Positions 1 through 64,000 of a stretch of 64,000 bases of DNA are shown here, one piece after another. The DNA is from Pseudomonadota bacterium (GTDB lineage Bacteria; Pseudomonadota; Gammaproteobacteria; Steroidobacterales; Steroidobacteraceae): positions 4,237,716 through 4,301,715 of the forward strand of contig JBBCGI010000001.1 in NCBI GenBank assembly GCA_037200975.1, read 5' to 3'. The notes under the pieces are model-generated. The model saw only the letters and a list, made by a program, of their open reading frames with translations, did no database searches and was not told the DNA's origin. Position 1 is the stretch's first letter; every line of letters begins with the position of its first letter. The translations under genes were made by a program, and so were the position numbers.

Positions 1-478
1 GCAGGCGCACGATCCGGGCAGCGTCGTGAAGTACAAGGACATCAAGGTTAAGATCCTGCCGAACGACGCGGTGCCGCCGGCGGGCCTCGTGCCGTTGGCC
101 GATCGCGAGTTCGATGAACTCGTCACGCAGGCATCGAACGACAATATTCCGCTCATCGATTTCGGTCTTGCGCCGCCGGTGGGCGAGGCCGCGGAATTCT
201 GGAGCCAGGTACACCGGCTCGGCATCACACCAGGCAGCAGCTTCAGGACGGAAGACTACCTGCGTATCCCGGGCAGCGTCCTCGTGGTCGTCGACAAGGA
301 CAAAGCGCCGGACGTCGCGCTGCTCCAGGCTGCGAAGGCCGCGGGAGTGAAAGTGGCATTCAGCGCGGGCGCCGCCACCCGCGTCGATGAGGCGCACTTC
401 AAGGCGCGTCTGCAGGCGATCAAGGCCGCGGGCCTGGGCTGGAAGGATTTCTGGGTGCCCGGGAAGTCTGGCAACTAG
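1..478 (+). CDS. C-terminal fragment of an unidentified protein (5' end outside window)
   Basis: The reading frame is open from the left edge of the window (in phase from base 2) to the TAG at 476-478, so this is the tail of a longer gene. A GTG at base 26 exists, but the frame continues upstream of it without a stop and no ribosome site precedes it. The roughly 159 visible residues alternate hydrophobic strands and helices (IDFGLAPP, VLVVVDKDKAPD, VKVAFSAGAATRVDEAHF) and end in KDFWVPGKSGN. This suggests the last strands of an alpha/beta or TIM-barrel fold, possibly a metal-dependent hydrolase of PHP type, but no signature motif is present. I do not recognise the family. Its last 4 bases overlap the 3' end of the convergent GGDEF-EAL gene. 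Confidence 0.6.
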   Translation, partial: QAHDPGSVVKYKDIKVKILPNDAVPPAGLVPLADREFDELVTQASNDNIPLIDFGLAPPVGEAAEFWSQVHRLGITPGSSFRTEDYLRIPGSVLVVVDKDKAPDVALLQAAKAAGVKVAFSAGAATRVDEAHFKARLQAIKAAGLGWKDFWVPGKSGN

Positions 479-3126
479 GAAACGCGCACGATCTCGAGCG
501 TCGGGTTTGCCGTCATCGGCGTGCCACCGCGCATCGTGCGCAGCAGCTCATTGGTTTCATGCGACGGCATGGGTTTGGCGAAGTAATAACCCTGGCCGGT
601 CGAGCATCCGAGCGCGAGCAGCTGCGACGCGTGTTCGCGCGTCTCGATGCCTTCCGCGACGGTGCCCAGGTGCAGGCTCTGCGCCATGCTGATGATCGCG
701 CGCACGATGGCGGCATCGTTGCGGTCGACGTTCATGTCGCGCACGAAGGTGCGGTCGATCTTGAGGTAGTCGATCGGCAGGTTGCGTAGATAGGCGAGGC
801 TCGAATAACCGGTGCCGAAGTCGTCGACCGACACGCGCACGCCGAGATCGCGCAACGCATGCAGCTTGGTCACGTGCTGCTCGGAATCCTGCATCGCGAC
901 GCTTTCGGTGAGCTCGACTTCCATCTGGTGCGGGGCGATGTCGAATTCATGCGCGATCGCCACGAGGCGCTCGGGCAGGTTGGAGCGTTTCAGCTGCTTG
1001 GCCGAGACGTTCACGGCCACCGGCACGGGCTTGAGACCGGCGCGTTGCCAGGCCGCGATCTGCCGCGCCACGTTGCGGAACACGCATTCGCCCAGCTCCA
1101 CGATCAGGTCGGATGCCTCGGCAACTTCGATGAATTGTAGTGGCGGCACCGATCCATGGCGCGGATCGTTCCAGCGCGCGAGCGCTTCGAACGACACGAG
1201 GCGGCCGCTGCGGATGTCGACGATCGGCTGCAGGTGGATCTCGATGGCTTCGCGATTGACGGCGCTGCGCAGATCCTGCTCGAGCGCCAGGCGCGTGTGC
1301 ACGCGTTTGTTCATGGCCGAGTCGAACATCTGCACGTTGTCGCGGCCGCGCGCCTTCGCTTCGTACAGCGCGATATCGGCCGAACGCAGCAGCTCGCTCA
1401 TCGTCGTGGCATCGCGCGGATAAACCGACAGGCCGATGCTGGTCGTGGCCGAGTAGGTGGCTTCGCCGAGACGAACCGGCTTCTTCAGCGCCGCCGCCAC
1501 GCGTTCCGCAATCGCCGCGCAGTCGGGCTCGAGGCCGTAGTGGCGAGTGACCACCAGGAATTCGTCTCCACCCATGCGCACCACGAGGTCGGGGCTCGCG
1601 ATGGAATCGCGCAGGCGGCGCGCAACGCTGCGTAGATAGTCGTCGCCGATGGAGTGGCCGCGCGAATCGTTGATGTTCTTGAAATTGTCGCAGTCGATGT
1701 ACAGGATCGAGAGCGAATCGCCGCGGCGCGCCGCTTCGTCGATCAGGCGCGGCAGCTCTTCGTTGAGATACGTGCGGTTCGGCAGCCCGGTCAATGCATC
1801 GTGCGTGGCCAGGTGCTGCAGCGAAAGCTGGTGTTCCTGCGCGCGGCGCTCGGCTTCGCGCCGATGCGAGATGTCCTGCAGCAGCATCGCATGCACGCGG
1901 CCGGTGCCCGGTTCGAGATCCGCGATCGTGAATTCCACGTCGCGGCGTTCCTCGTCACCGCGGATCACCTGCGCGGCGCGAGTCTCGCCCGGGTCGTCGA
2001 GATCCTTGCCCGGTGCCAGCGACACCGGCGTATCGAAGATGGTGGCGAGGTCGCGGCGCCGTAGCTCATCGAGCGACGACCCCACGAGGCGTTGCGCCTG
2101 GGGGTTTGCGTCGAGAACACGCCGCGAGGAGGGGTCGAACAGCAGGATGCCCGAAGCCGCGCGGTCGAAGATCGCGCGGTACCGCGTTTCGTTGATGGCG
2201 GCGAGCTGAGAGGTGCGTTTGAGCCGGCCGCTGTAAGCGTGCCAGGCGGCAATGACGATGCTGATGAGTAGCGCCACCCAGCCAACCAGGTAGCGCACAC
2301 CCTGCTGGCCACTCAGCATCACCGAGCGCGGCAGCGTCGTGTACATCACCGCCAGCGGATGGTTGCCGATGGTGTCGAGGCGCAGCTGGCCTTCGATGAT
2401 GTTGTCCGAGCGCCGGATGATGCGGCGGCCATCGGCCGCGACGAGCAGTTCGGGCTTTTCGGCCACGACCGAGCGATCGTCGAGCAACGCGAAATGTACG
2501 TTGAGCTGCGTATCGGCGCCGATGCTGGCGATCTCGGGTGCGGCGATCCGGCGCGCGAATACCAGCGTGCCGCCCGCGGGGCCGCTGCGATCGCTGCGCA
2601 GGACCGTGTGCGCAGCGATGACGTGCGGCACGCCGTTGATCTGCACCAGCCGCAGCGTGCCTTCCTGGTCGAGCACGGTGCGCACGATGGGTGTGAGCCG
2701 TCCGATCTCCGCGATGATCGGGGGACTGGCCGGATGGCGGTAACGCGCATCGTCGGTGTCGTTCTCGAAGGAAGACAACAGTTTTTCCTTCGGATCGAGC
2801 AGCCAGACGAGGTCGACGTTCATCTCGTCGAGGCCCGCTTCGGAGAAATTCTGGTATTCGAAGTTCGGGTCGAGAGTCGACACGTACGAATACATGTCGT
2901 CCCAGCGCGCGAAGTCACGCGAGACGGTTTCGATCTCGGTGTTCTTGGTGACCAGCGCCTTGCGCATTACTTCGATGCTGCGCGAGACCTCGTTCTGTTC
3001 GATGTTCTCGAACTTGCGCAGGATGAGGTAGCGGGACGCGGCCCAGGTTCCAAGCACGATGAGCGCGGCGGCTAGATAGACCGCCACGGCTTCGCGCCCA
3101 AACGAACGAATGTGTTGAGCCGCCAT
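475..3126 (-). CDS. Membrane-bound c-di-GMP protein: CHASE4-PAS-GGDEF-EAL
   Basis: An 883-residue bifunctional c-di-GMP signalling protein. Order of parts: membrane helix near residues 13-35; periplasmic CHASE4-like sensor near 40-270 (it contains DFARWDDMYSYV); second helix near 278-298; PAS domain near 310-420; GGDEF domain with the intact GGDEF motif at 519-523; EAL domain with FEAL at 646-649. EAL metal and catalytic elements are visible (VELTES, DDFGTGYSSL, KIDR, EGIE), so both cyclase and phosphodiesterase sites look complete. The inhibitory RxxD I-site expected just before GGDEF reads ASPD, so the Arg is missing and product inhibition is probably absent. It stands alone, tail to tail with the partial gene at the left edge. 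The net activity and the periplasmic ligand cannot be told from sequence. Confidence 0.93.
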   Translation of the reverse strand: MAAQHIRSFGREAVAVYLAAALIVLGTWAASRYLILRKFENIEQNEVSRSIEVMRKALVTKNTEIETVSRDFARWDDMYSYVSTLDPNFEYQNFSEAGLDEMNVDLVWLLDPKEKLLSSFENDTDDARYRHPASPPIIAEIGRLTPIVRTVLDQEGTLRLVQINGVPHVIAAHTVLRSDRSGPAGGTLVFARRIAAPEIASIGADTQLNVHFALLDDRSVVAEKPELLVAADGRRIIRRSDNIIEGQLRLDTIGNHPLAVMYTTLPRSVMLSGQQGVRYLVGWVALLISIVIAAWHAYSGRLKRTSQLAAINETRYRAIFDRAASGILLFDPSSRRVLDANPQAQRLVGSSLDELRRRDLATIFDTPVSLAPGKDLDDPGETRAAQVIRGDEERRDVEFTIADLEPGTGRVHAMLLQDISHRREAERRAQEHQLSLQHLATHDALTGLPNRTYLNEELPRLIDEAARRGDSLSILYIDCDNFKNINDSRGHSIGDDYLRSVARRLRDSIASPDLVVRMGGDEFLVVTRHYGLEPDCAAIAERVAAALKKPVRLGEATYSATTSIGLSVYPRDATTMSELLRSADIALYEAKARGRDNVQMFDSAMNKRVHTRLALEQDLRSAVNREAIEIHLQPIVDIRSGRLVSFEALARWNDPRHGSVPPLQFIEVAEASDLIVELGECVFRNVARQIAAWQRAGLKPVPVAVNVSAKQLKRSNLPERLVAIAHEFDIAPHQMEVELTESVAMQDSEQHVTKLHALRDLGVRVSVDDFGTGYSSLAYLRNLPIDYLKIDRTFVRDMNVDRNDAAIVRAIISMAQSLHLGTVAEGIETREHASQLLALGCSTGQGYYFAKPMPSHETNELLRTMRGGTPMTANPTLEIVRVS

Positions 3127-3237
3127 GTTTGATTGATATACGACTTATTCCAGCGGCCTGCCACTGGAAGTTCGGCAATAACTCCCGTCGGGCGATCCTC
3201 GCCCCTGTGATAGGAATCGGCCAGCGCGAATGACTCT

Positions 3238-3537
3238 TTATGCGTCCGGGATCACAATTCCGGGTCGATCGATTCGGCGTTTGTAGTAAAGGGCTGTATG
3301 CCCGATCCGGTGCACCATGACGGCCTGGGTGGCGGTGGCCAGCTCGGCGAGCCCGGCATCCCGCGCTTCACGCTCGGTCCCACGAAACTTCACCTTGATG
3401 AGTTCGTGGTCGTGCAGCGCGCGGGTGGCTTCCGCGATGACCGCCGGGCTCACACCCGCGTTGCCGATGAGCAGCACGGGATTCAATGCGTGGCCCAGAC
3501 CCCGTAAATACTTGCGCTGCCGTTCTGAGAGTTCCAT
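3238..3537 (-). CDS. yhbY: CRS1/YhbY-domain ribosome-assembly RNA-binding protein
   Basis: A 99-residue single-domain CRM (CRS1_YhbY) protein, the usual family length. It begins MELSERQRKYLRGLGHALNP and contains the GNxG RNA-binding loop as LIGNAGVS, followed by the LIKVKFRG strand. YhbY binds precursors of the large ribosomal subunit. The ATG at 3537 was chosen because the family starts here; the frame stays open upstream to 3714, but the extra 59 residues are low-complexity and unrelated to the family. It lies divergent from ftsH, as in many gammaproteobacteria, but rlmE, which normally sits between them, is about 23 kb away here. Confidence 0.92.
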   Translation of the reverse strand: MELSERQRKYLRGLGHALNPVLLIGNAGVSPAVIAEATRALHDHELIKVKFRGTEREARDAGLAELATATQAVMVHRIGHTALYYKRRIDRPGIVIPDA

Positions 3538-3822
3538 GGGGCCGCATTGTAAGGATTGCGGGCTACGCGCAGGTCGAAAAGCTGCCGGCGGAATAGGTGT
3601 GCGCGCGATTTCATCGGCCCGCCATTGAAACCAACTCGCATAGCGCCCATCAAACCGCCCAGGGCGCGCGTTGCGCCCGGCATTCACCAAAGTACGGTCC
3701 GCCGAACCCGCCACATCCCAGGTAGCAGTTCTGAGCTTTGCCTGCTGGCGAGTGGTTTTAGGATGGTGTAGCGTGGCCGCAATCCTGCATGACGGGTCGC
3801 TTCCCGAGCTAGGGGTAAACCT

Positions 3823-5739
<1,917 letters not shown>

Positions 5740-5773
5740 GAGTAGTTAGTTTGCAGGCCGGCGGTCGTTCGCC

Positions 5774-6628
5774 ATGAGCACCGCCAGCTGGCTCTGCCGG
5801 GATCGAATCCTCGATCTCGGCGCGCCCGTGGTAATGGGCGTCCTCAATGTCACTCCCGATTCCTTCTCCGATGGCGGCCGCTTCAACGAGCGCCATGCGG
5901 CGCTCGCGCGGGCGCGCGTCATGGTCGAGGAGGGCGCGCGAATCATCGATATCGGGGGAGAATCCACGCGGCCCGGCGCCGCGCCGGCCGGGCTCGATGA
6001 AGAGCTGTCGCGTGTCATCCCCGTCATCGAGTCGTTGCGGCGCGATTCCGCCGTGTTCATTTCCGTCGACAGCAGCAAGCCCGAGGTGATGCGCGCGGCT
6101 TGCGCCGCGGGCGCCGACATCATCAATGACGTGCGGGCGCTCTCGGAGCCCGGCGCGTTGGCAGCCGCCGCGGAAACTCGCGCGGGCATCTGCCTCATGC
6201 ACATGCGCGGGGAGCCACGCACGATGCAGGATGCGCCGCACTACGACGACGTGGTCGCCGAGGTGGCGGGATTTCTCACTCAGCGTATCGCGGCGTGCCG
6301 CGCCGCGGGTATCGATCTGGCCCGTCTCGTCATCGACCCCGGGTTCGGTTTCGGCAAACGCGTGTCGCACAATCTCGTGTTGCTCAAACATCTGGCCGAC
6401 TTGCAGAAGTTGGGTGTACCTCTCGCAGTGGGGCTGTCGCGCAAGTCGATGCTGGTCAAGCTCACGGGCCGGGCGGTCGACGATCGAACCGCGGGCAGCG
6501 TCGCGCTGGCCGCCATTGCGGTTCTGAATGGAGCGCGTATCGTGCGCGCCCACGACGTGGCTGCCACCGTCGATGCGGTGCGCGTTGCGGCGGCGGTGAC
6601 TCTGGGAGAGCAATTCGATGGCACGTAA
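5774..6628 (+). CDS. folP: Dihydropteroate synthase
   Basis: A 284-residue TIM-barrel enzyme that condenses p-aminobenzoate with dihydropterin pyrophosphate in folate synthesis; it is the sulfonamide target. Signature motifs are present: NVTPDSFSDGG at residues 25-35 (DHPS signature 1, pyrophosphate binding), DIGGESTRPG near 59-68 (signature 2), the central DPGFGFGK strand and GLSRKS near the pterin/pABA site. Length is normal. The gene lies between ftsH and glmM, the classic ftsH-folP-glmM arrangement, and its last 11 bp overlap the glmM start, which implies translational coupling. Confidence 0.98.
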   Translation: MSTASWLCRDRILDLGAPVVMGVLNVTPDSFSDGGRFNERHAALARARVMVEEGARIIDIGGESTRPGAAPAGLDEELSRVIPVIESLRRDSAVFISVDSSKPEVMRAACAAGADIINDVRALSEPGALAAAAETRAGICLMHMRGEPRTMQDAPHYDDVVAEVAGFLTQRIAACRAAGIDLARLVIDPGFGFGKRVSHNLVLLKHLADLQKLGVPLAVGLSRKSMLVKLTGRAVDDRTAGSVALAAIAVLNGARIVRAHDVAATVDAVRVAAAVTLGEQFDGT

Positions 6629-7952
6629 GTACTTCGGCACCGATGGCGTGCGCGGCCGGGTCGGCGAACATCCGCTCACCGTGGATTTCGCACTGCGCCT
6701 GGCGAGCGCCGCGGCGCGCGTGCTCGCGCCGAAAGGCGGCACCGTGCTCATTGGCAAGGACACGCGCCTGTCCGGTTACATGTTCGAAGCGGCGCTCGAA
6801 GCGGGGTTCGTGGCCGCGGGCGTCAACGTCAACCTGATCGGCCCGCTGCCGACCCCGGGCATCGCCTATCTGACGCGCAAGTTCGGCTGCGACTTCGGCA
6901 TCGTCATCAGCGCCTCTCACAATCTTTACGACGACAACGGCATCAAGTTCTTCGACAGCGAGGGCGGCAAACTATCCGATGAAGTCGAGCTGGCCATCGA
7001 AGCCGAACTCGAGCGTGGCCCGATCACGTTGTCGTCGATGAACCTCGGGCGTGCGTCGCGCGTCGATAAATCGCGTCGCATGTACCAGGATTTCTGTTCC
7101 GGGTCCCTGCCGAAAGGCATGACACTCGAAGGTCTGAAGCTCGTGGTCGACTGTGCCAACGGCGCCGGCTACAAGGTGGTGCCGCGCACGTTCGCCGATC
7201 TCGGCGCCGAGATCATCCCGATCGGTTGTTCGCCGAACGGCCGCAACATCAACGACGGCTGCGGCTCGACCAGCCCGGGGCTCATTCAGTTGACGGTGCC
7301 TGGAGTGCGTGCGGATGCGGGCATCGCGCTCGATGGCGACGGCGATCGGCTTGTCATGATCGACGGACTCGGCCGGATCATCGATGGCGATCAACTCGTC
7401 TACATCATCGCCACCGCGCGCAAGCGCGCCGGCATCCTCAAGGGCCCCGTCGTCGGCACGGTCATGAGTAACCTCGGGCTCGAAGTGGCGCTGCGCAAAC
7501 AGGGCATAGAATTCAAGCGCGCGCAGGTCGGCGATCGATATGTGCTGGCGATGCTGCGCGAGACGGGCGGTGAAGTGGGCGGCGAAACGTCCGGCCACAT
7601 CCTGCTGCTCGACAAGACCACCACCGGCGACGCGCTGATGGCCGCATTGCAGGTGCTCGCGGTCATGCGTGAAACGAAGCAGGGCCTGGCGGAGCTCGCG
7701 GCCGGAATGCCACGCTTCCCGCAAACCATGATCAATGTGAAGGTCTCGAAGCGCTTCGACCCCCAATCCGTCCCGGAGGTCGAAGACACTGTACAAAGAG
7801 TGTCGCTGCGGTTGGGGGAGGACGGCCGGGTCGTATTGCGGCCGTCGGGCACCGAACCGGTCATTCGCGTGATGGTTGAAGCTCGCGACGAGACCGACAC
7901 CGTACGCTGCGCCGAGGAGATTGCGGCCGTAGTGCGTCGCGTTGCGTCCTGA
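6618..7952 (+). CDS. glmM: Phosphoglucosamine mutase
   Basis: A 444-residue alpha-D-phosphohexomutase that converts glucosamine-6-P to glucosamine-1-P for UDP-GlcNAc, feeding peptidoglycan and LPS. Visible elements: KYFGTDGVRG at the N-terminus, the phosphoserine loop ISASHN with Ser100, the metal-binding DGDGDR loop, GEXSGH as GGETSGH, and the phosphate-binding RPSGTEPVIRVM near the end. The residue after SASHN is Leu103 (codon CTT at 6924-6926) instead of the usual Pro; the rest of the loop (DNGIKFF) is normal. The start overlaps folP by 11 bp. A terminator hairpin begins at the stop codon. Confidence 0.98.
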   Translation: MARKYFGTDGVRGRVGEHPLTVDFALRLASAAARVLAPKGGTVLIGKDTRLSGYMFEAALEAGFVAAGVNVNLIGPLPTPGIAYLTRKFGCDFGIVISASHNLYDDNGIKFFDSEGGKLSDEVELAIEAELERGPITLSSMNLGRASRVDKSRRMYQDFCSGSLPKGMTLEGLKLVVDCANGAGYKVVPRTFADLGAEIIPIGCSPNGRNINDGCGSTSPGLIQLTVPGVRADAGIALDGDGDRLVMIDGLGRIIDGDQLVYIIATARKRAGILKGPVVGTVMSNLGLEVALRKQGIEFKRAQVGDRYVLAMLRETGGEVGGETSGHILLLDKTTTGDALMAALQVLAVMRETKQGLAELAAGMPRFPQTMINVKVSKRFDPQSVPEVEDTVQRVSLRLGEDGRVVLRPSGTEPVIRVMVEARDETDTVRCAEEIAAVVRRVAS

Positions 7953-7970
7953 GGGGCGCATCGTTATGAT
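7942..7970 (+). promoter_or_regulatory. Candidate tpiA promoter inside the glmM terminator
   Basis: TTGCGT (7942-7947), 17 bp, TATGAT (7965-7970), followed by the GC-rich CGCGCCCC. The -10 box lies in the loop of the terminator hairpin at 7952-7979 and the initiation point would fall near 7977, about 19 bases before the tpiA ATG. The -35 keeps only TTG. This is read from the sequence; activity is inferred. Confidence 0.45.
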
Positions 7971-7984
7971 CGCGCCCCTTTTTT
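7952..7984 (+). terminator. Rho-independent terminator after glmM
   Basis: An 8-bp stem (AGGGGCGC at 7952-7959 with GCGCCCCT at 7972-7979) around a 12-base loop is followed by six T residues (7979-7984). It starts on the last base of the glmM stop codon and would separate ftsH-folP-glmM transcription from tpiA. Confidence 0.8.
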
Positions 7985-7995
7985 GAGCAGTCCCT

Positions 7996-8748
7996 ATGCG
8001 TCGGCAAATCATCGCAGGCAACTGGAAAATGCACGGCTCGCGCGCGGAAAACGCGACGCTGGTCGATGCCATCGTCCATAAGCTGCCGAATTCCTCGGCG
8101 GAAGTCTGGGTGTGTCCGCCGTTCGTGTATCTGGCCGAACTCAGCCGGGCGCTGGCCGGATCGCGCATCAGTCTCGGGGCGCAGGATGTTTGCGCGGAGA
8201 CGCAGGGCGCATTTACGGGCGAAGTCTCCGCGGCGATGTTGCGCGACGTCGGTTGCACCGGTTCTCTGGTCGGACATTCCGAGCGCCGCGCGCTGTACGG
8301 TGAGACCGATCAGCTCGTCGCGCGCAAGTTCGCCGCGTTGCTGGCCGCCGGACTCACGCCGATCCTGTGTGTAGGCGAACAACTCGCCGAACGCGAATCC
8401 GGCCGCACGTTCGAAGTGGTGGACCGCCAGCTCGATGCGGTGCTCGATCTTTCGGGTGTCGCAGTATTTTCGCGCGCGATCATTGCTTATGAGCCCGTTT
8501 GGGCCATCGGTACCGGCAAGACCGCGAGTCCGCAACAGGCCGAAGAAGTGCACGAGCACATCCGTGGGCGTATCGCCAATCGCGATGCTAAGATCGCGGC
8601 CGTTGTGCGCGTCCTCTACGGCGGCAGCTGCAAGGCCGCGAACGCTGCAGAACTCCTCTCCATGCCGAACGTCGACGGCGGACTCATCGGCGGCGCGTCG
8701 CTCAAGGCGGAAGAATTTCTTGCCATCATCGCGGCAGCGCGCGCCTGA
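7996..8748 (+). CDS. tpiA: Triosephosphate isomerase
   Basis: A 250-residue TIM-barrel enzyme interconverting dihydroxyacetone phosphate and glyceraldehyde-3-phosphate. Catalytic elements are all seen: Asn/Lys in GNWKMHGS (residues 8-15), the electrophilic His in VGHSERR, the catalytic Glu in AYEPVWAIGTGK, the flexible loop WAIGTG, and the phosphate-binding GGSCKAANA and GGLIGGASL segments. Start ATG at 7996 follows the glmM terminator. secG lies 16 bp downstream, the common tpiA-secG pair. Confidence 0.98.
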   Translation: MRRQIIAGNWKMHGSRAENATLVDAIVHKLPNSSAEVWVCPPFVYLAELSRALAGSRISLGAQDVCAETQGAFTGEVSAAMLRDVGCTGSLVGHSERRALYGETDQLVARKFAALLAAGLTPILCVGEQLAERESGRTFEVVDRQLDAVLDLSGVAVFSRAIIAYEPVWAIGTGKTASPQQAEEVHEHIRGRIANRDAKIAAVVRVLYGGSCKAANAAELLSMPNVDGGLIGGASLKAEEFLAIIAAARA

Positions 8749-8764
8749 AATAGGTACTTAAGAG

Positions 8765-9139
8765 ATGTTGCGAACGATTCTCACAATCCTGCAGGTCCTG
8801 TCGGCTTTCGCCATCATCGGACTCGTGCTGTTGCAGCGTGGCAAAGGCGCGGAGGCGGGCGCCGGTTTCGGCGCGGGCGCTTCCGGAACAGTATTCGGCG
8901 CGCGCGGCGCGACCACCGGCCTCTCGCGCATGACCGCGGTTTTTGCCGCGATTTTCATGATCAACAGTCTGTGCCTGACGTATTTGTTTCAGCGTGATGC
9001 CCGTGCCCAGCCGGAATCGCTGCTCGACAAGGTTCCGGTGACCACTACTGCGCCGGCCCCTGCGCCCGCGGCGCCGATCGATGCGAACGCCGTGCCCGTG
9101 CCGGCCGCACCCGCTGAACAGGCTCCCGAGAAGCCCTGA
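8765..9139 (+). CDS. secG: Protein-export membrane protein SecG
   Basis: A 124-residue accessory subunit of the SecYEG translocon. It has the two expected membrane helices (about 3-23 and 56-76) with the conserved LLQRGKGAEAGAGFGAG segment between them, followed by a long Pro/Ala-rich cytoplasmic tail (TTTAPAPAPAAPIDANAVPV), a variable region in the family. It follows tpiA closely and precedes tRNA-Leu, a widespread gammaproteobacterial order. Confidence 0.95.
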   Translation: MLRTILTILQVLSAFAIIGLVLLQRGKGAEAGAGFGAGASGTVFGARGATTGLSRMTAVFAAIFMINSLCLTYLFQRDARAQPESLLDKVPVTTTAPAPAPAAPIDANAVPVPAAPAEQAPEKP

Positions 9140-9155
9140 AGATTTTTCGCGCAAC

Positions 9156-9240
9156 GCCGACGTGGTGGAATTGGTAGACACACTAGCTTGAGGGGCTAGC
9201 GGAGCGATCCGTGGGAGTTCGAGTCTCCCCGTCGGCACCA
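9156..9240 (+). tRNA. tRNA-Leu (GAG anticodon)
   Basis: An 85-nt class II tRNA. The acceptor stem GCCGACG (9156-9162) pairs with CGTCGGC (9230-9236), followed by A and an encoded CCA. The anticodon stem CTAGC/GCTAG encloses loop TTGAGGG, giving anticodon GAG (reads CUC/CUU). An extra arm is present before the GTTCGAGTC T-loop. It sits between secG and nuoA. Confidence 0.97.
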
Positions 9241-9255
9241 TCACTTTCCTTTCCC

Positions 9256-9264
9256 TGATACAAT
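9256..9264 (+). promoter_or_regulatory. Extended -10 promoter for the nuo operon
   Basis: TGATACAAT (TG, one base, then TACAAT at 9259-9264) followed by CGCGCCCG, 16 bases after the end of tRNA-Leu. No good -35 is visible, which fits an extended -10 type. Initiation near 9271 would leave a leader of about 87 bases before nuoA. Confidence 0.5.
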
Positions 9265-9357
9265 CGCGCCCGAATTTGCGGGGGCGGTTGTCTCTCTTCG
9301 TGCGAGAGGTTGCTGCCCCTTTTCGTGATGGTTCGTGATGGCGCAGAACGTCCAAAA

Positions 9358-9726
9358 ATGCTTGCGAATTACCTGCCCGTACTGATTTTTCTCACCGTCG
9401 CCACGGGGCTCGCGCTCCTGTTGATGACGCTTGGGCTCGTCATCGGCCGTTGGCAGGCCCGCGCCAAGGACGACGTCCAGAAACTCTCTCCTTATGAATG
9501 TGGTTTCGAAGCCTTCGAAGACAGCCGCATGAAATTCGACGTGCGTTATTACCTCGTCGCCATCCTGTTCATCGTGTTCGATCTCGAAATCGCGTTCCTG
9601 TTTCCGTGGGCCGTGGTGCTCGACAGCATCGGCACCTTCGGGCTCGTCTCCATGGGGATCTTTCTGTTCATCCTCGTGGTGGGTTTCATCTACGAGTGGA
9701 AGAAAGGAGCGCTCGAGTGGGATTAG
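9358..9726 (+). CDS. nuoA: NADH-quinone oxidoreductase subunit A
   Basis: A 122-residue membrane subunit of complex I with three hydrophobic helices. The conserved [44 protein letters not shown] region is diagnostic (the quinone-site loop with Cys in YECG, and the FDLEIAFL acidic helix). The ATG at 9358 was chosen because [12 protein letters not shown] matches the family start; an in-frame TTG at 9310 would add 16 unrelated residues. Neither start has a strong ribosome site. First gene of the 14-subunit operon. Confidence 0.95.
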
Positions 9727-10223
9727 AAGAAACGAGCGCGGAAGCGGCGGCGGAAGGTTTCGCAGAACGCGGCTTTCTCACCACGAGCGTCGACACCGTT
9801 TTCAACTGGGCGCGCACCGGGTCGCTGTGGCCGATGACCTTCGGTCTCGCCTGCTGCGCGGTCGAGATGATGCATGCAGGCGCGTCGCGCTACGACCTCG
9901 ACCGTTTCGGCGTCGTGTTCCGTCCGAGTCCGCGCCAATCGGATTGCATGATCGTCGCCGGCACGCTGGTGAACAAGATGGCGCCGGCCCTGCGCAAGGT
10001 CTACGACCAGATGCCCGAGCCGCGCTGGGTCATCTCGATGGGTTCGTGTGCGAATGGCGGCGGCTACTACCACTACTCTTATGCGGTGGTGCGCGGCTGC
10101 GATCGCATCGTTCCAGTGGACGTTTACGTGCCGGGTTGTCCGCCCACGGCCGAGGCGCTGCTGTACGGCATCATCCAGCTGCAGAAGAAAATCGAGCGCA
10201 CCAGCACGATTGCCCGGCCCTGA
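9717..10223 (+). CDS. nuoB: NADH-quinone oxidoreductase subunit B
   Basis: A 168-residue peripheral-arm subunit carrying iron-sulfur cluster N2, the last electron donor to quinone. Cluster ligands are seen in LACCAVEMM (the adjacent Cys pair), MGSCANGGG and [11 protein letters not shown]. The GTG start at 9717 overlaps the nuoA stop by 10 bp and has AAAGGA eight bases upstream; the frame is open further upstream but lies inside nuoA. Length and motifs are normal for the family. Confidence 0.96.
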
Positions 10224-10227
10224 TGCC

Positions 10228-10923
10228 ATGACCCAGACGTCGACGCCCAAGATTGCAACGCTCGCCGAGAAAGTCGAAGCCCGGCTGCCAGGCCTGCTGC
10301 TGCGTGCGCCGTCGTTGCCGGACGAGCTGTGTTACGAAGTGCAGCCGGACAAATTACGCGAAGTCTGTGTCGCGTTGCGCGACACGCCGGAGCTCAAGTT
10401 CGAGATCCTCATCGATCTCGCCGGCATCGATTACCTCGACTACGGAACCACGGAGTGGAAGACCAATTCCGCCACCGCTTCGGGATTCAGCCGCGGCGTG
10501 AATCGCGGTGCCGCACGCGTCCCGCACGATGGCGCGCGCTTCGCGGTGGCCTATCAACTGCTGTCGGTCACCAACAACCAGCGGCTGCGCCTGCGCGCGC
10601 GTTGCGAAGACGCCGAAGACCCGATCATCGATTCCGTGGTCGAGATCTGGGCCGGCGCCAACTGGTTCGAGCGCGAAGCGTTCGACCTGTTCGGCATCCT
10701 GTTCACGGGTCATCCGGATCTGCGCCGCATCCTCACCGACTACGGTTTCATCGGTCATCCGTTCCGCAAGGATTTCCCGCTCATCGGCAACGTCGAAGTG
10801 CGCTACGACGCCGACAAGCAGCGCGTGGTGTATGAGCCCGTGTCGATCGAAAACCGCACGCTGGTCCCGAAAGTGATCCGCAACGACAACCGTTACGACG
10901 CAGCCATCAAGTCTCCGAAGTAA
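10228..10923 (+). CDS. nuoC: NADH-quinone oxidoreductase subunit C
   Basis: A 231-residue 30-kDa subunit, separate from NuoD (they are fused in E. coli). The signature [38 protein letters not shown] is complete. The ATG at 10228 starts 2 bases after the nuoB stop. A short Gly/Arg-containing insertion ([20 protein letters not shown]) follows the YLDYG strand. Part of the peripheral arm next to the quinone site. Confidence 0.96.
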
Positions 10924-10926
10924 CCG

Positions 10927-12180
10927 ATGAACGAGATCCGCAATTACACGATGAACTTCGGTCCGCAGCATCCGGCGGCGCACGGCGTGTTGCGCCTGGT
11001 GCTCGAGATGGACGGCGAGGTCATCCAGAAAGCTGATCCGCACATCGGGCTGTTGCACCGGGGTACGGAGAAACTCGCCGAGTCGAAGCCGTTCAACCAA
11101 TCGATCGGCTACATGGACCGGCTCGACTACGTTTCGATGATGTGCAACGAGCACGCGTATGTTCTGGCGATCGAGCGCCTGTTGGGCGTGACGGTGCCGG
11201 TGCGCGCGCAGTACGTCCGCGTGATGTTCGACGAAGTCACGCGCGTGCTGAATCATCTGATGTGGCTCGGCGCCCACGCGCTCGATATCGGTGCGATGAC
11301 GGTTTTCCTGCTGGCGTTCAAGGAACGCGAGGACCTCATGGATTGTTATGAGGCGGTGTCGGGCACGCGTATGCATGCCACGTACTACCGCCCGGGTGGC
11401 GTGTATCGCGACCTGCCGGATTCCATGCCGAAGTACCAGGCTTCGAAGTGGCGCACGCAGAAGAACGCGGACGCGATGAACGAGGCGCGCCAGGGTTCGC
11501 TGCTCGATTTCATCGACGCTTTCGTCGGCCGGTTTCCCGCGGCCATCGACGAATACGAAACGCTGCTCACCGACAATCGCATCTGGAAGCAGCGCACGGT
11601 CAACATCGGTGTGGTCACGCCCGAACGCGCGATGGCGCTCGGGTTCACCGGCCCCATGCTGCGCGGCTCCGGCATCGTCTGGGACCTGCGCAAACACCAG
11701 CCCTATGAGATCTACGCCGATCTCGATTTCGACATCCCGGTAGGCGTGAATGGCGACTGCTATGACCGCTATCTCGTGCGCATCGAAGAGCTGCGCCAGA
11801 GCACGCGCCTCATCAAGCAATGCGTCGACTGGCTGCGCAAGAACCCGGGCCCGGTGATGATCGACGACCGCAAGGTTCGGCCGCCGCGCCGCGAAGAGAT
11901 GAAGGGCGACATGGAATCGCTCATTCACCACTTCAAGCTGTTCACGGAAGGGTATTCCGTGCCGGCCGGCGAAACCTACGCCGCCGTCGAAGCGCCGAAG
12001 GGCGAGTTCGGCATCTACCTGATCTCGGACGGGGCTAACAAGCCTTATCGTCTCAAGTGCCGCGCGCCCGGATTCGCGCACCTGTCGGCACTCGAGGAAA
12101 TGAGCAAGGGTCACATGCTGGCCGACGTGGTCGCGGTGATCGGTACACAGGACATCGTCTTCGGAGAGGTGGATCGATGA
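10927..12180 (+). CDS. nuoD: NADH-quinone oxidoreductase subunit D
   Basis: A 417-residue 49-kDa subunit related to [NiFe]-hydrogenase large subunits; it forms the quinone cavity with NuoB. Recognisable: [16 protein letters not shown] with the quinone-site His, [35 protein letters not shown] as [11 protein letters not shown], and the C-terminal [39 protein letters not shown]. The ATG follows nuoC by 3 bases and its stop overlaps the nuoE ATG as ATGA. Confidence 0.98.
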
Positions 12181-12719
12181 CGCACGTCGTGAAGACTGCG
12201 GATGGTGGCAGCTTCGAGCCGGTGTACGGCGAGAAGGCGCGCGTGCTCAACGAACATACCCGGCACGAGATCGACGAGTGGATTGCGCGCTTCCCCGCCG
12301 GGCGCCAGCGTTCGGCGGTGTTGTCCGCGCTGCGATTCACGCAGGAGCAGAACAACGGCTTTCTCACGCCGGAATTGATGGACGGCGTCGCGGAATACCT
12401 GCGCCTGCCCAGCATCCAGGTCTACGAGGTCGCGACCTTCTATTCGATGTTCGAGACGCATCCGTGCGGCCGGCATCACGTCAGCATCTGCACGAACATC
12501 AGTTGCATGCTGAACGGCGCCGAAGACCTGGTTGCGCATTGCGAGAAGAAACTGGGCATCAAGCTCGGCGAGAGCACGAAGGACGGCCGCATCTTCCTCA
12601 AGAAAGAAGAGGAATGCCTCGCCGCCTGCACCGGCGCGCCGATGATGATGGTCGATCACGAATTCCACGAGTACCTGACACCCGAAAAGGTGGACAAGGT
12701 TCTCGACGACCTCAAGTAA
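12177..12719 (+). CDS. nuoE: NADH-quinone oxidoreductase subunit E
   Basis: A 180-residue thioredoxin-like subunit binding the 2Fe-2S cluster N1a. Cluster ligands are in CTNISCML and the later [14 protein letters not shown]. The N-terminal helical part ([26 protein letters not shown]) is typical. ATG at 12177 overlaps the nuoD stop by 4 bp; upstream extension of the frame lies within nuoD and was not used. Confidence 0.96.
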
Positions 12720-12729
12720 GGGTAGCTCG

Positions 12730-14055
12730 ATGGCAGGCGCCGCGGAAAAATGGGCTGACAAGATGAACCTCACGGTGTTCGAGCCGTTGAAGTTCAAGGA
12801 ATCCTGGAGGCTCGAGAATTACCTCAAGATCGGCGGCTACGACGCGTGGAAAAAAATCCTCGCCGAGAAGCCGGCGCGGCTCGCCGTCGTCGACCAGGTG
12901 AAGGCTTCGGGTCTGCGCGGCCGCGGCGGCGCGGGTTTCCCGACCGGCACGAAGTGGAGCTTCATGCCGCGCGAGGCCACGATGCAGAAGTACGCCGTGT
13001 GCAACTCCGACGAATCCGAGCCCGGCACCTGCCACGATCGCGACATCCTGCGTTTCAATCCGCATTCGTTGATCGAAGGCATGGCCATCGGCGGCTACTG
13101 CATGAACGCCACGGTGGGTTACAACTACATCCGCGGCGAGTTCCTCGGCGAACCCGTGCCGCGTTTCGAAGCGGCGCTGAAGGAAGCCTATGCGGCCGGA
13201 TTGTTAGGCAAGAACATTCTCGGCTCGGGCGTCGATTTCGATCTGTACACCGCGGTAGGCGCGGGCGCGTACATCTGCGGCGAAGAAACCGCGCTGCTCG
13301 ATTCGCTCGAAGGCAAGCAGGGCAAGCCGCGCTTCAAACCGCCGTTCCCCGCCGCCTACGGTTTGTACGGCGCGCCGACCACGATCAACAACACGCAGAG
13401 TTACGCGGCGGTGCCGACCATCCTGCGCAAGGGCCCGGAGTGGTTTGCGAAGCTCGGCGTCACGAATGCGGGCGGCACAGCCATCTTCTCGGTGTCGGGC
13501 CACGTCGAAAAACCGGGCAATTACGAATTGCCGATGGGTATTCCGTTCGCCGAGCTGTTGGAGATCGCCGGCGGCATGAAAGGCGGGCGCAAGCTCAAGG
13601 CCTGTATCCCCGGTGGCTCGTCGGTGTACGTATTGCCGGCCGAAAAGATCATGGCCGCGAACATGGACTATGACTCGCTCAAGGCTGCGGGATCATCGGT
13701 AGGCTCCGCCGCGGTCATCGTGATGGACGAGACCACCTGCATGGTGAAGGTGCTCGAGCGCCTGTCGCGTTTTTATCAAAGTGAATCCTGCGGCCAGTGC
13801 ACGCCGTGCCGCGAAGGTACGGGCTGGATGAACCGTCTGATCCGCCGGATCATGGCCGGACAGGGCGAGAAGAAAGATCTGCAGTTGCTGGTGGACGTCG
13901 CGGGCCGCATCGAAGGCCACACCATCTGCGCGCTCGGCGACGCCGCCGCGTGGCCGGTGCAGAGCTTCATGAAGCACTTCCGTCATGAATTCGAATACAT
14001 GATCGACAACGGCGGTCGCAGCATCGTCGACGATCCGGCCAAGAGGGCCGCATGA
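12730..14055 (+). CDS. nuoF: NADH-quinone oxidoreductase subunit F
   Basis: A 441-residue flavoprotein that binds NADH and FMN and cluster N3. Visible: the Gly-rich nucleotide site [20 protein letters not shown], the FMN/NADH segment [28 protein letters not shown], and the 4Fe-4S ligands in [16 protein letters not shown] plus a later Cys in [10 protein letters not shown]. It lies 10 bp after nuoE and overlaps nuoG by 4 bp. Confidence 0.97.
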
Positions 14056-16262
14056 GCGCAGTCCCTCCCGTCACTCCGCCGGCAGCGCCGCCTTCCGACG
14101 TCGTCAACGTCGAAGTCGATGGCAAGTCCTGCCAGGGCAAGAAAGGCCAGATGATCATCCACGTCACGGACGCGCAGAACGCGTACGTGCCGCGCTTCTG
14201 CTACCACGACAAACTACCCATCGCGGCCAATTGCCGCATGTGCCTGGTCGAAGTCGAGAAGGCGCCGAAGCCGCTGCCGGCCTGCGCCACGCCCATCGGC
14301 GAAGGCATGAAGATCTTCACCAAGTCGCCGAAGGCCATCGGGGCCCAGAAAGCGACCATGGAATTCCTGCTCATCAATCATCCGCTCGACTGCCCGATCT
14401 GCGACCAGGGCGGTGAGTGCGAGCTGCAGGACCTCGCCATGGGTTTCGGCCGTGACATGGCGCGGTTCAACGAACGCAAACGCGTGGTGAAGGACAAGGA
14501 CATCGGCCCGCTGGTTTCCACCGACATGACGCGCTGCATTCATTGCACGCGCTGCGTGCGTTTCGGCCAGGACATCGCGGGCATCCAGGAGCTCGGCACC
14601 ACCGGCCGCGGCGAGCACATGGAGATCGGCACGTACGTGGAACGCGCCGTCGAACACGAACTGTCGGGCAACATCATCGACCTGTGCCCGGTCGGCGCGC
14701 TCAACTCCAAGCCGTTCCGGTATCGCGCGCGTTCCTGGGAAATGACCCAGGCTGCGCTGATTTCGCCGCATGACGGCGTGGGTACGAACCTCTTCGGTCA
14801 CGTGTTGCGCGGCAAGTTGATGCGCGTGGTGCCGCGTCCGAATGACGCCATCAACGAGACCTGGATCGCCGATCGCGATCGCTACAGCTACGAAGGCATT
14901 TATTCTGCCGATCGGCTTGATGGTCCGATGGTGCGCGAAGACGGCGAATGGAAACGCGTCAGCTGGGAAGTCGCCCTCGAGACGGCTGCCAAGGCGCTGA
15001 AGGGCGCGGGCGCGGAGCTCGCGACACTGGCCAGCAGCTCGGCGACGGTCGAGGAGCTCTACCTGCTCGGCAAGCTCACGCGCGCGCTGGGCTCGGCCAA
15101 CATCGATCATCGCCTGCGCCAGGCAGATTTCCGCGACCAGTCCGCTGATCCCGCGGCGCCAGGTCTCGGCGGCTTGGCCATCGCCGCCATCGACCAGCTC
15201 GATGCGTTGCTGGTCGTCGGCTCCAACCTGCGGCGTGAAGCGCCGGTGCTCGCGCATCGCGTGCGCAAGGCCGCGAAGCGTGGCGCGAAAATTTCCTTCC
15301 TGAACCCGACCCGGTTCGATTACCTGTTCCCGGTTGCCGCGTATCTCGAGTCTTCCCCGGCCAAGCAGATCGCGGACCTCGCGGCTATCTACACGGCCTG
15401 CCTCGATGGCGCCGCGGCGCCGAAACACCTGGCGACACTGGTTGCCGGTGCGCAGGCCAATGTGGGCCATCGCGCCATTGCGGCCGCGCTCAAGTCCGGA
15501 CAGAAGCGCGCGATCTGGCTCGGCGCGCTGGCGCTGCGCCATCCGGCCTATGCGGATCTGCGCGCCGTCGCGGCCGCCATCGCCGTGGCGACCGGCGCGA
15601 CGCTTGGCACCTTGGCCGAAGGCGGCAATTCCGCAGGTGCGTATCTCGCGGGCGCCGTGCCGCATCGCGAGCCGGGCGGCGTCGCCGCCGCCAGCGCCGG
15701 CAAAAATGCGCGCGAGATGTTTGCGCAGCCACAGAAAGCCTATCTACTGTTCGGTGGCGCCGAGCCCTGGGCCGACGGCCTGGGTCCGGATGCCATCAAG
15801 GCGCTGGGCGGCGCGGGTTTCGTCGTGGCCGCCACGCCGTATGCCGACGAGACGCTCAAGTCTGTCGCCCACGTGTTGCTGCCGATTTCCACGTTTGTCG
15901 AAACTTCGGGCACCTACGTGAACCTCGAAGGCTTGTGGCAGAGCTTCACCGGTGCGGCGAAGCCGTTGGGCGAGGCGCGCCCGGGCTGGAAGGTGCTGCG
16001 GGTGCTCGGCAATCTCGCCGCCGTTGCGGATTTCGACTACCAATCGTCCGAAGAAATACGCGAGGAAGCGCGCGCCTTGTGCGGTGGAGTCGTCGCGGCT
16101 TCGTACCAGGGCTCGCATGAGTCGAAGGTGAGCGACGTCGATGCGCGCGTGATCGACGTGCCCATGTATTCGATCGATGCCGTGCTGCGCCGCGCGCCCT
16201 CGTTGCAACGTACGAAGGAAGGCAAACTCGCCGCCGTGGTGTACGGGAGCCAGGGCACGTGA
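14052..16262 (+). CDS. nuoG: NADH-quinone oxidoreductase subunit G
   Basis: A 736-residue subunit carrying several clusters. The N-terminal 2Fe-2S domain has [15 protein letters not shown]; the unusual His-Cys3 cluster N5 is in the [18 protein letters not shown] segment; the ferredoxin-like site has CIHCTRC. The rest is a molybdopterin-oxidoreductase-like domain without cofactor residues, as usual for NuoG. It is shorter than the E. coli protein (about 900 residues), close to the proteobacterial alpha/beta type. Overlaps nuoF (4 bp) and nuoH (4 bp). Confidence 0.97.
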
Positions 16263-17359
16263 GTGGCCTGCTCGAAAACGGGCTGAACCTCTGGCAGAGC
16301 CTGCCGAGCTACGTGCGTTCCACCGCGTGGATTCTGCTCGTGACCGTTGCGCTGATCCTGTCTGTCGCGTTCACGACGCTGCTCGAGCGCAAGGTGATCG
16401 GCTGGATGCAGCTGCGCCGCGGCCCGAACCGCGTCGGCAGCATTTTCGGTTTCCTGCCCGGCATCTTTCAGCCGTTCGCGGACGTCATCAAGCTGCTGGT
16501 CAAGGAAGTCGTCATTCCGGCGAAGTCGAACAAGATCCTGTTCCGGCTCGCCCCGATCATCACGCTCGTTCCCGCCTTCGCGATCTGGGCGGTCATTCCG
16601 CTCGATCCCAATCTCGTGATCGCCGACGTCAACGCCGGTCTACTCTACGTGCTCGCGCTCACCTCGGTCGGTGTGTACGGCGTCATCATGGCGGGCTGGG
16701 CGTCGAACTCGAAGTACGCGTTCCTGGGCGCCATGCGCTCCGCCGCGCAGATCGTCGCGTACGAAATCGCCATGGGCTTCGCGCTGGTCGGCGTGATCAT
16801 GGCGGCCGGTAGTTTGAACCTGGGCGACATCGTGCGACATCAGCAGGGTGCATTCCTCGCCTGGAACTGGTCCTGGCTGTTCCCGCTGTTCGTCGTGTAT
16901 TTCATCTCGGGCGTCGCCGAAACCAATCGCGCACCGTTCGACGTTGCCGAAGGCGAATCCGAAATCGTCGCCGGCTTCCACGTGGAATATTCCGGCATCG
17001 CCTTCGCGCTGTTCTTCCTGGCCGAATACGCCAACATGATCCTGATCTCGGCGCTGACCGCGATCTTCTTCGTGGGCGGCTGGTTGAGCCCGTTCGATGG
17101 TTACATCCCGGCCGACGCCGCCATCCGCACCTGGCCCGTCGTGGGCTGGTTCCTGAGCGACGGCTTCCACTGGCTGTTCTTCAAACTCTTCTGCTTCCTG
17201 TTTCTGTTCCTCTGGTTCCGGGCCACGTTCCCGCGCTACCGCTACGACCAGATCATGCGTCTCGGCTGGAAGATCCTGATTCCAGTGACCATCGTCTGGA
17301 TCGCGGTTGAAGGCGTGATGGTGTATTTCAAGGTCGGACCGTGGAGCGTTGCCTCCTAA
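16259..17359 (+). CDS. nuoH: NADH-quinone oxidoreductase subunit H
   Basis: A 366-residue membrane subunit that completes the quinone chamber, with about eight or nine hydrophobic helices. Diagnostic segments: [21 protein letters not shown], the amphipathic [38 protein letters not shown], and the late [18 protein letters not shown]. The GTG start at 16259 overlaps the nuoG stop (GTGA). Length is normal. Confidence 0.97.
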
Positions 17360-17371
17360 GGCGGACTCAAC

Positions 17372-17851
17372 ATGCGCAACGTCATTAAAACTTTCGCCCT
17401 GTGGGAATTGCTCAAGGGCCTGTCGGTGACGGCGAAGACCTTCTTCCGCCGCAAATTCACCATCAACTACCCGGAAGAGAAGACCCCGCAGTCGGCGCGG
17501 TTCCGCGGTCTGCATGCGCTGCGGCGTTATCCGAACGGCGAAGAGCGCTGCATCGCCTGCAAGTTGTGCGAGGCCGTGTGCCCCGCGCTCGCCATCACCA
17601 TCGAGTCCGATGTCGCCAACGACGGCACGCGCCGCACGACGCGTTACGACATCGATCTGTTCAAGTGCATCTACTGCGGCTTCTGCGAAGAGGCCTGCCC
17701 GGTGGACGCGATCGTTGAAACGCGCATCCACGAGTACCACATGGAGCATCGCGGCGAGAACATCATGACGAAAGACAAACTGCTCGCCGTGGGCGAGCGG
17801 TACGACGCGTTGATCAGCGCCGACAAGGCCGCTGACGCGGCGTATAGATAA
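17372..17851 (+). CDS. nuoI: NADH-quinone oxidoreductase subunit I
   Basis: A 159-residue ferredoxin-type subunit with two 4Fe-4S clusters (N6a and N6b). The ligands are [15 protein letters not shown] and [16 protein letters not shown], each with a CxxCxxCxxxCP pattern. The GRF/RG-type segment [17 protein letters not shown] precedes the first. Conserved C-terminal RYD motif. Starts 12 bp after nuoH. Confidence 0.97.
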
Positions 17852-17873
17852 GAACAAGGGTCAGGGGAACAGG

Positions 17874-18515
17874 GTGTTAGTCGAGATTCTCTTCTGGGTG
17901 TTTGCGTCGATCCTGACGCTGTCCGCGCTCGGCATGATCACGGTGCGCAATCCCGTGCACTCGGCGTTGCTGCTGGTGCTGTGCTTCTTTACGAGCGCCG
18001 CCATCTGGCTGCTGATCGAAGCGGAGTTCCTCGCCGTCGTGCTGATCCTCGTCTACGTCGGCGCCGTCATGGTGCTGTTCCTTTTTGTCGTGATGATGCT
18101 CGACATCAACGTCGAGGAAGTGAAAGCGCGCGTCACGCGCTACGCACTGCTCGGCGGCATCGTTGCCGGCGCAGTGGTGTTCGAGATCGTGAGCGTGGTG
18201 TGGACGCGCAGCCTCGGCGTCGAGGTGACGGAGGGCGCCGCCGCCCAGCCTGCGACCTACAGCAACACCGCCGAGCTCGGCAAATTGCTGTACACCGAAT
18301 ACGTCTATCCGTTCGAACTCGCCGCGATGATCCTGCTGATTGCCATCGTCGCCGCGATCTCGCTCACGATGCGCAAACGCACCGGGCTCAAGCAGCAGAA
18401 CATTGCGCGGCAGATCGCCGCGCGCGCGGAAGATCGCGTGCGCATCGTCAAGGTCGCGCCCGTGAGGGCGGACGCCCCCGCGCCGGAGCAGACTTCGAAG
18501 GGGACTGGCCCGTGA
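17874..18515 (+). CDS. nuoJ: NADH-quinone oxidoreductase subunit J
   Basis: A 213-residue membrane subunit with five hydrophobic helices. The third helix holds the family motif [24 protein letters not shown] with the pi-bulge region. The C-terminal 45 residues after the last helix are hydrophilic and variable. The GTG start at 17874 follows an AGGGG site; the stop overlaps the nuoK GTG by 4 bp. Confidence 0.95.
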
Positions 18516-18817
18516 TCCAACTGAACTGGCTGCTGGTCATTTCGGGCGTGCTGTTCGCGATTTCGGTCGCGGGCATGTTCATCAATCGCAAGAACCTGAT
18601 CCTGCTGCTGATGTGCGTGGAGCTGTTGCTGCTCGCGGTGAATTTCAACTTCGTCGCGTTCTCGCGTTTCAACGGCGACATCAACGGGCAGATCTTCGTG
18701 TTCTTTGTGTTGACTGTCGCCGCGGCGGAATCCGCCATTGGCCTCGCGATCCTGGTAGTGCTGTTCCGCGAACGCCGCAGCATCAACGTCGAAGACCTGA
18801 GCACCTTGAAGGGTTGA
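18512..18817 (+). CDS. nuoK: NADH-quinone oxidoreductase subunit K
   Basis: A 101-residue Mrp-like membrane subunit with three helices and the two buried glutamates: one in [11 protein letters not shown] and one in [13 protein letters not shown]. Both are essential for proton transfer in the family. GTG start at 18512, overlapping nuoJ by 4 bp. The frame is open upstream, but that part lies inside nuoJ. Confidence 0.96.
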
Positions 18818-18821
18818 GCGC

Positions 18822-20933
<2,112 letters not shown>

Positions 20934-20955
20934 TCAAAGAAGAAATAGAGAACAC

Positions 20956-22473
20956 ATGCAGGGGTTTGGCTTGTTATCGCTTCTGACCTGGTTGCCCATC
21001 GCGGGCGGCCTCGTCGTGCTGTTCATCGGCGATCGCGGCATCAAGGCCGGCCGCTGGGTCGCGCTCGCCACCGCCGTCGTCGTGTTCGGCGCGTCCATCC
21101 CGCTGTACACCGGCTTCGACATCTCGAAGTTCGACTTCCAGTTCGTCGAGCAGATGCCGTGGATTCCGGCGCTGCACTCGTCTTACTACTTCGGCATCGA
21201 CGGCATCTCGCTGCCGCTGATCCTGCTGACCACGCTCATCACCATTCCGGTCATCGGCGCCGCCTGGACCGTGATCGAATCGCGCCCCGCGCAGTACTAC
21301 GCCGCCTTCCTCATCATGGAAGGCCTGATGATCGGCGTGTTCTCCGCGCTCGATGGTCTGCTGTTCTACTTTTTCTGGGAAGCGATGCTCATCCCGATGT
21401 TCCTCATCATCGGCGTGTGGGGTGGTCCGCGGCGCGTGTACGCGACGCTCAAGTTCTTCCTGTACACGTTCCTCGGTTCCGTATTCATGCTGGTCGCGCT
21501 CATCTACATGGTGATCAAGACCGGCGACTTCAGCATCGCGTCCTTTCAGGCGCTGCCGCTGACCGCGACCGAGCAGATGTGGATCTTCTTCGCGTTCTTC
21601 GCGGCCTTCGCCGTGAAGATTCCGATGGTGCCGGTGCACACATGGTTGCCGGACGCGCACGTCGAGGCGCCCACGGGCGGCTCCGTCGTGCTGGCCGCGA
21701 TCATGTTGAAGATGGGTGGATATGGCTTCCTGCGTTTCAGCCTGCCCATCACGCCGGATGCGAGCCGCGAATTCGACTGGTTGTTGATCGGCCTGTCGCT
21801 CGTCGCCGTCGTGTACATCGGCTTCGTCGCGCTGGTGCAGACCGACATGAAGAAGCTGATCGCCTATTCATCGATCGCGCACATGGGTTTCGTGACGCTC
21901 GGTTCGTTTCTCGTGTACGACATCGTTGCCAACACCGGAGCGGTGCAGGGCGCCGGCATGGGAATCACCGGCGCGATGGTGCAGATGGTGTCGCACGGCC
22001 TGATATCCGGCGCATTGTTCCTGTGCGTGGGCGTCATGTACGACCGCGTTCATTCGCGCGAGATCAGTGCGTACGGCGGCGTCGTCAACACGATGCCGAA
22101 GTTCGCCGCGTTCATGGTGCTGTTCGCGTTGGCGAACTCCGGCCTGCCGGGCACGTCCGGATTCGTGGGCGAGTTCCTCGTCATCATCGCCGCGTTCAAG
22201 GCCAACTTCTGGTACGCGTTCCTCGCCGGCCTGACATTGATCCTGGGCGCCGCGTACACGTTGTGGCTGGTCAAGCGCGTGATCTTCGGCGAAGTGGCTA
22301 ACCACCACGTCGCGGACCTCAAGGATCTCAACCGCCGCGAATTCGCAATCCTCACGCTGCTGGCGGTCGCCGTGCTGGCCGTGGGCCTGTGGCCCGCGCC
22401 GCTGACAGATGTGATGGAAGCCACCGTCCAGCATCTCGTCCAGCAGATCGCGCTGAGCAAGCTGCCCTTATGA
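20956..22473 (+). CDS. nuoM: NADH-quinone oxidoreductase subunit M
   Basis: A 505-residue antiporter-like proton-pumping subunit with about 14 helices. Visible: FYFFWEAMLIPMFLIIGVWGG with the functional Glu, KIPMVPVHTWLPDAHVEAPTGGSVVLA, and KKLIAYSSIAHMGFVTLG with the central Lys. Starts 22 bp after nuoL and overlaps nuoN by 4 bp. Confidence 0.97.
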   Translation: MQGFGLLSLLTWLPIAGGLVVLFIGDRGIKAGRWVALATAVVVFGASIPLYTGFDISKFDFQFVEQMPWIPALHSSYYFGIDGISLPLILLTTLITIPVIGAAWTVIESRPAQYYAAFLIMEGLMIGVFSALDGLLFYFFWEAMLIPMFLIIGVWGGPRRVYATLKFFLYTFLGSVFMLVALIYMVIKTGDFSIASFQALPLTATEQMWIFFAFFAAFAVKIPMVPVHTWLPDAHVEAPTGGSVVLAAIMLKMGGYGFLRFSLPITPDASREFDWLLIGLSLVAVVYIGFVALVQTDMKKLIAYSSIAHMGFVTLGSFLVYDIVANTGAVQGAGMGITGAMVQMVSHGLISGALFLCVGVMYDRVHSREISAYGGVVNTMPKFAAFMVLFALANSGLPGTSGFVGEFLVIIAAFKANFWYAFLAGLTLILGAAYTLWLVKRVIFGEVANHHVADLKDLNRREFAILTLLAVAVLAVGLWPAPLTDVMEATVQHLVQQIALSKLPL

Positions 22474-23918
22474 ACAATCTTCCCGCGATGACCTGGGCGA
22501 GCCTGCAACCTGCGTTGCCGGAGATTTACCTGGCCGCGGCGGTGTGTGTGCTGCTGCTGGCGGATGTGTTCTTTGGCGACCGGCACCGCAAGCTGGCCCC
22601 GACGCTCACGTTGATAATCCTCGCCATCGGCGCATTGCTCACGGCCCGGTACGCCAATGTGACCGAACGCGTGCTGCTGTTCGCGGACAGCTATGTGGCC
22701 GATCCGCTGGCCGTGTTCCTCAAACTATTCGGTTTCGCGAGCATGGCGGTGGCGCTGCTGTACTCGCGCGAATACCTCGAACGTCGCGGCATGATGCGCG
22801 GCGAGTACTACGTGCTGGCGCTGACGACACTGCTCGGTGTGTTCGTGCTGGCGTCCGCCAACAGCCTGCTGACCGTGTACATCGGCGTCGAGTTGCTGTC
22901 GCTGTCGCTGTACGCGATGGTCGCATTCGATCGCGAATCCGGCATCGCGGCCGAATCGGCGATGAAGTACTTCGTGCTCGGCGCCATCGCGTCGGGAATG
23001 ATGCTGTACGGCATGTCGATCATCTACGGCCTCAACGGAACATTGCGTCTCGACGATCTAGCCGACAAGGCGATGGGCGCGCCGAGCCTCGGCATGATCC
23101 TCGGCCTCGTGTTCCTCGTCGTCGCCGTCGCGTTCAAATTCGGCGCCGTGCCGTTCCATATGTGGCTGCCGGACGTGTACACCGGCGCGCCGACCGGCGT
23201 GACGCTGTTTCTTTCGACGCTGCCGCACGTCGCGTATTTCTCTCTGGCGTTCAGATTGTTGGCTCATGGCATGGGCAGCGTGGGCGAGGCGTGGCAGAGC
23301 ATGCTCGCGCCGCTGGCCGTGCTGTCGATGGTGTTCGGCAACGTCGTCGCCATCGCGCAGACGAATCTCAAACGCATGCTGGCGTATTCGGCCATCGGCA
23401 ACGTCGGCTTCATCCTGCTCGGTTTCGTCACCGGCACCGAAGCGGGCTACGAAGCTGCGCTGTATTACACCGTCGTCTACGTGATCATGACGCTGGGCAG
23501 CTTCGGCGTGCTGGTGCTCGCGAGCCGCGCCGGGTTCGAAGCCGAGGACCTCGATCAGTTCAAGGGCCTCTACAAACGCGATCCGTTGCTGGCCTACGTG
23601 ATGATGGCGCTGATGTTTTCGACCGCCGGCGTTCCGCCGTTCGTCGGGTTCTGGGCGAAGTTCGCGATCTTCCAGGCGCTGTGGTTGAGCGGGCACATGT
23701 GGCTCATCCTGATCGGCGCCGCGGTGTCGGTGATCGGCGTGTTCTATTACCTGCGCATCGTGAAGCTGATGTTCTTCGACGCGCCCGGCGATCTGCCCAG
23801 CGGCGCGTCGGGCGGGGTGGCGGTGCGAGCCGTGCTCGCGCTCAACGGATTCGCGGTGCTGGCGCTCGGAATCGCGCCCAACGCATTGATTCAAATCTGC
23901 GCACGGGTGCTCGGCTGA
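22470..23918 (+). CDS. nuoN: NADH-quinone oxidoreductase subunit N
   Basis: A 482-residue antiporter-like subunit, last gene of the nuo operon. It shows YIGVELLSLSLYAMVAFDR with the conserved Glu, KFGAVPFHMWLPDVYTGAPTGVTLFLSTLPHVA, and KRMLAYSAIGNVGFILLG with the central Lys. The ATG at 22470 overlaps the nuoM stop (ATGA); the frame runs open upstream inside nuoM. No clear terminator follows; the initiator tRNA promoter begins 29 bp downstream. Confidence 0.97.
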   Translation: MNNLPAMTWASLQPALPEIYLAAAVCVLLLADVFFGDRHRKLAPTLTLIILAIGALLTARYANVTERVLLFADSYVADPLAVFLKLFGFASMAVALLYSREYLERRGMMRGEYYVLALTTLLGVFVLASANSLLTVYIGVELLSLSLYAMVAFDRESGIAAESAMKYFVLGAIASGMMLYGMSIIYGLNGTLRLDDLADKAMGAPSLGMILGLVFLVVAVAFKFGAVPFHMWLPDVYTGAPTGVTLFLSTLPHVAYFSLAFRLLAHGMGSVGEAWQSMLAPLAVLSMVFGNVVAIAQTNLKRMLAYSAIGNVGFILLGFVTGTEAGYEAALYYTVVYVIMTLGSFGVLVLASRAGFEAEDLDQFKGLYKRDPLLAYVMMALMFSTAGVPPFVGFWAKFAIFQALWLSGHMWLILIGAAVSVIGVFYYLRIVKLMFFDAPGDLPSGASGGVAVRAVLALNGFAVLALGIAPNALIQICARVLG

Positions 23919-23946
23919 GGCATTCGCCGGATCAGGCCGATAGGGT

Positions 23947-23975
23947 TTGCAAAGACGCGGTTCTTGGATAAGAAT
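23947..23975 (+). promoter_or_regulatory. Promoter of the initiator tRNA
   Basis: TTGCAA (23947-23952), exactly 17 bp, AAGAAT (23970-23975), then the G+C-rich discriminator GCGCGCCCCC typical of stringently controlled stable-RNA promoters. The tRNA begins 33 bases after the -10 box. Confidence 0.55.
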
Positions 23976-24008
23976 GCGCGCCCCCTCGCCAGAGGGGTTC
24001 GGATCGGG

Positions 24009-24085
<77 letters not shown>

Positions 24086-24416
24086 TTTCGACTTCGATAG
24101 GCCATGAATCGCGCGGCCCGCGCGCCGGTTCGCTGCGCGACCGAAGTGTTTCTCGAAAGCCCTGTGAGCAGGGCTCACGCTCTCTCATTCAATCCGGTCA
24201 TACCGCCCGGCGACGCGCCTATATAGATAGATGCACGGAGGTTCGGCGGTTGCATGGAAAACCCCCGACTCTGACGTACCGGTCCGCGATGACCGTAACG
24301 ATTCGTCTGCGCGCTGGCTCACAGTAATCCCATAGCTCCGCCTCAATTCATCCAATCGCGCCGCGAATTGCGCTAACTTCGCCGTTCCCCGAAGCGAACA
24401 ACAAAAATAACGAGCG
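24086..24416 (+). other. 331-bp gene-free stretch after tRNA-fMet
   Basis: No credible gene is seen. It contains one 7-bp hairpin (AGCCCTG/CAGGGCT, 24158-24175) without a T tract, so not a convincing terminator. Base composition is more A+T rich towards the right end (around 24330-24416), before the acyltransferase. No repeat of the tRNA 3' end was found here. Confidence 0.5.
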
Positions 24417-26471
24417 ATGAGCAGGACGATCTATCTTCCTCACGTCGACGGACTGCGCGCGATCGCCGTTCTCGCGGTGCTCATCTATCACGTGAATCCC
24501 GCCTGGATGCCAGGCGGTTTTGCGGGTGTCGACATCTTCTTCGTAATCTCCGGGTTCATCGTCAGCGCATCGGTTGGCGGGCTCGAACGCACGCCCTTGT
24601 GGAAGTTCATTCCATATTTCTACGCGCGCCGGCTGCAGCGCATCGCGCCGGCATTGATCGCGTGTCTTCTCGCGACGACCATCGCCTCCACGGTGTTCAT
24701 CCCGCCGGCCTGGTTGAGTAATGCCCACCAGCAAACCGGTCTGTACGCGTTCTTCGGGCTCAGCAACTTCATCCTGGCGAGAACAAGCAACGACTACTTC
24801 TCGCCGACCGCAGAGTTCAATCCTTTCACGCACACCTGGTCGCTCGGTGTCGAGGAGCAGTTCTATTTCATCTTCCCGTTCCTGTTTTTCGCGTGGACTT
24901 TCCGCGAATCGAGGCGCTTGACGGTGAGCCTGTTCGTTATCGCGCTGCTGGCATCTTTCGCCTACTCGGCCTCGATCGCCAAATCCGACGCGACGACGGC
25001 TTTCTACATGATCACCAGCCGCTTCTGGCAGCTTGCGGCCGGCGTGTTGCTGTACCAGTGTATGACGTTGTCAGGCCGCCGTTTCGACGCAGCGGCACAG
25101 CCGCAGCCCCAGTGGGCTGTGGGCGTCGGATATGTCTCGCTAGCGCTGATGGTGTTCGGACTGGTGTTTGCGCGTCCGGAGACTTTTCCATTTCCAGGTT
25201 CGATCCCGGTCGTGCTCGGATCGCTGGGCTTGCTAGGCTTATTGCACGGTGTCGGCCGTGAGAATCTCCTGGTCCGTGGGCTCACCAGCAGGCCGACCCT
25301 GTTTGTCGGCCGCATTTCTTACTCCTTGTACCTGTGGCACTGGCCGGTCATCGTGCTGTTCCGGTGGACGGTCGGTGATACAGGCCTGTTGCATCGACTG
25401 TCGATATTCGGGCTCTCGTTCGCGCTGGCCATCGCGTCTTACTATCTGATCGAACGGCCGGTCCGCACGGCGCAGCTGTTAAAACGGTTGCCACGGTTGG
25501 CAATCGTCGCGGTCGGTCTGGTTGTGGTGTTCTTGTCCGCGCGTGTGGCCAATGCGATCGCATGGCGGCACCAAACCTTGTCTCTGAGCCCGGTAGCTCG
25601 CTACGTGGACGACTGGTATCCGGAGGGCTTCGATCCAAAGCCTATTGCAACTGGCTGCAGCGTCCGGACCGTTGAGACGGGCAATGTCCATGAGTACCGC
25701 CGCGAAGGTTGTTTGCAGCGGGTCTATGGACCTGACGTGATCGCGATCGGCGACTCACACGCGATGGCATACAACGGCCTGTTTCGCGAGTACGTCATGC
25801 TCACCGGGGCGAACGTCATGGTCATCAGAAACAGCGGTTGTCCGTTTCTCGGCTTGAGCCACGAGAGCGACGATTGCCGCGAAAAATCGCGCGTCGCTAC
25901 ACTCGACGTGCTTCGCCGGCTGCGGACAGGGGATGTCTTGTTTCTGCCTTCGTTAAGGCTGCCACGCTACTCGGACCAGTGGGTGCGGTATTCCGATGAG
26001 GCGGTGCTCGCTGCCATGTTTTCGCCGGAGGCGATGGAGGCGCGTGCCGAGGCCCAGCGCATTGCGCTGGAAGTCTTACGGCCGATCCATGAAAAAGGTG
26101 TCCACATAGTTTTCGAAGCGCCAAAGCCGATCTTCCGTTCGCCGACCTTCCGCTGCGCCGTTTCGTACAACATCAGCAATCCGATTTGCGCGGACGGCAG
26201 CGCCATGAGTCGCGAAGAACTGGAGCAGTTGCGCAAACCGGTGCTTGACGCCTTCAAGGCCGTGGCCGTCGCCTTACCGGATGTCAGCGTCTGGGACCCC
26301 TTTCCGATCCTGTGTCCGGAGCAGACTTGCAGTGCATATCGGGATGGTCGTCCCTTGTTCTTCGACGGCGATCACGTGAGTGGATATGGGAACCGCCTGC
26401 TGGCACCGTCGTTCAGCGAGTTCGTCGTGCGGGTAGCCGCAACGAAAGAATCGGTTTCAATCAGCCCCTGA
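24417..26471 (+). CDS. OafA/YrhL-type acyltransferase with C-terminal SGNH domain
   Basis: A 684-residue membrane O-acyltransferase, probably decorating a cell-surface polysaccharide or LPS with acyl groups. The N-terminal acyltransferase_3 domain (to about residue 370) has about ten helices, with the catalytic His in VLIYHV (residue 25), the GGFAGVDIFFVISGF signature, FYARRLQRIAP and TWSLGVEEQFYFIFP. The C-terminal part is an SGNH hydrolase-like domain with GDSH at 445-448 and the catalytic DGDH at 650-653. It stands alone between the tRNA and convergent rlmE, with which its 3' end overlaps by 11 bp. This protein class is often horizontally acquired; composition looks slightly less G+C rich than its neighbours. 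The acceptor is unknown. Confidence 0.93.
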   Translation: MSRTIYLPHVDGLRAIAVLAVLIYHVNPAWMPGGFAGVDIFFVISGFIVSASVGGLERTPLWKFIPYFYARRLQRIAPALIACLLATTIASTVFIPPAWLSNAHQQTGLYAFFGLSNFILARTSNDYFSPTAEFNPFTHTWSLGVEEQFYFIFPFLFFAWTFRESRRLTVSLFVIALLASFAYSASIAKSDATTAFYMITSRFWQLAAGVLLYQCMTLSGRRFDAAAQPQPQWAVGVGYVSLALMVFGLVFARPETFPFPGSIPVVLGSLGLLGLLHGVGRENLLVRGLTSRPTLFVGRISYSLYLWHWPVIVLFRWTVGDTGLLHRLSIFGLSFALAIASYYLIERPVRTAQLLKRLPRLAIVAVGLVVVFLSARVANAIAWRHQTLSLSPVARYVDDWYPEGFDPKPIATGCSVRTVETGNVHEYRREGCLQRVYGPDVIAIGDSHAMAYNGLFREYVMLTGANVMVIRNSGCPFLGLSHESDDCREKSRVATLDVLRRLRTGDVLFLPSLRLPRYSDQWVRYSDEAVLAAMFSPEAMEARAEAQRIALEVLRPIHEKGVHIVFEAPKPIFRSPTFRCAVSYNISNPICADGSAMSREELEQLRKPVLDAFKAVAVALPDVSVWDPFPILCPEQTCSAYRDGRPLFFDGDHVSGYGNRLLAPSFSEFVVRVAATKESVSISP

Positions 26472-27081
26472 AACCTTTCGCCACGATATAAACCTCGCGC
26501 GACTGCGCGCGCGACGCGCCAGGCTTGCGGATCACGACCTTCTCGAACGACTTGCGCAAGTCCTTCACGTAGTCATCCGACCCCGAGCCCTGGAACATCT
26601 TCGCCACGAAATTGGCGCCGGGCTTCAGCGTCTTGCGCACCGTGTCGAGCGCCAGCTCGAGAAAATACATCGAGCCTGCCTGGTCGGCCGAATCGATGCC
26701 CGTGATGTTGGGCGCAATGTCCGACACGATGAGATCGAACTTCTCGCCGCCTAACCAGGCGATCAGCTGCTCGACGATTTTCTCGTCGTTGAAATCGCCC
26801 TGGATAAAATCCGTGTTGATCACGGGGTCCATCGGCAGGATGTCCGTCGCCAGAACGCGGCCCTTCTTGCCAACCAGCTTGCCAGCCACCTGCGACCAGC
26901 CACCCGGCGCCGAGCCCAGGTCCATGATCCGCATGCCCGGCTTGATCAGCCGGTCCTTCTCATTGAGTTCGATCAGCTTGTACGCAGACCGCGAGCGATA
27001 ACCGTCGATCTGCGCCTGTTTGACGTAGGGATCGTTGACATGCCGGCGCAGCCATTCATTGCTGCTCTTGGTTCGGGCCAT
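26461..27081 (-). CDS. rlmE: 23S rRNA 2'-O-methyltransferase (U2552)
   Basis: A 206-residue FtsJ/RrmJ methyltransferase that methylates U2552 in the A-loop of 23S rRNA in late 50S assembly. SAM site DLGSAPGGWSQVA (residues 54-66). The catalytic tetrad Lys-Asp-Lys-Glu is complete at K35, D121, K161 and E196. The ATG at 27081 gives MARTKSSNEWLRRHVNDPYV, the family start; the frame is open to 27138 but that extension crosses the promoter palindrome. It is usually adjacent to ftsH, but here it is about 21 kb away. Confidence 0.97.
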   Translation of the reverse strand: MARTKSSNEWLRRHVNDPYVKQAQIDGYRSRSAYKLIELNEKDRLIKPGMRIMDLGSAPGGWSQVAGKLVGKKGRVLATDILPMDPVINTDFIQGDFNDEKIVEQLIAWLGGEKFDLIVSDIAPNITGIDSADQAGSMYFLELALDTVRKTLKPGANFVAKMFQGSGSDDYVKDLRKSFEKVVIRKPGASRAQSREVYIVAKGFRG

Positions 27082-27098
27082 TTGCGAAAGGCTCACGC

Positions 27099-27116
27099 TA
27101 GAATGCGCGCATTCTA
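27099..27116. promoter_or_regulatory. 18-bp perfect palindrome with two divergent -10 boxes
   Basis: TAGAATGCGCGCATTCTA is its own reverse complement. Read on each strand it gives TAGAAT followed by GCGCGC, the same -10 plus G+C-rich discriminator seen at other promoters here. It lies between rlmE (minus, start 27081) and the FAD oxidoreductase (plus, start 27156). No strong -35 is visible on either side. Confidence 0.5.
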
Positions 27117-27155
27117 CCCTTACCTCTGCCGGGTACACCGGCCAGGAAGTCTGCC

Positions 27156-28757
27156 GTGATACGCATCACCGAGCTGGCACTGCCGCTCGACTACCCGCCG
27201 GACGCGCTGCGCAAGGCGTTGTTGAAACGACTGCAGCTGCGCGAAGCAGACCTGCTCGCGGTCAACCTCTTCAAACGCAGCTACGACGCGCGCAAGAAAC
27301 ACGACATCAAGTTCGTCTGCATCGTCGATGTCGCCGTGAATGACGAGGCGGCGGTGCTCAGGCGCTTCGCGCGCGACGCGCAGGTAAAGCCCGCGCCGGA
27401 CACCTCGTATCATCCCGTGGCGCAGGCGCCGGCAACTCTCGAGGACCACCCGCTGGTCGTGGGTTTCGGCCCCGGTGGTTTGTTCGCCGCGCTGCTGCTT
27501 GCCCAGATGGGCTTCAAACCCATCGTCCTCGAGCGCGGCCGCGACGTCCGCCAGCGCACGCAGGACACCTGGGCACTGTGGCGCAAGCACATCCTCACGC
27601 CGGAATCCAACGTGCAGTTCGGTGAGGGTGGGGCGGGCCTCTTCTCCGACGGCAAGCTCTACAGCCAGATCAAGGACCCGAAGTTCTACGGCCGCAAGGT
27701 GATGCACGAGTTCGTGCGCGCGGGCGCGCCGGAAGAAATTCTGTTCGTAAGCAAGCCGCACATCGGTACGTTCCGTCTCACCGGCGTGGTCGAGAAGATG
27801 CGTGCCGAGATCATCGCGCTCGGCGGCGAAGTACGCTTCGAGAGCAAGGTCACCGACGTATTGATAGAGAACGGCCAGATCGAAGGCGTGACTCTCGCCA
27901 ATGGTGAAACGCTGCGCAGCCGGCACGTAGTGCTCGCGCTGGGTCACAGCTCGCGCGACACCTTGCGTATGCTCGAGCAGCGCAAGGTATTCCTGGAGGC
28001 CAAACCGTTCGCGTTGGGATTCCGTATCGAACATCCGCAGTCGCTGATCGACACCGCGCGCTTTGGAAAATTCGCCGGCCACCCCGAGCTCGGCGCGGCC
28101 GATTACAAACTGGTCCATCACGCGAGCAACGGCCGCTCGGTTTACAGCTTCTGCATGTGTCCGGGCGGCACAGTGGTGGCGGCGACTTCGGAGGCCGGCC
28201 GCGTGGTGACCAACGGCATGAGCCAGTACTCGCGCAACGAACGCAATGCGAACGCGGGCATCGTCGTGGCGATCAACCCCGAGCCTGACTACCCGGGCGG
28301 GCCGCTGGCGGGTGTGGCGTTGCAGGAGGCGCTCGAATCGAAAGCTTTCGAGCTGGGCGGCGGCGACTACAGCGCGCCCGCGCAATTGGTGGGAGATTTC
28401 CTGAAGGGCGTCACGTCGAAGGAGCTGGGCACGATTACGCCGTCGTACACACCGGGTGTGCGGCTGGGCGATCTCGCGACGGCGCTGCCCGCGTATGCCA
28501 TCGACGCGATCCGCGAGGCGTTGCCGGTGTTCGGCAGGCAAATCCCGGGATTCGACCGCGACGACGCCGTGCTCACGGGTGTCGAAAGCCGAACCTCGTC
28601 GCCCGTGCGCATCACACGCGACGCCGATTCGCTGCAAAGTCTCAACGTGCGCGGTCTGTACCCCTGCGGCGAGGGTGCGGGTTATGCGGGCGGAATCCTC
28701 TCGGCCGGCGTGGATGGCATTAAAGTGGCCGAAGCCGTGGCGCGGGGGCTGGCGTGA
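27156..28757 (+). CDS. FAD-dependent dehydrogenase of the COG2509 type
   Basis: A 533-residue NAD(P)/FAD-dependent oxidoreductase of unknown substrate. After an N-terminal region of about 95 residues, a Rossmann dinucleotide motif GFGPGG sits at residues 103-108, followed by the FAD-ribose acidic residue in IVLERGRDV. Conserved family segments FGEGGAGLFSDGKL, SFCMCPGGTVVAATSE and the C-terminal GLYPCGEGAGYAGGILSAGVDGIKVAEAV (FAD loop) are present. GTG start at 27156. The stop overlaps the next gene by 4 bp (GTGA), so the two are probably cotranscribed. The family is widely conserved but its reaction is not established. Confidence 0.88.
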   Translation: MIRITELALPLDYPPDALRKALLKRLQLREADLLAVNLFKRSYDARKKHDIKFVCIVDVAVNDEAAVLRRFARDAQVKPAPDTSYHPVAQAPATLEDHPLVVGFGPGGLFAALLLAQMGFKPIVLERGRDVRQRTQDTWALWRKHILTPESNVQFGEGGAGLFSDGKLYSQIKDPKFYGRKVMHEFVRAGAPEEILFVSKPHIGTFRLTGVVEKMRAEIIALGGEVRFESKVTDVLIENGQIEGVTLANGETLRSRHVVLALGHSSRDTLRMLEQRKVFLEAKPFALGFRIEHPQSLIDTARFGKFAGHPELGAADYKLVHHASNGRSVYSFCMCPGGTVVAATSEAGRVVTNGMSQYSRNERNANAGIVVAINPEPDYPGGPLAGVALQEALESKAFELGGGDYSAPAQLVGDFLKGVTSKELGTITPSYTPGVRLGDLATALPAYAIDAIREALPVFGRQIPGFDRDDAVLTGVESRTSSPVRITRDADSLQSLNVRGLYPCGEGAGYAGGILSAGVDGIKVAEAVARGLA

Positions 28758-29491
28758 AATTCGAAGACATAAAAAAACTTCACCAGAAGAAATTCCGCGA
28801 GGAGCTGGGATTCTTCCTGGTGGAAGGCGAGCACCTGGTGCAGGAGCTGCAAAAGGCAGCAGTGCACGATGCGCGCCTGAAGGGCAGCGAAATCTATCTC
28901 ACGCGCGACTTCGCGCATTGGTCGAGCCCGCTACCGATGCACGTGGTCCAGTCGAAACAGATGGCTCAAATCAGCGAGACGCGCTCACCGCAGGGCATCG
29001 CTGCGGTGGTGCCATTGTTCAGTTCGTCCGTGCCGCGTGCGAACGAGCGTGCGATCTACCTGCACGAGATCCAGGACCCCGGCAATCTCGGCACCATCCT
29101 GCGCACGCTGGCCTGGTTCGGAAACTTCCGCTGCCTGCTGAGCCCGGACAGCGTGGACATCCATAACGGCAAGGTGGTGCGCGCGAGCATGGGCGCCATC
29201 TTTCACGTGCCAGTGGAGTTCGACGTGGCGCTGGACTCGCTGCCGGCGCGCTTCAAACGCATCGCAGCCCTCGATCTTGCGGGCGCACCAGTCGCGTCCG
29301 CGCCATTCCGCAACTTCGACTGCTATCTATTCGGCAATGAAGCACGCGGTTTGCCGAAAGGCGCGTCCGCGCAAGTAAATGCTCAGCCGTTCACGATCGC
29401 GGGAACGGGAGTCATCGAATCGCTGAACGTCGCGGCGACGGTGAACATCTGCCTGTACGAACTCAACCGGCCGGTTCAACCCGCGGGTTAG
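28754..29491 (+). CDS. SpoU/TrmH-family RNA 2'-O-methyltransferase
   Basis: A 245-residue SPOUT-fold methyltransferase. N-terminal substrate-binding segment KKLHQKKFREELGFFLVEGEHLVQE is typical of rRNA-targeting RlmB/TsnR-like members. The three SpoU motifs are present: QDPGNLGTILRTLAWFG, LFGNEARGL, and TGVIESLNVAATVNICLYEL, which together form the knotted SAM site. The exact RNA target cannot be told. GTG start overlapping the FAD oxidoreductase stop by 4 bp. The 3' end overlaps the convergent small gene by 4 bp. Confidence 0.9.
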   Translation: MKFEDIKKLHQKKFREELGFFLVEGEHLVQELQKAAVHDARLKGSEIYLTRDFAHWSSPLPMHVVQSKQMAQISETRSPQGIAAVVPLFSSSVPRANERAIYLHEIQDPGNLGTILRTLAWFGNFRCLLSPDSVDIHNGKVVRASMGAIFHVPVEFDVALDSLPARFKRIAALDLAGAPVASAPFRNFDCYLFGNEARGLPKGASAQVNAQPFTIAGTGVIESLNVAATVNICLYELNRPVQPAG

Positions 29492-29841
29492 ACACGCTCT
29501 TCTTCGATGAAAGCGTCGTGTTCCAGCGAGAAGCGGATGCTGTTCTGCTTGCACCAGGCGCGGCAGGCATCCGCGTATCGCTGCCACTGCTCGCGCGCCC
29601 ATGCCGGGGCCTTGGCGCGCCAGCGCTGCTCGTTCGGAAAAAAAACCTGCTTTCCAGAGCCCATGCTGAGCTCGAACACGAGCTTGCCTTCGGGGGTGAT
29701 CGCCTCGAGCTCTTCGCGCCAGCGTGCGCGAAATTCGATGTCGCCCGGGGCGCTCATCGATGGCTGCCGGGCAGCATCCGGCTGAAAGCCGCGAAACCAG
29801 TTGCTGGGAATTTCACGCGGCGATCCTAACATCCGGCTCAT
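29488..29841 (-). CDS. Small conserved-looking hypothetical protein
   Basis: About 117 residues from the ATG at 29841. The frame is open upstream to 29979, but that part overlaps the esterase 3' end; ATGs at 29832 and 29757 are alternatives and none has a clear ribosome site. The protein is soluble and rich in Trp and charged residues (WFRGF, WREELEAITPEGKLVFELSMGSGKQVFFPNEQRWRAKAPAWAREQWQRY), with one Cys in WCKQN. No domain is recognised. Position 44 bp after the esterase on the same strand suggests it is the last gene of the padR/pspC/esterase operon. Confidence 0.6.
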   Translation of the reverse strand: MSRMLGSPREIPSNWFRGFQPDAARQPSMSAPGDIEFRARWREELEAITPEGKLVFELSMGSGKQVFFPNEQRWRAKAPAWAREQWQRYADACRAWCKQNSIRFSLEHDAFIEEERV

Positions 29842-29885
29842 GCTCGCATCGGCGAGATATTCGTCACGAGCAACACGCCGCGCGT

Positions 29886-30569
29886 TTACTCCACCGGAAC
29901 GACCCGTTTGCCGAGCCACCCCTTGAGATCCGCGACTTCTTCCGCGCAGAGCGCGTGCGGCATCGGGTACACGTGCCATTCCACGCGGTAGCCGGTTCCT
30001 TCCAGCACGCGGCGGGATTCATCGCCCAGTGAAAATGGCACCACGGGGTCTTGCGACCCGTGCGCCATGAAAATCGGGGTCGCGAGATTGGCCGCCGAGC
30101 GTTCGCTGGCAAATTCCTTCGCGAGCGGCAGATAGCAGGAGAGGGCAATCACGCCGGCGAGTTTTTTCGGGAACCGCGTGGCCAGGTGCAGCGCCATGGC
30201 GCCGCCCTGCGAAAACCCCGCCAGCAGGATGCGGGAGCTCGGAATGCCGCGCGCATTCTCCGCGCGGATCAGCGCGGTGATGGCGTCCGCGGAAGCCTGG
30301 ATGCCGCTGAAGTCCTCGGCCGACCGCCGGTCGATGCCGATGATGTCGTACCAGGCACGCATCTGATAACCGTTGTTGATGGTCACGGGACGCACCGGCG
30401 CGTGTGGAAATATGAAACGCAGCGCCGGCAGTCCCTGGTCTAACAACTCCGGCACCAGCGGCTCGAAGTCGTGGCCATCGGCCCCGAGACCGTGCATCCA
30501 GATGATGGCGGCGGTGGGGTTGGGGCCGGTTTCGACGGTGACGGTTTCGAGCGTCTTTACTGCGTTCAA
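29886..30569 (-). CDS. Alpha/beta-hydrolase carboxylesterase (abhydrolase_2)
   Basis: A 227-residue carboxylesterase/phospholipase-like hydrolase. The oxyanion-site HGLGADGHDF, the nucleophile elbow GFSQGG (Ser120), Asp174 in GSQDPVVP and His205 in MPHALC form a full triad. It resembles Pseudomonas EstB-type carboxylesterases acting on short acyl esters. The TTG at 30569 was chosen because it overlaps the pspC stop as TTGA and has GGAGA six to seven bases upstream; an in-frame ATG at 30614 lies inside pspC. Confidence 0.9.
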   Translation of the reverse strand: MNAVKTLETVTVETGPNPTAAIIWMHGLGADGHDFEPLVPELLDQGLPALRFIFPHAPVRPVTINNGYQMRAWYDIIGIDRRSAEDFSGIQASADAITALIRAENARGIPSSRILLAGFSQGGAMALHLATRFPKKLAGVIALSCYLPLAKEFASERSAANLATPIFMAHGSQDPVVPFSLGDESRRVLEGTGYRVEWHVYPMPHALCAEEVADLKGWLGKRVVPVE

Positions 30570-31690
30570 GCAATCGTCTCCGAAATGGTTTCGACGGTGA
30601 GATTCGCGGCCCACATCAGGCTGTCAACCAGTTCGCGTACGCCGGGAAACCAGTGATAGGCCATCCAGAAGAACAGCACCGTGAAGCCAATCCACAGGAG
30701 CCCGTGCAACGCACCCCAGCCTGGGTGATGGCCGGCGCCGCGATGGGCACCGTGGCGGATCATCTTGAGCGGAGCGGTGATCACGAAGTAGGCAATTGCC
30801 AGGATCAGCAGACCGACCCACATCGGCATGCCATGCGGCAGCCCCCAGCCGAAGATGTTGTGCTGGGTCAAGAGCGAGAACATCGCGAGAATCCAGCCGA
30901 CGAACAGCACGGCGCCGATGATCGCGGCGATCGGCAGGAACACGGTCGTCAATGCGCGCGCCGTGTGGCCCATGTGCGGGATGGCGCTCGCGGCATTGGC
31001 GGCGGTCATGCGGATCTGTGCGTTCATCTGGTGAAACTGCCGGTTCCACTGCGCCTGCTGCCGCCGCCATTCACGGCGCCAGCGGTAGTTCTCGCGAAAC
31101 TCAGAGTTTTTTTTTGCGCGCGTGATCAGGTCTTCGGTGCTGAACGGCATGCCGAAGGCGGCGGCGCGGTCCTCCGCGGTCTGCGCCTCCGGCACGATGA
31201 ACGCGAGCACGAAGTAGGCAACGATCAGCAGCCCGGTCGTGAACAGCGTGAGCAACACCACAATGATGCGTACCCAGGTCACGTCCACGTTCATGTAGGC
31301 GGCGATGCCGTTGCAGACGCCGGCCCACATCTGGCCTTCACGGATGCGGAACAGCCGCTTGCGGGGCAGGGCGCCCGGAGGCATGGCGCTGGGGCTGCCA
31401 GCCGTACCTTCCGCGGTCGTGCCTGGAGCGGCGTCCGGCGCTTCGACCGGACCCATGTCCGAGATGATGCGTTCCACCTCGGCGGTGCTGACCACGGTCT
31501 TGTGGGCGCCTAACAAGCGCGCGCATTTTTCGCCGATCGCCTGCTCGAGATCGGCCATGACTTCGGCACGATCCGGGCTGTCCTTGAGGCGCGCCTCGGC
31601 ACGCTCCAGGTAGGTGCGCAGCTGGATGTAGCCGGGCTCCTCGAGTTGATAGGCAATTCCATTGAGACTGATGTTGACCACTGTTTGCAT
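30566..31690 (-). CDS. PspC-domain membrane protein
   Basis: A 374-residue inner-membrane protein. Residues 1-80 are a soluble helical region resembling domains found with PadR/PspC pairs (YLERAEARLKDSPDRAEVMADLEQAIGEKC). A PspC domain follows at about 108-170 with RIREGQMWAGVCNGIAAYMNVDVTWVRIIVVLLTLF and a membrane helix. Then come a charged Arg/Gln-rich segment and three more helices near 245-270, 290-310 and 330-350. PspC domains act in envelope-stress sensing, but no pspA/pspB is seen nearby. It lies 5 bp downstream of padR and overlaps the esterase by 4 bp. Confidence 0.88.
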   Translation of the reverse strand: MQTVVNISLNGIAYQLEEPGYIQLRTYLERAEARLKDSPDRAEVMADLEQAIGEKCARLLGAHKTVVSTAEVERIISDMGPVEAPDAAPGTTAEGTAGSPSAMPPGALPRKRLFRIREGQMWAGVCNGIAAYMNVDVTWVRIIVVLLTLFTTGLLIVAYFVLAFIVPEAQTAEDRAAAFGMPFSTEDLITRAKKNSEFRENYRWRREWRRQQAQWNRQFHQMNAQIRMTAANAASAIPHMGHTARALTTVFLPIAAIIGAVLFVGWILAMFSLLTQHNIFGWGLPHGMPMWVGLLILAIAYFVITAPLKMIRHGAHRGAGHHPGWGALHGLLWIGFTVLFFWMAYHWFPGVRELVDSLMWAANLTVETISETIA

Positions 31691-31695
31691 GGCTT

Positions 31696-32019
31696 TTAAT
31701 TCCCGAAATCGGCGAGTGTGCGGTTGAGATCTTTCCAGTAATCGTTGAGCGTCGACAGTTGCGTCCGGCCCTTCTGGGTGAGCTTGTAGTACTTACGCGG
31801 CGGGCCGGCTTCCGACTCCTGCCACTCGTAGTCCACCAGCTCCTCGCGCCGCAGCTTCGACAGCAGCGGATACAACGTGCCTTCCTGCGTCGCGAATTCG
31901 GTGGGCCCCAGCAGCTTGAGCATGTCGGCGACATAGACCTTGTCGCCGGCCACGATCTTGAGGATTACGAATTCGAGCAGGCCCTTGCGGATCGGCGCGA
32001 GTTTTTCAGTGATGTTCAT
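31696..32019 (-). CDS. PadR-family transcriptional regulator
   Basis: A 107-residue PadR-like winged-helix repressor. The sequence GLLEFVILKIVAGDKVYVADMLKLL, EGTLYPLLSKLRREELVDYEW and RKYYKLTQKGRTQL covers the recognition helix and wing of the family. It is short, with only a brief C-terminal dimerisation helix, as in PadR subfamily 2. The ATG at 32019 lies 14 bp from a perfect inverted repeat that is a likely operator. It leads a minus-strand operon padR-pspC-esterase-small protein. Confidence 0.93.
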   Translation of the reverse strand: MNITEKLAPIRKGLLEFVILKIVAGDKVYVADMLKLLGPTEFATQEGTLYPLLSKLRREELVDYEWQESEAGPPRKYYKLTQKGRTQLSTLNDYWKDLNRTLADFGN

Positions 32020-32032
32020 GGGTTCAGACAGC

Positions 32033-32052
32033 TACCTTGGAGTCGCAAGGTA
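32033..32052. promoter_or_regulatory. Inverted repeat, likely PadR operator
   Basis: TACCTTG, 6-bp spacer, CAAGGTA: a perfect 7-bp dyad located 13 bases upstream of the padR start. The position and symmetry suit autoregulation by a PadR dimer. No binding evidence can be read from the sequence. Confidence 0.6.
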
Positions 32053-32070
32053 CTTGCATCAGGCATGGTC

Positions 32071-32099
32071 TGTCAACATCTGAATGCGTGCCGTACAAT
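32071..32099 (+). promoter_or_regulatory. Candidate promoter of the rimP-nusA-infB leader
   Basis: TACAAT at 32094-32099 followed by CCGCGCCC, the discriminator found at other promoters in this window. A weak -35 (TGTCAA, 32071-32076) is 17 bp upstream. Transcription would start near 32106 and first meet the tRNA-like segment and two terminators before rimP. Confidence 0.5.
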
Positions 32100-32117
32100 C
32101 CGCGCCCTCGGTGGGTG

Positions 32118-32150
32118 GGGGCGGAGCAGCCTCGCACGATGACCCAAGCG
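32118..32150 (+). pseudogene. Degenerate tRNA-fMet-like segment in the rimP leader
   Basis: Bases 32118-32136 match bases 24012-24030 of the initiator tRNA (positions 4-22, D arm) at 16 of 19 positions, with the block GGAGCAG identical. A weaker match continues (ATGACCC against ATAACCC around the anticodon 3' side) after an apparent deletion. It cannot fold as a tRNA. In E. coli an initiator tRNA gene (metY) sits exactly here, upstream of rimP, so a relic is plausible; chance similarity is not excluded. Confidence 0.35.
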
Positions 32151-32157
32151 ATCTCGA

Positions 32158-32184
32158 AGCCCCGATGGGGCTTTTGTTTTTTTT
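32158..32184 (+). terminator. Leader terminator 1 upstream of rimP
   Basis: A 6-bp stem AGCCCC/GGGGCT around the triloop GAT (32158-32172) followed by TTTTGTTTTTTTT. It would end a transcript of roughly 65-75 bases started at the TACAAT promoter, or act as an attenuator. Confidence 0.75.
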
Positions 32185-32230
32185 GGACCGGCGTCATTTA
32201 GGGGAACCTCGATGAGCCGGGGTGTTCGGG

Positions 32231-32252
32231 AGGGCCTTTGGGGCCCTTTTTT
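32231..32252 (+). terminator. Leader terminator 2 upstream of rimP
   Basis: A 6-bp stem AGGGCC/GGCCCT with a 5-base loop (32231-32247) followed by six T residues, ending only 12 bases before the rimP start. Two terminators in series before a gene with no other obvious promoter suggest read-through control of the rimP operon. Confidence 0.7.
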
Positions 32253-32264
32253 GTTGGAGGGCGG

Positions 32265-32720
32265 GTGGATACGGCACTTCATGACCGTCTCATCGCCCAG
32301 TTCGAGCCGGTGCTGGCCGGGCGCGGCTACGAACTGATCGAAATCGAGTTCGTGGCTGGCGCGGGTGGGGGAACGTTGCGCATCTATATCGACAGCCCCG
32401 AAGGCATCGATGTCGACGACTGCGGCGATGTGAGCCACCTGGTGTCGGAGCTGCTCGACGCCGACGATCCGTTTCCCGGTGCGTATTCGCTCGAAGTGTC
32501 CTCGCCGGGGCTCGATCGGGTGCTGCGGACGGCCGCGCACTTCGCGCAGTTCGTGGGCGAGCGAGTGAAGGTGGAATTGAAGGTGGCGCGCGACGGACGC
32601 AAGCGGTACACGGGCGTCATACGCCGCGCGGATGAAGAGGGTATCGATCTGGATGTGGACAATTTCTCGGTGAGCCTGAAGCTCGCGGAGATAGGTAAAG
32701 CGCGGTTAGCGCCGCTCTAG
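32265..32720 (+). CDS. rimP: Ribosome maturation factor RimP
   Basis: A 151-residue two-domain factor needed for 30S subunit maturation. Family features: LAGRGYELIEIEFVAG, TLRIYIDSPEGIDVDDCGDVSHLVSELLDADDP, the SLEVSSPGLDRVL signature, and a C-terminal Sm-like domain (GRKRYTGVIRRADEEGIDLDVD). The GTG at 32265 was chosen: it follows GGAGG at 32256-32260 and gives the normal N-terminus. First gene of rimP-nusA-infB-rbfA-truB. Confidence 0.95.
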   Translation: MDTALHDRLIAQFEPVLAGRGYELIEIEFVAGAGGGTLRIYIDSPEGIDVDDCGDVSHLVSELLDADDPFPGAYSLEVSSPGLDRVLRTAAHFAQFVGERVKVELKVARDGRKRYTGVIRRADEEGIDLDVDNFSVSLKLAEIGKARLAPL

Positions 32721-32735
32721 TTAGGAAGTTTTTTC

Positions 32736-34235
32736 ATGAACAAAGAAATTCTGCTGGTCGTCGATGCCGTGTCGAACGAAAAAAGCGTCGACAAGGAGAT
32801 CATTTTCGACGCGCTCGAGGCGGCGCTGGCGTCGGCTACCCGCAAGAAACACGGCGAAGAGTGGGACGTGCGCGTCTCCATCAACCGCAAGACCGGCGAC
32901 TACGACACCTTCCGCCGCTGGAAGGTCTTCGCCGACGACTCCCGGGAAATGGAAGTGCCCCAGCGCGAACTGCGCCTGGAAGATGCCCTGGACATGAACA
33001 AGGAGGCCGAGATCGGCGGCTTCGTCGAAGAGCCGATGGAATCGGTGATCTTCGGCCGTATCGCCGCGCAGCAGGCGAAGCAGGTCATCGTGCAGAAGGT
33101 GCGCGAGGCCGAGCGCTCGCAGGTCGTGGATGCCTATAAAGACCGCGTCGGCACGCTGGTCTCGGGCGTCGTCAAACGCGTCGACCGCAACGGCATCTAT
33201 GTCGATCTCGGCGGCAACGCCGAAGGTTTCGTGCCGCGCACCGACATGATTCCGCGCGAGATCGTCAAGAGCCAGGACCGCATCAAGGCGTTCCTCAAGG
33301 AAGTCCGCTCCGAGCCGCGTGGCCCGCAGCTGTTCCTCACGCGCACCGCGCGCGAATTCCTCATCGAGCTCTTCAAGCTGGAAGTGCCGGAAGTCGGCCA
33401 GGGCCTCATCCAGATCCTGGGCGCCGCGCGCGATCCGGGCGTGCGCGCCAAGATCGCGGTGAAGAGCCTCGAGCCGCGCGTCGATCCGGTCGGCGCCTGC
33501 GTCGGCATGCGCGGTTCGCGCGTGCAGGCCGTGTCGAATGAAATCGCCGGCGAACGCGTCGATATCATTCCGCACGACGACACTCCCGCGCAGTTCGTCA
33601 TCAATGCGATGTCGCCGGCCGAAGTGCTGTCCATCGTGGTCGACGAGGATTCCCACAGCATGGATATCGCGGTCGCCGAGGACAAACTCTCGCAGGCCAT
33701 CGGCCGCGGCGGGCAGAACATCCGTCTCGCGAGCCAGCTCACGGGTTGGGACCTGAACGTCATGACCGAGACGGACGCCGAGGCCAAGAGCGAAACCGAA
33801 GCGAAGGCGCTGGTCGAGGCATTCAAGAAGTCGCTGGACGTCGACGAGGACGTTGCGACCATCCTCGTGCAGGAAGGTTTCTCGACCGTCGAGGAAGTGG
33901 CCTATCTACCACAGTCCGAGCTCGCCAACATCGAGGAGTTCGACGACGAGATGGTCAAGGAGCTGCGCAACCGCGCGCGCGACGTATTACTTACGCAGGC
34001 CATCGCCAGCGAGGAGACGCTCGAGTCCGGCATGCCGGCCGACGACCTGCTGCTGCTCGAAGGCATGAAACCGGACCTCGCGCTGGCGCTGGCGCGTCGC
34101 GGCGTGCGGACGCGTGAAGACCTGGCCGACCAGGCCGTGGACGACTTGTTAGACATCGAGGGGCTCACGTCCGAAGAGGCCGGCAAGCTCATCATGAAGG
34201 CACGCGAGATCTGGTTCGAAGCCGGTCGCGCCTGA
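32736..34235 (+). CDS. nusA: Transcription termination/antitermination factor NusA
   Basis: A 499-residue RNA-polymerase-associated factor controlling pausing, termination and antitermination. Order: N-terminal RNAP-binding domain (about 1-130), S1 domain ([31 protein letters not shown], about 135-200), two KH domains ([21 protein letters not shown] and [18 protein letters not shown]), and two C-terminal acidic repeats (about 365-495), the gammaproteobacterial layout that includes the alpha-CTD-binding repeat. ATG at 32736, 15 bp after rimP. Confidence 0.98.
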
Positions 34236-34243
34236 GGAGTTTT

Positions 34244-36795
<2,552 letters not shown>

Positions 36796-36796
<1 letters not shown>

Positions 36797-37194
36797 TGAG
36801 CGCCAAGTCGCAGAGATTGGGCCGCATCGAAGGCGAGATGCAGCGCGTTCTGTCCACGCTCGTGTCGCGCGAAGTGCGCGATCCGCGCGTGGGCAACATC
36901 ACGTTGACCTCGGTCAGCGTCGCGCCCGACATGTCGACCGCGCGCATCTGGTTCGTGCCGTTCGGCGACAAACACACGCCGGACGAGGTGACCGAAGGGC
37001 TCAATCGCGCCGCGGGTTTCCTGCGCGGCGAGCTCGGTCGGGCGCTGCAGTTGCGGCACGCGCCGAAGCTCGAGTTCATCTACGACCAGCAGATCGAAAA
37101 CGCCGACAAACTCACGCGCCTCATCAACGGCGCCGTCAAAGGCGATCATCGTGAACCCGATTCGGGCGATCCGAAGTCGGACGATCCCGAGTAG
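36796..37194 (+). CDS. rbfA: 30S ribosome-binding factor RbfA
   Basis: A 132-residue KH-fold factor that helps mature the 17S rRNA 5' end. Typical features are RIEGEMQRVLSTLVSREVRDPRVGNITLTSVSVAPDMSTARIWF and the C-terminal LGRALQLRHAPKLEFIYD. The final 20 residues (SGDPKSDDPE) are an acidic unstructured tail. The ATG uses the last A of the infB stop (TAATG), implying translational coupling. Confidence 0.96.
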
Positions 37195-37212
37195 CTAGCC
37201 TCCCGATCCCGC

Positions 37213-38097
37213 ATGCCGAACGGCATCCTCCTGCTCGACAAGCCGAAGGGCCTCACGTCGAACGGCGCGCTGCAGCGCGTGCGCAAGGCGTTTGGCGCAA
37301 AGAGCGCCGGTCACGTCGGCACGCTCGATCCGATGGCCACCGGCATGTTGCCGCTGTGCCTCGACGAGGCGACCAAGGTGATCGCCGAGATCGAATCGGG
37401 CGCGAAGTGTTACGAATTCACCGTCCAGCTGGGTGCGCGCACCGATACCGGGGATGCCGAAGGCGACATCGTCGAGCGGCTGCCCGTGCCCACACTCGAC
37501 GCCGCGCAGATCGAACAGGCACTGGCGCGGTTTCGCGGCGCGCAAACGCAGATTCCGCCCATGTATTCGGCGCTCAAGCGCGACGGGCAGCCGCTGTACA
37601 AACTCGCGCGGCAGGGCATCGAAGTCGAACGCGCTCCGCGCACTCTCGAGATCAAACGGCTCGAACTGACCGGCTTCCGGGCCGACGCGCTCGATCTGAC
37701 CTGTGAATGCACGAAGGGCACCTACGTGCGGGTGCTCGGCGAAGACCTGGCGCGTGGCCTCGGGACAGCCGGATTTCTGACCCGCCTGCGTCGCGCCTGG
37801 GTCGAGCCGTTCGAAGGCTTGCCCATGTGCTCGCTCGAGGCGGCACTCGCCGCCGCCGGGACTGGCGACCAGCGACTGCTGGCGCCCGATGTGGCCTTGC
37901 GGACGCTGCCAGAGGTCCGGATCACCGCGGAGCAGGTCGTCGCACTGCGGCACGGACAGGCGGTCTCAGGCGATACCGGCGCGACGGCACCGCCCGGGCG
38001 GCGAGTGCGCATTTACGGGCCTGATGGCGTGTTCCTGGGGATGGCCGAAGTGCTTCCGGACGGTCGTTTGCAGCCGCGCCGGCTGCTCGGTGCCTGA
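37213..38097 (+). CDS. truB: tRNA pseudouridine-55 synthase TruB
   Basis: A 294-residue enzyme that makes pseudouridine 55 in the T loop of tRNAs. It starts MPNGILLLDKPKGLTSN; the catalytic Asp is in GHVGTLDPMATGMLPLCLDEATK. KCYEFTVQLGARTDTGDAEG, PMYSALKRDGQPLYKLARQGIEVER and CTKGTYVRVLGEDL are also family motifs. A C-terminal PUA-like domain (RVRIYGPDGVFLGMAEV) is present. It follows rbfA by 18 bp. Confidence 0.97.
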   Translation: MPNGILLLDKPKGLTSNGALQRVRKAFGAKSAGHVGTLDPMATGMLPLCLDEATKVIAEIESGAKCYEFTVQLGARTDTGDAEGDIVERLPVPTLDAAQIEQALARFRGAQTQIPPMYSALKRDGQPLYKLARQGIEVERAPRTLEIKRLELTGFRADALDLTCECTKGTYVRVLGEDLARGLGTAGFLTRLRRAWVEPFEGLPMCSLEAALAAAGTGDQRLLAPDVALRTLPEVRITAEQVVALRHGQAVSGDTGATAPPGRRVRIYGPDGVFLGMAEVLPDGRLQPRRLLGA

Positions 38098-38133
38098 CGC
38101 GCGCTAAACCTATGCTTTCCGGAACCTTTTCGG

Positions 38134-38139
38134 TAGAAT
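38134..38139 (+). promoter_or_regulatory. -10 box of a candidate rpsO promoter
   Basis: TAGAAT followed by TCGCGCCCGC, 37 bases after the truB stop and 55 before the rpsO ATG. No convincing -35. The leader between it and rpsO is A+T rich relative to the genome (GCAAATAAACTCGAG). Confidence 0.4.
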
Positions 38140-38194
38140 TCGCGCCCGCAAAATCCAGGCAAATAAACTCGAGTTTTCAAGGACCAAATCTACG

Positions 38195-38464
38195 ATGTCT
38201 CTCGCCACTGAAAAGAAATCCGGTGTGGTTGCCGACTTCCGTCGCGCTGCCAACGACACTGGTTCGCCCGAGGTACAAATTGCGCTGCTCTCCGAGCGCA
38301 TCAACGGACTCGGCGATCACTTCGGCGCGCACAAGCGCGATCACGCATCGCGTCGCGGGCTGGTCAAGCTCGTGAACCAGCGCCGCAAGTTGCTCGACTA
38401 CCTGAAGGCTACGAAGCCCGCGAAGTATCAGGAGGTCGTAGAGCGTCTGGGCCTCCGGCGCTAA
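38195..38464 (+). CDS. rpsO: 30S ribosomal protein S15
   Basis: An 89-residue primary-binding ribosomal protein of the 30S platform. The family core [52 protein letters not shown] is fully conserved, including the H16 and SRR residues contacting 16S rRNA helix 22. Length matches the family. In the classic truB-rpsO-pnp order. An intrinsic terminator follows. Confidence 0.98.
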
Positions 38465-38477
38465 CTACCGAACCGCA

Positions 38478-38505
38478 AGGCCGCGCATCAGGCGCGGCCT
38501 TTTTC
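38478..38505 (+). terminator. Terminator between rpsO and pnp
   Basis: A perfect 9-bp stem AGGCCGCGC/GCGCGGCCT with a 5-base loop, followed by TTTTTCGTTTT. It separates rpsO from pnp, as in other gammaproteobacteria where read-through and processing balance the two. Confidence 0.9.
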
Positions 38506-38560
38506 GTTTTCCCCGACATAACGCACTCGAGGCATTTGGGCCTCGTGAAGGAATCAAAGC

Positions 38561-40651
38561 GTGAGCGTTCTCAAGAAATCATTTCAGTACGGCCAACATT
38601 CAGTAACGATCGAAACCGGCGAAGTCGCCCGCCAGGCGAGTGCCTCGGTGGTCGTGACGATGGGCGACACCGTCGTCCTCGTCACCGCGGTGGCCGCCAA
38701 GAAAGCGGTGCCCGGCAAGGACTTCTTTCCCCTGACCGTCAACTACGTCGAGAAGACCTACGCCGCGGGCCGCATTCCCGGCGGCTTCTTCAAGCGTGAA
38801 GGTCGCCCCACTGAAAAAGAGACGCTCACCTCGCGCCTCATCGATCGCCCGATCCGCCCGCTGTTCCCCGATGGCTTCTTCAATGAAGTCCAGGTGGTCG
38901 CGCTGGTCGTCTCGATGGACCCGGATATCGACTCCGACATCCCCGCACTGCTCGGCGCCTCGGCCGCGTTGTCGCTGGCCGGCGTGCCGTTCGCGGGCCC
39001 CATCGGCGCCGCGCGCGTCGGTTTCAAGGGCGGCAAGTACACGCTGAACCCGACGCAGAAGGAGCTCAAGGAATCGGAGCTGCACCTGGTCGTCGCGGGC
39101 ACGGCGAAGTCGGTGCTGATGGTCGAGTCCGAAGCTTCGGGCCTGTCCGAAGAAGTCATGCTGGGCGCCGTCGTGTTCGGTCACGAACAGATGCAGATCG
39201 CCATCAAGACGATCAACGAAATGGTTGCCGCCGTCGGCAAGCCGAAGTGGGACTGGAAGCCGAACGCCGCCAGCGCGGAGCTCGATGCCGCCGTTGCTGC
39301 CAACGCGACCAAAGCCCTGTCCGACGCCTATCTCATCACCGAGAAGCAGGCGCGCTCCGCCAAGGTCAAGGAGATCAAGGCCGCGGCGATCGCCGCTCTG
39401 TCGGAGGGTGAGGCTGCCAAGTTCACCGCCGACAACGTCGATGACTCGCTCTTCAAGCTCGAGAGCAACATCGTCCGCCAGCGCATCCTCAACGGTGAGC
39501 CGCGCATCGACGGCCGCGATGCGGTCACCGTGCGTCCGATCACCGTGAAGGTCGGCGTGTTGCCGCGTACCCACGGTTCGGCGCTTTTCACGCGCGGCGA
39601 AACGCAGTCGCTGGTGGTCACCACGCTCGGCACCGGCCGCGATGCGCAGATCATCGACGCGCTCGAAGGCGAACGCCGCGAGCCGTTCATGTTCCACTAC
39701 AACTTCCCTCCGTTCTCGGTCGGTGAAACCGGCATGATGGGTTCGCCGAAGCGCCGCGAAATCGGCCACGGCAACCTGGCGCGCCGCGGTATCGCCGCGA
39801 TGATGCCGGACATGGAGAAATTCCCGTACGTCATCCGCATCGTCTCGGAAATTCTCGAGTCGAACGGTTCGTCGTCGATGGCCTCTGTCTGCGGTGCTTC
39901 GCTGTCGCTGATGGACGCGGGCGTGCCGATCAAGGCGCCGGTCGCCGGCGTCGCGATGGGCCTCGTGCTGGAAGGCACGAAGTTCAAGGTTCTCACCGAC
40001 ATCCTGGGTGACGAAGATCACCTGGGCGACATGGACTTCAAGGTCGCGGGTTCCAAAGACGGCGTCACCGCGTTGCAGATGGACATCAAGGTCGAAGGCA
40101 TCTCCGCCGACATCATGAAGGTCGCGCTGGCCCAGGCCAAAGTAGGCCGCCTGCACATCCTCGACGAGATGAACAAGGTCATCACCGGTGCGCGCGAGAA
40201 GATGTCCGAGTGGGCGCCTTCGATCATCACGATCAAGATCGATCCGGAAAAGATTCGCGACGTCATCGGCAAGGGTGGCGCGGTCATCCGCCAGATCACC
40301 GAAGAGACCGGCACGACGATCGACATCGAGAACGACGGCACGGTCAAGATCGCGAGCGTCTCGGGCGCCGCCGGTCGCGAAGCGCTGGCGCGTATCGAGC
40401 TGATCACGGCCGATGTCGAAGTGGGCCGCATCTATGAAGGCAAGGTCGCCCGCCTGATGGACTTCGGCGCGTTCGTCACCATCCTGCCGGGCCGCGATGG
40501 CCTGGTGCACATCTCGCAGATCAGCGAGGAGCGCGTGGAGAAGGTGTCGGACAAGCTGAAGGAAGGCGACAGCGTGCGCGTCAAGGTGCTCGAGGTCGAC
40601 CGCCAGGGCCGTGTGCGTCTTTCGATGAGAGACGTTCCCGCCTCCAACTGA
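38561..40651 (+). CDS. pnp: Polyribonucleotide nucleotidyltransferase (PNPase)
   Basis: A 696-residue phosphorolytic 3'-5' exoribonuclease. Two RNase PH domains (about 10-220 and 310-540) flank an all-helical linker. The second holds [14 protein letters not shown] as [31 protein letters not shown] and the metal site [21 protein letters not shown] domain ([20 protein letters not shown]) and an S1 domain ([33 protein letters not shown]) follow. GTG start at 38561 with GAAGGA eight bases upstream. Confidence 0.98.
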
Positions 40652-40687
40652 TAGGAAACCGGGGTTCACCCCATTTTCAATTCACGG

Positions 40688-40712
40688 ACGCCGCCCTTCG
40701 GGCGGCGTTTTC
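40688..40712. terminator. Terminator between convergent pnp and zinc-ribbon gene
   Basis: A perfect 9-bp stem ACGCCGCCC/GGGCGGCGT with a 3-base TTC loop and a TTTT tail on the plus strand. It lies 37 bp after pnp and ends 24 bp before the 3' end of the minus-strand gene, so it may serve mainly pnp. Confidence 0.8.
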
Positions 40713-40735
40713 CGTTGTGGGGCGTGAGCCCGCAG

Positions 40736-41284
40736 TCATTTCCTTTCGCGCCGGGTTAGTCGCGCGAGGATTTCCTGCTTCGCAGGCTGCGACTGCAGCC
40801 ATTCCGCAAACTGCACGACGCGTTCGTAATCGCCGCCCAGCACTTCGCGCAAACGCTGTTCTTCCATCGCGCCTGTGACGGTGGAGCGCACGGCGTACTG
40901 CCACGCCTGCGTGAACACGCGCGTGAACTCGCCGGCCATCACCAGGCCTTCGACCAGTTGCCATTCGCCCTCGTCGAGCCAGATCTCTTCGCAATGCGGG
41001 CAATAGTCGAGACGATTGGTCTTCTCGGCGCTGATCCGGTACTTGCTCATGAGTGAGCGGCACTTGGGGCATTTCTTCGCGCCGATGGAATCCGGCGCGT
41101 CGAAATCCGGCAGCGCCACGGCGGTCGGCGCGATCGGGCCACGCGCCGCGTGTTCGCGCCATGCCCGGTACGCGACGAGGCTGACGAGTGTGCCGAGGCA
41201 TTTTCCGCAGCTGTAGCCGGCCAGGTGGTCGGTGAGCAACGTGTGGACCAGCACGGAATGATCGCACTGTGGACAGAGTGCCAT
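40736..41284 (-). CDS. Zinc-ribbon protein with zf-TFIIB domain
   Basis: A 182-residue protein with two Cys4 ribbons. The first is MALCPQCD paired with YSCGKCLG (residues 4-29). The second is a zf-TFIIB ribbon, KKCPKCRSLM paired with LDYCPHCEEIWLDEGEW (about 71-108), whose WLDxGEW end is diagnostic. The C-terminal part is helical without recognised domain. zf-TFIIB proteins of this kind are widespread in proteobacteria and their role is not known. The downstream phaR-gluQ-dksA genes lie on the same strand but upstream in transcription. Confidence 0.85.
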   Translation of the reverse strand: MALCPQCDHSVLVHTLLTDHLAGYSCGKCLGTLVSLVAYRAWREHAARGPIAPTAVALPDFDAPDSIGAKKCPKCRSLMSKYRISAEKTNRLDYCPHCEEIWLDEGEWQLVEGLVMAGEFTRVFTQAWQYAVRSTVTGAMEEQRLREVLGGDYERVVQFAEWLQSQPAKQEILARLTRRERK

Positions 41285-41312
41285 GGCTCTTCACTCCCTC
41301 CCGATGTGAACA

Positions 41313-41343
41313 GGCCCCGCGTTCCCTCAAGGAGCGCGAGGCC
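41313..41343 (-). other. Imperfect 13-bp hairpin after phaR
   Basis: A stem of 13 pairs (one mismatch, one G-U on one strand) with a 5-base loop lies between the phaR stop and the zinc-ribbon start. There is no T tract on either strand, so it is only a possible weak terminator or mRNA-stabilising structure. Confidence 0.35.
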
Positions 41344-41373
41344 CGCAGCTAACTACGTGAGCCGGTGGACGGG

Positions 41374-41880
41374 TTACTGGTGGTTGGCCTGGTCCGAGGC
41401 CTTGTCCTCGCCGTCGCGGCCGCCGCGTCCCGCGGCGTTCATGAGCGTGCGGAAGATTTCATCCTGAACCGATCGCCAGCGCTGGTAGTTTCGCTGCGCG
41501 ACACCGGCGACGGTCTCCACCGGGTCCATGCCGACCACGGCTTTGACCTTGTCGCGCAGTTCGCGTTGCTGGGAGCCGAACAGCTTCATGCTCTGTTCGA
41601 GATAGCTGCTCAACATGTTCTGCAGATTGCCGCCGTAGGAGCGGATGACCTGCGAGAGGAAGTCGCGGCTCATCACCGGATCGGCGCCGTGTTCCTGCTC
41701 GGCGATGACCTGCAGCAGGATGCTGCGCGTAATGTCGTCCTGCGATTTTTTGTCGATGACGACGAACTCGATGCGTTCCAGCACCAGCGATCGAATGTCG
41801 CTGAGCGTGATGTACTTGCTTTGCACCGTGTCGTAGAGACGGCGGTTCGGATATTTCTTGATGACGCGTGGTTCGCTCAT
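41374..41880 (-). CDS. phaR: Polyhydroxyalkanoate synthesis regulator PhaR
   Basis: A 168-residue repressor that senses PHA granules and controls phasin and PHA synthesis genes. The N-terminal DNA-binding domain (PHB_acc_N) begins RVIKKYPNRRLYDTVQSKYITLSDI; PHB_acc repeats follow (LLQVIAEQEHG, FLSQVIRSYGGNLQNMLSSYLEQSMKLF). The last 25 residues are Gly/Arg/Asp-rich. The ATG at 41880 was chosen since it has GGAGG eight bases upstream; the frame runs on to 42042 without family similarity. No pha biosynthetic gene is in the window. Confidence 0.93.
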   Translation of the reverse strand: MSEPRVIKKYPNRRLYDTVQSKYITLSDIRSLVLERIEFVVIDKKSQDDITRSILLQVIAEQEHGADPVMSRDFLSQVIRSYGGNLQNMLSSYLEQSMKLFGSQQRELRDKVKAVVGMDPVETVAGVAQRNYQRWRSVQDEIFRTLMNAAGRGGRDGEDKASDQANHQ

Positions 41881-41938
41881 GCCGACATCCTCCCTGTGGA
41901 CGGCTACCTTAGTACTTCTCGCTGCACCCCACAATTTT

Positions 41939-42865
41939 CTAGGTAGAAACTGCTTTTGTGTCGCCAGCGGCGGACAGGGGTGCGCGGCTGCGGCCCGCAA
42001 GCGCTTGCGGGTTCCAGTGCGCAACTGCCCAATTCCACACATCTTTGATGGAGCTGCCGCTCAGGTCGGGCGGTGGGGTCTGGGACAAAAGCGTAAGGGT
42101 GGAGGTTAACGCCCGGGTCACCGCGGATGGATCGAGCGGGGCCGCCCGGCCCGACTTGGATAGTTTGGCGCCATCCGGTTCCAGCACCAGCGGCAGGTGC
42201 CCGTAGCTAGGGCGGGGCAGGGAGAGGGCGTCCTGCAGGTCGATCTGCCACGGCGTGCTGGTCAGCAGGTCGGCGCCGCGCACCACGCGCGTGATTTCCT
42301 GGAACGCGTCGTCGACCACCACCGCCAGCTGGTAGCTAGGCAACCCGTCACGGCGTTCGAGCACGACGTCGCCGCAGGCTGCGAGCTCGAACTCCTGTGC
42401 GCCCAGGAACAGGTCGTCGAACTGCAAGGTCCGGTCGCTCACGCGGAAGCGCTGCGCGGCAGGTCCAGGGCGGGAGGGTCCATGGCGGCACGTCCCCGGG
42501 TAGCCCTGTGGCTGACCGTCGCCACCCGCGGGGTTGCCTCCGGCCAGCTCCTTGCGCGAACAGCTGCAGGCGAAGATCCGCCCCGCCGCCGCGAGCTGGG
42601 CAAGTGCAGCGCGGTACGCTTCACGGCGCGTGCTCTGGTAGAGCACCGCGCCGTCCCACTCGAATCCGTACGCGTCGAGCGTGCGCAACATTTCGTCGGC
42701 GCAGCCGGGCACGACGCGAGGCGTATCGAGATCCTCGATGCGCACCAGCCAGCGCGCGCCGCGTGCCCGCGCGTCGAGATAGCTGCCGGTTGCGGCCAGC
42801 AGCGAACCCAGATGAAGGGGCCCGGTAGGAGAGGGAGCAAAACGGCCCGCTTCGCGAGATGTCAT
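41939..42865 (-). CDS. gluQ: Glutamyl-Q tRNA(Asp) synthetase
   Basis: A 308-residue truncated glutamyl-tRNA synthetase paralog that attaches glutamate to the queuosine of tRNA(Asp). The HIGH-type motif is FAPSPTGPLHLGSLLAA, the KMSKS-type motif is AKLSKS, and the zinc site is CSC ... YPGTC. It lacks the anticodon-binding domain, as expected. The ATG at 42865 (MTSREAGRF) is preferred; an in-frame GTG at 42898 would add 11 residues. It lies downstream of dksA, the common dksA-gluQ pair, with the dksA terminator between them. Confidence 0.95.
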   Translation of the reverse strand: MTSREAGRFAPSPTGPLHLGSLLAATGSYLDARARGARWLVRIEDLDTPRVVPGCADEMLRTLDAYGFEWDGAVLYQSTRREAYRAALAQLAAAGRIFACSCSRKELAGGNPAGGDGQPQGYPGTCRHGPSRPGPAAQRFRVSDRTLQFDDLFLGAQEFELAACGDVVLERRDGLPSYQLAVVVDDAFQEITRVVRGADLLTSTPWQIDLQDALSLPRPSYGHLPLVLEPDGAKLSKSGRAAPLDPSAVTRALTSTLTLLSQTPPPDLSGSSIKDVWNWAVAHWNPQALAGRSRAPLSAAGDTKAVST

Positions 42866-42900
42866 CGGGATCTGCCAGCCCACGGCGGCGGTGCCCACAA

Positions 42901-42928
42901 AGCAAAACGGCGCCGAGACGGCGCCGTT
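42901..42928 (-). terminator. Terminator after dksA
   Basis: A perfect 9-bp stem AACGGCGCC/GGCGCCGTT with a 5-base loop (42906-42928). Read on the minus strand it is followed by TTTTGCTTT. It separates dksA from gluQ, so gluQ depends on read-through or its own promoter. Confidence 0.85.
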
Positions 42929-42962
42929 CGTGCAGCTTCAGGGAAGCCGTGACGCGTACCGA

Positions 42963-43751
42963 TCAACGGTATCGGTCGTCTCGATCGCCGTACTGCCGTT
43001 CGCGGCGCTCGCGACGTTCCTGCGCTTCGATCGTCAGCGTGGCCACGGGCCGCGCTTCGAGACGCTTCACGCCGATCTCCTCGCCGGTCTCGAGGCAGTA
43101 GCCGTACGAGCCGTCTTCGACACGTTTCAACGCTTCGTCGATCTTGCGGATGAGCTTGCGCTCGCGATCGCGTGTGCGCAGTTCGAGGCTGAATTCCTCT
43201 TCCTGCGTGGCGCGGTCATTGGGATCGGGAAAATTCGCCGCTTCGTCTTTCATGTGAGAGACGGTGCGATCCACTTCTACCATCAGGTCGCGCTTCCAGC
43301 CATTCAGGATGTTCCTGAAGTGCTCGAGCTGCTCCTTGTTCATGTACGCCTCGCCACGTTTGGCGATGTACGGCTGAACGTTGCGCGGGCCTGCCAGCAG
43401 ACTGCTGGCGTCGTCGTCGTCACCGCTCTCGTTGGCGGCGGCGGCGCGCGCGGCGAGCGTGCTCTGTGAGGACGGTACGCCCGTGGCGGTCACGACGATG
43501 CGTTCTGCAGGCGCTGCCTTGCGGATCGCCTGCGCAACCGGCGTTGCACTGGAGGAGGCGCTCGCGATGGGGGCGGGCTTGGGAACCGCGGCAACCTTTG
43601 CGACGGGCTTCGCGGCGGGTGCCTTCGTGGGAGCGGGTTTGGCAGGCGATTTGGCGGCTACGGATTTAGCTACCGGCTTCTTTGCGGTCAATTTGGGTTT
43701 CTCGGCTTTCTTCGGCTTGGCGGGCTTTGCAGCCGCTCGCTTGGTCGGCAT
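42963..43751 (-). CDS. dksA: DksA with H1-like N-terminal tail and degenerate zinc finger
   Basis: A 262-residue RNA polymerase secondary-channel regulator acting with ppGpp. Residues 135-262 match DksA: coiled coil with tip FPDPNDRA (D176, D179, A181 correspond to E. coli D71, D74, A76) and LELRTRDRERKLIRKIDEALKRVEDGSYGYC. The zinc site keeps only Cys219; the other three positions are T222, T240 and A243, so zinc binding is unlikely. Residues 1-60 are Lys/Ala/Pro repeats resembling histone H1 or AlgP tails, and 60-130 are low complexity, including a DDDD run. E. coli DksA is 151 residues. Tails and cysteine-poor fingers are known in some proteobacterial DksA, so this is a variant rather than a pseudogene. 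Confidence 0.93.
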   Translation of the reverse strand: MPTKRAAAKPAKPKKAEKPKLTAKKPVAKSVAAKSPAKPAPTKAPAAKPVAKVAAVPKPAPIASASSSATPVAQAIRKAAPAERIVVTATGVPSSQSTLAARAAAANESGDDDDASSLLAGPRNVQPYIAKRGEAYMNKEQLEHFRNILNGWKRDLMVEVDRTVSHMKDEAANFPDPNDRATQEEEFSLELRTRDRERKLIRKIDEALKRVEDGSYGYCLETGEEIGVKRLEARPVATLTIEAQERRERRERQYGDRDDRYR

Positions 43752-43890
43752 TGTTTGTCGCTCCAGGCCCGGTTACGGGGAAGGGGGCCGGTTTGCAGGA
43801 CGCGGGATTATACCGGCGAGTTTTTGCGTGTACAGCGGCATGAAAGCCCCGTCGAATCAGTGATTTCTGGGCCGATTTTTTAGCGCCGAA

Positions 43891-44280
43891 TCAGGGCAAT
43901 TCGACCGCCGGGGCCGCTTTCCAGCCTGGACGTCGGCGCTCAACGACAACTGTCGTGTAGATCCCACCCCGAACGTTGAATTTGCCCACTAGCCGCAGAA
44001 AGCGGGGTGTGCACACATTCGCCAGGTCGTCGGCAATCTGGTTGGTGACCGCCTCATGGAAGGCGCCGCGGTCGCGGAACGACCACAGGTACAGCTTGAT
44101 CGCCTTGAGTTCGATGCACAGTTCGTCGGGCACGTATTCGAGTTCGAAAGTGGCAAAGTCGGGTTGGCCGGTCTTCGGGCACAGGCAGGTGAACTCCGGC
44201 AATGTCATGCGGATCGTGTAGTCGGTTTCGCGCGCCGGATTTGGAAAAGTCTCAAGGTGCGTGGAGGGTTGCGTGGACAT
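43891..44280 (-). CDS. queF: NADPH-dependent preQ0 reductase (unimodular QueF)
   Basis: A 129-residue tunnelling-fold enzyme that reduces 7-cyano-7-deazaguanine (preQ0) to preQ1 in queuosine synthesis. It is the short, unimodular type. The active-site Cys lies in [14 protein letters not shown], and the QueF motif is [22 protein letters not shown]. It is 139 bp upstream of dksA on the same strand; together with gluQ it puts two queuosine-pathway steps within 2.4 kb. Confidence 0.95.
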
Positions 44281-44405
44281 GTTGATGTAGTGATGCGCAG
44301 GGATTTGTCGCCGCGGGTTTTTACCGAGAACGCGGCCTGAAAAAAGTTGCAGTTACTTTACACTACGGCGCCAATTCATCCGCACGCGGCAACCCGGAAT
44401 CATAG

Positions 44406-47400
44406 ATGCGCCTGACCAAGATCAAAGTAGCCGGCTTCAAGTCATTCGCGGACCCGACCTCGGTCGGTTTCCCGAGCAATCTGACCGGTGTCGTCGGGCC
44501 GAACGGATGCGGCAAGTCGAACATCATCGACGCCGTGCGCTGGGTCATGGGTGAATTGTCCGCGAAACACCTGCGCGGCGATTCGATGATCGACGTCATC
44601 TTCAACGGCTCTGCGTCGCGCAAGCCGGTCGGCACGGCGTCGGTCGAGCTGGTGTTCGACAACAGCGACGGCAAGATCTCCGGCCCCTACGCGGATTATG
44701 CGGAAGTCTCGTTGCGCCGCCAGGTGATGCGCGACGGCACGTCGAACTACTTCCTCAACGGCGCGCGTTGCCGCCGCAAGGACATCACGCAGCTGTTCCT
44801 GGGCACCGGTCTCGGCAGCCGCAGCTACGCCATCATCGAGCAGGGCATGATCTCGCGCGTCATCGAGGCCAAGGCCGATGACATGCGCGCCTTCGTCGAA
44901 GAGGCCGCGGGCATCTCGCGTTACAAGGAGCGCCGCAAGGAGACTGAGGCGCGCATCTCAGACACACGCGAAAACCTCGAGCGCCTGCAGGACGTGCGTG
45001 ACGAAGTGGACAAGCAGATCCGCCACCTGCAGCGCCAGGCCGCGACCGCGCGCCGCTACCAGGTGCTGAAGGAAACCGAACGCCGGCTGACCGCCGAACT
45101 ACTGGCCCTGCGGCTGCGCGAAATCGATTCGGGCGCCGAAGTGCAGGACAGCGCGGTGCGCGAATGCGAGCTGACGATGCAGCAGGCGCTGGCCGACCAG
45201 CGCGCCGCAGAAGCTGCCATCGAGACGCAGCGTGTCTACCAGACCGAGCAGTCCGAACGCGTGAGCTCGGTGCAGGGCCGCTACTACGAAATCGGCGCGG
45301 AGATCAGCCGCACCGAAAGCTCCATCGCCCACACGCGCGAGCTGCGCGAGCAGCAGCGCAACGAATTGGCGCAGGCGCGTGCGACGCTGGCCGAGCTCAA
45401 CTCCCACATCGACCGCGACGAGCGCGAAATCGCGCAGCTGCGTTCGGAGATCGAGAAGCTCACGCCGGATCTGGCGCAGGCGCAGTCGGCCGAAGGCACA
45501 TTGACCGAGGCGCTCGGTACCGCCGAGCAGCAGCTCGCCGACTGGCAGCAGCGCTGGGAAGGTTTCAATCGCGAGCAGGGCGCGGCGCACCAGACCACGC
45601 AGGTCGAGCGCGCGCGCATCGAGCAGCTGGAGAATCAGCTGCGCCGCCTCGCGAGTCAGGCCGACCGCCTCGCCGTCGAGCGCGAAGCGCTGATGGCGCA
45701 GGAGTCCTCGGCCCTGCTGGGACAGCTTGCGGAGAAGGAATCGCTGGCGCGCAGTGGTGCCGACGAACTGTCGCGCGCCTTGACCGCGGCCCTCGATCAA
45801 TCGCAGAAGCTGCGCGCGGCGCAATTCGATGCGGAAGGAAAGCTCGAACACGCGCGCAACGACCGCGAACGCCGGCGAGCCGAGGTCGTCTCGCTCGAGG
45901 CGCTCCAGAAGGCTGCCTTGGGCCGTGGCGATTCACGCACCGCGGAATGGCTGGCTAGCTCGGGTCTCGACAAACAACCGCGCCTCGCTGCCCAGCTGTC
46001 GGTGCAGGGCGGGTGGGAACGCGCCGTGGAAACCGCGCTCGGCGACTATCTGGAAGCGCTGTGCGTCAACGAACTCGATGACCTCGCCGATGTGTTGTCC
46101 AGCCTGCCGGTCGGACGCGTTTCGTTGCTGCAGGCCGGCGGGCAGGTCGAGGCCGACGGCGCCGCGGGCATGTTGTCGGGCGTGGTCGGCGGCCCGTCCG
46201 CAATCGTGCGCCTGCTGTCGCGCGTGCGCCTGGCGGAGACGCTGCCCGATGCGCTGCGCCTCCGGCGCGAGCTCTCGCACGACGAGTCGGTCATCACGCG
46301 CTCGGGCGAGTGGATAGGCCGCGACTGGCTGCGCGTCAATCGCGGCGGCGACCCGCACTCGGGCGTGCTCGAGCGCGAACAACGCATGAAGACCCTGCGC
46401 GTCGATCTGGCGCGCAGCGAAGAGAACACGCGGGAGATGGAAGCGGCGCTGGCCGCGTGCCGCGAGCAGCTGTCGGCTGCCGAGCGCGAGCGCGACGCGG
46501 CGCAGAGCCGCATCCAGGGTGCGCACCGCGAACACGCGGACCTGCTCGGCCAGCTCGAAGGTGAACGCGCGCGTTCGCAGGAGTCCACCGTCCGCCGCGA
46601 ACGCCTCGAAGAAGAGGCGGCGGAAGTGACACGCGAAGTCGATCTCGGCCAGGACGCGCTGCAGCGTGCGCGCGCCGAACTCGATCGCGGCCTGGTGGCG
46701 CTCGACGCGCTCGATTCACGCCGCGCCGCACTCGAGGGCGAACGCGAGGAGCGGCGCGAAGAAGTGCAGGCGGCCCGGGGCCGCTCGCAGACGGCGCAAC
46801 TCGCCAGCCGCGACCTGCTGGTGCGAATCGAATCGCGTCGTTCCAGCGAGAATTCCATGGGCGTCGGCTTGAAGCGCATGGCCGACCAGCGCGCGCAGAC
46901 CCAGGCGCGCAGCACGGAGCTTGAAGCCACCCTCGCCGGTGGCGATCTGCCGATCGTCGAGCTCGAAGGCAAACTCAAGGATTTCCTGGCGCGCCGGCTC
47001 GAGATCGAAGCCGAACTATCTACCGAACGGCGTGCGCTCGAAGAGGCCGACGGTTCGCTGCGCGCGCTCGACGAGAAACGCCTCGACGCCGAAACCCGCG
47101 TCAATGCCGCGCGCGAGGCCATGGAGCAGGCGCGCCTGCAGGCGCAGGAATCGCGCGTGCGCCGTGAAGGCATCGTCGAGCAGTTCGCGGCCACGCGCTT
47201 CGAGCTCGCCGAGATCCTCGCCGGTCTCGCCGCCGACGCGGCCGTCGCGGCCTGGGAAGAAACCCTGGGCACGGCGCGCGCCGATCTCGAGAAGCTGGGC
47301 CAGGTCAACCTCGCGGCCATCGACGAGCTCAAGGAATCGAGCGAGCGCAAGGAATACCTCGATCGCCAGTTCGCCGACGTCACCGCCGCGCTGACCACGC

Positions 47401-47909
47401 TCGAAGAGGCGATGCGCAAGATCGACAAGGAAACCCGCACGCGCTTCGAAGACACCTTCAATCGCATCAACGACGGCCTGAAGGACAAATTCCCCAAGCT
47501 GTTCGGCGGCGGCCACGCCTATCTCGAGATCGTGGGCGAAGACATCCTCGAGGCCGGCGTCGCCGTCATGGCGCGTCCGCCCGGCAAGCGCAACAGCAGC
47601 ATCCACCAGCTGTCGGGCGGCGAGAAGGCGCTGACCGCCGTCGCGCTGGTGTTCTCCATCTTCGATCTGAACCCCGCGCCGTTCTGCATCCTCGACGAAG
47701 TGGACGCGCCGCTCGACGAACACAACGTCGGCCGCTTCTGCGACATCGTGAAGCTCATGTCGGACCGCGTGCAGTTCATCTTCATCACGCACAACAAGAC
47801 GACCATGGAACTGGCCTCCCAGTTGATCGGCGTCACGATGACGGAGCCCGGTTGCTCGCGCCTCGTGTCCGTCGATGTCGACGAGGCGGTGCGCATGGCG
47901 ACCGGCTAA
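44406..47909 (+). CDS. smc: Chromosome segregation protein SMC
   Basis: A 1167-residue condensin ATPase. The N-terminal head has Walker A GPNGCGKSNIIDAVRW (about 32-47); long coiled coils (about 170-500 and 660-1010) surround the hinge (about 505-650). The C-terminal head has the ABC signature HQLSGGEKALTAVALVFSIF and Walker B CILDEVDAPLDEHN. It acts with ScpA and ScpB, encoded about 7 kb downstream. ATG at 44406 directly after TAG at 44403. zipA follows 10 bp later. Confidence 0.97.
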   Translation: MRLTKIKVAGFKSFADPTSVGFPSNLTGVVGPNGCGKSNIIDAVRWVMGELSAKHLRGDSMIDVIFNGSASRKPVGTASVELVFDNSDGKISGPYADYAEVSLRRQVMRDGTSNYFLNGARCRRKDITQLFLGTGLGSRSYAIIEQGMISRVIEAKADDMRAFVEEAAGISRYKERRKETEARISDTRENLERLQDVRDEVDKQIRHLQRQAATARRYQVLKETERRLTAELLALRLREIDSGAEVQDSAVRECELTMQQALADQRAAEAAIETQRVYQTEQSERVSSVQGRYYEIGAEISRTESSIAHTRELREQQRNELAQARATLAELNSHIDRDEREIAQLRSEIEKLTPDLAQAQSAEGTLTEALGTAEQQLADWQQRWEGFNREQGAAHQTTQVERARIEQLENQLRRLASQADRLAVEREALMAQESSALLGQLAEKESLARSGADELSRALTAALDQSQKLRAAQFDAEGKLEHARNDRERRRAEVVSLEALQKAALGRGDSRTAEWLASSGLDKQPRLAAQLSVQGGWERAVETALGDYLEALCVNELDDLADVLSSLPVGRVSLLQAGGQVEADGAAGMLSGVVGGPSAIVRLLSRVRLAETLPDALRLRRELSHDESVITRSGEWIGRDWLRVNRGGDPHSGVLEREQRMKTLRVDLARSEENTREMEAALAACREQLSAAERERDAAQSRIQGAHREHADLLGQLEGERARSQESTVRRERLEEEAAEVTREVDLGQDALQRARAELDRGLVALDALDSRRAALEGEREERREEVQAARGRSQTAQLASRDLLVRIESRRSSENSMGVGLKRMADQRAQTQARSTELEATLAGGDLPIVELEGKLKDFLARRLEIEAELSTERRALEEADGSLRALDEKRLDAETRVNAAREAMEQARLQAQESRVRREGIVEQFAATRFELAEILAGLAADAAVAAWEETLGTARADLEKLGQVNLAAIDELKESSERKEYLDRQFADVTAALTTLEEAMRKIDKETRTRFEDTFNRINDGLKDKFPKLFGGGHAYLEIVGEDILEAGVAVMARPPGKRNSSIHQLSGGEKALTAVALVFSIFDLNPAPFCILDEVDAPLDEHNVGRFCDIVKLMSDRVQFIFITHNKTTMELASQLIGVTMTEPGCSRLVSVDVDEAVRMATG

Positions 47910-47919
47910 GGCGAAACGC

Positions 47920-50881
<2,962 letters not shown>

Positions 50882-50893
50882 CTTCGCTGACGA

Positions 50894-51784
50894 CTATTTC
50901 TTCTCGGGCGCGGGCGCCGCGGGAGCGGCGGCCGGTGCCGCGGCCGGCGTGCCGGCCAACGGCGGATCGATCTTGGCGGTCTTGATCATCTCGTCCGAAT
51001 ACGCCTTGAACTTCTTCGCCATGATGATCTGGGTCAGGCGGTCCTTGACGTCCTCGAACGCCGGCGGCGTGCGGTCACGCGTGCCGAGCAGCTGGATCAC
51101 GTGAAAGCCGTACTGCGTCTGCACCGGAGTCTTGGTGTATTCCCCGTTCTTGAGCAGCGCCAGCGAATCGGAAAAGGTCTTGTCCATCGCCGCGGGGCTG
51201 AACCAGTCGAGGTCGCCGCCCTTGGCGGCCGAACCCTTGTCCGCCGAGACGCGCTTGGCGAGGTTGCCGAAATCGGCGCCGCCCTTGAGCTGGTCGATGA
51301 CTTTCTGCGCGATGTCCGCGCTGCTCACCAGGATGTGGCGCGCGTGGTATTCGATCAGCGGCGTCGCGGCGACCTGCGCTTCGAACTCGGCGCGCAGTTC
51401 CTGGTCGGTCGGCGTGCGGTCCTTCAGGTATTTCTGCGCGGAGGCCTGCTGCAGCAGGTTCAGGCGCGACAACTCGAGGCGCGTGGCGACTTCGGGGTCC
51501 TTGGTCAGGCCATCCTTTTCCGCCTGGTCGGCAATCAGGGCGATGCGCACCAGGTTCTCCTTGATCTGGTCGCGATCTTCCTGCGACAGCTCGCTCGCGG
51601 GCTTGCGCGCCACGGCCAGTGCGTAGTCTTCGAACAGCTGGTTGCTGATGGGTTTGCCGTTCACGGTGACGAGCGGCGGCTTGGCAGGTGCGGCGGCCGC
51701 ATCCGCGGGTTTGTCCGTGGTGGTCTTGGAGCAGGCGCTGAGCGCGAGCACCACGCCCAAGCCCAGAAGGCGAGTAACTTTCAT
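50894..51784 (-). CDS. Lipoprotein peptidyl-prolyl isomerase (PpiC/parvulin type)
   Basis: A 296-residue exported foldase. MKVTRLLGLGVVLALSACSK is a lipoprotein signal with lipobox LSAC. A SurA-like N-terminal helical region (about 40-140) is followed by a parvulin domain (about 150-245) with HARHILVSS, AKRVSADKGSAAKGGDLDWFSPAAMDKTF and TQYGFHVIQLLG. A Pro/Ala tail ends the protein. The ATG at 51784 fits the signal peptide; an in-frame start at 51796 adds only 4 residues. It is the third gene of yciB-bolA-isomerase. Confidence 0.92.
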   Translation of the reverse strand: MKVTRLLGLGVVLALSACSKTTTDKPADAAAAPAKPPLVTVNGKPISNQLFEDYALAVARKPASELSQEDRDQIKENLVRIALIADQAEKDGLTKDPEVATRLELSRLNLLQQASAQKYLKDRTPTDQELRAEFEAQVAATPLIEYHARHILVSSADIAQKVIDQLKGGADFGNLAKRVSADKGSAAKGGDLDWFSPAAMDKTFSDSLALLKNGEYTKTPVQTQYGFHVIQLLGTRDRTPPAFEDVKDRLTQIIMAKKFKAYSDEMIKTAKIDPPLAGTPAAAPAAAPAAPAPEKK

Positions 51785-51825
51785 TTGATCTCTCAAGCAG
51801 TTGAAGAGTTTGTTTAACCTGGGAC

Positions 51826-52086
51826 TTATGGCGTGCGCGCGTCGATCGACAACGCGTGGATGTCGCGGCCCATCAATTCGGCGGCGGCAGCATAGACCAT
51901 CCGATGTCTTTCAACAGCCGGCACGCCCTGGAAGGCGGCCGAGGTGATGGTGACGTGGAAATGGCCACCCTCGCGCGCGCCGGCGTGGCCGGCATGCCGG
52001 GCGCTGTCATCGCGGATCTCGAGCTGTGCCGGATGCAGCGCGGCCTCGAGCGCAGCGCGCAGCTTTTCGACGCGCGCGGCGGTCAT
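51826..52086 (-). CDS. bolA: BolA family protein
   Basis: An 86-residue BolA-like KH-type protein, usually a partner of monothiol glutaredoxins in iron-sulfur trafficking or a transcription factor. It has the IRDDSARHAGH segment with conserved His and the GHFHVTITSAAFQG...RHRMVYAAA core ending in HALSIDAR. The ATG at 52086 overlaps yciB by 4 bp. Confidence 0.92.
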   Translation of the reverse strand: MTAARVEKLRAALEAALHPAQLEIRDDSARHAGHAGAREGGHFHVTITSAAFQGVPAVERHRMVYAAAAELMGRDIHALSIDARTP

Positions 52087-52646
52087 GGCGCCGTCTCGTC
52101 CTTGGTGAAGATCAGATTTCGGAACAGCCACAGGATGACGCCGAGCGCGAGCACGATGCCGAGGGGGCCCGCGATCCACACCTTGAACGTGACCCAGTCG
52201 CTCTCGCTGCGGTTGAGCGCGATCCAGATGTTGACCACGCCGAGCAGCAGATAGAACACACCCATGACGACGGAGCCCACGCGCCAGTCGCTCGCGGGCA
52301 GCGTGACGCCTTCCGGCAGGCTCTTGCCGAGCAGCCGTTCGAGCAGGGTTTTCTTGCCGATGAAGGCCGAGCCTGCCAGCACCGCGCCGGCAATCCAGTA
52401 GAACACCGAGGCTTTCCATTGCAGGAAGCGCACGTCGTGCAGGATCAGCGTGGCGGCGCCGAATACCCAGACCAGCACGGCCAGGATGAGGTGCATCTGC
52501 CGCACCTTGCGCGTGGTCAGCCAGTCGTAGACCAGCAGCAGCGCCATCGATGCCATCAGGGCGGCGGTGGCGGGGTAAAGTCCGCCGCCGAATTTGTAGG
52601 TGAGGCCGAAGACGACCCAGGGAACGTACTCGATGATCTGCTGCAT
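52083..52646 (-). CDS. yciB: Inner-membrane septation protein A (YciB/IspZ)
   Basis: A 187-residue membrane protein with five to six helices. Family features: IIEYVPWVVFGLTYKFGGGLYPATAALMASM at the N-terminus, WKASVFYWIAGAVLAGSAFIGKKTLLERLLG, and the C-terminal NRSESDWVTFKVWIAGPLGIVLALGVILWLF. It affects cell envelope and septation. The ATG at 52646 fits the family; the frame is open to 52721. It is divergent from yciO. Confidence 0.93.
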   Translation of the reverse strand: MQQIIEYVPWVVFGLTYKFGGGLYPATAALMASMALLLVYDWLTTRKVRQMHLILAVLVWVFGAATLILHDVRFLQWKASVFYWIAGAVLAGSAFIGKKTLLERLLGKSLPEGVTLPASDWRVGSVVMGVFYLLLGVVNIWIALNRSESDWVTFKVWIAGPLGIVLALGVILWLFRNLIFTKDETAP

Positions 52647-52673
52647 GCGGGGCGGCGAGGCTGAGCGGGCGCG

Positions 52674-52679
52674 TATGAT
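52674..52679 (+). promoter_or_regulatory. -10 box upstream of yciO
   Basis: TATGAT, followed by AACGGCCCC, 45 bases before the yciO GTG. It lies in the yciO-yciB divergent gap of 78 bp. The -35 is not clear. Confidence 0.3.
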
Positions 52680-52724
52680 AACGGCCCCACGCGCCGCCGT
52701 GTCCTGCGTGCGCCGGCCCAAACC

Positions 52725-53375
52725 GTGAGCCAGTACTTCGAGCTACATCCCGAAAATCCGCAGGTGCGCCTGATCCGGCGCGCGGCGGAAATCGTGCGTG
52801 GCGGGGGCCTCATCGTCTATCCGACCGATTCCTGCTACGCGCTCGGTTGCCACATCGGTGACAAGGACGCGCTCGATCGGATCCGGCGTATCCGCGAGGC
52901 GGATCGTCATCACCACTTCACGCTGGTGTGCCGCGACCTGGCGGAGATCGCCAAATACGCCAAGGTCGAGACCTGGCAGTTCCGCATGCTGAAGGCGGCG
53001 ACGCCGGGCCCGTACACGTTCCTGCTGCCGGCCACGAAGGAGACCCCGCGCCGGCTGCAGCACGACAAACGCCGCACCATCGGCATCCGGGTGCCGGACC
53101 ACGAAGTGCCACGCCTGCTGCTGGCCGAACTCGGTGAACCCATCATGAGTTCGACGCTGCTGTTGCCCGGCGACGAGCTGCCCTTGACCGATGGCCGGGA
53201 GATCAGAAACCGCCTCGAGCATCAAGTGGATTGTGTGCTCGACGGCGGGCATTGCGGCATCGAACCGACCACCGTCGTGGATCTCGCCGTGACGCCGCCC
53301 ACCGTGACACGGATTGGTCGCGGATCGCTGGAATTGCTGGGCCTCTCAAGTGGTGCCGGGGTGCAATTCTCGTAA
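52725..53375 (+). CDS. yciO: YrdC/YciO-family threonylcarbamoyl-AMP synthase-like protein
   Basis: A 216-residue Sua5/YciO/YrdC-fold protein. YciO-type motifs: GGGLIVYPTDSCYALGCHIGDKDALDRI, HHHFTLVCRDL, the GPYTFLLPAT segment and TIGIRVPDH. Related enzymes make threonylcarbamoyl-AMP for t6A; YciO itself is a distinct branch with weaker activity. GTG start at 52725. The last eight codons and stop are encoded by the left arm of a 31-bp inverted repeat, so the C-terminus (SGAGVQFS) may come from an element insertion. Confidence 0.9.
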   Translation: MSQYFELHPENPQVRLIRRAAEIVRGGGLIVYPTDSCYALGCHIGDKDALDRIRRIREADRHHHFTLVCRDLAEIAKYAKVETWQFRMLKAATPGPYTFLLPATKETPRRLQHDKRRTIGIRVPDHEVPRLLLAELGEPIMSSTLLLPGDELPLTDGREIRNRLEHQVDCVLDGGHCGIEPTTVVDLAVTPPTVTRIGRGSLELLGLSSGAGVQFS

Positions 53376-53439
53376 TTGAGTCGGCGTTGGCGCTTGTGTC
53401 GACGCTTGCTCAATTACGAGAATTGCACCCCGGCACCAC
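53350..53439. repeat. 31-bp perfect inverted repeat with 28-base loop
   Basis: Left arm 53350-53380 and right arm 53409-53439 are perfect reverse complements over 31 bases. The left arm holds the last codons and stop of yciO; the right arm ends two bases before the TATAAT of the trpS promoter. No T tract follows on either strand, and the stem is longer than a normal terminator. No second copy is in the window. It may be a dispersed palindromic repeat (REP or MITE-like) or a stable mRNA 3' hairpin. Confidence 0.9.
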
Positions 53440-53441
53440 CG

Positions 53442-53447
53442 TATAAT
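53442..53447 (+). promoter_or_regulatory. Consensus -10 box upstream of trpS
   Basis: TATAAT followed by CCGCGCTTCCC and then the trpS GTG at 53459. The -35 region would be inside the right arm of the inverted repeat and does not match TTGACA. Initiation near 53454 would leave a leader of only about five bases. Confidence 0.5.
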
Positions 53448-53458
53448 CCGCGCTTCCC

Positions 53459-54673
53459 GTGAGCAGCCACCCGCAAGCCAAAAGAGTTCTTTCCGGAATG
53501 CGGCCGACGGGTCAGTTGCATCTTGGCAACTATCATGGCGCGCTCAAGAACTGGGTCGACCTGCAGTACCAGTACGAGTGTTATTTCTTCGTCGCCGACT
53601 GGCATGCGCTGACCACTGGCTATGAAGACACCAAGCAGCTGCCGAAATTCATCCACGAGATGCTCATCGACTGGCTGGCGGCAGGTCTCAATCCCGGTGT
53701 GTCGACGCTGTTCATCCAGTCGCAAGTGCCCGAACACGCGGAGCTGCATCTGCTGTTGTCGATGATCACGCCGCTCGGCTGGCTCGAGCGCGTGCCGAGC
53801 TACAAGGACCAGCAGGCCGAGCTCAAGGAAAAGGATCTCGCCACGTACGGTTTCCTGGGCTACCCGTTGTTACAGACCGCCGACATCCTGCTGTACCGCC
53901 CCGCGTTCGTGCCGGTGGGCGAAGACCAGGTGGCGCACGTGGAGATCACCCGCGAAGTCGCGCGCCGCTTCAATCATCTGTACGGCCGCGAGCCGGATTT
54001 CGAAGCCAAGGCCGAAAAGGCGATCAAGCTGCTCGGCGGCCGCAACAGCACGATGTACAAGCAGCTGCGCAAGAAATTCCAGGAAAGCGGTGACCAGCTC
54101 GCGCTGGAAAAAGCGCGCGAAACGGTCACCGGCAACACCCGCCTGACCGTGGCCGATCGCGAACGACTGCTGGGTTACCTCGAAGGCGGCAGCGTCAGCA
54201 TCCTGCCCGAGCCACACGTATTGCTGACGGCGACGCCGAAGGTGCCCGGCCTCGACGGCCGCAAGATGTCGAAGTCCTACGGCAACACCATCGGCCTGCG
54301 CGAAGATCCGGACGAGGTCGCGAAGAAGCTCAAGCAGATGCAGACCGATCCGGCGCGCGTGCGCCGCACCGACCCGGGCAATCCCGACATCTGCCCGGTG
54401 TTCGACCTGCACAGGATCTATTCCAGCGAAGAGACGCGCATCTGGGCGGCGAACGGCTGCCGCACCGCCGGCATCGGCTGCCTCGAGTGCAAGAAGCCGC
54501 TCATCGACAAAGTGGTCGAGGAGATCGGCGGCATCCGCAAACGCGCGCAGGAATATGAAGAAAATCCGGAACTCGTGCGCAACATCGTCGCCGAGGGTGC
54601 GGAGAAGGCGCGCGAAGCGGCGCGCGCCACGCTCGACGATGTTCGTCGCGCGATGAATCTGCGAGTAGATTGA
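53459..54673 (+). CDS. trpS: Tryptophanyl-tRNA synthetase
   Basis: A 404-residue class I aminoacyl-tRNA synthetase charging tRNA-Trp. HIGH-type motif PTGQLHLGNYHG (about residues 16-27) and KMSKS in LDGRKMSKSYGN. The body is longer than the E. coli protein (about 334 residues), with extra sequence around KKFQESGDQLALEKARETVTGNTRLTVADRERLLGYLEGG, a feature of the longer proteobacterial TrpS group. The GTG at 53459 is needed to include RVLSGMRPTG; an ATG at 53498 would cut this conserved strand. No ribosome site precedes it. It leads trpS-scpA-scpB-rluB-like. Confidence 0.95.
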   Translation: MSSHPQAKRVLSGMRPTGQLHLGNYHGALKNWVDLQYQYECYFFVADWHALTTGYEDTKQLPKFIHEMLIDWLAAGLNPGVSTLFIQSQVPEHAELHLLLSMITPLGWLERVPSYKDQQAELKEKDLATYGFLGYPLLQTADILLYRPAFVPVGEDQVAHVEITREVARRFNHLYGREPDFEAKAEKAIKLLGGRNSTMYKQLRKKFQESGDQLALEKARETVTGNTRLTVADRERLLGYLEGGSVSILPEPHVLLTATPKVPGLDGRKMSKSYGNTIGLREDPDEVAKKLKQMQTDPARVRRTDPGNPDICPVFDLHRIYSSEETRIWAANGCRTAGIGCLECKKPLIDKVVEEIGGIRKRAQEYEENPELVRNIVAEGAEKAREAARATLDDVRRAMNLRVD

Positions 54674-54678
54674 GGCCC

Positions 54679-55749
54679 ATGTCCAAGAAAGCCGCCAAGC
54701 CCGATCTGCACCTGGTCGTGAACACCGTGTCTGACAGAGTTGGCGACGACGCCGTTGCCGACAAGCTCGCAGGAGCGCCCGAACAAGTGGAAATGCCTTT
54801 CGCGTTGGTCAATGGCGAGCCGATCACGCAGCTGCCGAAGGATCTGTACATCCCGCCGCAGGCGCTCGAAGTGTTCCTCGACGCGTTCGAAGGTCCGCTC
54901 GACCTGCTGCTGTACATGATCCGGCGGCAGAACCTCGACATCCTCGACATTCCGATCGCCGACATCACCAAGCAGTACATGGAGTACATCGGCCTCATGG
55001 CCGACATGCAGCTCGAGCTGGCCGGTGAATATCTCGTGATGGCCGCGACGCTGGCCGAAATCAAATCGCGCATGTTGCTGCCGCGCGCCGTGGATCCGAA
55101 CGCGGGCGAGGAGAGCGATCCGCGCGCCGACCTCGTGCGCCGGCTGCAGGAATACGAGCGTTTCAAGACCGCGGCGGAAAGCATCGATCGCATCCCGCGC
55201 ATGGACCGCGACACCTGGGTGGCGACCGCCGAGCTCGGCGAGCGCAAATCCGCGCGGCCGCTGCCGCAGATCGCGATGCAGGAGATGCTGTTGGCGTTCC
55301 GCGACGTCGTGCAGCGTTCCGAGATGTTCGCGCACCACCACGTGCAGCGCGAGCGGCTGTCGGTGCGCGTGCGCATGTCTGATATTCTCGCGTCCCTCGA
55401 ACGCGCCAGCTTCGTCGAGTTCGTGCACATGTTCCGGCCGGAAGAGGGCCGCATGGGTGTCACGGTCACCTTCGTGGCGATTCTCGAGCTGGTGCGCGAA
55501 GGCCTGATCGACATCGTGCAGACCGAGGCGTACGCGCCGCTGCACGTGCGCAAGGCCGAGGGCAGCCGCGGCCTGCGGCTCGCGGTCGACAACGATTCGG
55601 GGGATGGCGACGCAGTGGATAGTGTCACCGTCATCGACGATGAGCCCGACATCACCGCCGGCGAAGCGGTCATGGAAGACGCGGTGGCCGCGAACGATAC
55701 GGACATCGAAGAAGCAGACGATGCAAAGGACGGAGAAACGCATGAGTGA
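54679..55749 (+). CDS. scpA: Segregation and condensation protein A
   Basis: A 356-residue kleisin that bridges SMC heads. Core: VFLDAFEGPLDLLLYMIRRQNLDILDIPIADITKQYMEYI, then LELAGEYLVMAATLAEIKSRMLLPR (both N-terminal SMC-neck contacts) and a C-terminal winged helix (FVEFVHMFRPEEGRMGVTVTFVAILELVREGLIDIVQTEAYAPL). Longer than usual, with a 55-residue basic/hydrophilic N-terminus and an acidic C-terminal tail of about 45 residues. ATG at 54679 chosen; a TTG at 54670 overlapping the trpS stop is the alternative. Overlaps scpB by 8 bp. Confidence 0.94.
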   Translation: MSKKAAKPDLHLVVNTVSDRVGDDAVADKLAGAPEQVEMPFALVNGEPITQLPKDLYIPPQALEVFLDAFEGPLDLLLYMIRRQNLDILDIPIADITKQYMEYIGLMADMQLELAGEYLVMAATLAEIKSRMLLPRAVDPNAGEESDPRADLVRRLQEYERFKTAAESIDRIPRMDRDTWVATAELGERKSARPLPQIAMQEMLLAFRDVVQRSEMFAHHHVQRERLSVRVRMSDILASLERASFVEFVHMFRPEEGRMGVTVTFVAILELVREGLIDIVQTEAYAPLHVRKAEGSRGLRLAVDNDSGDGDAVDSVTVIDDEPDITAGEAVMEDAVAANDTDIEEADDAKDGETHE

Positions 55750-56509
55750 TGCATACATCAAGAATGTGGTCGAAGCGGCGCTGCTGGCCGCGGCGCGTCC
55801 CGTGTCCGTGGCCGAACTGCTGCAGATTTTCGACGAATCCTCACGCCCGACGGCCAAGGAAATGCGCGCCATCCTCGAGGCGGTCACCGCCGACTACGAG
55901 GGCCACGGAGTCACCATCAAGGAAACCGCCACCGGCTTCCGTTTCCAGGTGCGCACGGAGTTCGCGCACGAAGTGTCGCGCCTGTGGCCCGACCGGCCGC
56001 GCAAGTATTCGCGTGCGCTGCTCGAAACCATCGCGCTGATCGCGTACCGGCAGCCGATCACGCGCGCCGAGATCGAGAACGTGCGCGGCGTCGCCGTGAA
56101 TCCTGAAATCGTCAAGACGCTCATGGAGCGCAACTGGGTGCGCGTCGTGGGGCACCGAGACGTCCCCGGCCATCCGGAGTTGTTGGGCACCACCACCGAG
56201 TTCCTCGACTACTTCTCGTTGAAATCCATCGAGGACCTGCCACCGCTGGCCGATCTCAAGTCGCTCACGGAGCTCAACCTGCAATTGCCGTTGCCCGTGT
56301 CGGGCGAGGGCACGTCGGAGAGCGGCGACACGCTGGTGGCAGAACACGTCGATTCCGGCGAGGTCGCCGTCGTGCCGGTGGTCGATGAAGGTTCGGACGA
56401 GCCTGCCAGGGAAGCGTCTTCGGACGACGATGGCGACGACGAAGAATTGTCCGCGCCCGGCAACGGCGCCGCGGGTCTCGTGGCGGCGCCGCCGTCCGAC
56501 GAAAGTTAG
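55742..56509 (+). CDS. scpB: Segregation and condensation protein B
   Basis: A 255-residue partner of ScpA with two winged-helix domains. Typical: VVEAALLAAARPVSVAELLQIF at the start, TGFRFQVRTEFAHEVSRLWPDRPRKYSRALLETIALIAYRQPITRAEIENVRGVAVNPEIVKTLMERNWVRVVGHRDVPGHPELLGTTTEFLDYFSL. The last 80 residues are a low-complexity acidic tail, as in many ScpB. ATG at 55742 overlaps scpA by 8 bp. Confidence 0.95.
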   Translation: MSDAYIKNVVEAALLAAARPVSVAELLQIFDESSRPTAKEMRAILEAVTADYEGHGVTIKETATGFRFQVRTEFAHEVSRLWPDRPRKYSRALLETIALIAYRQPITRAEIENVRGVAVNPEIVKTLMERNWVRVVGHRDVPGHPELLGTTTEFLDYFSLKSIEDLPPLADLKSLTELNLQLPLPVSGEGTSESGDTLVAEHVDSGEVAVVPVVDEGSDEPAREASSDDDGDDEELSAPGNGAAGLVAAPPSDES

Positions 56510-56529
56510 TCCGGCCGGCGGGCAGCACC

Positions 56530-57306
56530 ATGGCGCGTCCGCACACGACGCAGGCCGGCATCGCCGAGCGCCTGCAAAAATATCTCGCGCAGCGGGGCGT
56601 GGGTTCCCGCCGGGCCATCGAAGAATGGATTCGCGCCGGGCGCATTTCCGTCAACGGCAAACTCGCCGAGCTCGGGCAGAAGGTCTCTCACGCGGATGAC
56701 ATCCGCCTCGACGGCCGCGCCGTCAAGACCCGCGCCACCGATGGCACCCACCTCTTCATGTTCAACCGCTCGCCCGGCGATCCGCTGCGCGAAGCCAATG
56801 GCGAACGTGCGGCGCTGATCGATCGCCTGCCGCGCGCCGCCGGCCGGCGCTTCATCGCCGTGAGTCCGATGCCCGGCATCGATGGCGGGCTCGAGCTGGT
56901 CACCTCGGACGGTGCGCTCGCCGCGAAGCTGCAGCGTGCGATCCACAAGTTGCCCTGCGAATTCAGCGTGCGCGTCAAAGGGCAGCTGGGCCCCGATCAG
57001 CTCGAAGGGGTGAAGAGCGGCAAACTCGACCGTCCGGCACGCATGATCATCGACAGCCTCAAACACAGCGAGGCGGACCTCGAGGGTTCGAACCGCTGGT
57101 ACGCCGTCGTGGCGCGCGGCGCCAGTGGCAAGGATATCCGCCAGCTGTTCGAGCGCCAGGGCGCACTGGTGAGCCGCGTGCTGCGGATCTCGGTGGGTAG
57201 TTTGAAGCTCGAGAAGGATCTGGCCCGCGGCCAGCACCGGCAGCTCGACGAAGTCCAGACCGCGGCGCTCACCAGTGGCGCCGCCCGGGCAGAATCGGAA
57301 GAGTAG
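56530..57306 (+). CDS. RluB/RsuA-family protein lacking the catalytic Asp
   Basis: A 258-residue protein of the 16S/23S pseudouridine synthase family, at the position where rluB is usual (after scpB). The N-terminal S4 domain is intact (AERLQKYLAQRGVGSRRAIEEWIRAGRISVNGKLAELGQKV). The catalytic GRLDxxTxGLL motif instead reads SPMPGIDGGLE at residues 112-122, so the Asp nucleophile position is Pro115 (codon CCC, 56872-56874); the flanking T-x-DG (125-128) is kept. The basic segment usually reading GRNREVRRLWE is GASGKDIRQLFE. It looks like an S4-domain RNA-binding pseudoenzyme, or a protein with changed chemistry. The frame is clean, so it is not a decaying gene. Confidence 0.9.
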   Translation: MARPHTTQAGIAERLQKYLAQRGVGSRRAIEEWIRAGRISVNGKLAELGQKVSHADDIRLDGRAVKTRATDGTHLFMFNRSPGDPLREANGERAALIDRLPRAAGRRFIAVSPMPGIDGGLELVTSDGALAAKLQRAIHKLPCEFSVRVKGQLGPDQLEGVKSGKLDRPARMIIDSLKHSEADLEGSNRWYAVVARGASGKDIRQLFERQGALVSRVLRISVGSLKLEKDLARGQHRQLDEVQTAALTSGAARAESEE

Positions 57307-57327
57307 GCAGGCCCGCGCGCGCCGGCC

Positions 57328-58089
57328 TCAGGCCTGCGCGTTGAATCTCTGTCCGGTGATCCCGCGACTCGCGGGTCCCAACAAGGCGAGATACGGAGCG
57401 GTCAACGTTTCCGGCAGCGGCAGCGATTCCGCCGCTTCGGATGGATAGGCCTGGCGCCGCATGCTGGTGCGCACTTTCCCCGGGTCGATGATGTTCACGC
57501 GCACGTTCGTGTGGCTTTCGGTCTCCTGCGCCAGCACCTGCGTCAGTCCTTCGACCGCGAACTTCGACACGGCGTAGGCACCCCAGTAGGCGCGACCGCG
57601 TGTGCCCACGCCGCTCGAAGTGAACAACACGGACGCATCCGGCGCGGCGCGCAACAGCGGCAGCAGGTGCTGTGTCAGCACGAAGGCGGCGGTCACGTTC
57701 ACGTGCATGACGCGCATGAACATCGGCACGTCGTACTGTTCGATGGGTGTGAGTGCCCCCAGCAGCGCGGCGTTGTGCAGCAGCCCGTCGAGCCGTCCGT
57801 AACGCTGGGTCATGGCGGCCGCGACGGCTTCATAGTCCGCCGCGAGTGCGCGTTCGAGATCGAGCGGCACGATGCTGGCTTCGGGCGCGCCGAGTTTTTC
57901 GATTTCGGCGTGCACCGCCTCGAGCTTGCGCACGGTGCGGCCCAGCAGGATGACTTCGGCGCCGGCCGTGGCCAGTGCCAGCGCCACGGCGCGCCCGATG
58001 CCCGAGCCCGCGCCGGTCACCATGATGGCGCGGCCCTTGAATTCCGCGGGCGCCGGCAGGTGCGCGCGCGGGTCGAACGTGGTCGTCAA
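57328..58089 (-). CDS. YciK-like short-chain dehydrogenase
   Basis: A 253-residue SDR oxidoreductase. Cofactor motif VTGAGSGIGRAVA, NAALLG (the NAG strand), and the catalytic set Ser in FTSSGVG and YAVSK (Tyr and Lys). Composition of the SDR core and the linkage to mupP and ubiG match YciK of pseudomonads; the substrate is unknown. Last gene of ubiG-mupP-rmuC-SDR; its ATG overlaps rmuC by 4 bp. Confidence 0.9.
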   Translation of the reverse strand: MTTTFDPRAHLPAPAEFKGRAIMVTGAGSGIGRAVALALATAGAEVILLGRTVRKLEAVHAEIEKLGAPEASIVPLDLERALAADYEAVAAAMTQRYGRLDGLLHNAALLGALTPIEQYDVPMFMRVMHVNVTAAFVLTQHLLPLLRAAPDASVLFTSSGVGTRGRAYWGAYAVSKFAVEGLTQVLAQETESHTNVRVNIIDPGKVRTSMRRQAYPSEAAESLPLPETLTAPYLALLGPASRGITGQRFNAQA

Positions 58090-59390
58090 TTCGTCGTTCC
58101 GTCGGATTCGATGGCGGGAGGTTCGGGGGTGGCGGCCGCCGCGGGCATGCGCACCAATTGTTCGAGCGGCTCGACCGCCGCGAGCGGCGCGTCGGCGGTC
58201 ACGCCGAGCTCAGGGAAGCGGCGTGCCTGCGGCAACACGTTGCGTTCCATCGAGCCCACCGCGGCGTTGAACGCGTCGACCGCCAGACCCAGCGAGCGGC
58301 CGACCTTGGTCAGATGGCTCACGAAAGTAGTCAGGCGGCGATGCAGCTCCTGGCCGAGCTCGCGGATCTCGGCGGCGTTTTCGGCGACGGCGGCCTGGCG
58401 CCAGCCGTACGCGACGACCTTGAGCAGCGCCATCAACGTGGAAGGCGTGGCGATGATGATGCTCTGCTTGAGCGCGTTTTCGAGTAGTTCGGGCCGCTCC
58501 GCCAGCGCCGCCGACAGGAACTGGTCGCCCGGAAGGAACAACACCGCGAATTCCGGGCTGTGTTCGAACTGTTCCCAGTAACTCTTCTGGCCGAGCTCGC
58601 GCACGCGCTGCTCGACCTGCATCGCATGCCGCGCGAGGGCGAGGCCGCGCGCTTCGTCGTTCTGCGCTTCGATCGCTTCCAGATACGCGTCGAGCGGCGT
58701 CTTTGCGTCGACCACGAGATCGCGCGCTTCGGGCATGTGCACGATCATGTCCGGCCGCAATGGACCGCGCTCGCCGGCATCGACGTGCGCCTGCTCGGTG
58801 AAATCGCAATGTTCCGAAAGCCCGGCGAGCTCCACCACGCGACGCAACGTGAGCTCGCCCCAGCGGCCGCGCACTTCCGGACGCCGCAGCGCCGTGACGA
58901 GGTTGCGCGTCTCGCGATTCAACGTGGCCTGGCCGCTCGACAGCGATTCGATCTGTGTGCGCATCACCGTGAAGGTTTCGCGCCGTTCGCGCTCCAGCGC
59001 CTGCGCCTGTTCTTCCTGTTTGGCGAGCGCGGCGCGGATCGGTTCGACCAGCTGCGCGATGGCCTTCTCGCGTTTCTCGAGCTCCGCGCCGGCCGCCGCA
59101 TGGTCGCGGCCGAACACTTCGCGCGCCAGCTTGAGGAAGGTTTCGCTGTTTGAGTCGAGCGCGATACGCGAGGCGTTTTCCACCGCGATGCGCACCTGGG
59201 CTTCGCTCTGTGCCAACAGCTCCACCGTGCGCGCGCGCAGCTCGCTTTCCGAGCTCAGGCGCGCACGTGCCGCTTCGAGCTCGCCGCGCATCGTCGCGGC
59301 ATGGCGCGCGGCGCGCAGCGTGCCGACGAGATAACCGATCACCGCGGCGGCGATGGTTGCCAGCACCGCGATGATCCACACATTGCTCAC
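58086..59390 (-). CDS. rmuC: DNA recombination protein RmuC
   Basis: A 434-residue membrane-anchored protein with a single N-terminal helix (about residues 4-24), a long coiled coil (about 28-170), and the RmuC core (about 180-370) with RGRWGELTLRRVVELAGLSEHCDFTEQ, RPDMIVHMPEARDLVVDAKTPLDAYLEA and ALFLPGDQFLSAAL-like AVLFLPGDQFLSAAL. RmuC limits inversions at short repeats and is nuclease-like. ATG overlaps the mupP stop by 4 bp, and its stop overlaps the SDR start by 4 bp. Confidence 0.95.
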   Translation of the reverse strand: MSNVWIIAVLATIAAAVIGYLVGTLRAARHAATMRGELEAARARLSSESELRARTVELLAQSEAQVRIAVENASRIALDSNSETFLKLAREVFGRDHAAAGAELEKREKAIAQLVEPIRAALAKQEEQAQALERERRETFTVMRTQIESLSSGQATLNRETRNLVTALRRPEVRGRWGELTLRRVVELAGLSEHCDFTEQAHVDAGERGPLRPDMIVHMPEARDLVVDAKTPLDAYLEAIEAQNDEARGLALARHAMQVEQRVRELGQKSYWEQFEHSPEFAVLFLPGDQFLSAALAERPELLENALKQSIIIATPSTLMALLKVVAYGWRQAAVAENAAEIRELGQELHRRLTTFVSHLTKVGRSLGLAVDAFNAAVGSMERNVLPQARRFPELGVTADAPLAAVEPLEQLVRMPAAAATPEPPAIESDGTTN

Positions 59391-60064
59391 GCCGCACCGT
59401 TACGCGGTTTGTCGAGCCAGCTCAGCAGTTCGAGCGGCGTATCGAGCCAGCCGTGCGAAAACCAGGCGTCGGCCTTGTCGTCGTCGCCGAGGTAGCCGTA
59501 ACCGGCGACCACCGCGTACATGCCCGCGGCCTGCGCCGCCTGCATGTCGCGCTCGGCGTCGCCGACATACACACATTCGGCCGGAGCGACGCCCATGGTC
59601 TGGGCGGCGTGCAGCAGTGGCAGGGGATGCGGCTTGCGTTCCGCCAATGTGTCGCCGCTGACGACGGCGCGCGCGCGGCGATCGAGCTTCACTTCCACCA
59701 GCAGCGGATCGGTGAGCCAGCCCGGTTTGTTGGTGACGATGCCCCAGTGCAAACCGCGGCGTTCGAGCTCGGTGAGCAACTCATCGCCGCCTTCGAACAG
59801 CGCGGTGTGTTTGGCGAGCTGCCGGCGGTACTGATTGAGCAGGCGCATGCGCATCGCTTCGTGCGCGTCGGGCGGCAGCGTTCCGAAACCCAGGCGGACG
59901 AGCGCATGCCCGCCATGCGACACCTGGCAGCGGACGGTTTCGTGGGAAAGCGGCGGCAGATTCTCCTCGGCGCGCACGATGTTCAGCGCCTCGGTGAAAT
60001 CCTGCGCGGTGTCGAGCAATGTGCCGTCGAGGTCGAACAACACGCCCTTGATGACACTCTTCAT
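59387..60064 (-). CDS. mupP: HAD phosphatase, probably MurNAc-6-phosphate phosphatase MupP
   Basis: A 225-residue HAD-IA phosphatase of the Gph family. Motif I is LFDLDGTLLDTA (Asp nucleophile), motif II the Thr in GIVTNKPG, motif III the Lys in ERKPHPLPL, motif IV VGDAERD. Such proteins are often called phosphoglycolate phosphatase, but the LFEGGDELLTELERRGLHWGIVTNKP segment and the position between ubiG and a YciK-type SDR match pseudomonad MupP, which dephosphorylates MurNAc-6-P in cell-wall recycling. ATG overlaps ubiG by 4 bp. Confidence 0.8.
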   Translation of the reverse strand: MKSVIKGVLFDLDGTLLDTAQDFTEALNIVRAEENLPPLSHETVRCQVSHGGHALVRLGFGTLPPDAHEAMRMRLLNQYRRQLAKHTALFEGGDELLTELERRGLHWGIVTNKPGWLTDPLLVEVKLDRRARAVVSGDTLAERKPHPLPLLHAAQTMGVAPAECVYVGDAERDMQAAQAAGMYAVVAGYGYLGDDDKADAWFSHGWLDTPLELLSWLDKPRNGAA

Positions 60065-60810
60065 GAGCGGGCCGCGGGCCGGCGCTTCAGGTGCATGAGG
60101 TAATTCACCGAAGGGTCCTGGTTGAGGGAACACTGCTCGCGCACCGGATCGTATTTGAGCCCGGCGATGTCCGACACATCGAGCCCCGCGGCGCGCGCGA
60201 AGCGGGCGATCTCGGAAGGCTTCAGCAGGCGCTCGTATTCGTGGGTGCCGCGCGGCACGAGATGAGCGAGGTATTCGGCGCCGACGATGGCCAGCGCGAA
60301 GGATTTGAAATTGCGGTTGATGGTCGAGAGGAAGATGTCGCCGCCGGGCCGCACCAGCCTGGCCAGCACGTCGATGGTGGCCGCCGGATCGGGAACGTGC
60401 TCCAGCATTTCCATGCAGGTGACGACGTCGAATTTTCCGGCGTGCGAAGTGAGCAGCATTTCGGCCGACTGCACGCGGTAGTCGATAGTGAGACCCGAAT
60501 CGAGCGCATGCAGCCGCGCGGTTTCCACCATGGTCGGCGCGAGGTCGATGGCGGTGACGTCCGCGCCCGCGCGTGCCAGCGATTCCGACAACAATCCGCC
60601 GCCGCAACCCACGTCGAGGGCGCGCGCCTGCGCGAGCTTCGCGCGCTCCTGCACGTAACGCGCGCGCACGGGATTGAGCTTGTGCAGTGGTTTGAACTCG
60701 CCATCGACGTCCCAGAAACGATGTGCGCCCGCTTCGAATTTTGCGATTTCGGCGGCATCGCTATTTTCCGAAAGATGGGCCGAATCCTGCGGGGTTTGGG
60801 GGCTGCTCAT
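60061..60810 (-). CDS. ubiG: Ubiquinone biosynthesis O-methyltransferase UbiG
   Basis: A 249-residue class I SAM methyltransferase doing both O-methylations of ubiquinone synthesis. SAM motif ALDVGCGGGLLSESLARAGADVTAIDLAP, then VTCMEMLEHVPDP, GGDIFLSTINRN, and the C-terminal AEYLAHLVPRGTHEYERLLKPSEIARFARAAGLDVSDI that marks UbiG. First gene of the four-gene minus-strand operon; it is divergent from gyrA. Confidence 0.97.
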   Translation of the reverse strand: MSSPQTPQDSAHLSENSDAAEIAKFEAGAHRFWDVDGEFKPLHKLNPVRARYVQERAKLAQARALDVGCGGGLLSESLARAGADVTAIDLAPTMVETARLHALDSGLTIDYRVQSAEMLLTSHAGKFDVVTCMEMLEHVPDPAATIDVLARLVRPGGDIFLSTINRNFKSFALAIVGAEYLAHLVPRGTHEYERLLKPSEIARFARAAGLDVSDIAGLKYDPVREQCSLNQDPSVNYLMHLKRRPAARS

Positions 60811-60880
60811 GAGGGGGCGAATTATAGACGTGAGAGCACAGAAAACGTATGTGAAAACAGGGCTTTTCGCAGGGGCACCG

Positions 60881-60889
60881 TGATAGAAT
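60881..60889 (+). promoter_or_regulatory. Extended -10 promoter of gyrA
   Basis: TGATAGAAT (TG, one base, TAGAAT at 60884-60889) followed by TCCGCACC, 37 bases before the gyrA ATG. No strong -35, consistent with an extended -10 type. Confidence 0.5.
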
Positions 60890-60926
60890 TCCGCACCTTT
60901 TTTCGGGCCCTGCCACTACCTCCTCC

Positions 60927-63542
60927 ATGAACGAAATCGCGCGCGAAATCCTTCCCGTGAATCTCGAAGACGAGATGCGCCAGTCGTATCTCGACTACGC
61001 CATGAGCGTCATCGTGGGCCGCGCGCTGCCCGATGTTCGCGACGGTTTGAAGCCCGTGCATCGCCGCATCCTGCACGCCATGCGCGAGCTCGGTAACGAC
61101 TGGAACAAGGCTTACAAGAAATCCGCGCGCGTCGTGGGCGACGTCATCGGCAAATACCACCCGCACGGCGACAACGCCGTATACGACGCACTGGTCCGCA
61201 TGGCGCAGGATTTCTCCATGCGTTACCTGCTGGTCGACGGGCAGGGCAACTTCGGCTCGGTGGACGGCGACGCGCCGGCGGCCATGCGTTACACCGAAGT
61301 GCGCATGTCGCGCATCACCAGCGAATTGCTGGCGGACATCGAGAAGGAAACCGTCGATTTCGTGCCGAACTACGACGGGTCGGAATCCGAACCATCGGTC
61401 ATGCCGGCGCGGTTCCCGAACCTGCTGGTGAACGGTTCCTCCGGCATCGCGGTGGGCATGGCCACCAATATCCCGCCGCATAACCTCACCGAAATCGTCA
61501 ATGCCTGCCTCGCGGTGCTCGACGATGGCGAGGTCACGCTGGCCACGCTCATGCAGCATGTGCCGGGGCCGGATTTCCCGACCGCCGGCATCATCAATGG
61601 GGCGACCGAGATCGCCACCGCCTATCGCACCGGCCGCGGCCGGCTGTCGATCCGCGCGCGCACGCATTTCGAGGACATCGACAAAGTCGGCGGACGCCAG
61701 TCCATCATCGTCACGGAATTGCCGTACCAGGTGAACAAGGCGCGGCTGCTCGAGCGCATCGCGGATCTGGTCCGCAGCAAGCTGATCGACGGTATCTCCG
61801 AGCTGCGCGATGAGTCCGACAAGGACGGCATGCGTGTCGCCATCGAGCTGAAACGCGGCGAAGTCGCGGAAGTGGTGCTGAACAACCTGTTTGCCCAGAC
61901 GCCGCTCGAAACGGTGTTCGGCATCAACATGGTGGCGCTGATCGATGGGCAGCCGAAGCTGCTCGGCCTCAAGGAAATGCTCGAGGCATTCCTGCGGCAC
62001 CGGCGTGAGATCGTCACGCGCCGCACGATTTTCGATCTCGCCAAGGCGCGCGATCGGGCCCACATTCTGGAAGGTCTGGCGGTCGCGCTCGCCAACATCG
62101 ACGAGGTCATCGCGCTCATCAAGGCGTCGCCCACGCCGCCCGAAGCGAAGTCCGCGTTGATCGCGCGGGAATGGAATTCTGGCGTGGTGCCGGAATTGCT
62201 GGCACGCGCCGGCGCCATCTCCACGCGGCCGCAGGGTCTCGCGGCGGAGCTCGGCATCACGGGCGCGGGCGGTCGCGCGTACAAACTATCCGACATCCAG
62301 GCGCAGGCGATCCTCGACATGCGCCTGCATCGCCTCACCGGGCTCGAGCAGGACAAGATCGTCGCGGAGTACCAGGAATTGCTCGCCACCATCGTGGATC
62401 TGAGCGACATCCTGGCGCGGCCCGAGCGGCTGGCGCAGGTGGTGCGCGAGGAGCTGATCGCCATCCGCGAACAATACGGCGACGCGCGCCGCACCGAGAT
62501 CAACCGCGATCACCTCGATCTATCTACCGAGGACCTGATCGAGCCGCAGGACGTGGTCGTCACGTTGTCGCACGCGGGTTATGCGAAGTCGCAGCCGGTC
62601 ACGGAATACCAGGTGCAGCGGCGCGGTGGCCGCGGCAAAGCCGCGACCTCGGTGAAAGACGAAGACTTCGTCGAGAAGCTGTTCGTCGCCCACACGCACG
62701 ATACGATCCTGTGCTTCTCCAATCGCGGCAAGGTGTACTGGAAGCGTGTGTTTGAGCTGCCGCAGGCCGGGCGCAATTCGCGCGGCAAGCCGATGGTCAA
62801 TCTGCTGCCGCTCGAAGACGGCGAACGCATCAATGCCGTGCTGCCCATCAAGCAGTTCGACGACGATCATTTCGTGTTCATGGCGACCAGCCAGGGCACC
62901 GTGAAGAAAACGCCGCTGTCGGCGTTCTCGCGGCCGCGCGCCAGCGGCATCATCGCGTTGGGGCTCGATACCGACGATCGCCTGGTCGGCGTGGCGCTCA
63001 CCGATGGCCGGCGCGAAGTCATCCTTTCGTCGAGCGGCGGCAAGTCGATCCGCTTCAATGAAGAAGAGGTGCGGCCGATGGGCCGCGAGGCCACGGGTGT
63101 CCGTGGCATCAAACTAGGCGACGGGCAGCAGCTGATCTCGCTCATCGTGGTGGGCGACGGGCTGGTCTTGACTGCTTCGGCCAATGGCTACGGCAAACTC
63201 ACGCCGCTCGAGGATTTCCCGCAGCATGGCCGCGGCGGTCAGGGCGTCATCGCCTTGCAGACCACGGAACGTAACGGCGAAATGGTCGCGGCGCTGCAAG
63301 TCAATTCCGATCATGAGCTCATGATGATCAGTTCCACCGGCACGCTGGTGCGCACCCCGGTGGCGGAAATTTCGATTGTCGGCCGCAATACGCAAGGCGT
63401 GCGTCTCATCCGGCTGGACGAAGGCGAGAGATTGACCGGTATCGAGCGCATCGAAAGCCTGGGCGATGATGGCGCCGCGCCCGACCCGGCAACACCCATT
63501 CCCGGTGAGACGGACGGTCCTGCCGAAACGCCGACGTCCTGA
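60927..63542 (+). CDS. gyrA: DNA gyrase subunit A
   Basis: An 871-residue type IIA topoisomerase subunit. The winged-helix and tower domains carry the catalytic Tyr122 ([12 protein letters not shown]). The GyrA box QRRGGRGK (around 563-570) precedes the beta-pinwheel C-terminal domain. The quinolone-resistance region reads [12 protein letters not shown]: position 83 is Asn (codon AAC, 61173-61175) where E. coli has Ser, while Asp87 is kept. Length is normal. serC lies 78 bp downstream. Confidence 0.98.
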
Positions 63543-63543
63543 T

Positions 63544-63549
63544 ATATTC
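63544..63549 (+). promoter_or_regulatory. -10 box upstream of serC
   Basis: TATATT immediately after the gyrA stop, followed by CCGCGCCCC. No convincing -35. Transcription near 63556 would place the hairpin and direct repeats in the serC leader. Confidence 0.35.
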
Positions 63550-63551
63550 CG

Positions 63552-63577
63552 CGCCCCGGGCAATAACGTCCGGGGCG
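63552..63577 (+). terminator. Possible weak terminator or leader hairpin after gyrA
   Basis: An 8-bp perfect stem CGCCCCGG/CCGGGGCG with a 10-base loop. It is followed by TTACAAAC, so no real T tract. It could be an inefficient gyrA terminator or a structure in the serC leader. Confidence 0.4.
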
Positions 63578-63605
63578 TTACAAACAGTCGGGCAATAAGG
63601 TCCGG
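63557..63605 (+). repeat. Two 17-bp direct repeats between gyrA and serC
   Basis: CGGGCAATAACGTCCGG (63557-63573) and CGGGCAATAAGGTCCGG (63589-63605), differing at one base and spaced 32 bases start to start, close to three helical turns. They lie in the serC leader. Confidence 0.85.
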
Positions 63606-63620
63606 CCACAGGAAATGACC

Positions 63621-64000
63621 ATGCGCGTATTCAATTTCGCGGCGGGCCCGGCCACGCTGCCCCTCGAAGTTCTCGAAACGGCCCAGGCCGAAATGACCGA
63701 CTGGAAATCCAGCGGCATGTCGGTGATGGAAGTGTCCCATCGCAGCAAGGCGTTCATCGCCGTCGCCCAGGAGGCCGAAGCCGACCTGCGCGAGTTGCTC
63801 GCCATCCCCGCTAACTACAAAGTGCTGTTCCTGCAGGGCGGCGCCACCGGCATGTTCTCGGCCATTCCGATGAACCTCGCCACCGCGGATTCGACCGTGG
63901 ATTACGTCAACACCGGCGCCTGGTCCAAGAAGGCCATCGGTGAGGCCAAGCGTTATTGCAAGGTCGTCAACGTGTCCGCCGACGAAGTTGCGTCCAACTA
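63621..64000 (+). CDS. serC: Phosphoserine aminotransferase, N-terminal part (runs off window)
   Basis: The first 126 residues of a PLP-dependent class V aminotransferase making phosphoserine from 3-phosphohydroxypyruvate in serine synthesis (and acting in pyridoxal phosphate synthesis). It begins MRVFNFAAGPATLPLEVLE and has GMSVMEVSHRSKAF and VLFLQGGATGMFSAIPMNL, both diagnostic. ATG at 63621 is preferred over 63615 because AGGA at 63609-63612 is eight bases upstream. The catalytic Lys lies beyond the right edge. gyrA-serC is a common linkage. Confidence 0.96.
   Translation, partial: MRVFNFAAGPATLPLEVLETAQAEMTDWKSSGMSVMEVSHRSKAFIAVAQEAEADLRELLAIPANYKVLFLQGGATGMFSAIPMNLATADSTVDYVNTGAWSKKAIGEAKRYCKVVNVSADEVASN

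Follow-up and report, generated by a model that had tools for sequence, protein, structure and literature searches.

The window, a 64,000-nucleotide stretch of DNA, comes from a genome (G000) that consists of a single 4.65 Mb contig, and its organism is placed in the Steroidobacteraceae by named relatives. The locus has the gene order scpA-scpB-rluB, and this neighbourhood is conserved in the Steroidobacteraceae and in the order. The gap between scpB and the third gene is 20 bases, and the third gene is a clean reading frame encoding 258 amino acids. The only Rfam matches within the window are two tRNA genes (24009-24082 and 9156-9237, +). The features of the locus are:

54670-55749, + strand: scpA, overlapping scpB (PF02616, E 2.8e-31).
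55742-56509, + strand: scpB, the upstream neighbour (PF04079, E 1.6e-50).
56530-57306, + strand: putative RluB-derived pseudoenzyme, 258 aa, with an S4 domain and a degenerate RsuA/RluB-type catalytic domain (S4 Pfam match, NCBIfam RluB match, model alignment to 4LGT).
56566-56703, + strand: S4 RNA-binding domain, residues 13-58; R27 corresponds to the RNA anchor Arg17 of E. coli RluB.
56863-56883, + strand: rewritten motif II, SPMPGID, residues 112-118, with Pro115 for Asp110, Pro113 for Arg108 and Asp118 for Thr113.
56962-56964, + strand: Phe145 in place of RluB Tyr140, from the alignment (F in 62/120 and Y in 53/120 family proteins).
57115-57144, + strand: rewritten motif III, RGASGKDIRQ, residues 196-205, with K201 at Arg194 and R204 as the retained Arg197.

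By sequence, the best solved relative of the window protein is E. coli RluB (E 4.9e-35). It retains an intact S4 domain (PF01479, 43.8 bits), as the preliminary description of this DNA had stated, and the catalytic Pfam domain PF00849 was undetected in a Pfam profile search. The protein scores 131.9 bits against the NCBIfam RluB model NF007976, under the 290-bit cut-off, and 59.4 of 318 bits against the RluF model NF007784; with SPMP and not GRLD, it does not qualify as an RluF either. The segment SPMPGIDGGLE (residues 112-122) aligns gap-free to GRLDVNTCGLL of E. coli RluB. This places Pro115 at Asp110, the catalytic aspartate (PMC3919597), in agreement with the original proposal that a proline has taken its place. 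Motif III had also been described as altered, and we found that GRNREVRRLWE of RluB reads ASGKDIRQLFE in the window protein. Also gone is Arg108, which in RluB fills the gap that the flipped-out U2605 leaves in the stem, and a lysine occupies the position of Arg194 within motif III (PMC3919597). The change of Tyr140 to Phe145 was overlooked in the preliminary description; RluB Tyr140Phe retains about 3% activity (PMC3919597). The equivalents of Arg17, which anchors the RNA loop from the S4 domain (PMC3919597), and of Arg197 are retained. The family name given earlier, RsuA/RluB/TruA, should read RsuA/RluB/RluE/RluF, since TruA belongs to a separate family.

An AlphaFold model of the window protein, built from 37 sequences (pLDDT 86.7, pTM 0.74), has the RluB-RNA complex 4LGT as its best structural match (Z 21.1, rmsd 2.9 over 239 residues, TM 0.79), and it also matches the RluF structure 3DH3 (Z 20.4). 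The predicted fold is that of RluB. In the model, the former Asp position is in the middle of a loop and D118 immediately precedes a strand.

These replacements extend far beyond the window. We aligned 120 proteins encoded in the same slot beside scpB in Steroidobacteraceae (scpB-slot proteins) to the RluB columns, and both the Asp and the Arg are missing from every one: the Asp110 column holds P in 85, A in 16, Q in 12, G in 4, H in 2 and N in 1, and the Arg108 column P in 102, T in 10, A in 7 and S in 1. Tyr140 is replaced in 67/120, and about a quarter of the proteins have a residue other than R or K at the Arg194 column. Other positions are kept: the Arg17 equivalent in all 118 readable proteins, R or K at the Arg197 equivalent in 120/120, an acidic residue at the 113 column (window 118; D 116, E 4) in 120/120, and Gly at the 115 column (window G120) in 120/120. 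The sequence is uninterrupted in 117/120, and the remaining three have one stop in the extracted range. GRLD is present in all 73 comparison sequences (59 RluB and 14 RluF, RsuA-like or other), and in the other families of the order all 16 tree-set genomes carry scpA and scpB beside a GRLD-bearing RluB. A sequencing error or frameshift, which the preliminary description had named as a way in which its proposal could fail, is rejected because the same residues are replaced in 120 genomes. The aligned sequences confirm that the loss of catalytic residues in the scpB-slot RluB is family-wide and not due to chance. In two genomes of genus g13 (G034 and G106, 95-100% complete), none of the three proteins (scpB-slot protein, canonical RluB, RluF) was convincingly present; they are possibly misplaced bins or a real loss.

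In a quick tree search of the RluB family, the scpB-slot proteins of Steroidobacteraceae form one clade (SH-aLRT 98) nested inside RluB, and RluB together with this clade (98 rows) is set apart from the RluF and RsuA types with a support of 99. The tree thus places the scpB-slot protein in the RluB lineage by descent, and the best explanation is a single rewriting of the active site in the family's common ancestor. The proteins are under purifying selection: among 45 closely related pairs, dN/dS (omega) ranges from 0.006 to 0.5, with a median of 0.15. In 12 clade-A genomes, the scpB-slot copy and the canonical copy of the same genome are 62% identical in the S4 domain and 28% in the catalytic domain, and only 4% in the segment 131-138, which in RluB is tied to helix-93 specificity (PMC3919597). 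Among the scpB-slot copies of these genomes, motif II is 77% and motif III 75% identical, compared with 56% for the whole catalytic domain. The corresponding catalytic-domain mean for the canonical copies is 71%, so the scpB-slot copies evolve faster. What used to be the active site is therefore conserved, though in a new form; this speaks against decay and bears out the initial view of a maintained protein with a clean frame and not a wreck. That the gene is a decaying redundant copy, temporarily retained since an active RluB or RluF exists, would fit its faster evolution but is very improbable given the omega value, the uninterrupted frames in 117/120 and the conservation of the new motifs above the domain mean.

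The preliminary description had left it open whether the modification is done elsewhere or lost. A search of the window genome for a second RluB with GRLD found one at G000 C1:3251243-3251938, 58% identical to E. coli RluB and scoring 290.6 bits against the NCBIfam RluB model (cut-off 290); modification elsewhere is therefore the better option here. The same genome contains a second synthase of the RsuA/RluF type (G000 C1:528960-529712, L004), whose 139 of 318 bits is far under the RluF cut-off.

We surveyed RluB and RluF in 125 Steroidobacteraceae genomes of at least 90% completeness, tallied by hand and with a partial RluB at a contig end in G141 counted as present. In eight genera (67 genomes), an ectopic canonical RluB is present in 63/67 and RluF in none. 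In fourteen genera (58 genomes), RluF is present in 51/58 and canonical RluB in none, and the two do not occur together in any of the 125. RluF was not found in 23 genomes of the order outside the Steroidobacteraceae (E 1e-45 or better). A tree of ScpA+ScpB groups the RluB-bearing genera into a single clade (support 99), nested among the RluF-bearing ones (84-87 on the relevant branches), so the exclusivity of RluB and RluF reflects one or two events and not 125 independent ones. The simplest history is that RluF was gained and catalysis was lost in the scpB-linked RluB, both in the family ancestor, and that one clade later gained or alone kept the canonical RluB and lost RluF, still keeping the pseudoenzyme. 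The ectopic canonical RluB proteins form a clade (support 89) on an unresolved backbone, compatible with transfer or an old paralog. A swap in which RluB took over the chromosomal site of RluF was rejected, as the loci compared share no flanking genes. Some RluF-type genera carry a further GRLD-bearing RluB-like group (FPVGRLDADSTGLL, EGQNREIRR; L164, L165, L166, L167, L075), and G006 has an RluB-like protein of the FPVGRLDADSTGLL type without a full RluF and without a canonical RluB.

The target bases themselves are unchanged. Each of the 20 genomes in which the 23S site could be read has U at both 2604 and 2605, and loss of the target base is therefore rejected. We observed a change in the helix 93 pair beside the flipped base, at the following site of the window genome:

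G000 C1:3129957-3129992 (L184): 23S rRNA helix 93 site, with the A2588-U2606 change seen in the RluB-bearing clade.

G2588-C2606 has become A2588-U2606 in 8 of the 10 readable genomes of the RluB-bearing clade, with G105 and G140 retaining G2588-C2606. The latter pair is present in all 22 readable genomes of RluF-bearing genera, and C2606 is kept in the other RluB-bearing families of the order. A2588-U2606 is a compensatory change.

From these results, the reading that we favour, with somewhat better than even confidence, is that the scpB-slot protein is an RluB-derived pseudoenzyme that still docks on 23S rRNA helix 93 and aids assembly or folding without catalysis, the modification having passed to another enzyme. 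Catalytic inactivity is predicted, and strongly implied. After a single rewriting of the active site of the scpB-linked RluB in the family ancestor, the protein would most likely neither flip out U2605, as Arg108 is missing, nor isomerise it, as Asp110 is missing. With its fold and S4 anchor retained, it probably continues to bind helix 93 within pre-50S particles; the loss of the segment 131-138 is the main ground for caution on helix 93 as the target. The docked protein would then act in assembly or folding, and the modification would have passed to RluF in the basal genera (predicted Psi2604) and to the ectopic canonical RluB in the clade of the window (predicted Psi2605). The role of an RNA-binding assembly factor, which the preliminary description had suggested, is plausible and in keeping with the conserved S4 domain. 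The title of PDB 9CL9 describes RluB bound in an assembly fraction particle, whereas in E. coli re-expression of RluB failed to rescue assembly in a Delta10 strain (PMC11194073), which counts against such a role. A more specific version, which we hold only tentatively and at somewhat under even chances, is that the former active-site cleft was rebuilt (mostly as x-P-[ML]-x-x-x-D-G-G-L-E) to serve a new role, non-catalytic and under selection, on 50S precursors, and that the trade of RluF for an ectopic RluB moved helix-93 modification from one uridine to its neighbour.

The non-conserved segment 131-138 means that the RNA target of the pseudoenzyme may have changed. A protein that binds a different RNA (the scpAB mRNA of its own locus, a tRNA or a different rRNA, for instance) and is not a helix-93 or assembly factor would be in keeping with this loss, with the presence of S4 domains in several RNA-binding proteins and with the conserved scpA-scpB linkage. 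We consider this unlikely, as the same S4 RNA-anchor residue as in RluB is present in 118/118 and the scpB linkage was inherited from ordinary RluB and so says little about a new target.

Less likely still is that the protein remains an enzyme, with the acidic residue 118, three residues past the old Asp, as the nucleophile for a new target or in an altered geometry. That residue is acidic in every family protein, always with the old Asp lost, the new sequence of motif II is conserved, and the Arg197 equivalent is always R or K. However, the invariant G120 and D127-G128 fix the register without a gap, so that, judged from this register and the secondary structure, D118 occupies the place of Thr113, where a strand begins. 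The base-flipping Arg108 is also lost throughout, and Tyr140 and Arg194 are frequently replaced. The preliminary description had raised a D118 at the catalytic position as the case against its proposal; the ungapped register does not support it, but the invariance of D118 keeps it alive.

The putative pseudoenzyme shares with RluB, the 23S Psi2605 synthase of E. coli (PDB 4LGT, 4LAB, 9CL9), its fold, the S4 anchor, the order-wide scpB linkage and a tree position inside RluB; unlike RluB, it is without Asp110 and Arg108 and often without Tyr140, its motif III is rewritten and its 131-138 segment is not conserved. RluF, the 23S Psi2604 synthase, shares the fold, and its target nucleotide neighbours that of RluB. 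In contrast to the scpB-slot protein, RluF has GRLD, and in Steroidobacteraceae it is encoded by a gene of its own, which is confined to genomes without canonical RluB. TruB has chaperone activity. Catalysis-independent roles have been noted for RluD (PMC12641178) and for the RNA modification enzyme METTL15 (PMC11197891). The likeness to all three is a modification-enzyme fold acting without its reaction; they are active enzymes with a second role, whereas the catalytic residues of the scpB-slot protein are absent family-wide. Going by PDB titles alone, a synthase fold also occurs in large-subunit assembly intermediates of the kinetoplastid mitoribosome (6YXX, 7AOI, 7AM2); these proteins are eukaryotic and distant (Z 9.5-9.8). 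Among open-licence papers, whose silence is weak evidence of absence, we found none on Steroidobacter RluB, scpB-rluB or a bacterial pseudouridine-synthase pseudoenzyme, and no earlier description in that literature of a pseudoenzyme of RluB origin that is fixed throughout a bacterial family and whose reaction has been reassigned.

For the Steroidobacteraceae, annotation by fold or by linkage, with rluB expected beside scpB, leads to a wrong modification prediction for the whole family. A long-standing question is what makes cells retain rRNA modification enzymes: the reaction that they catalyse, or their being present while the ribosome is assembled. In this family, evolution appears to have separated the two, with the enzyme body in nearly every genome and the reaction supplied by another gene, and through this separation, cultured Steroidobacter offers a direct way to test the question.
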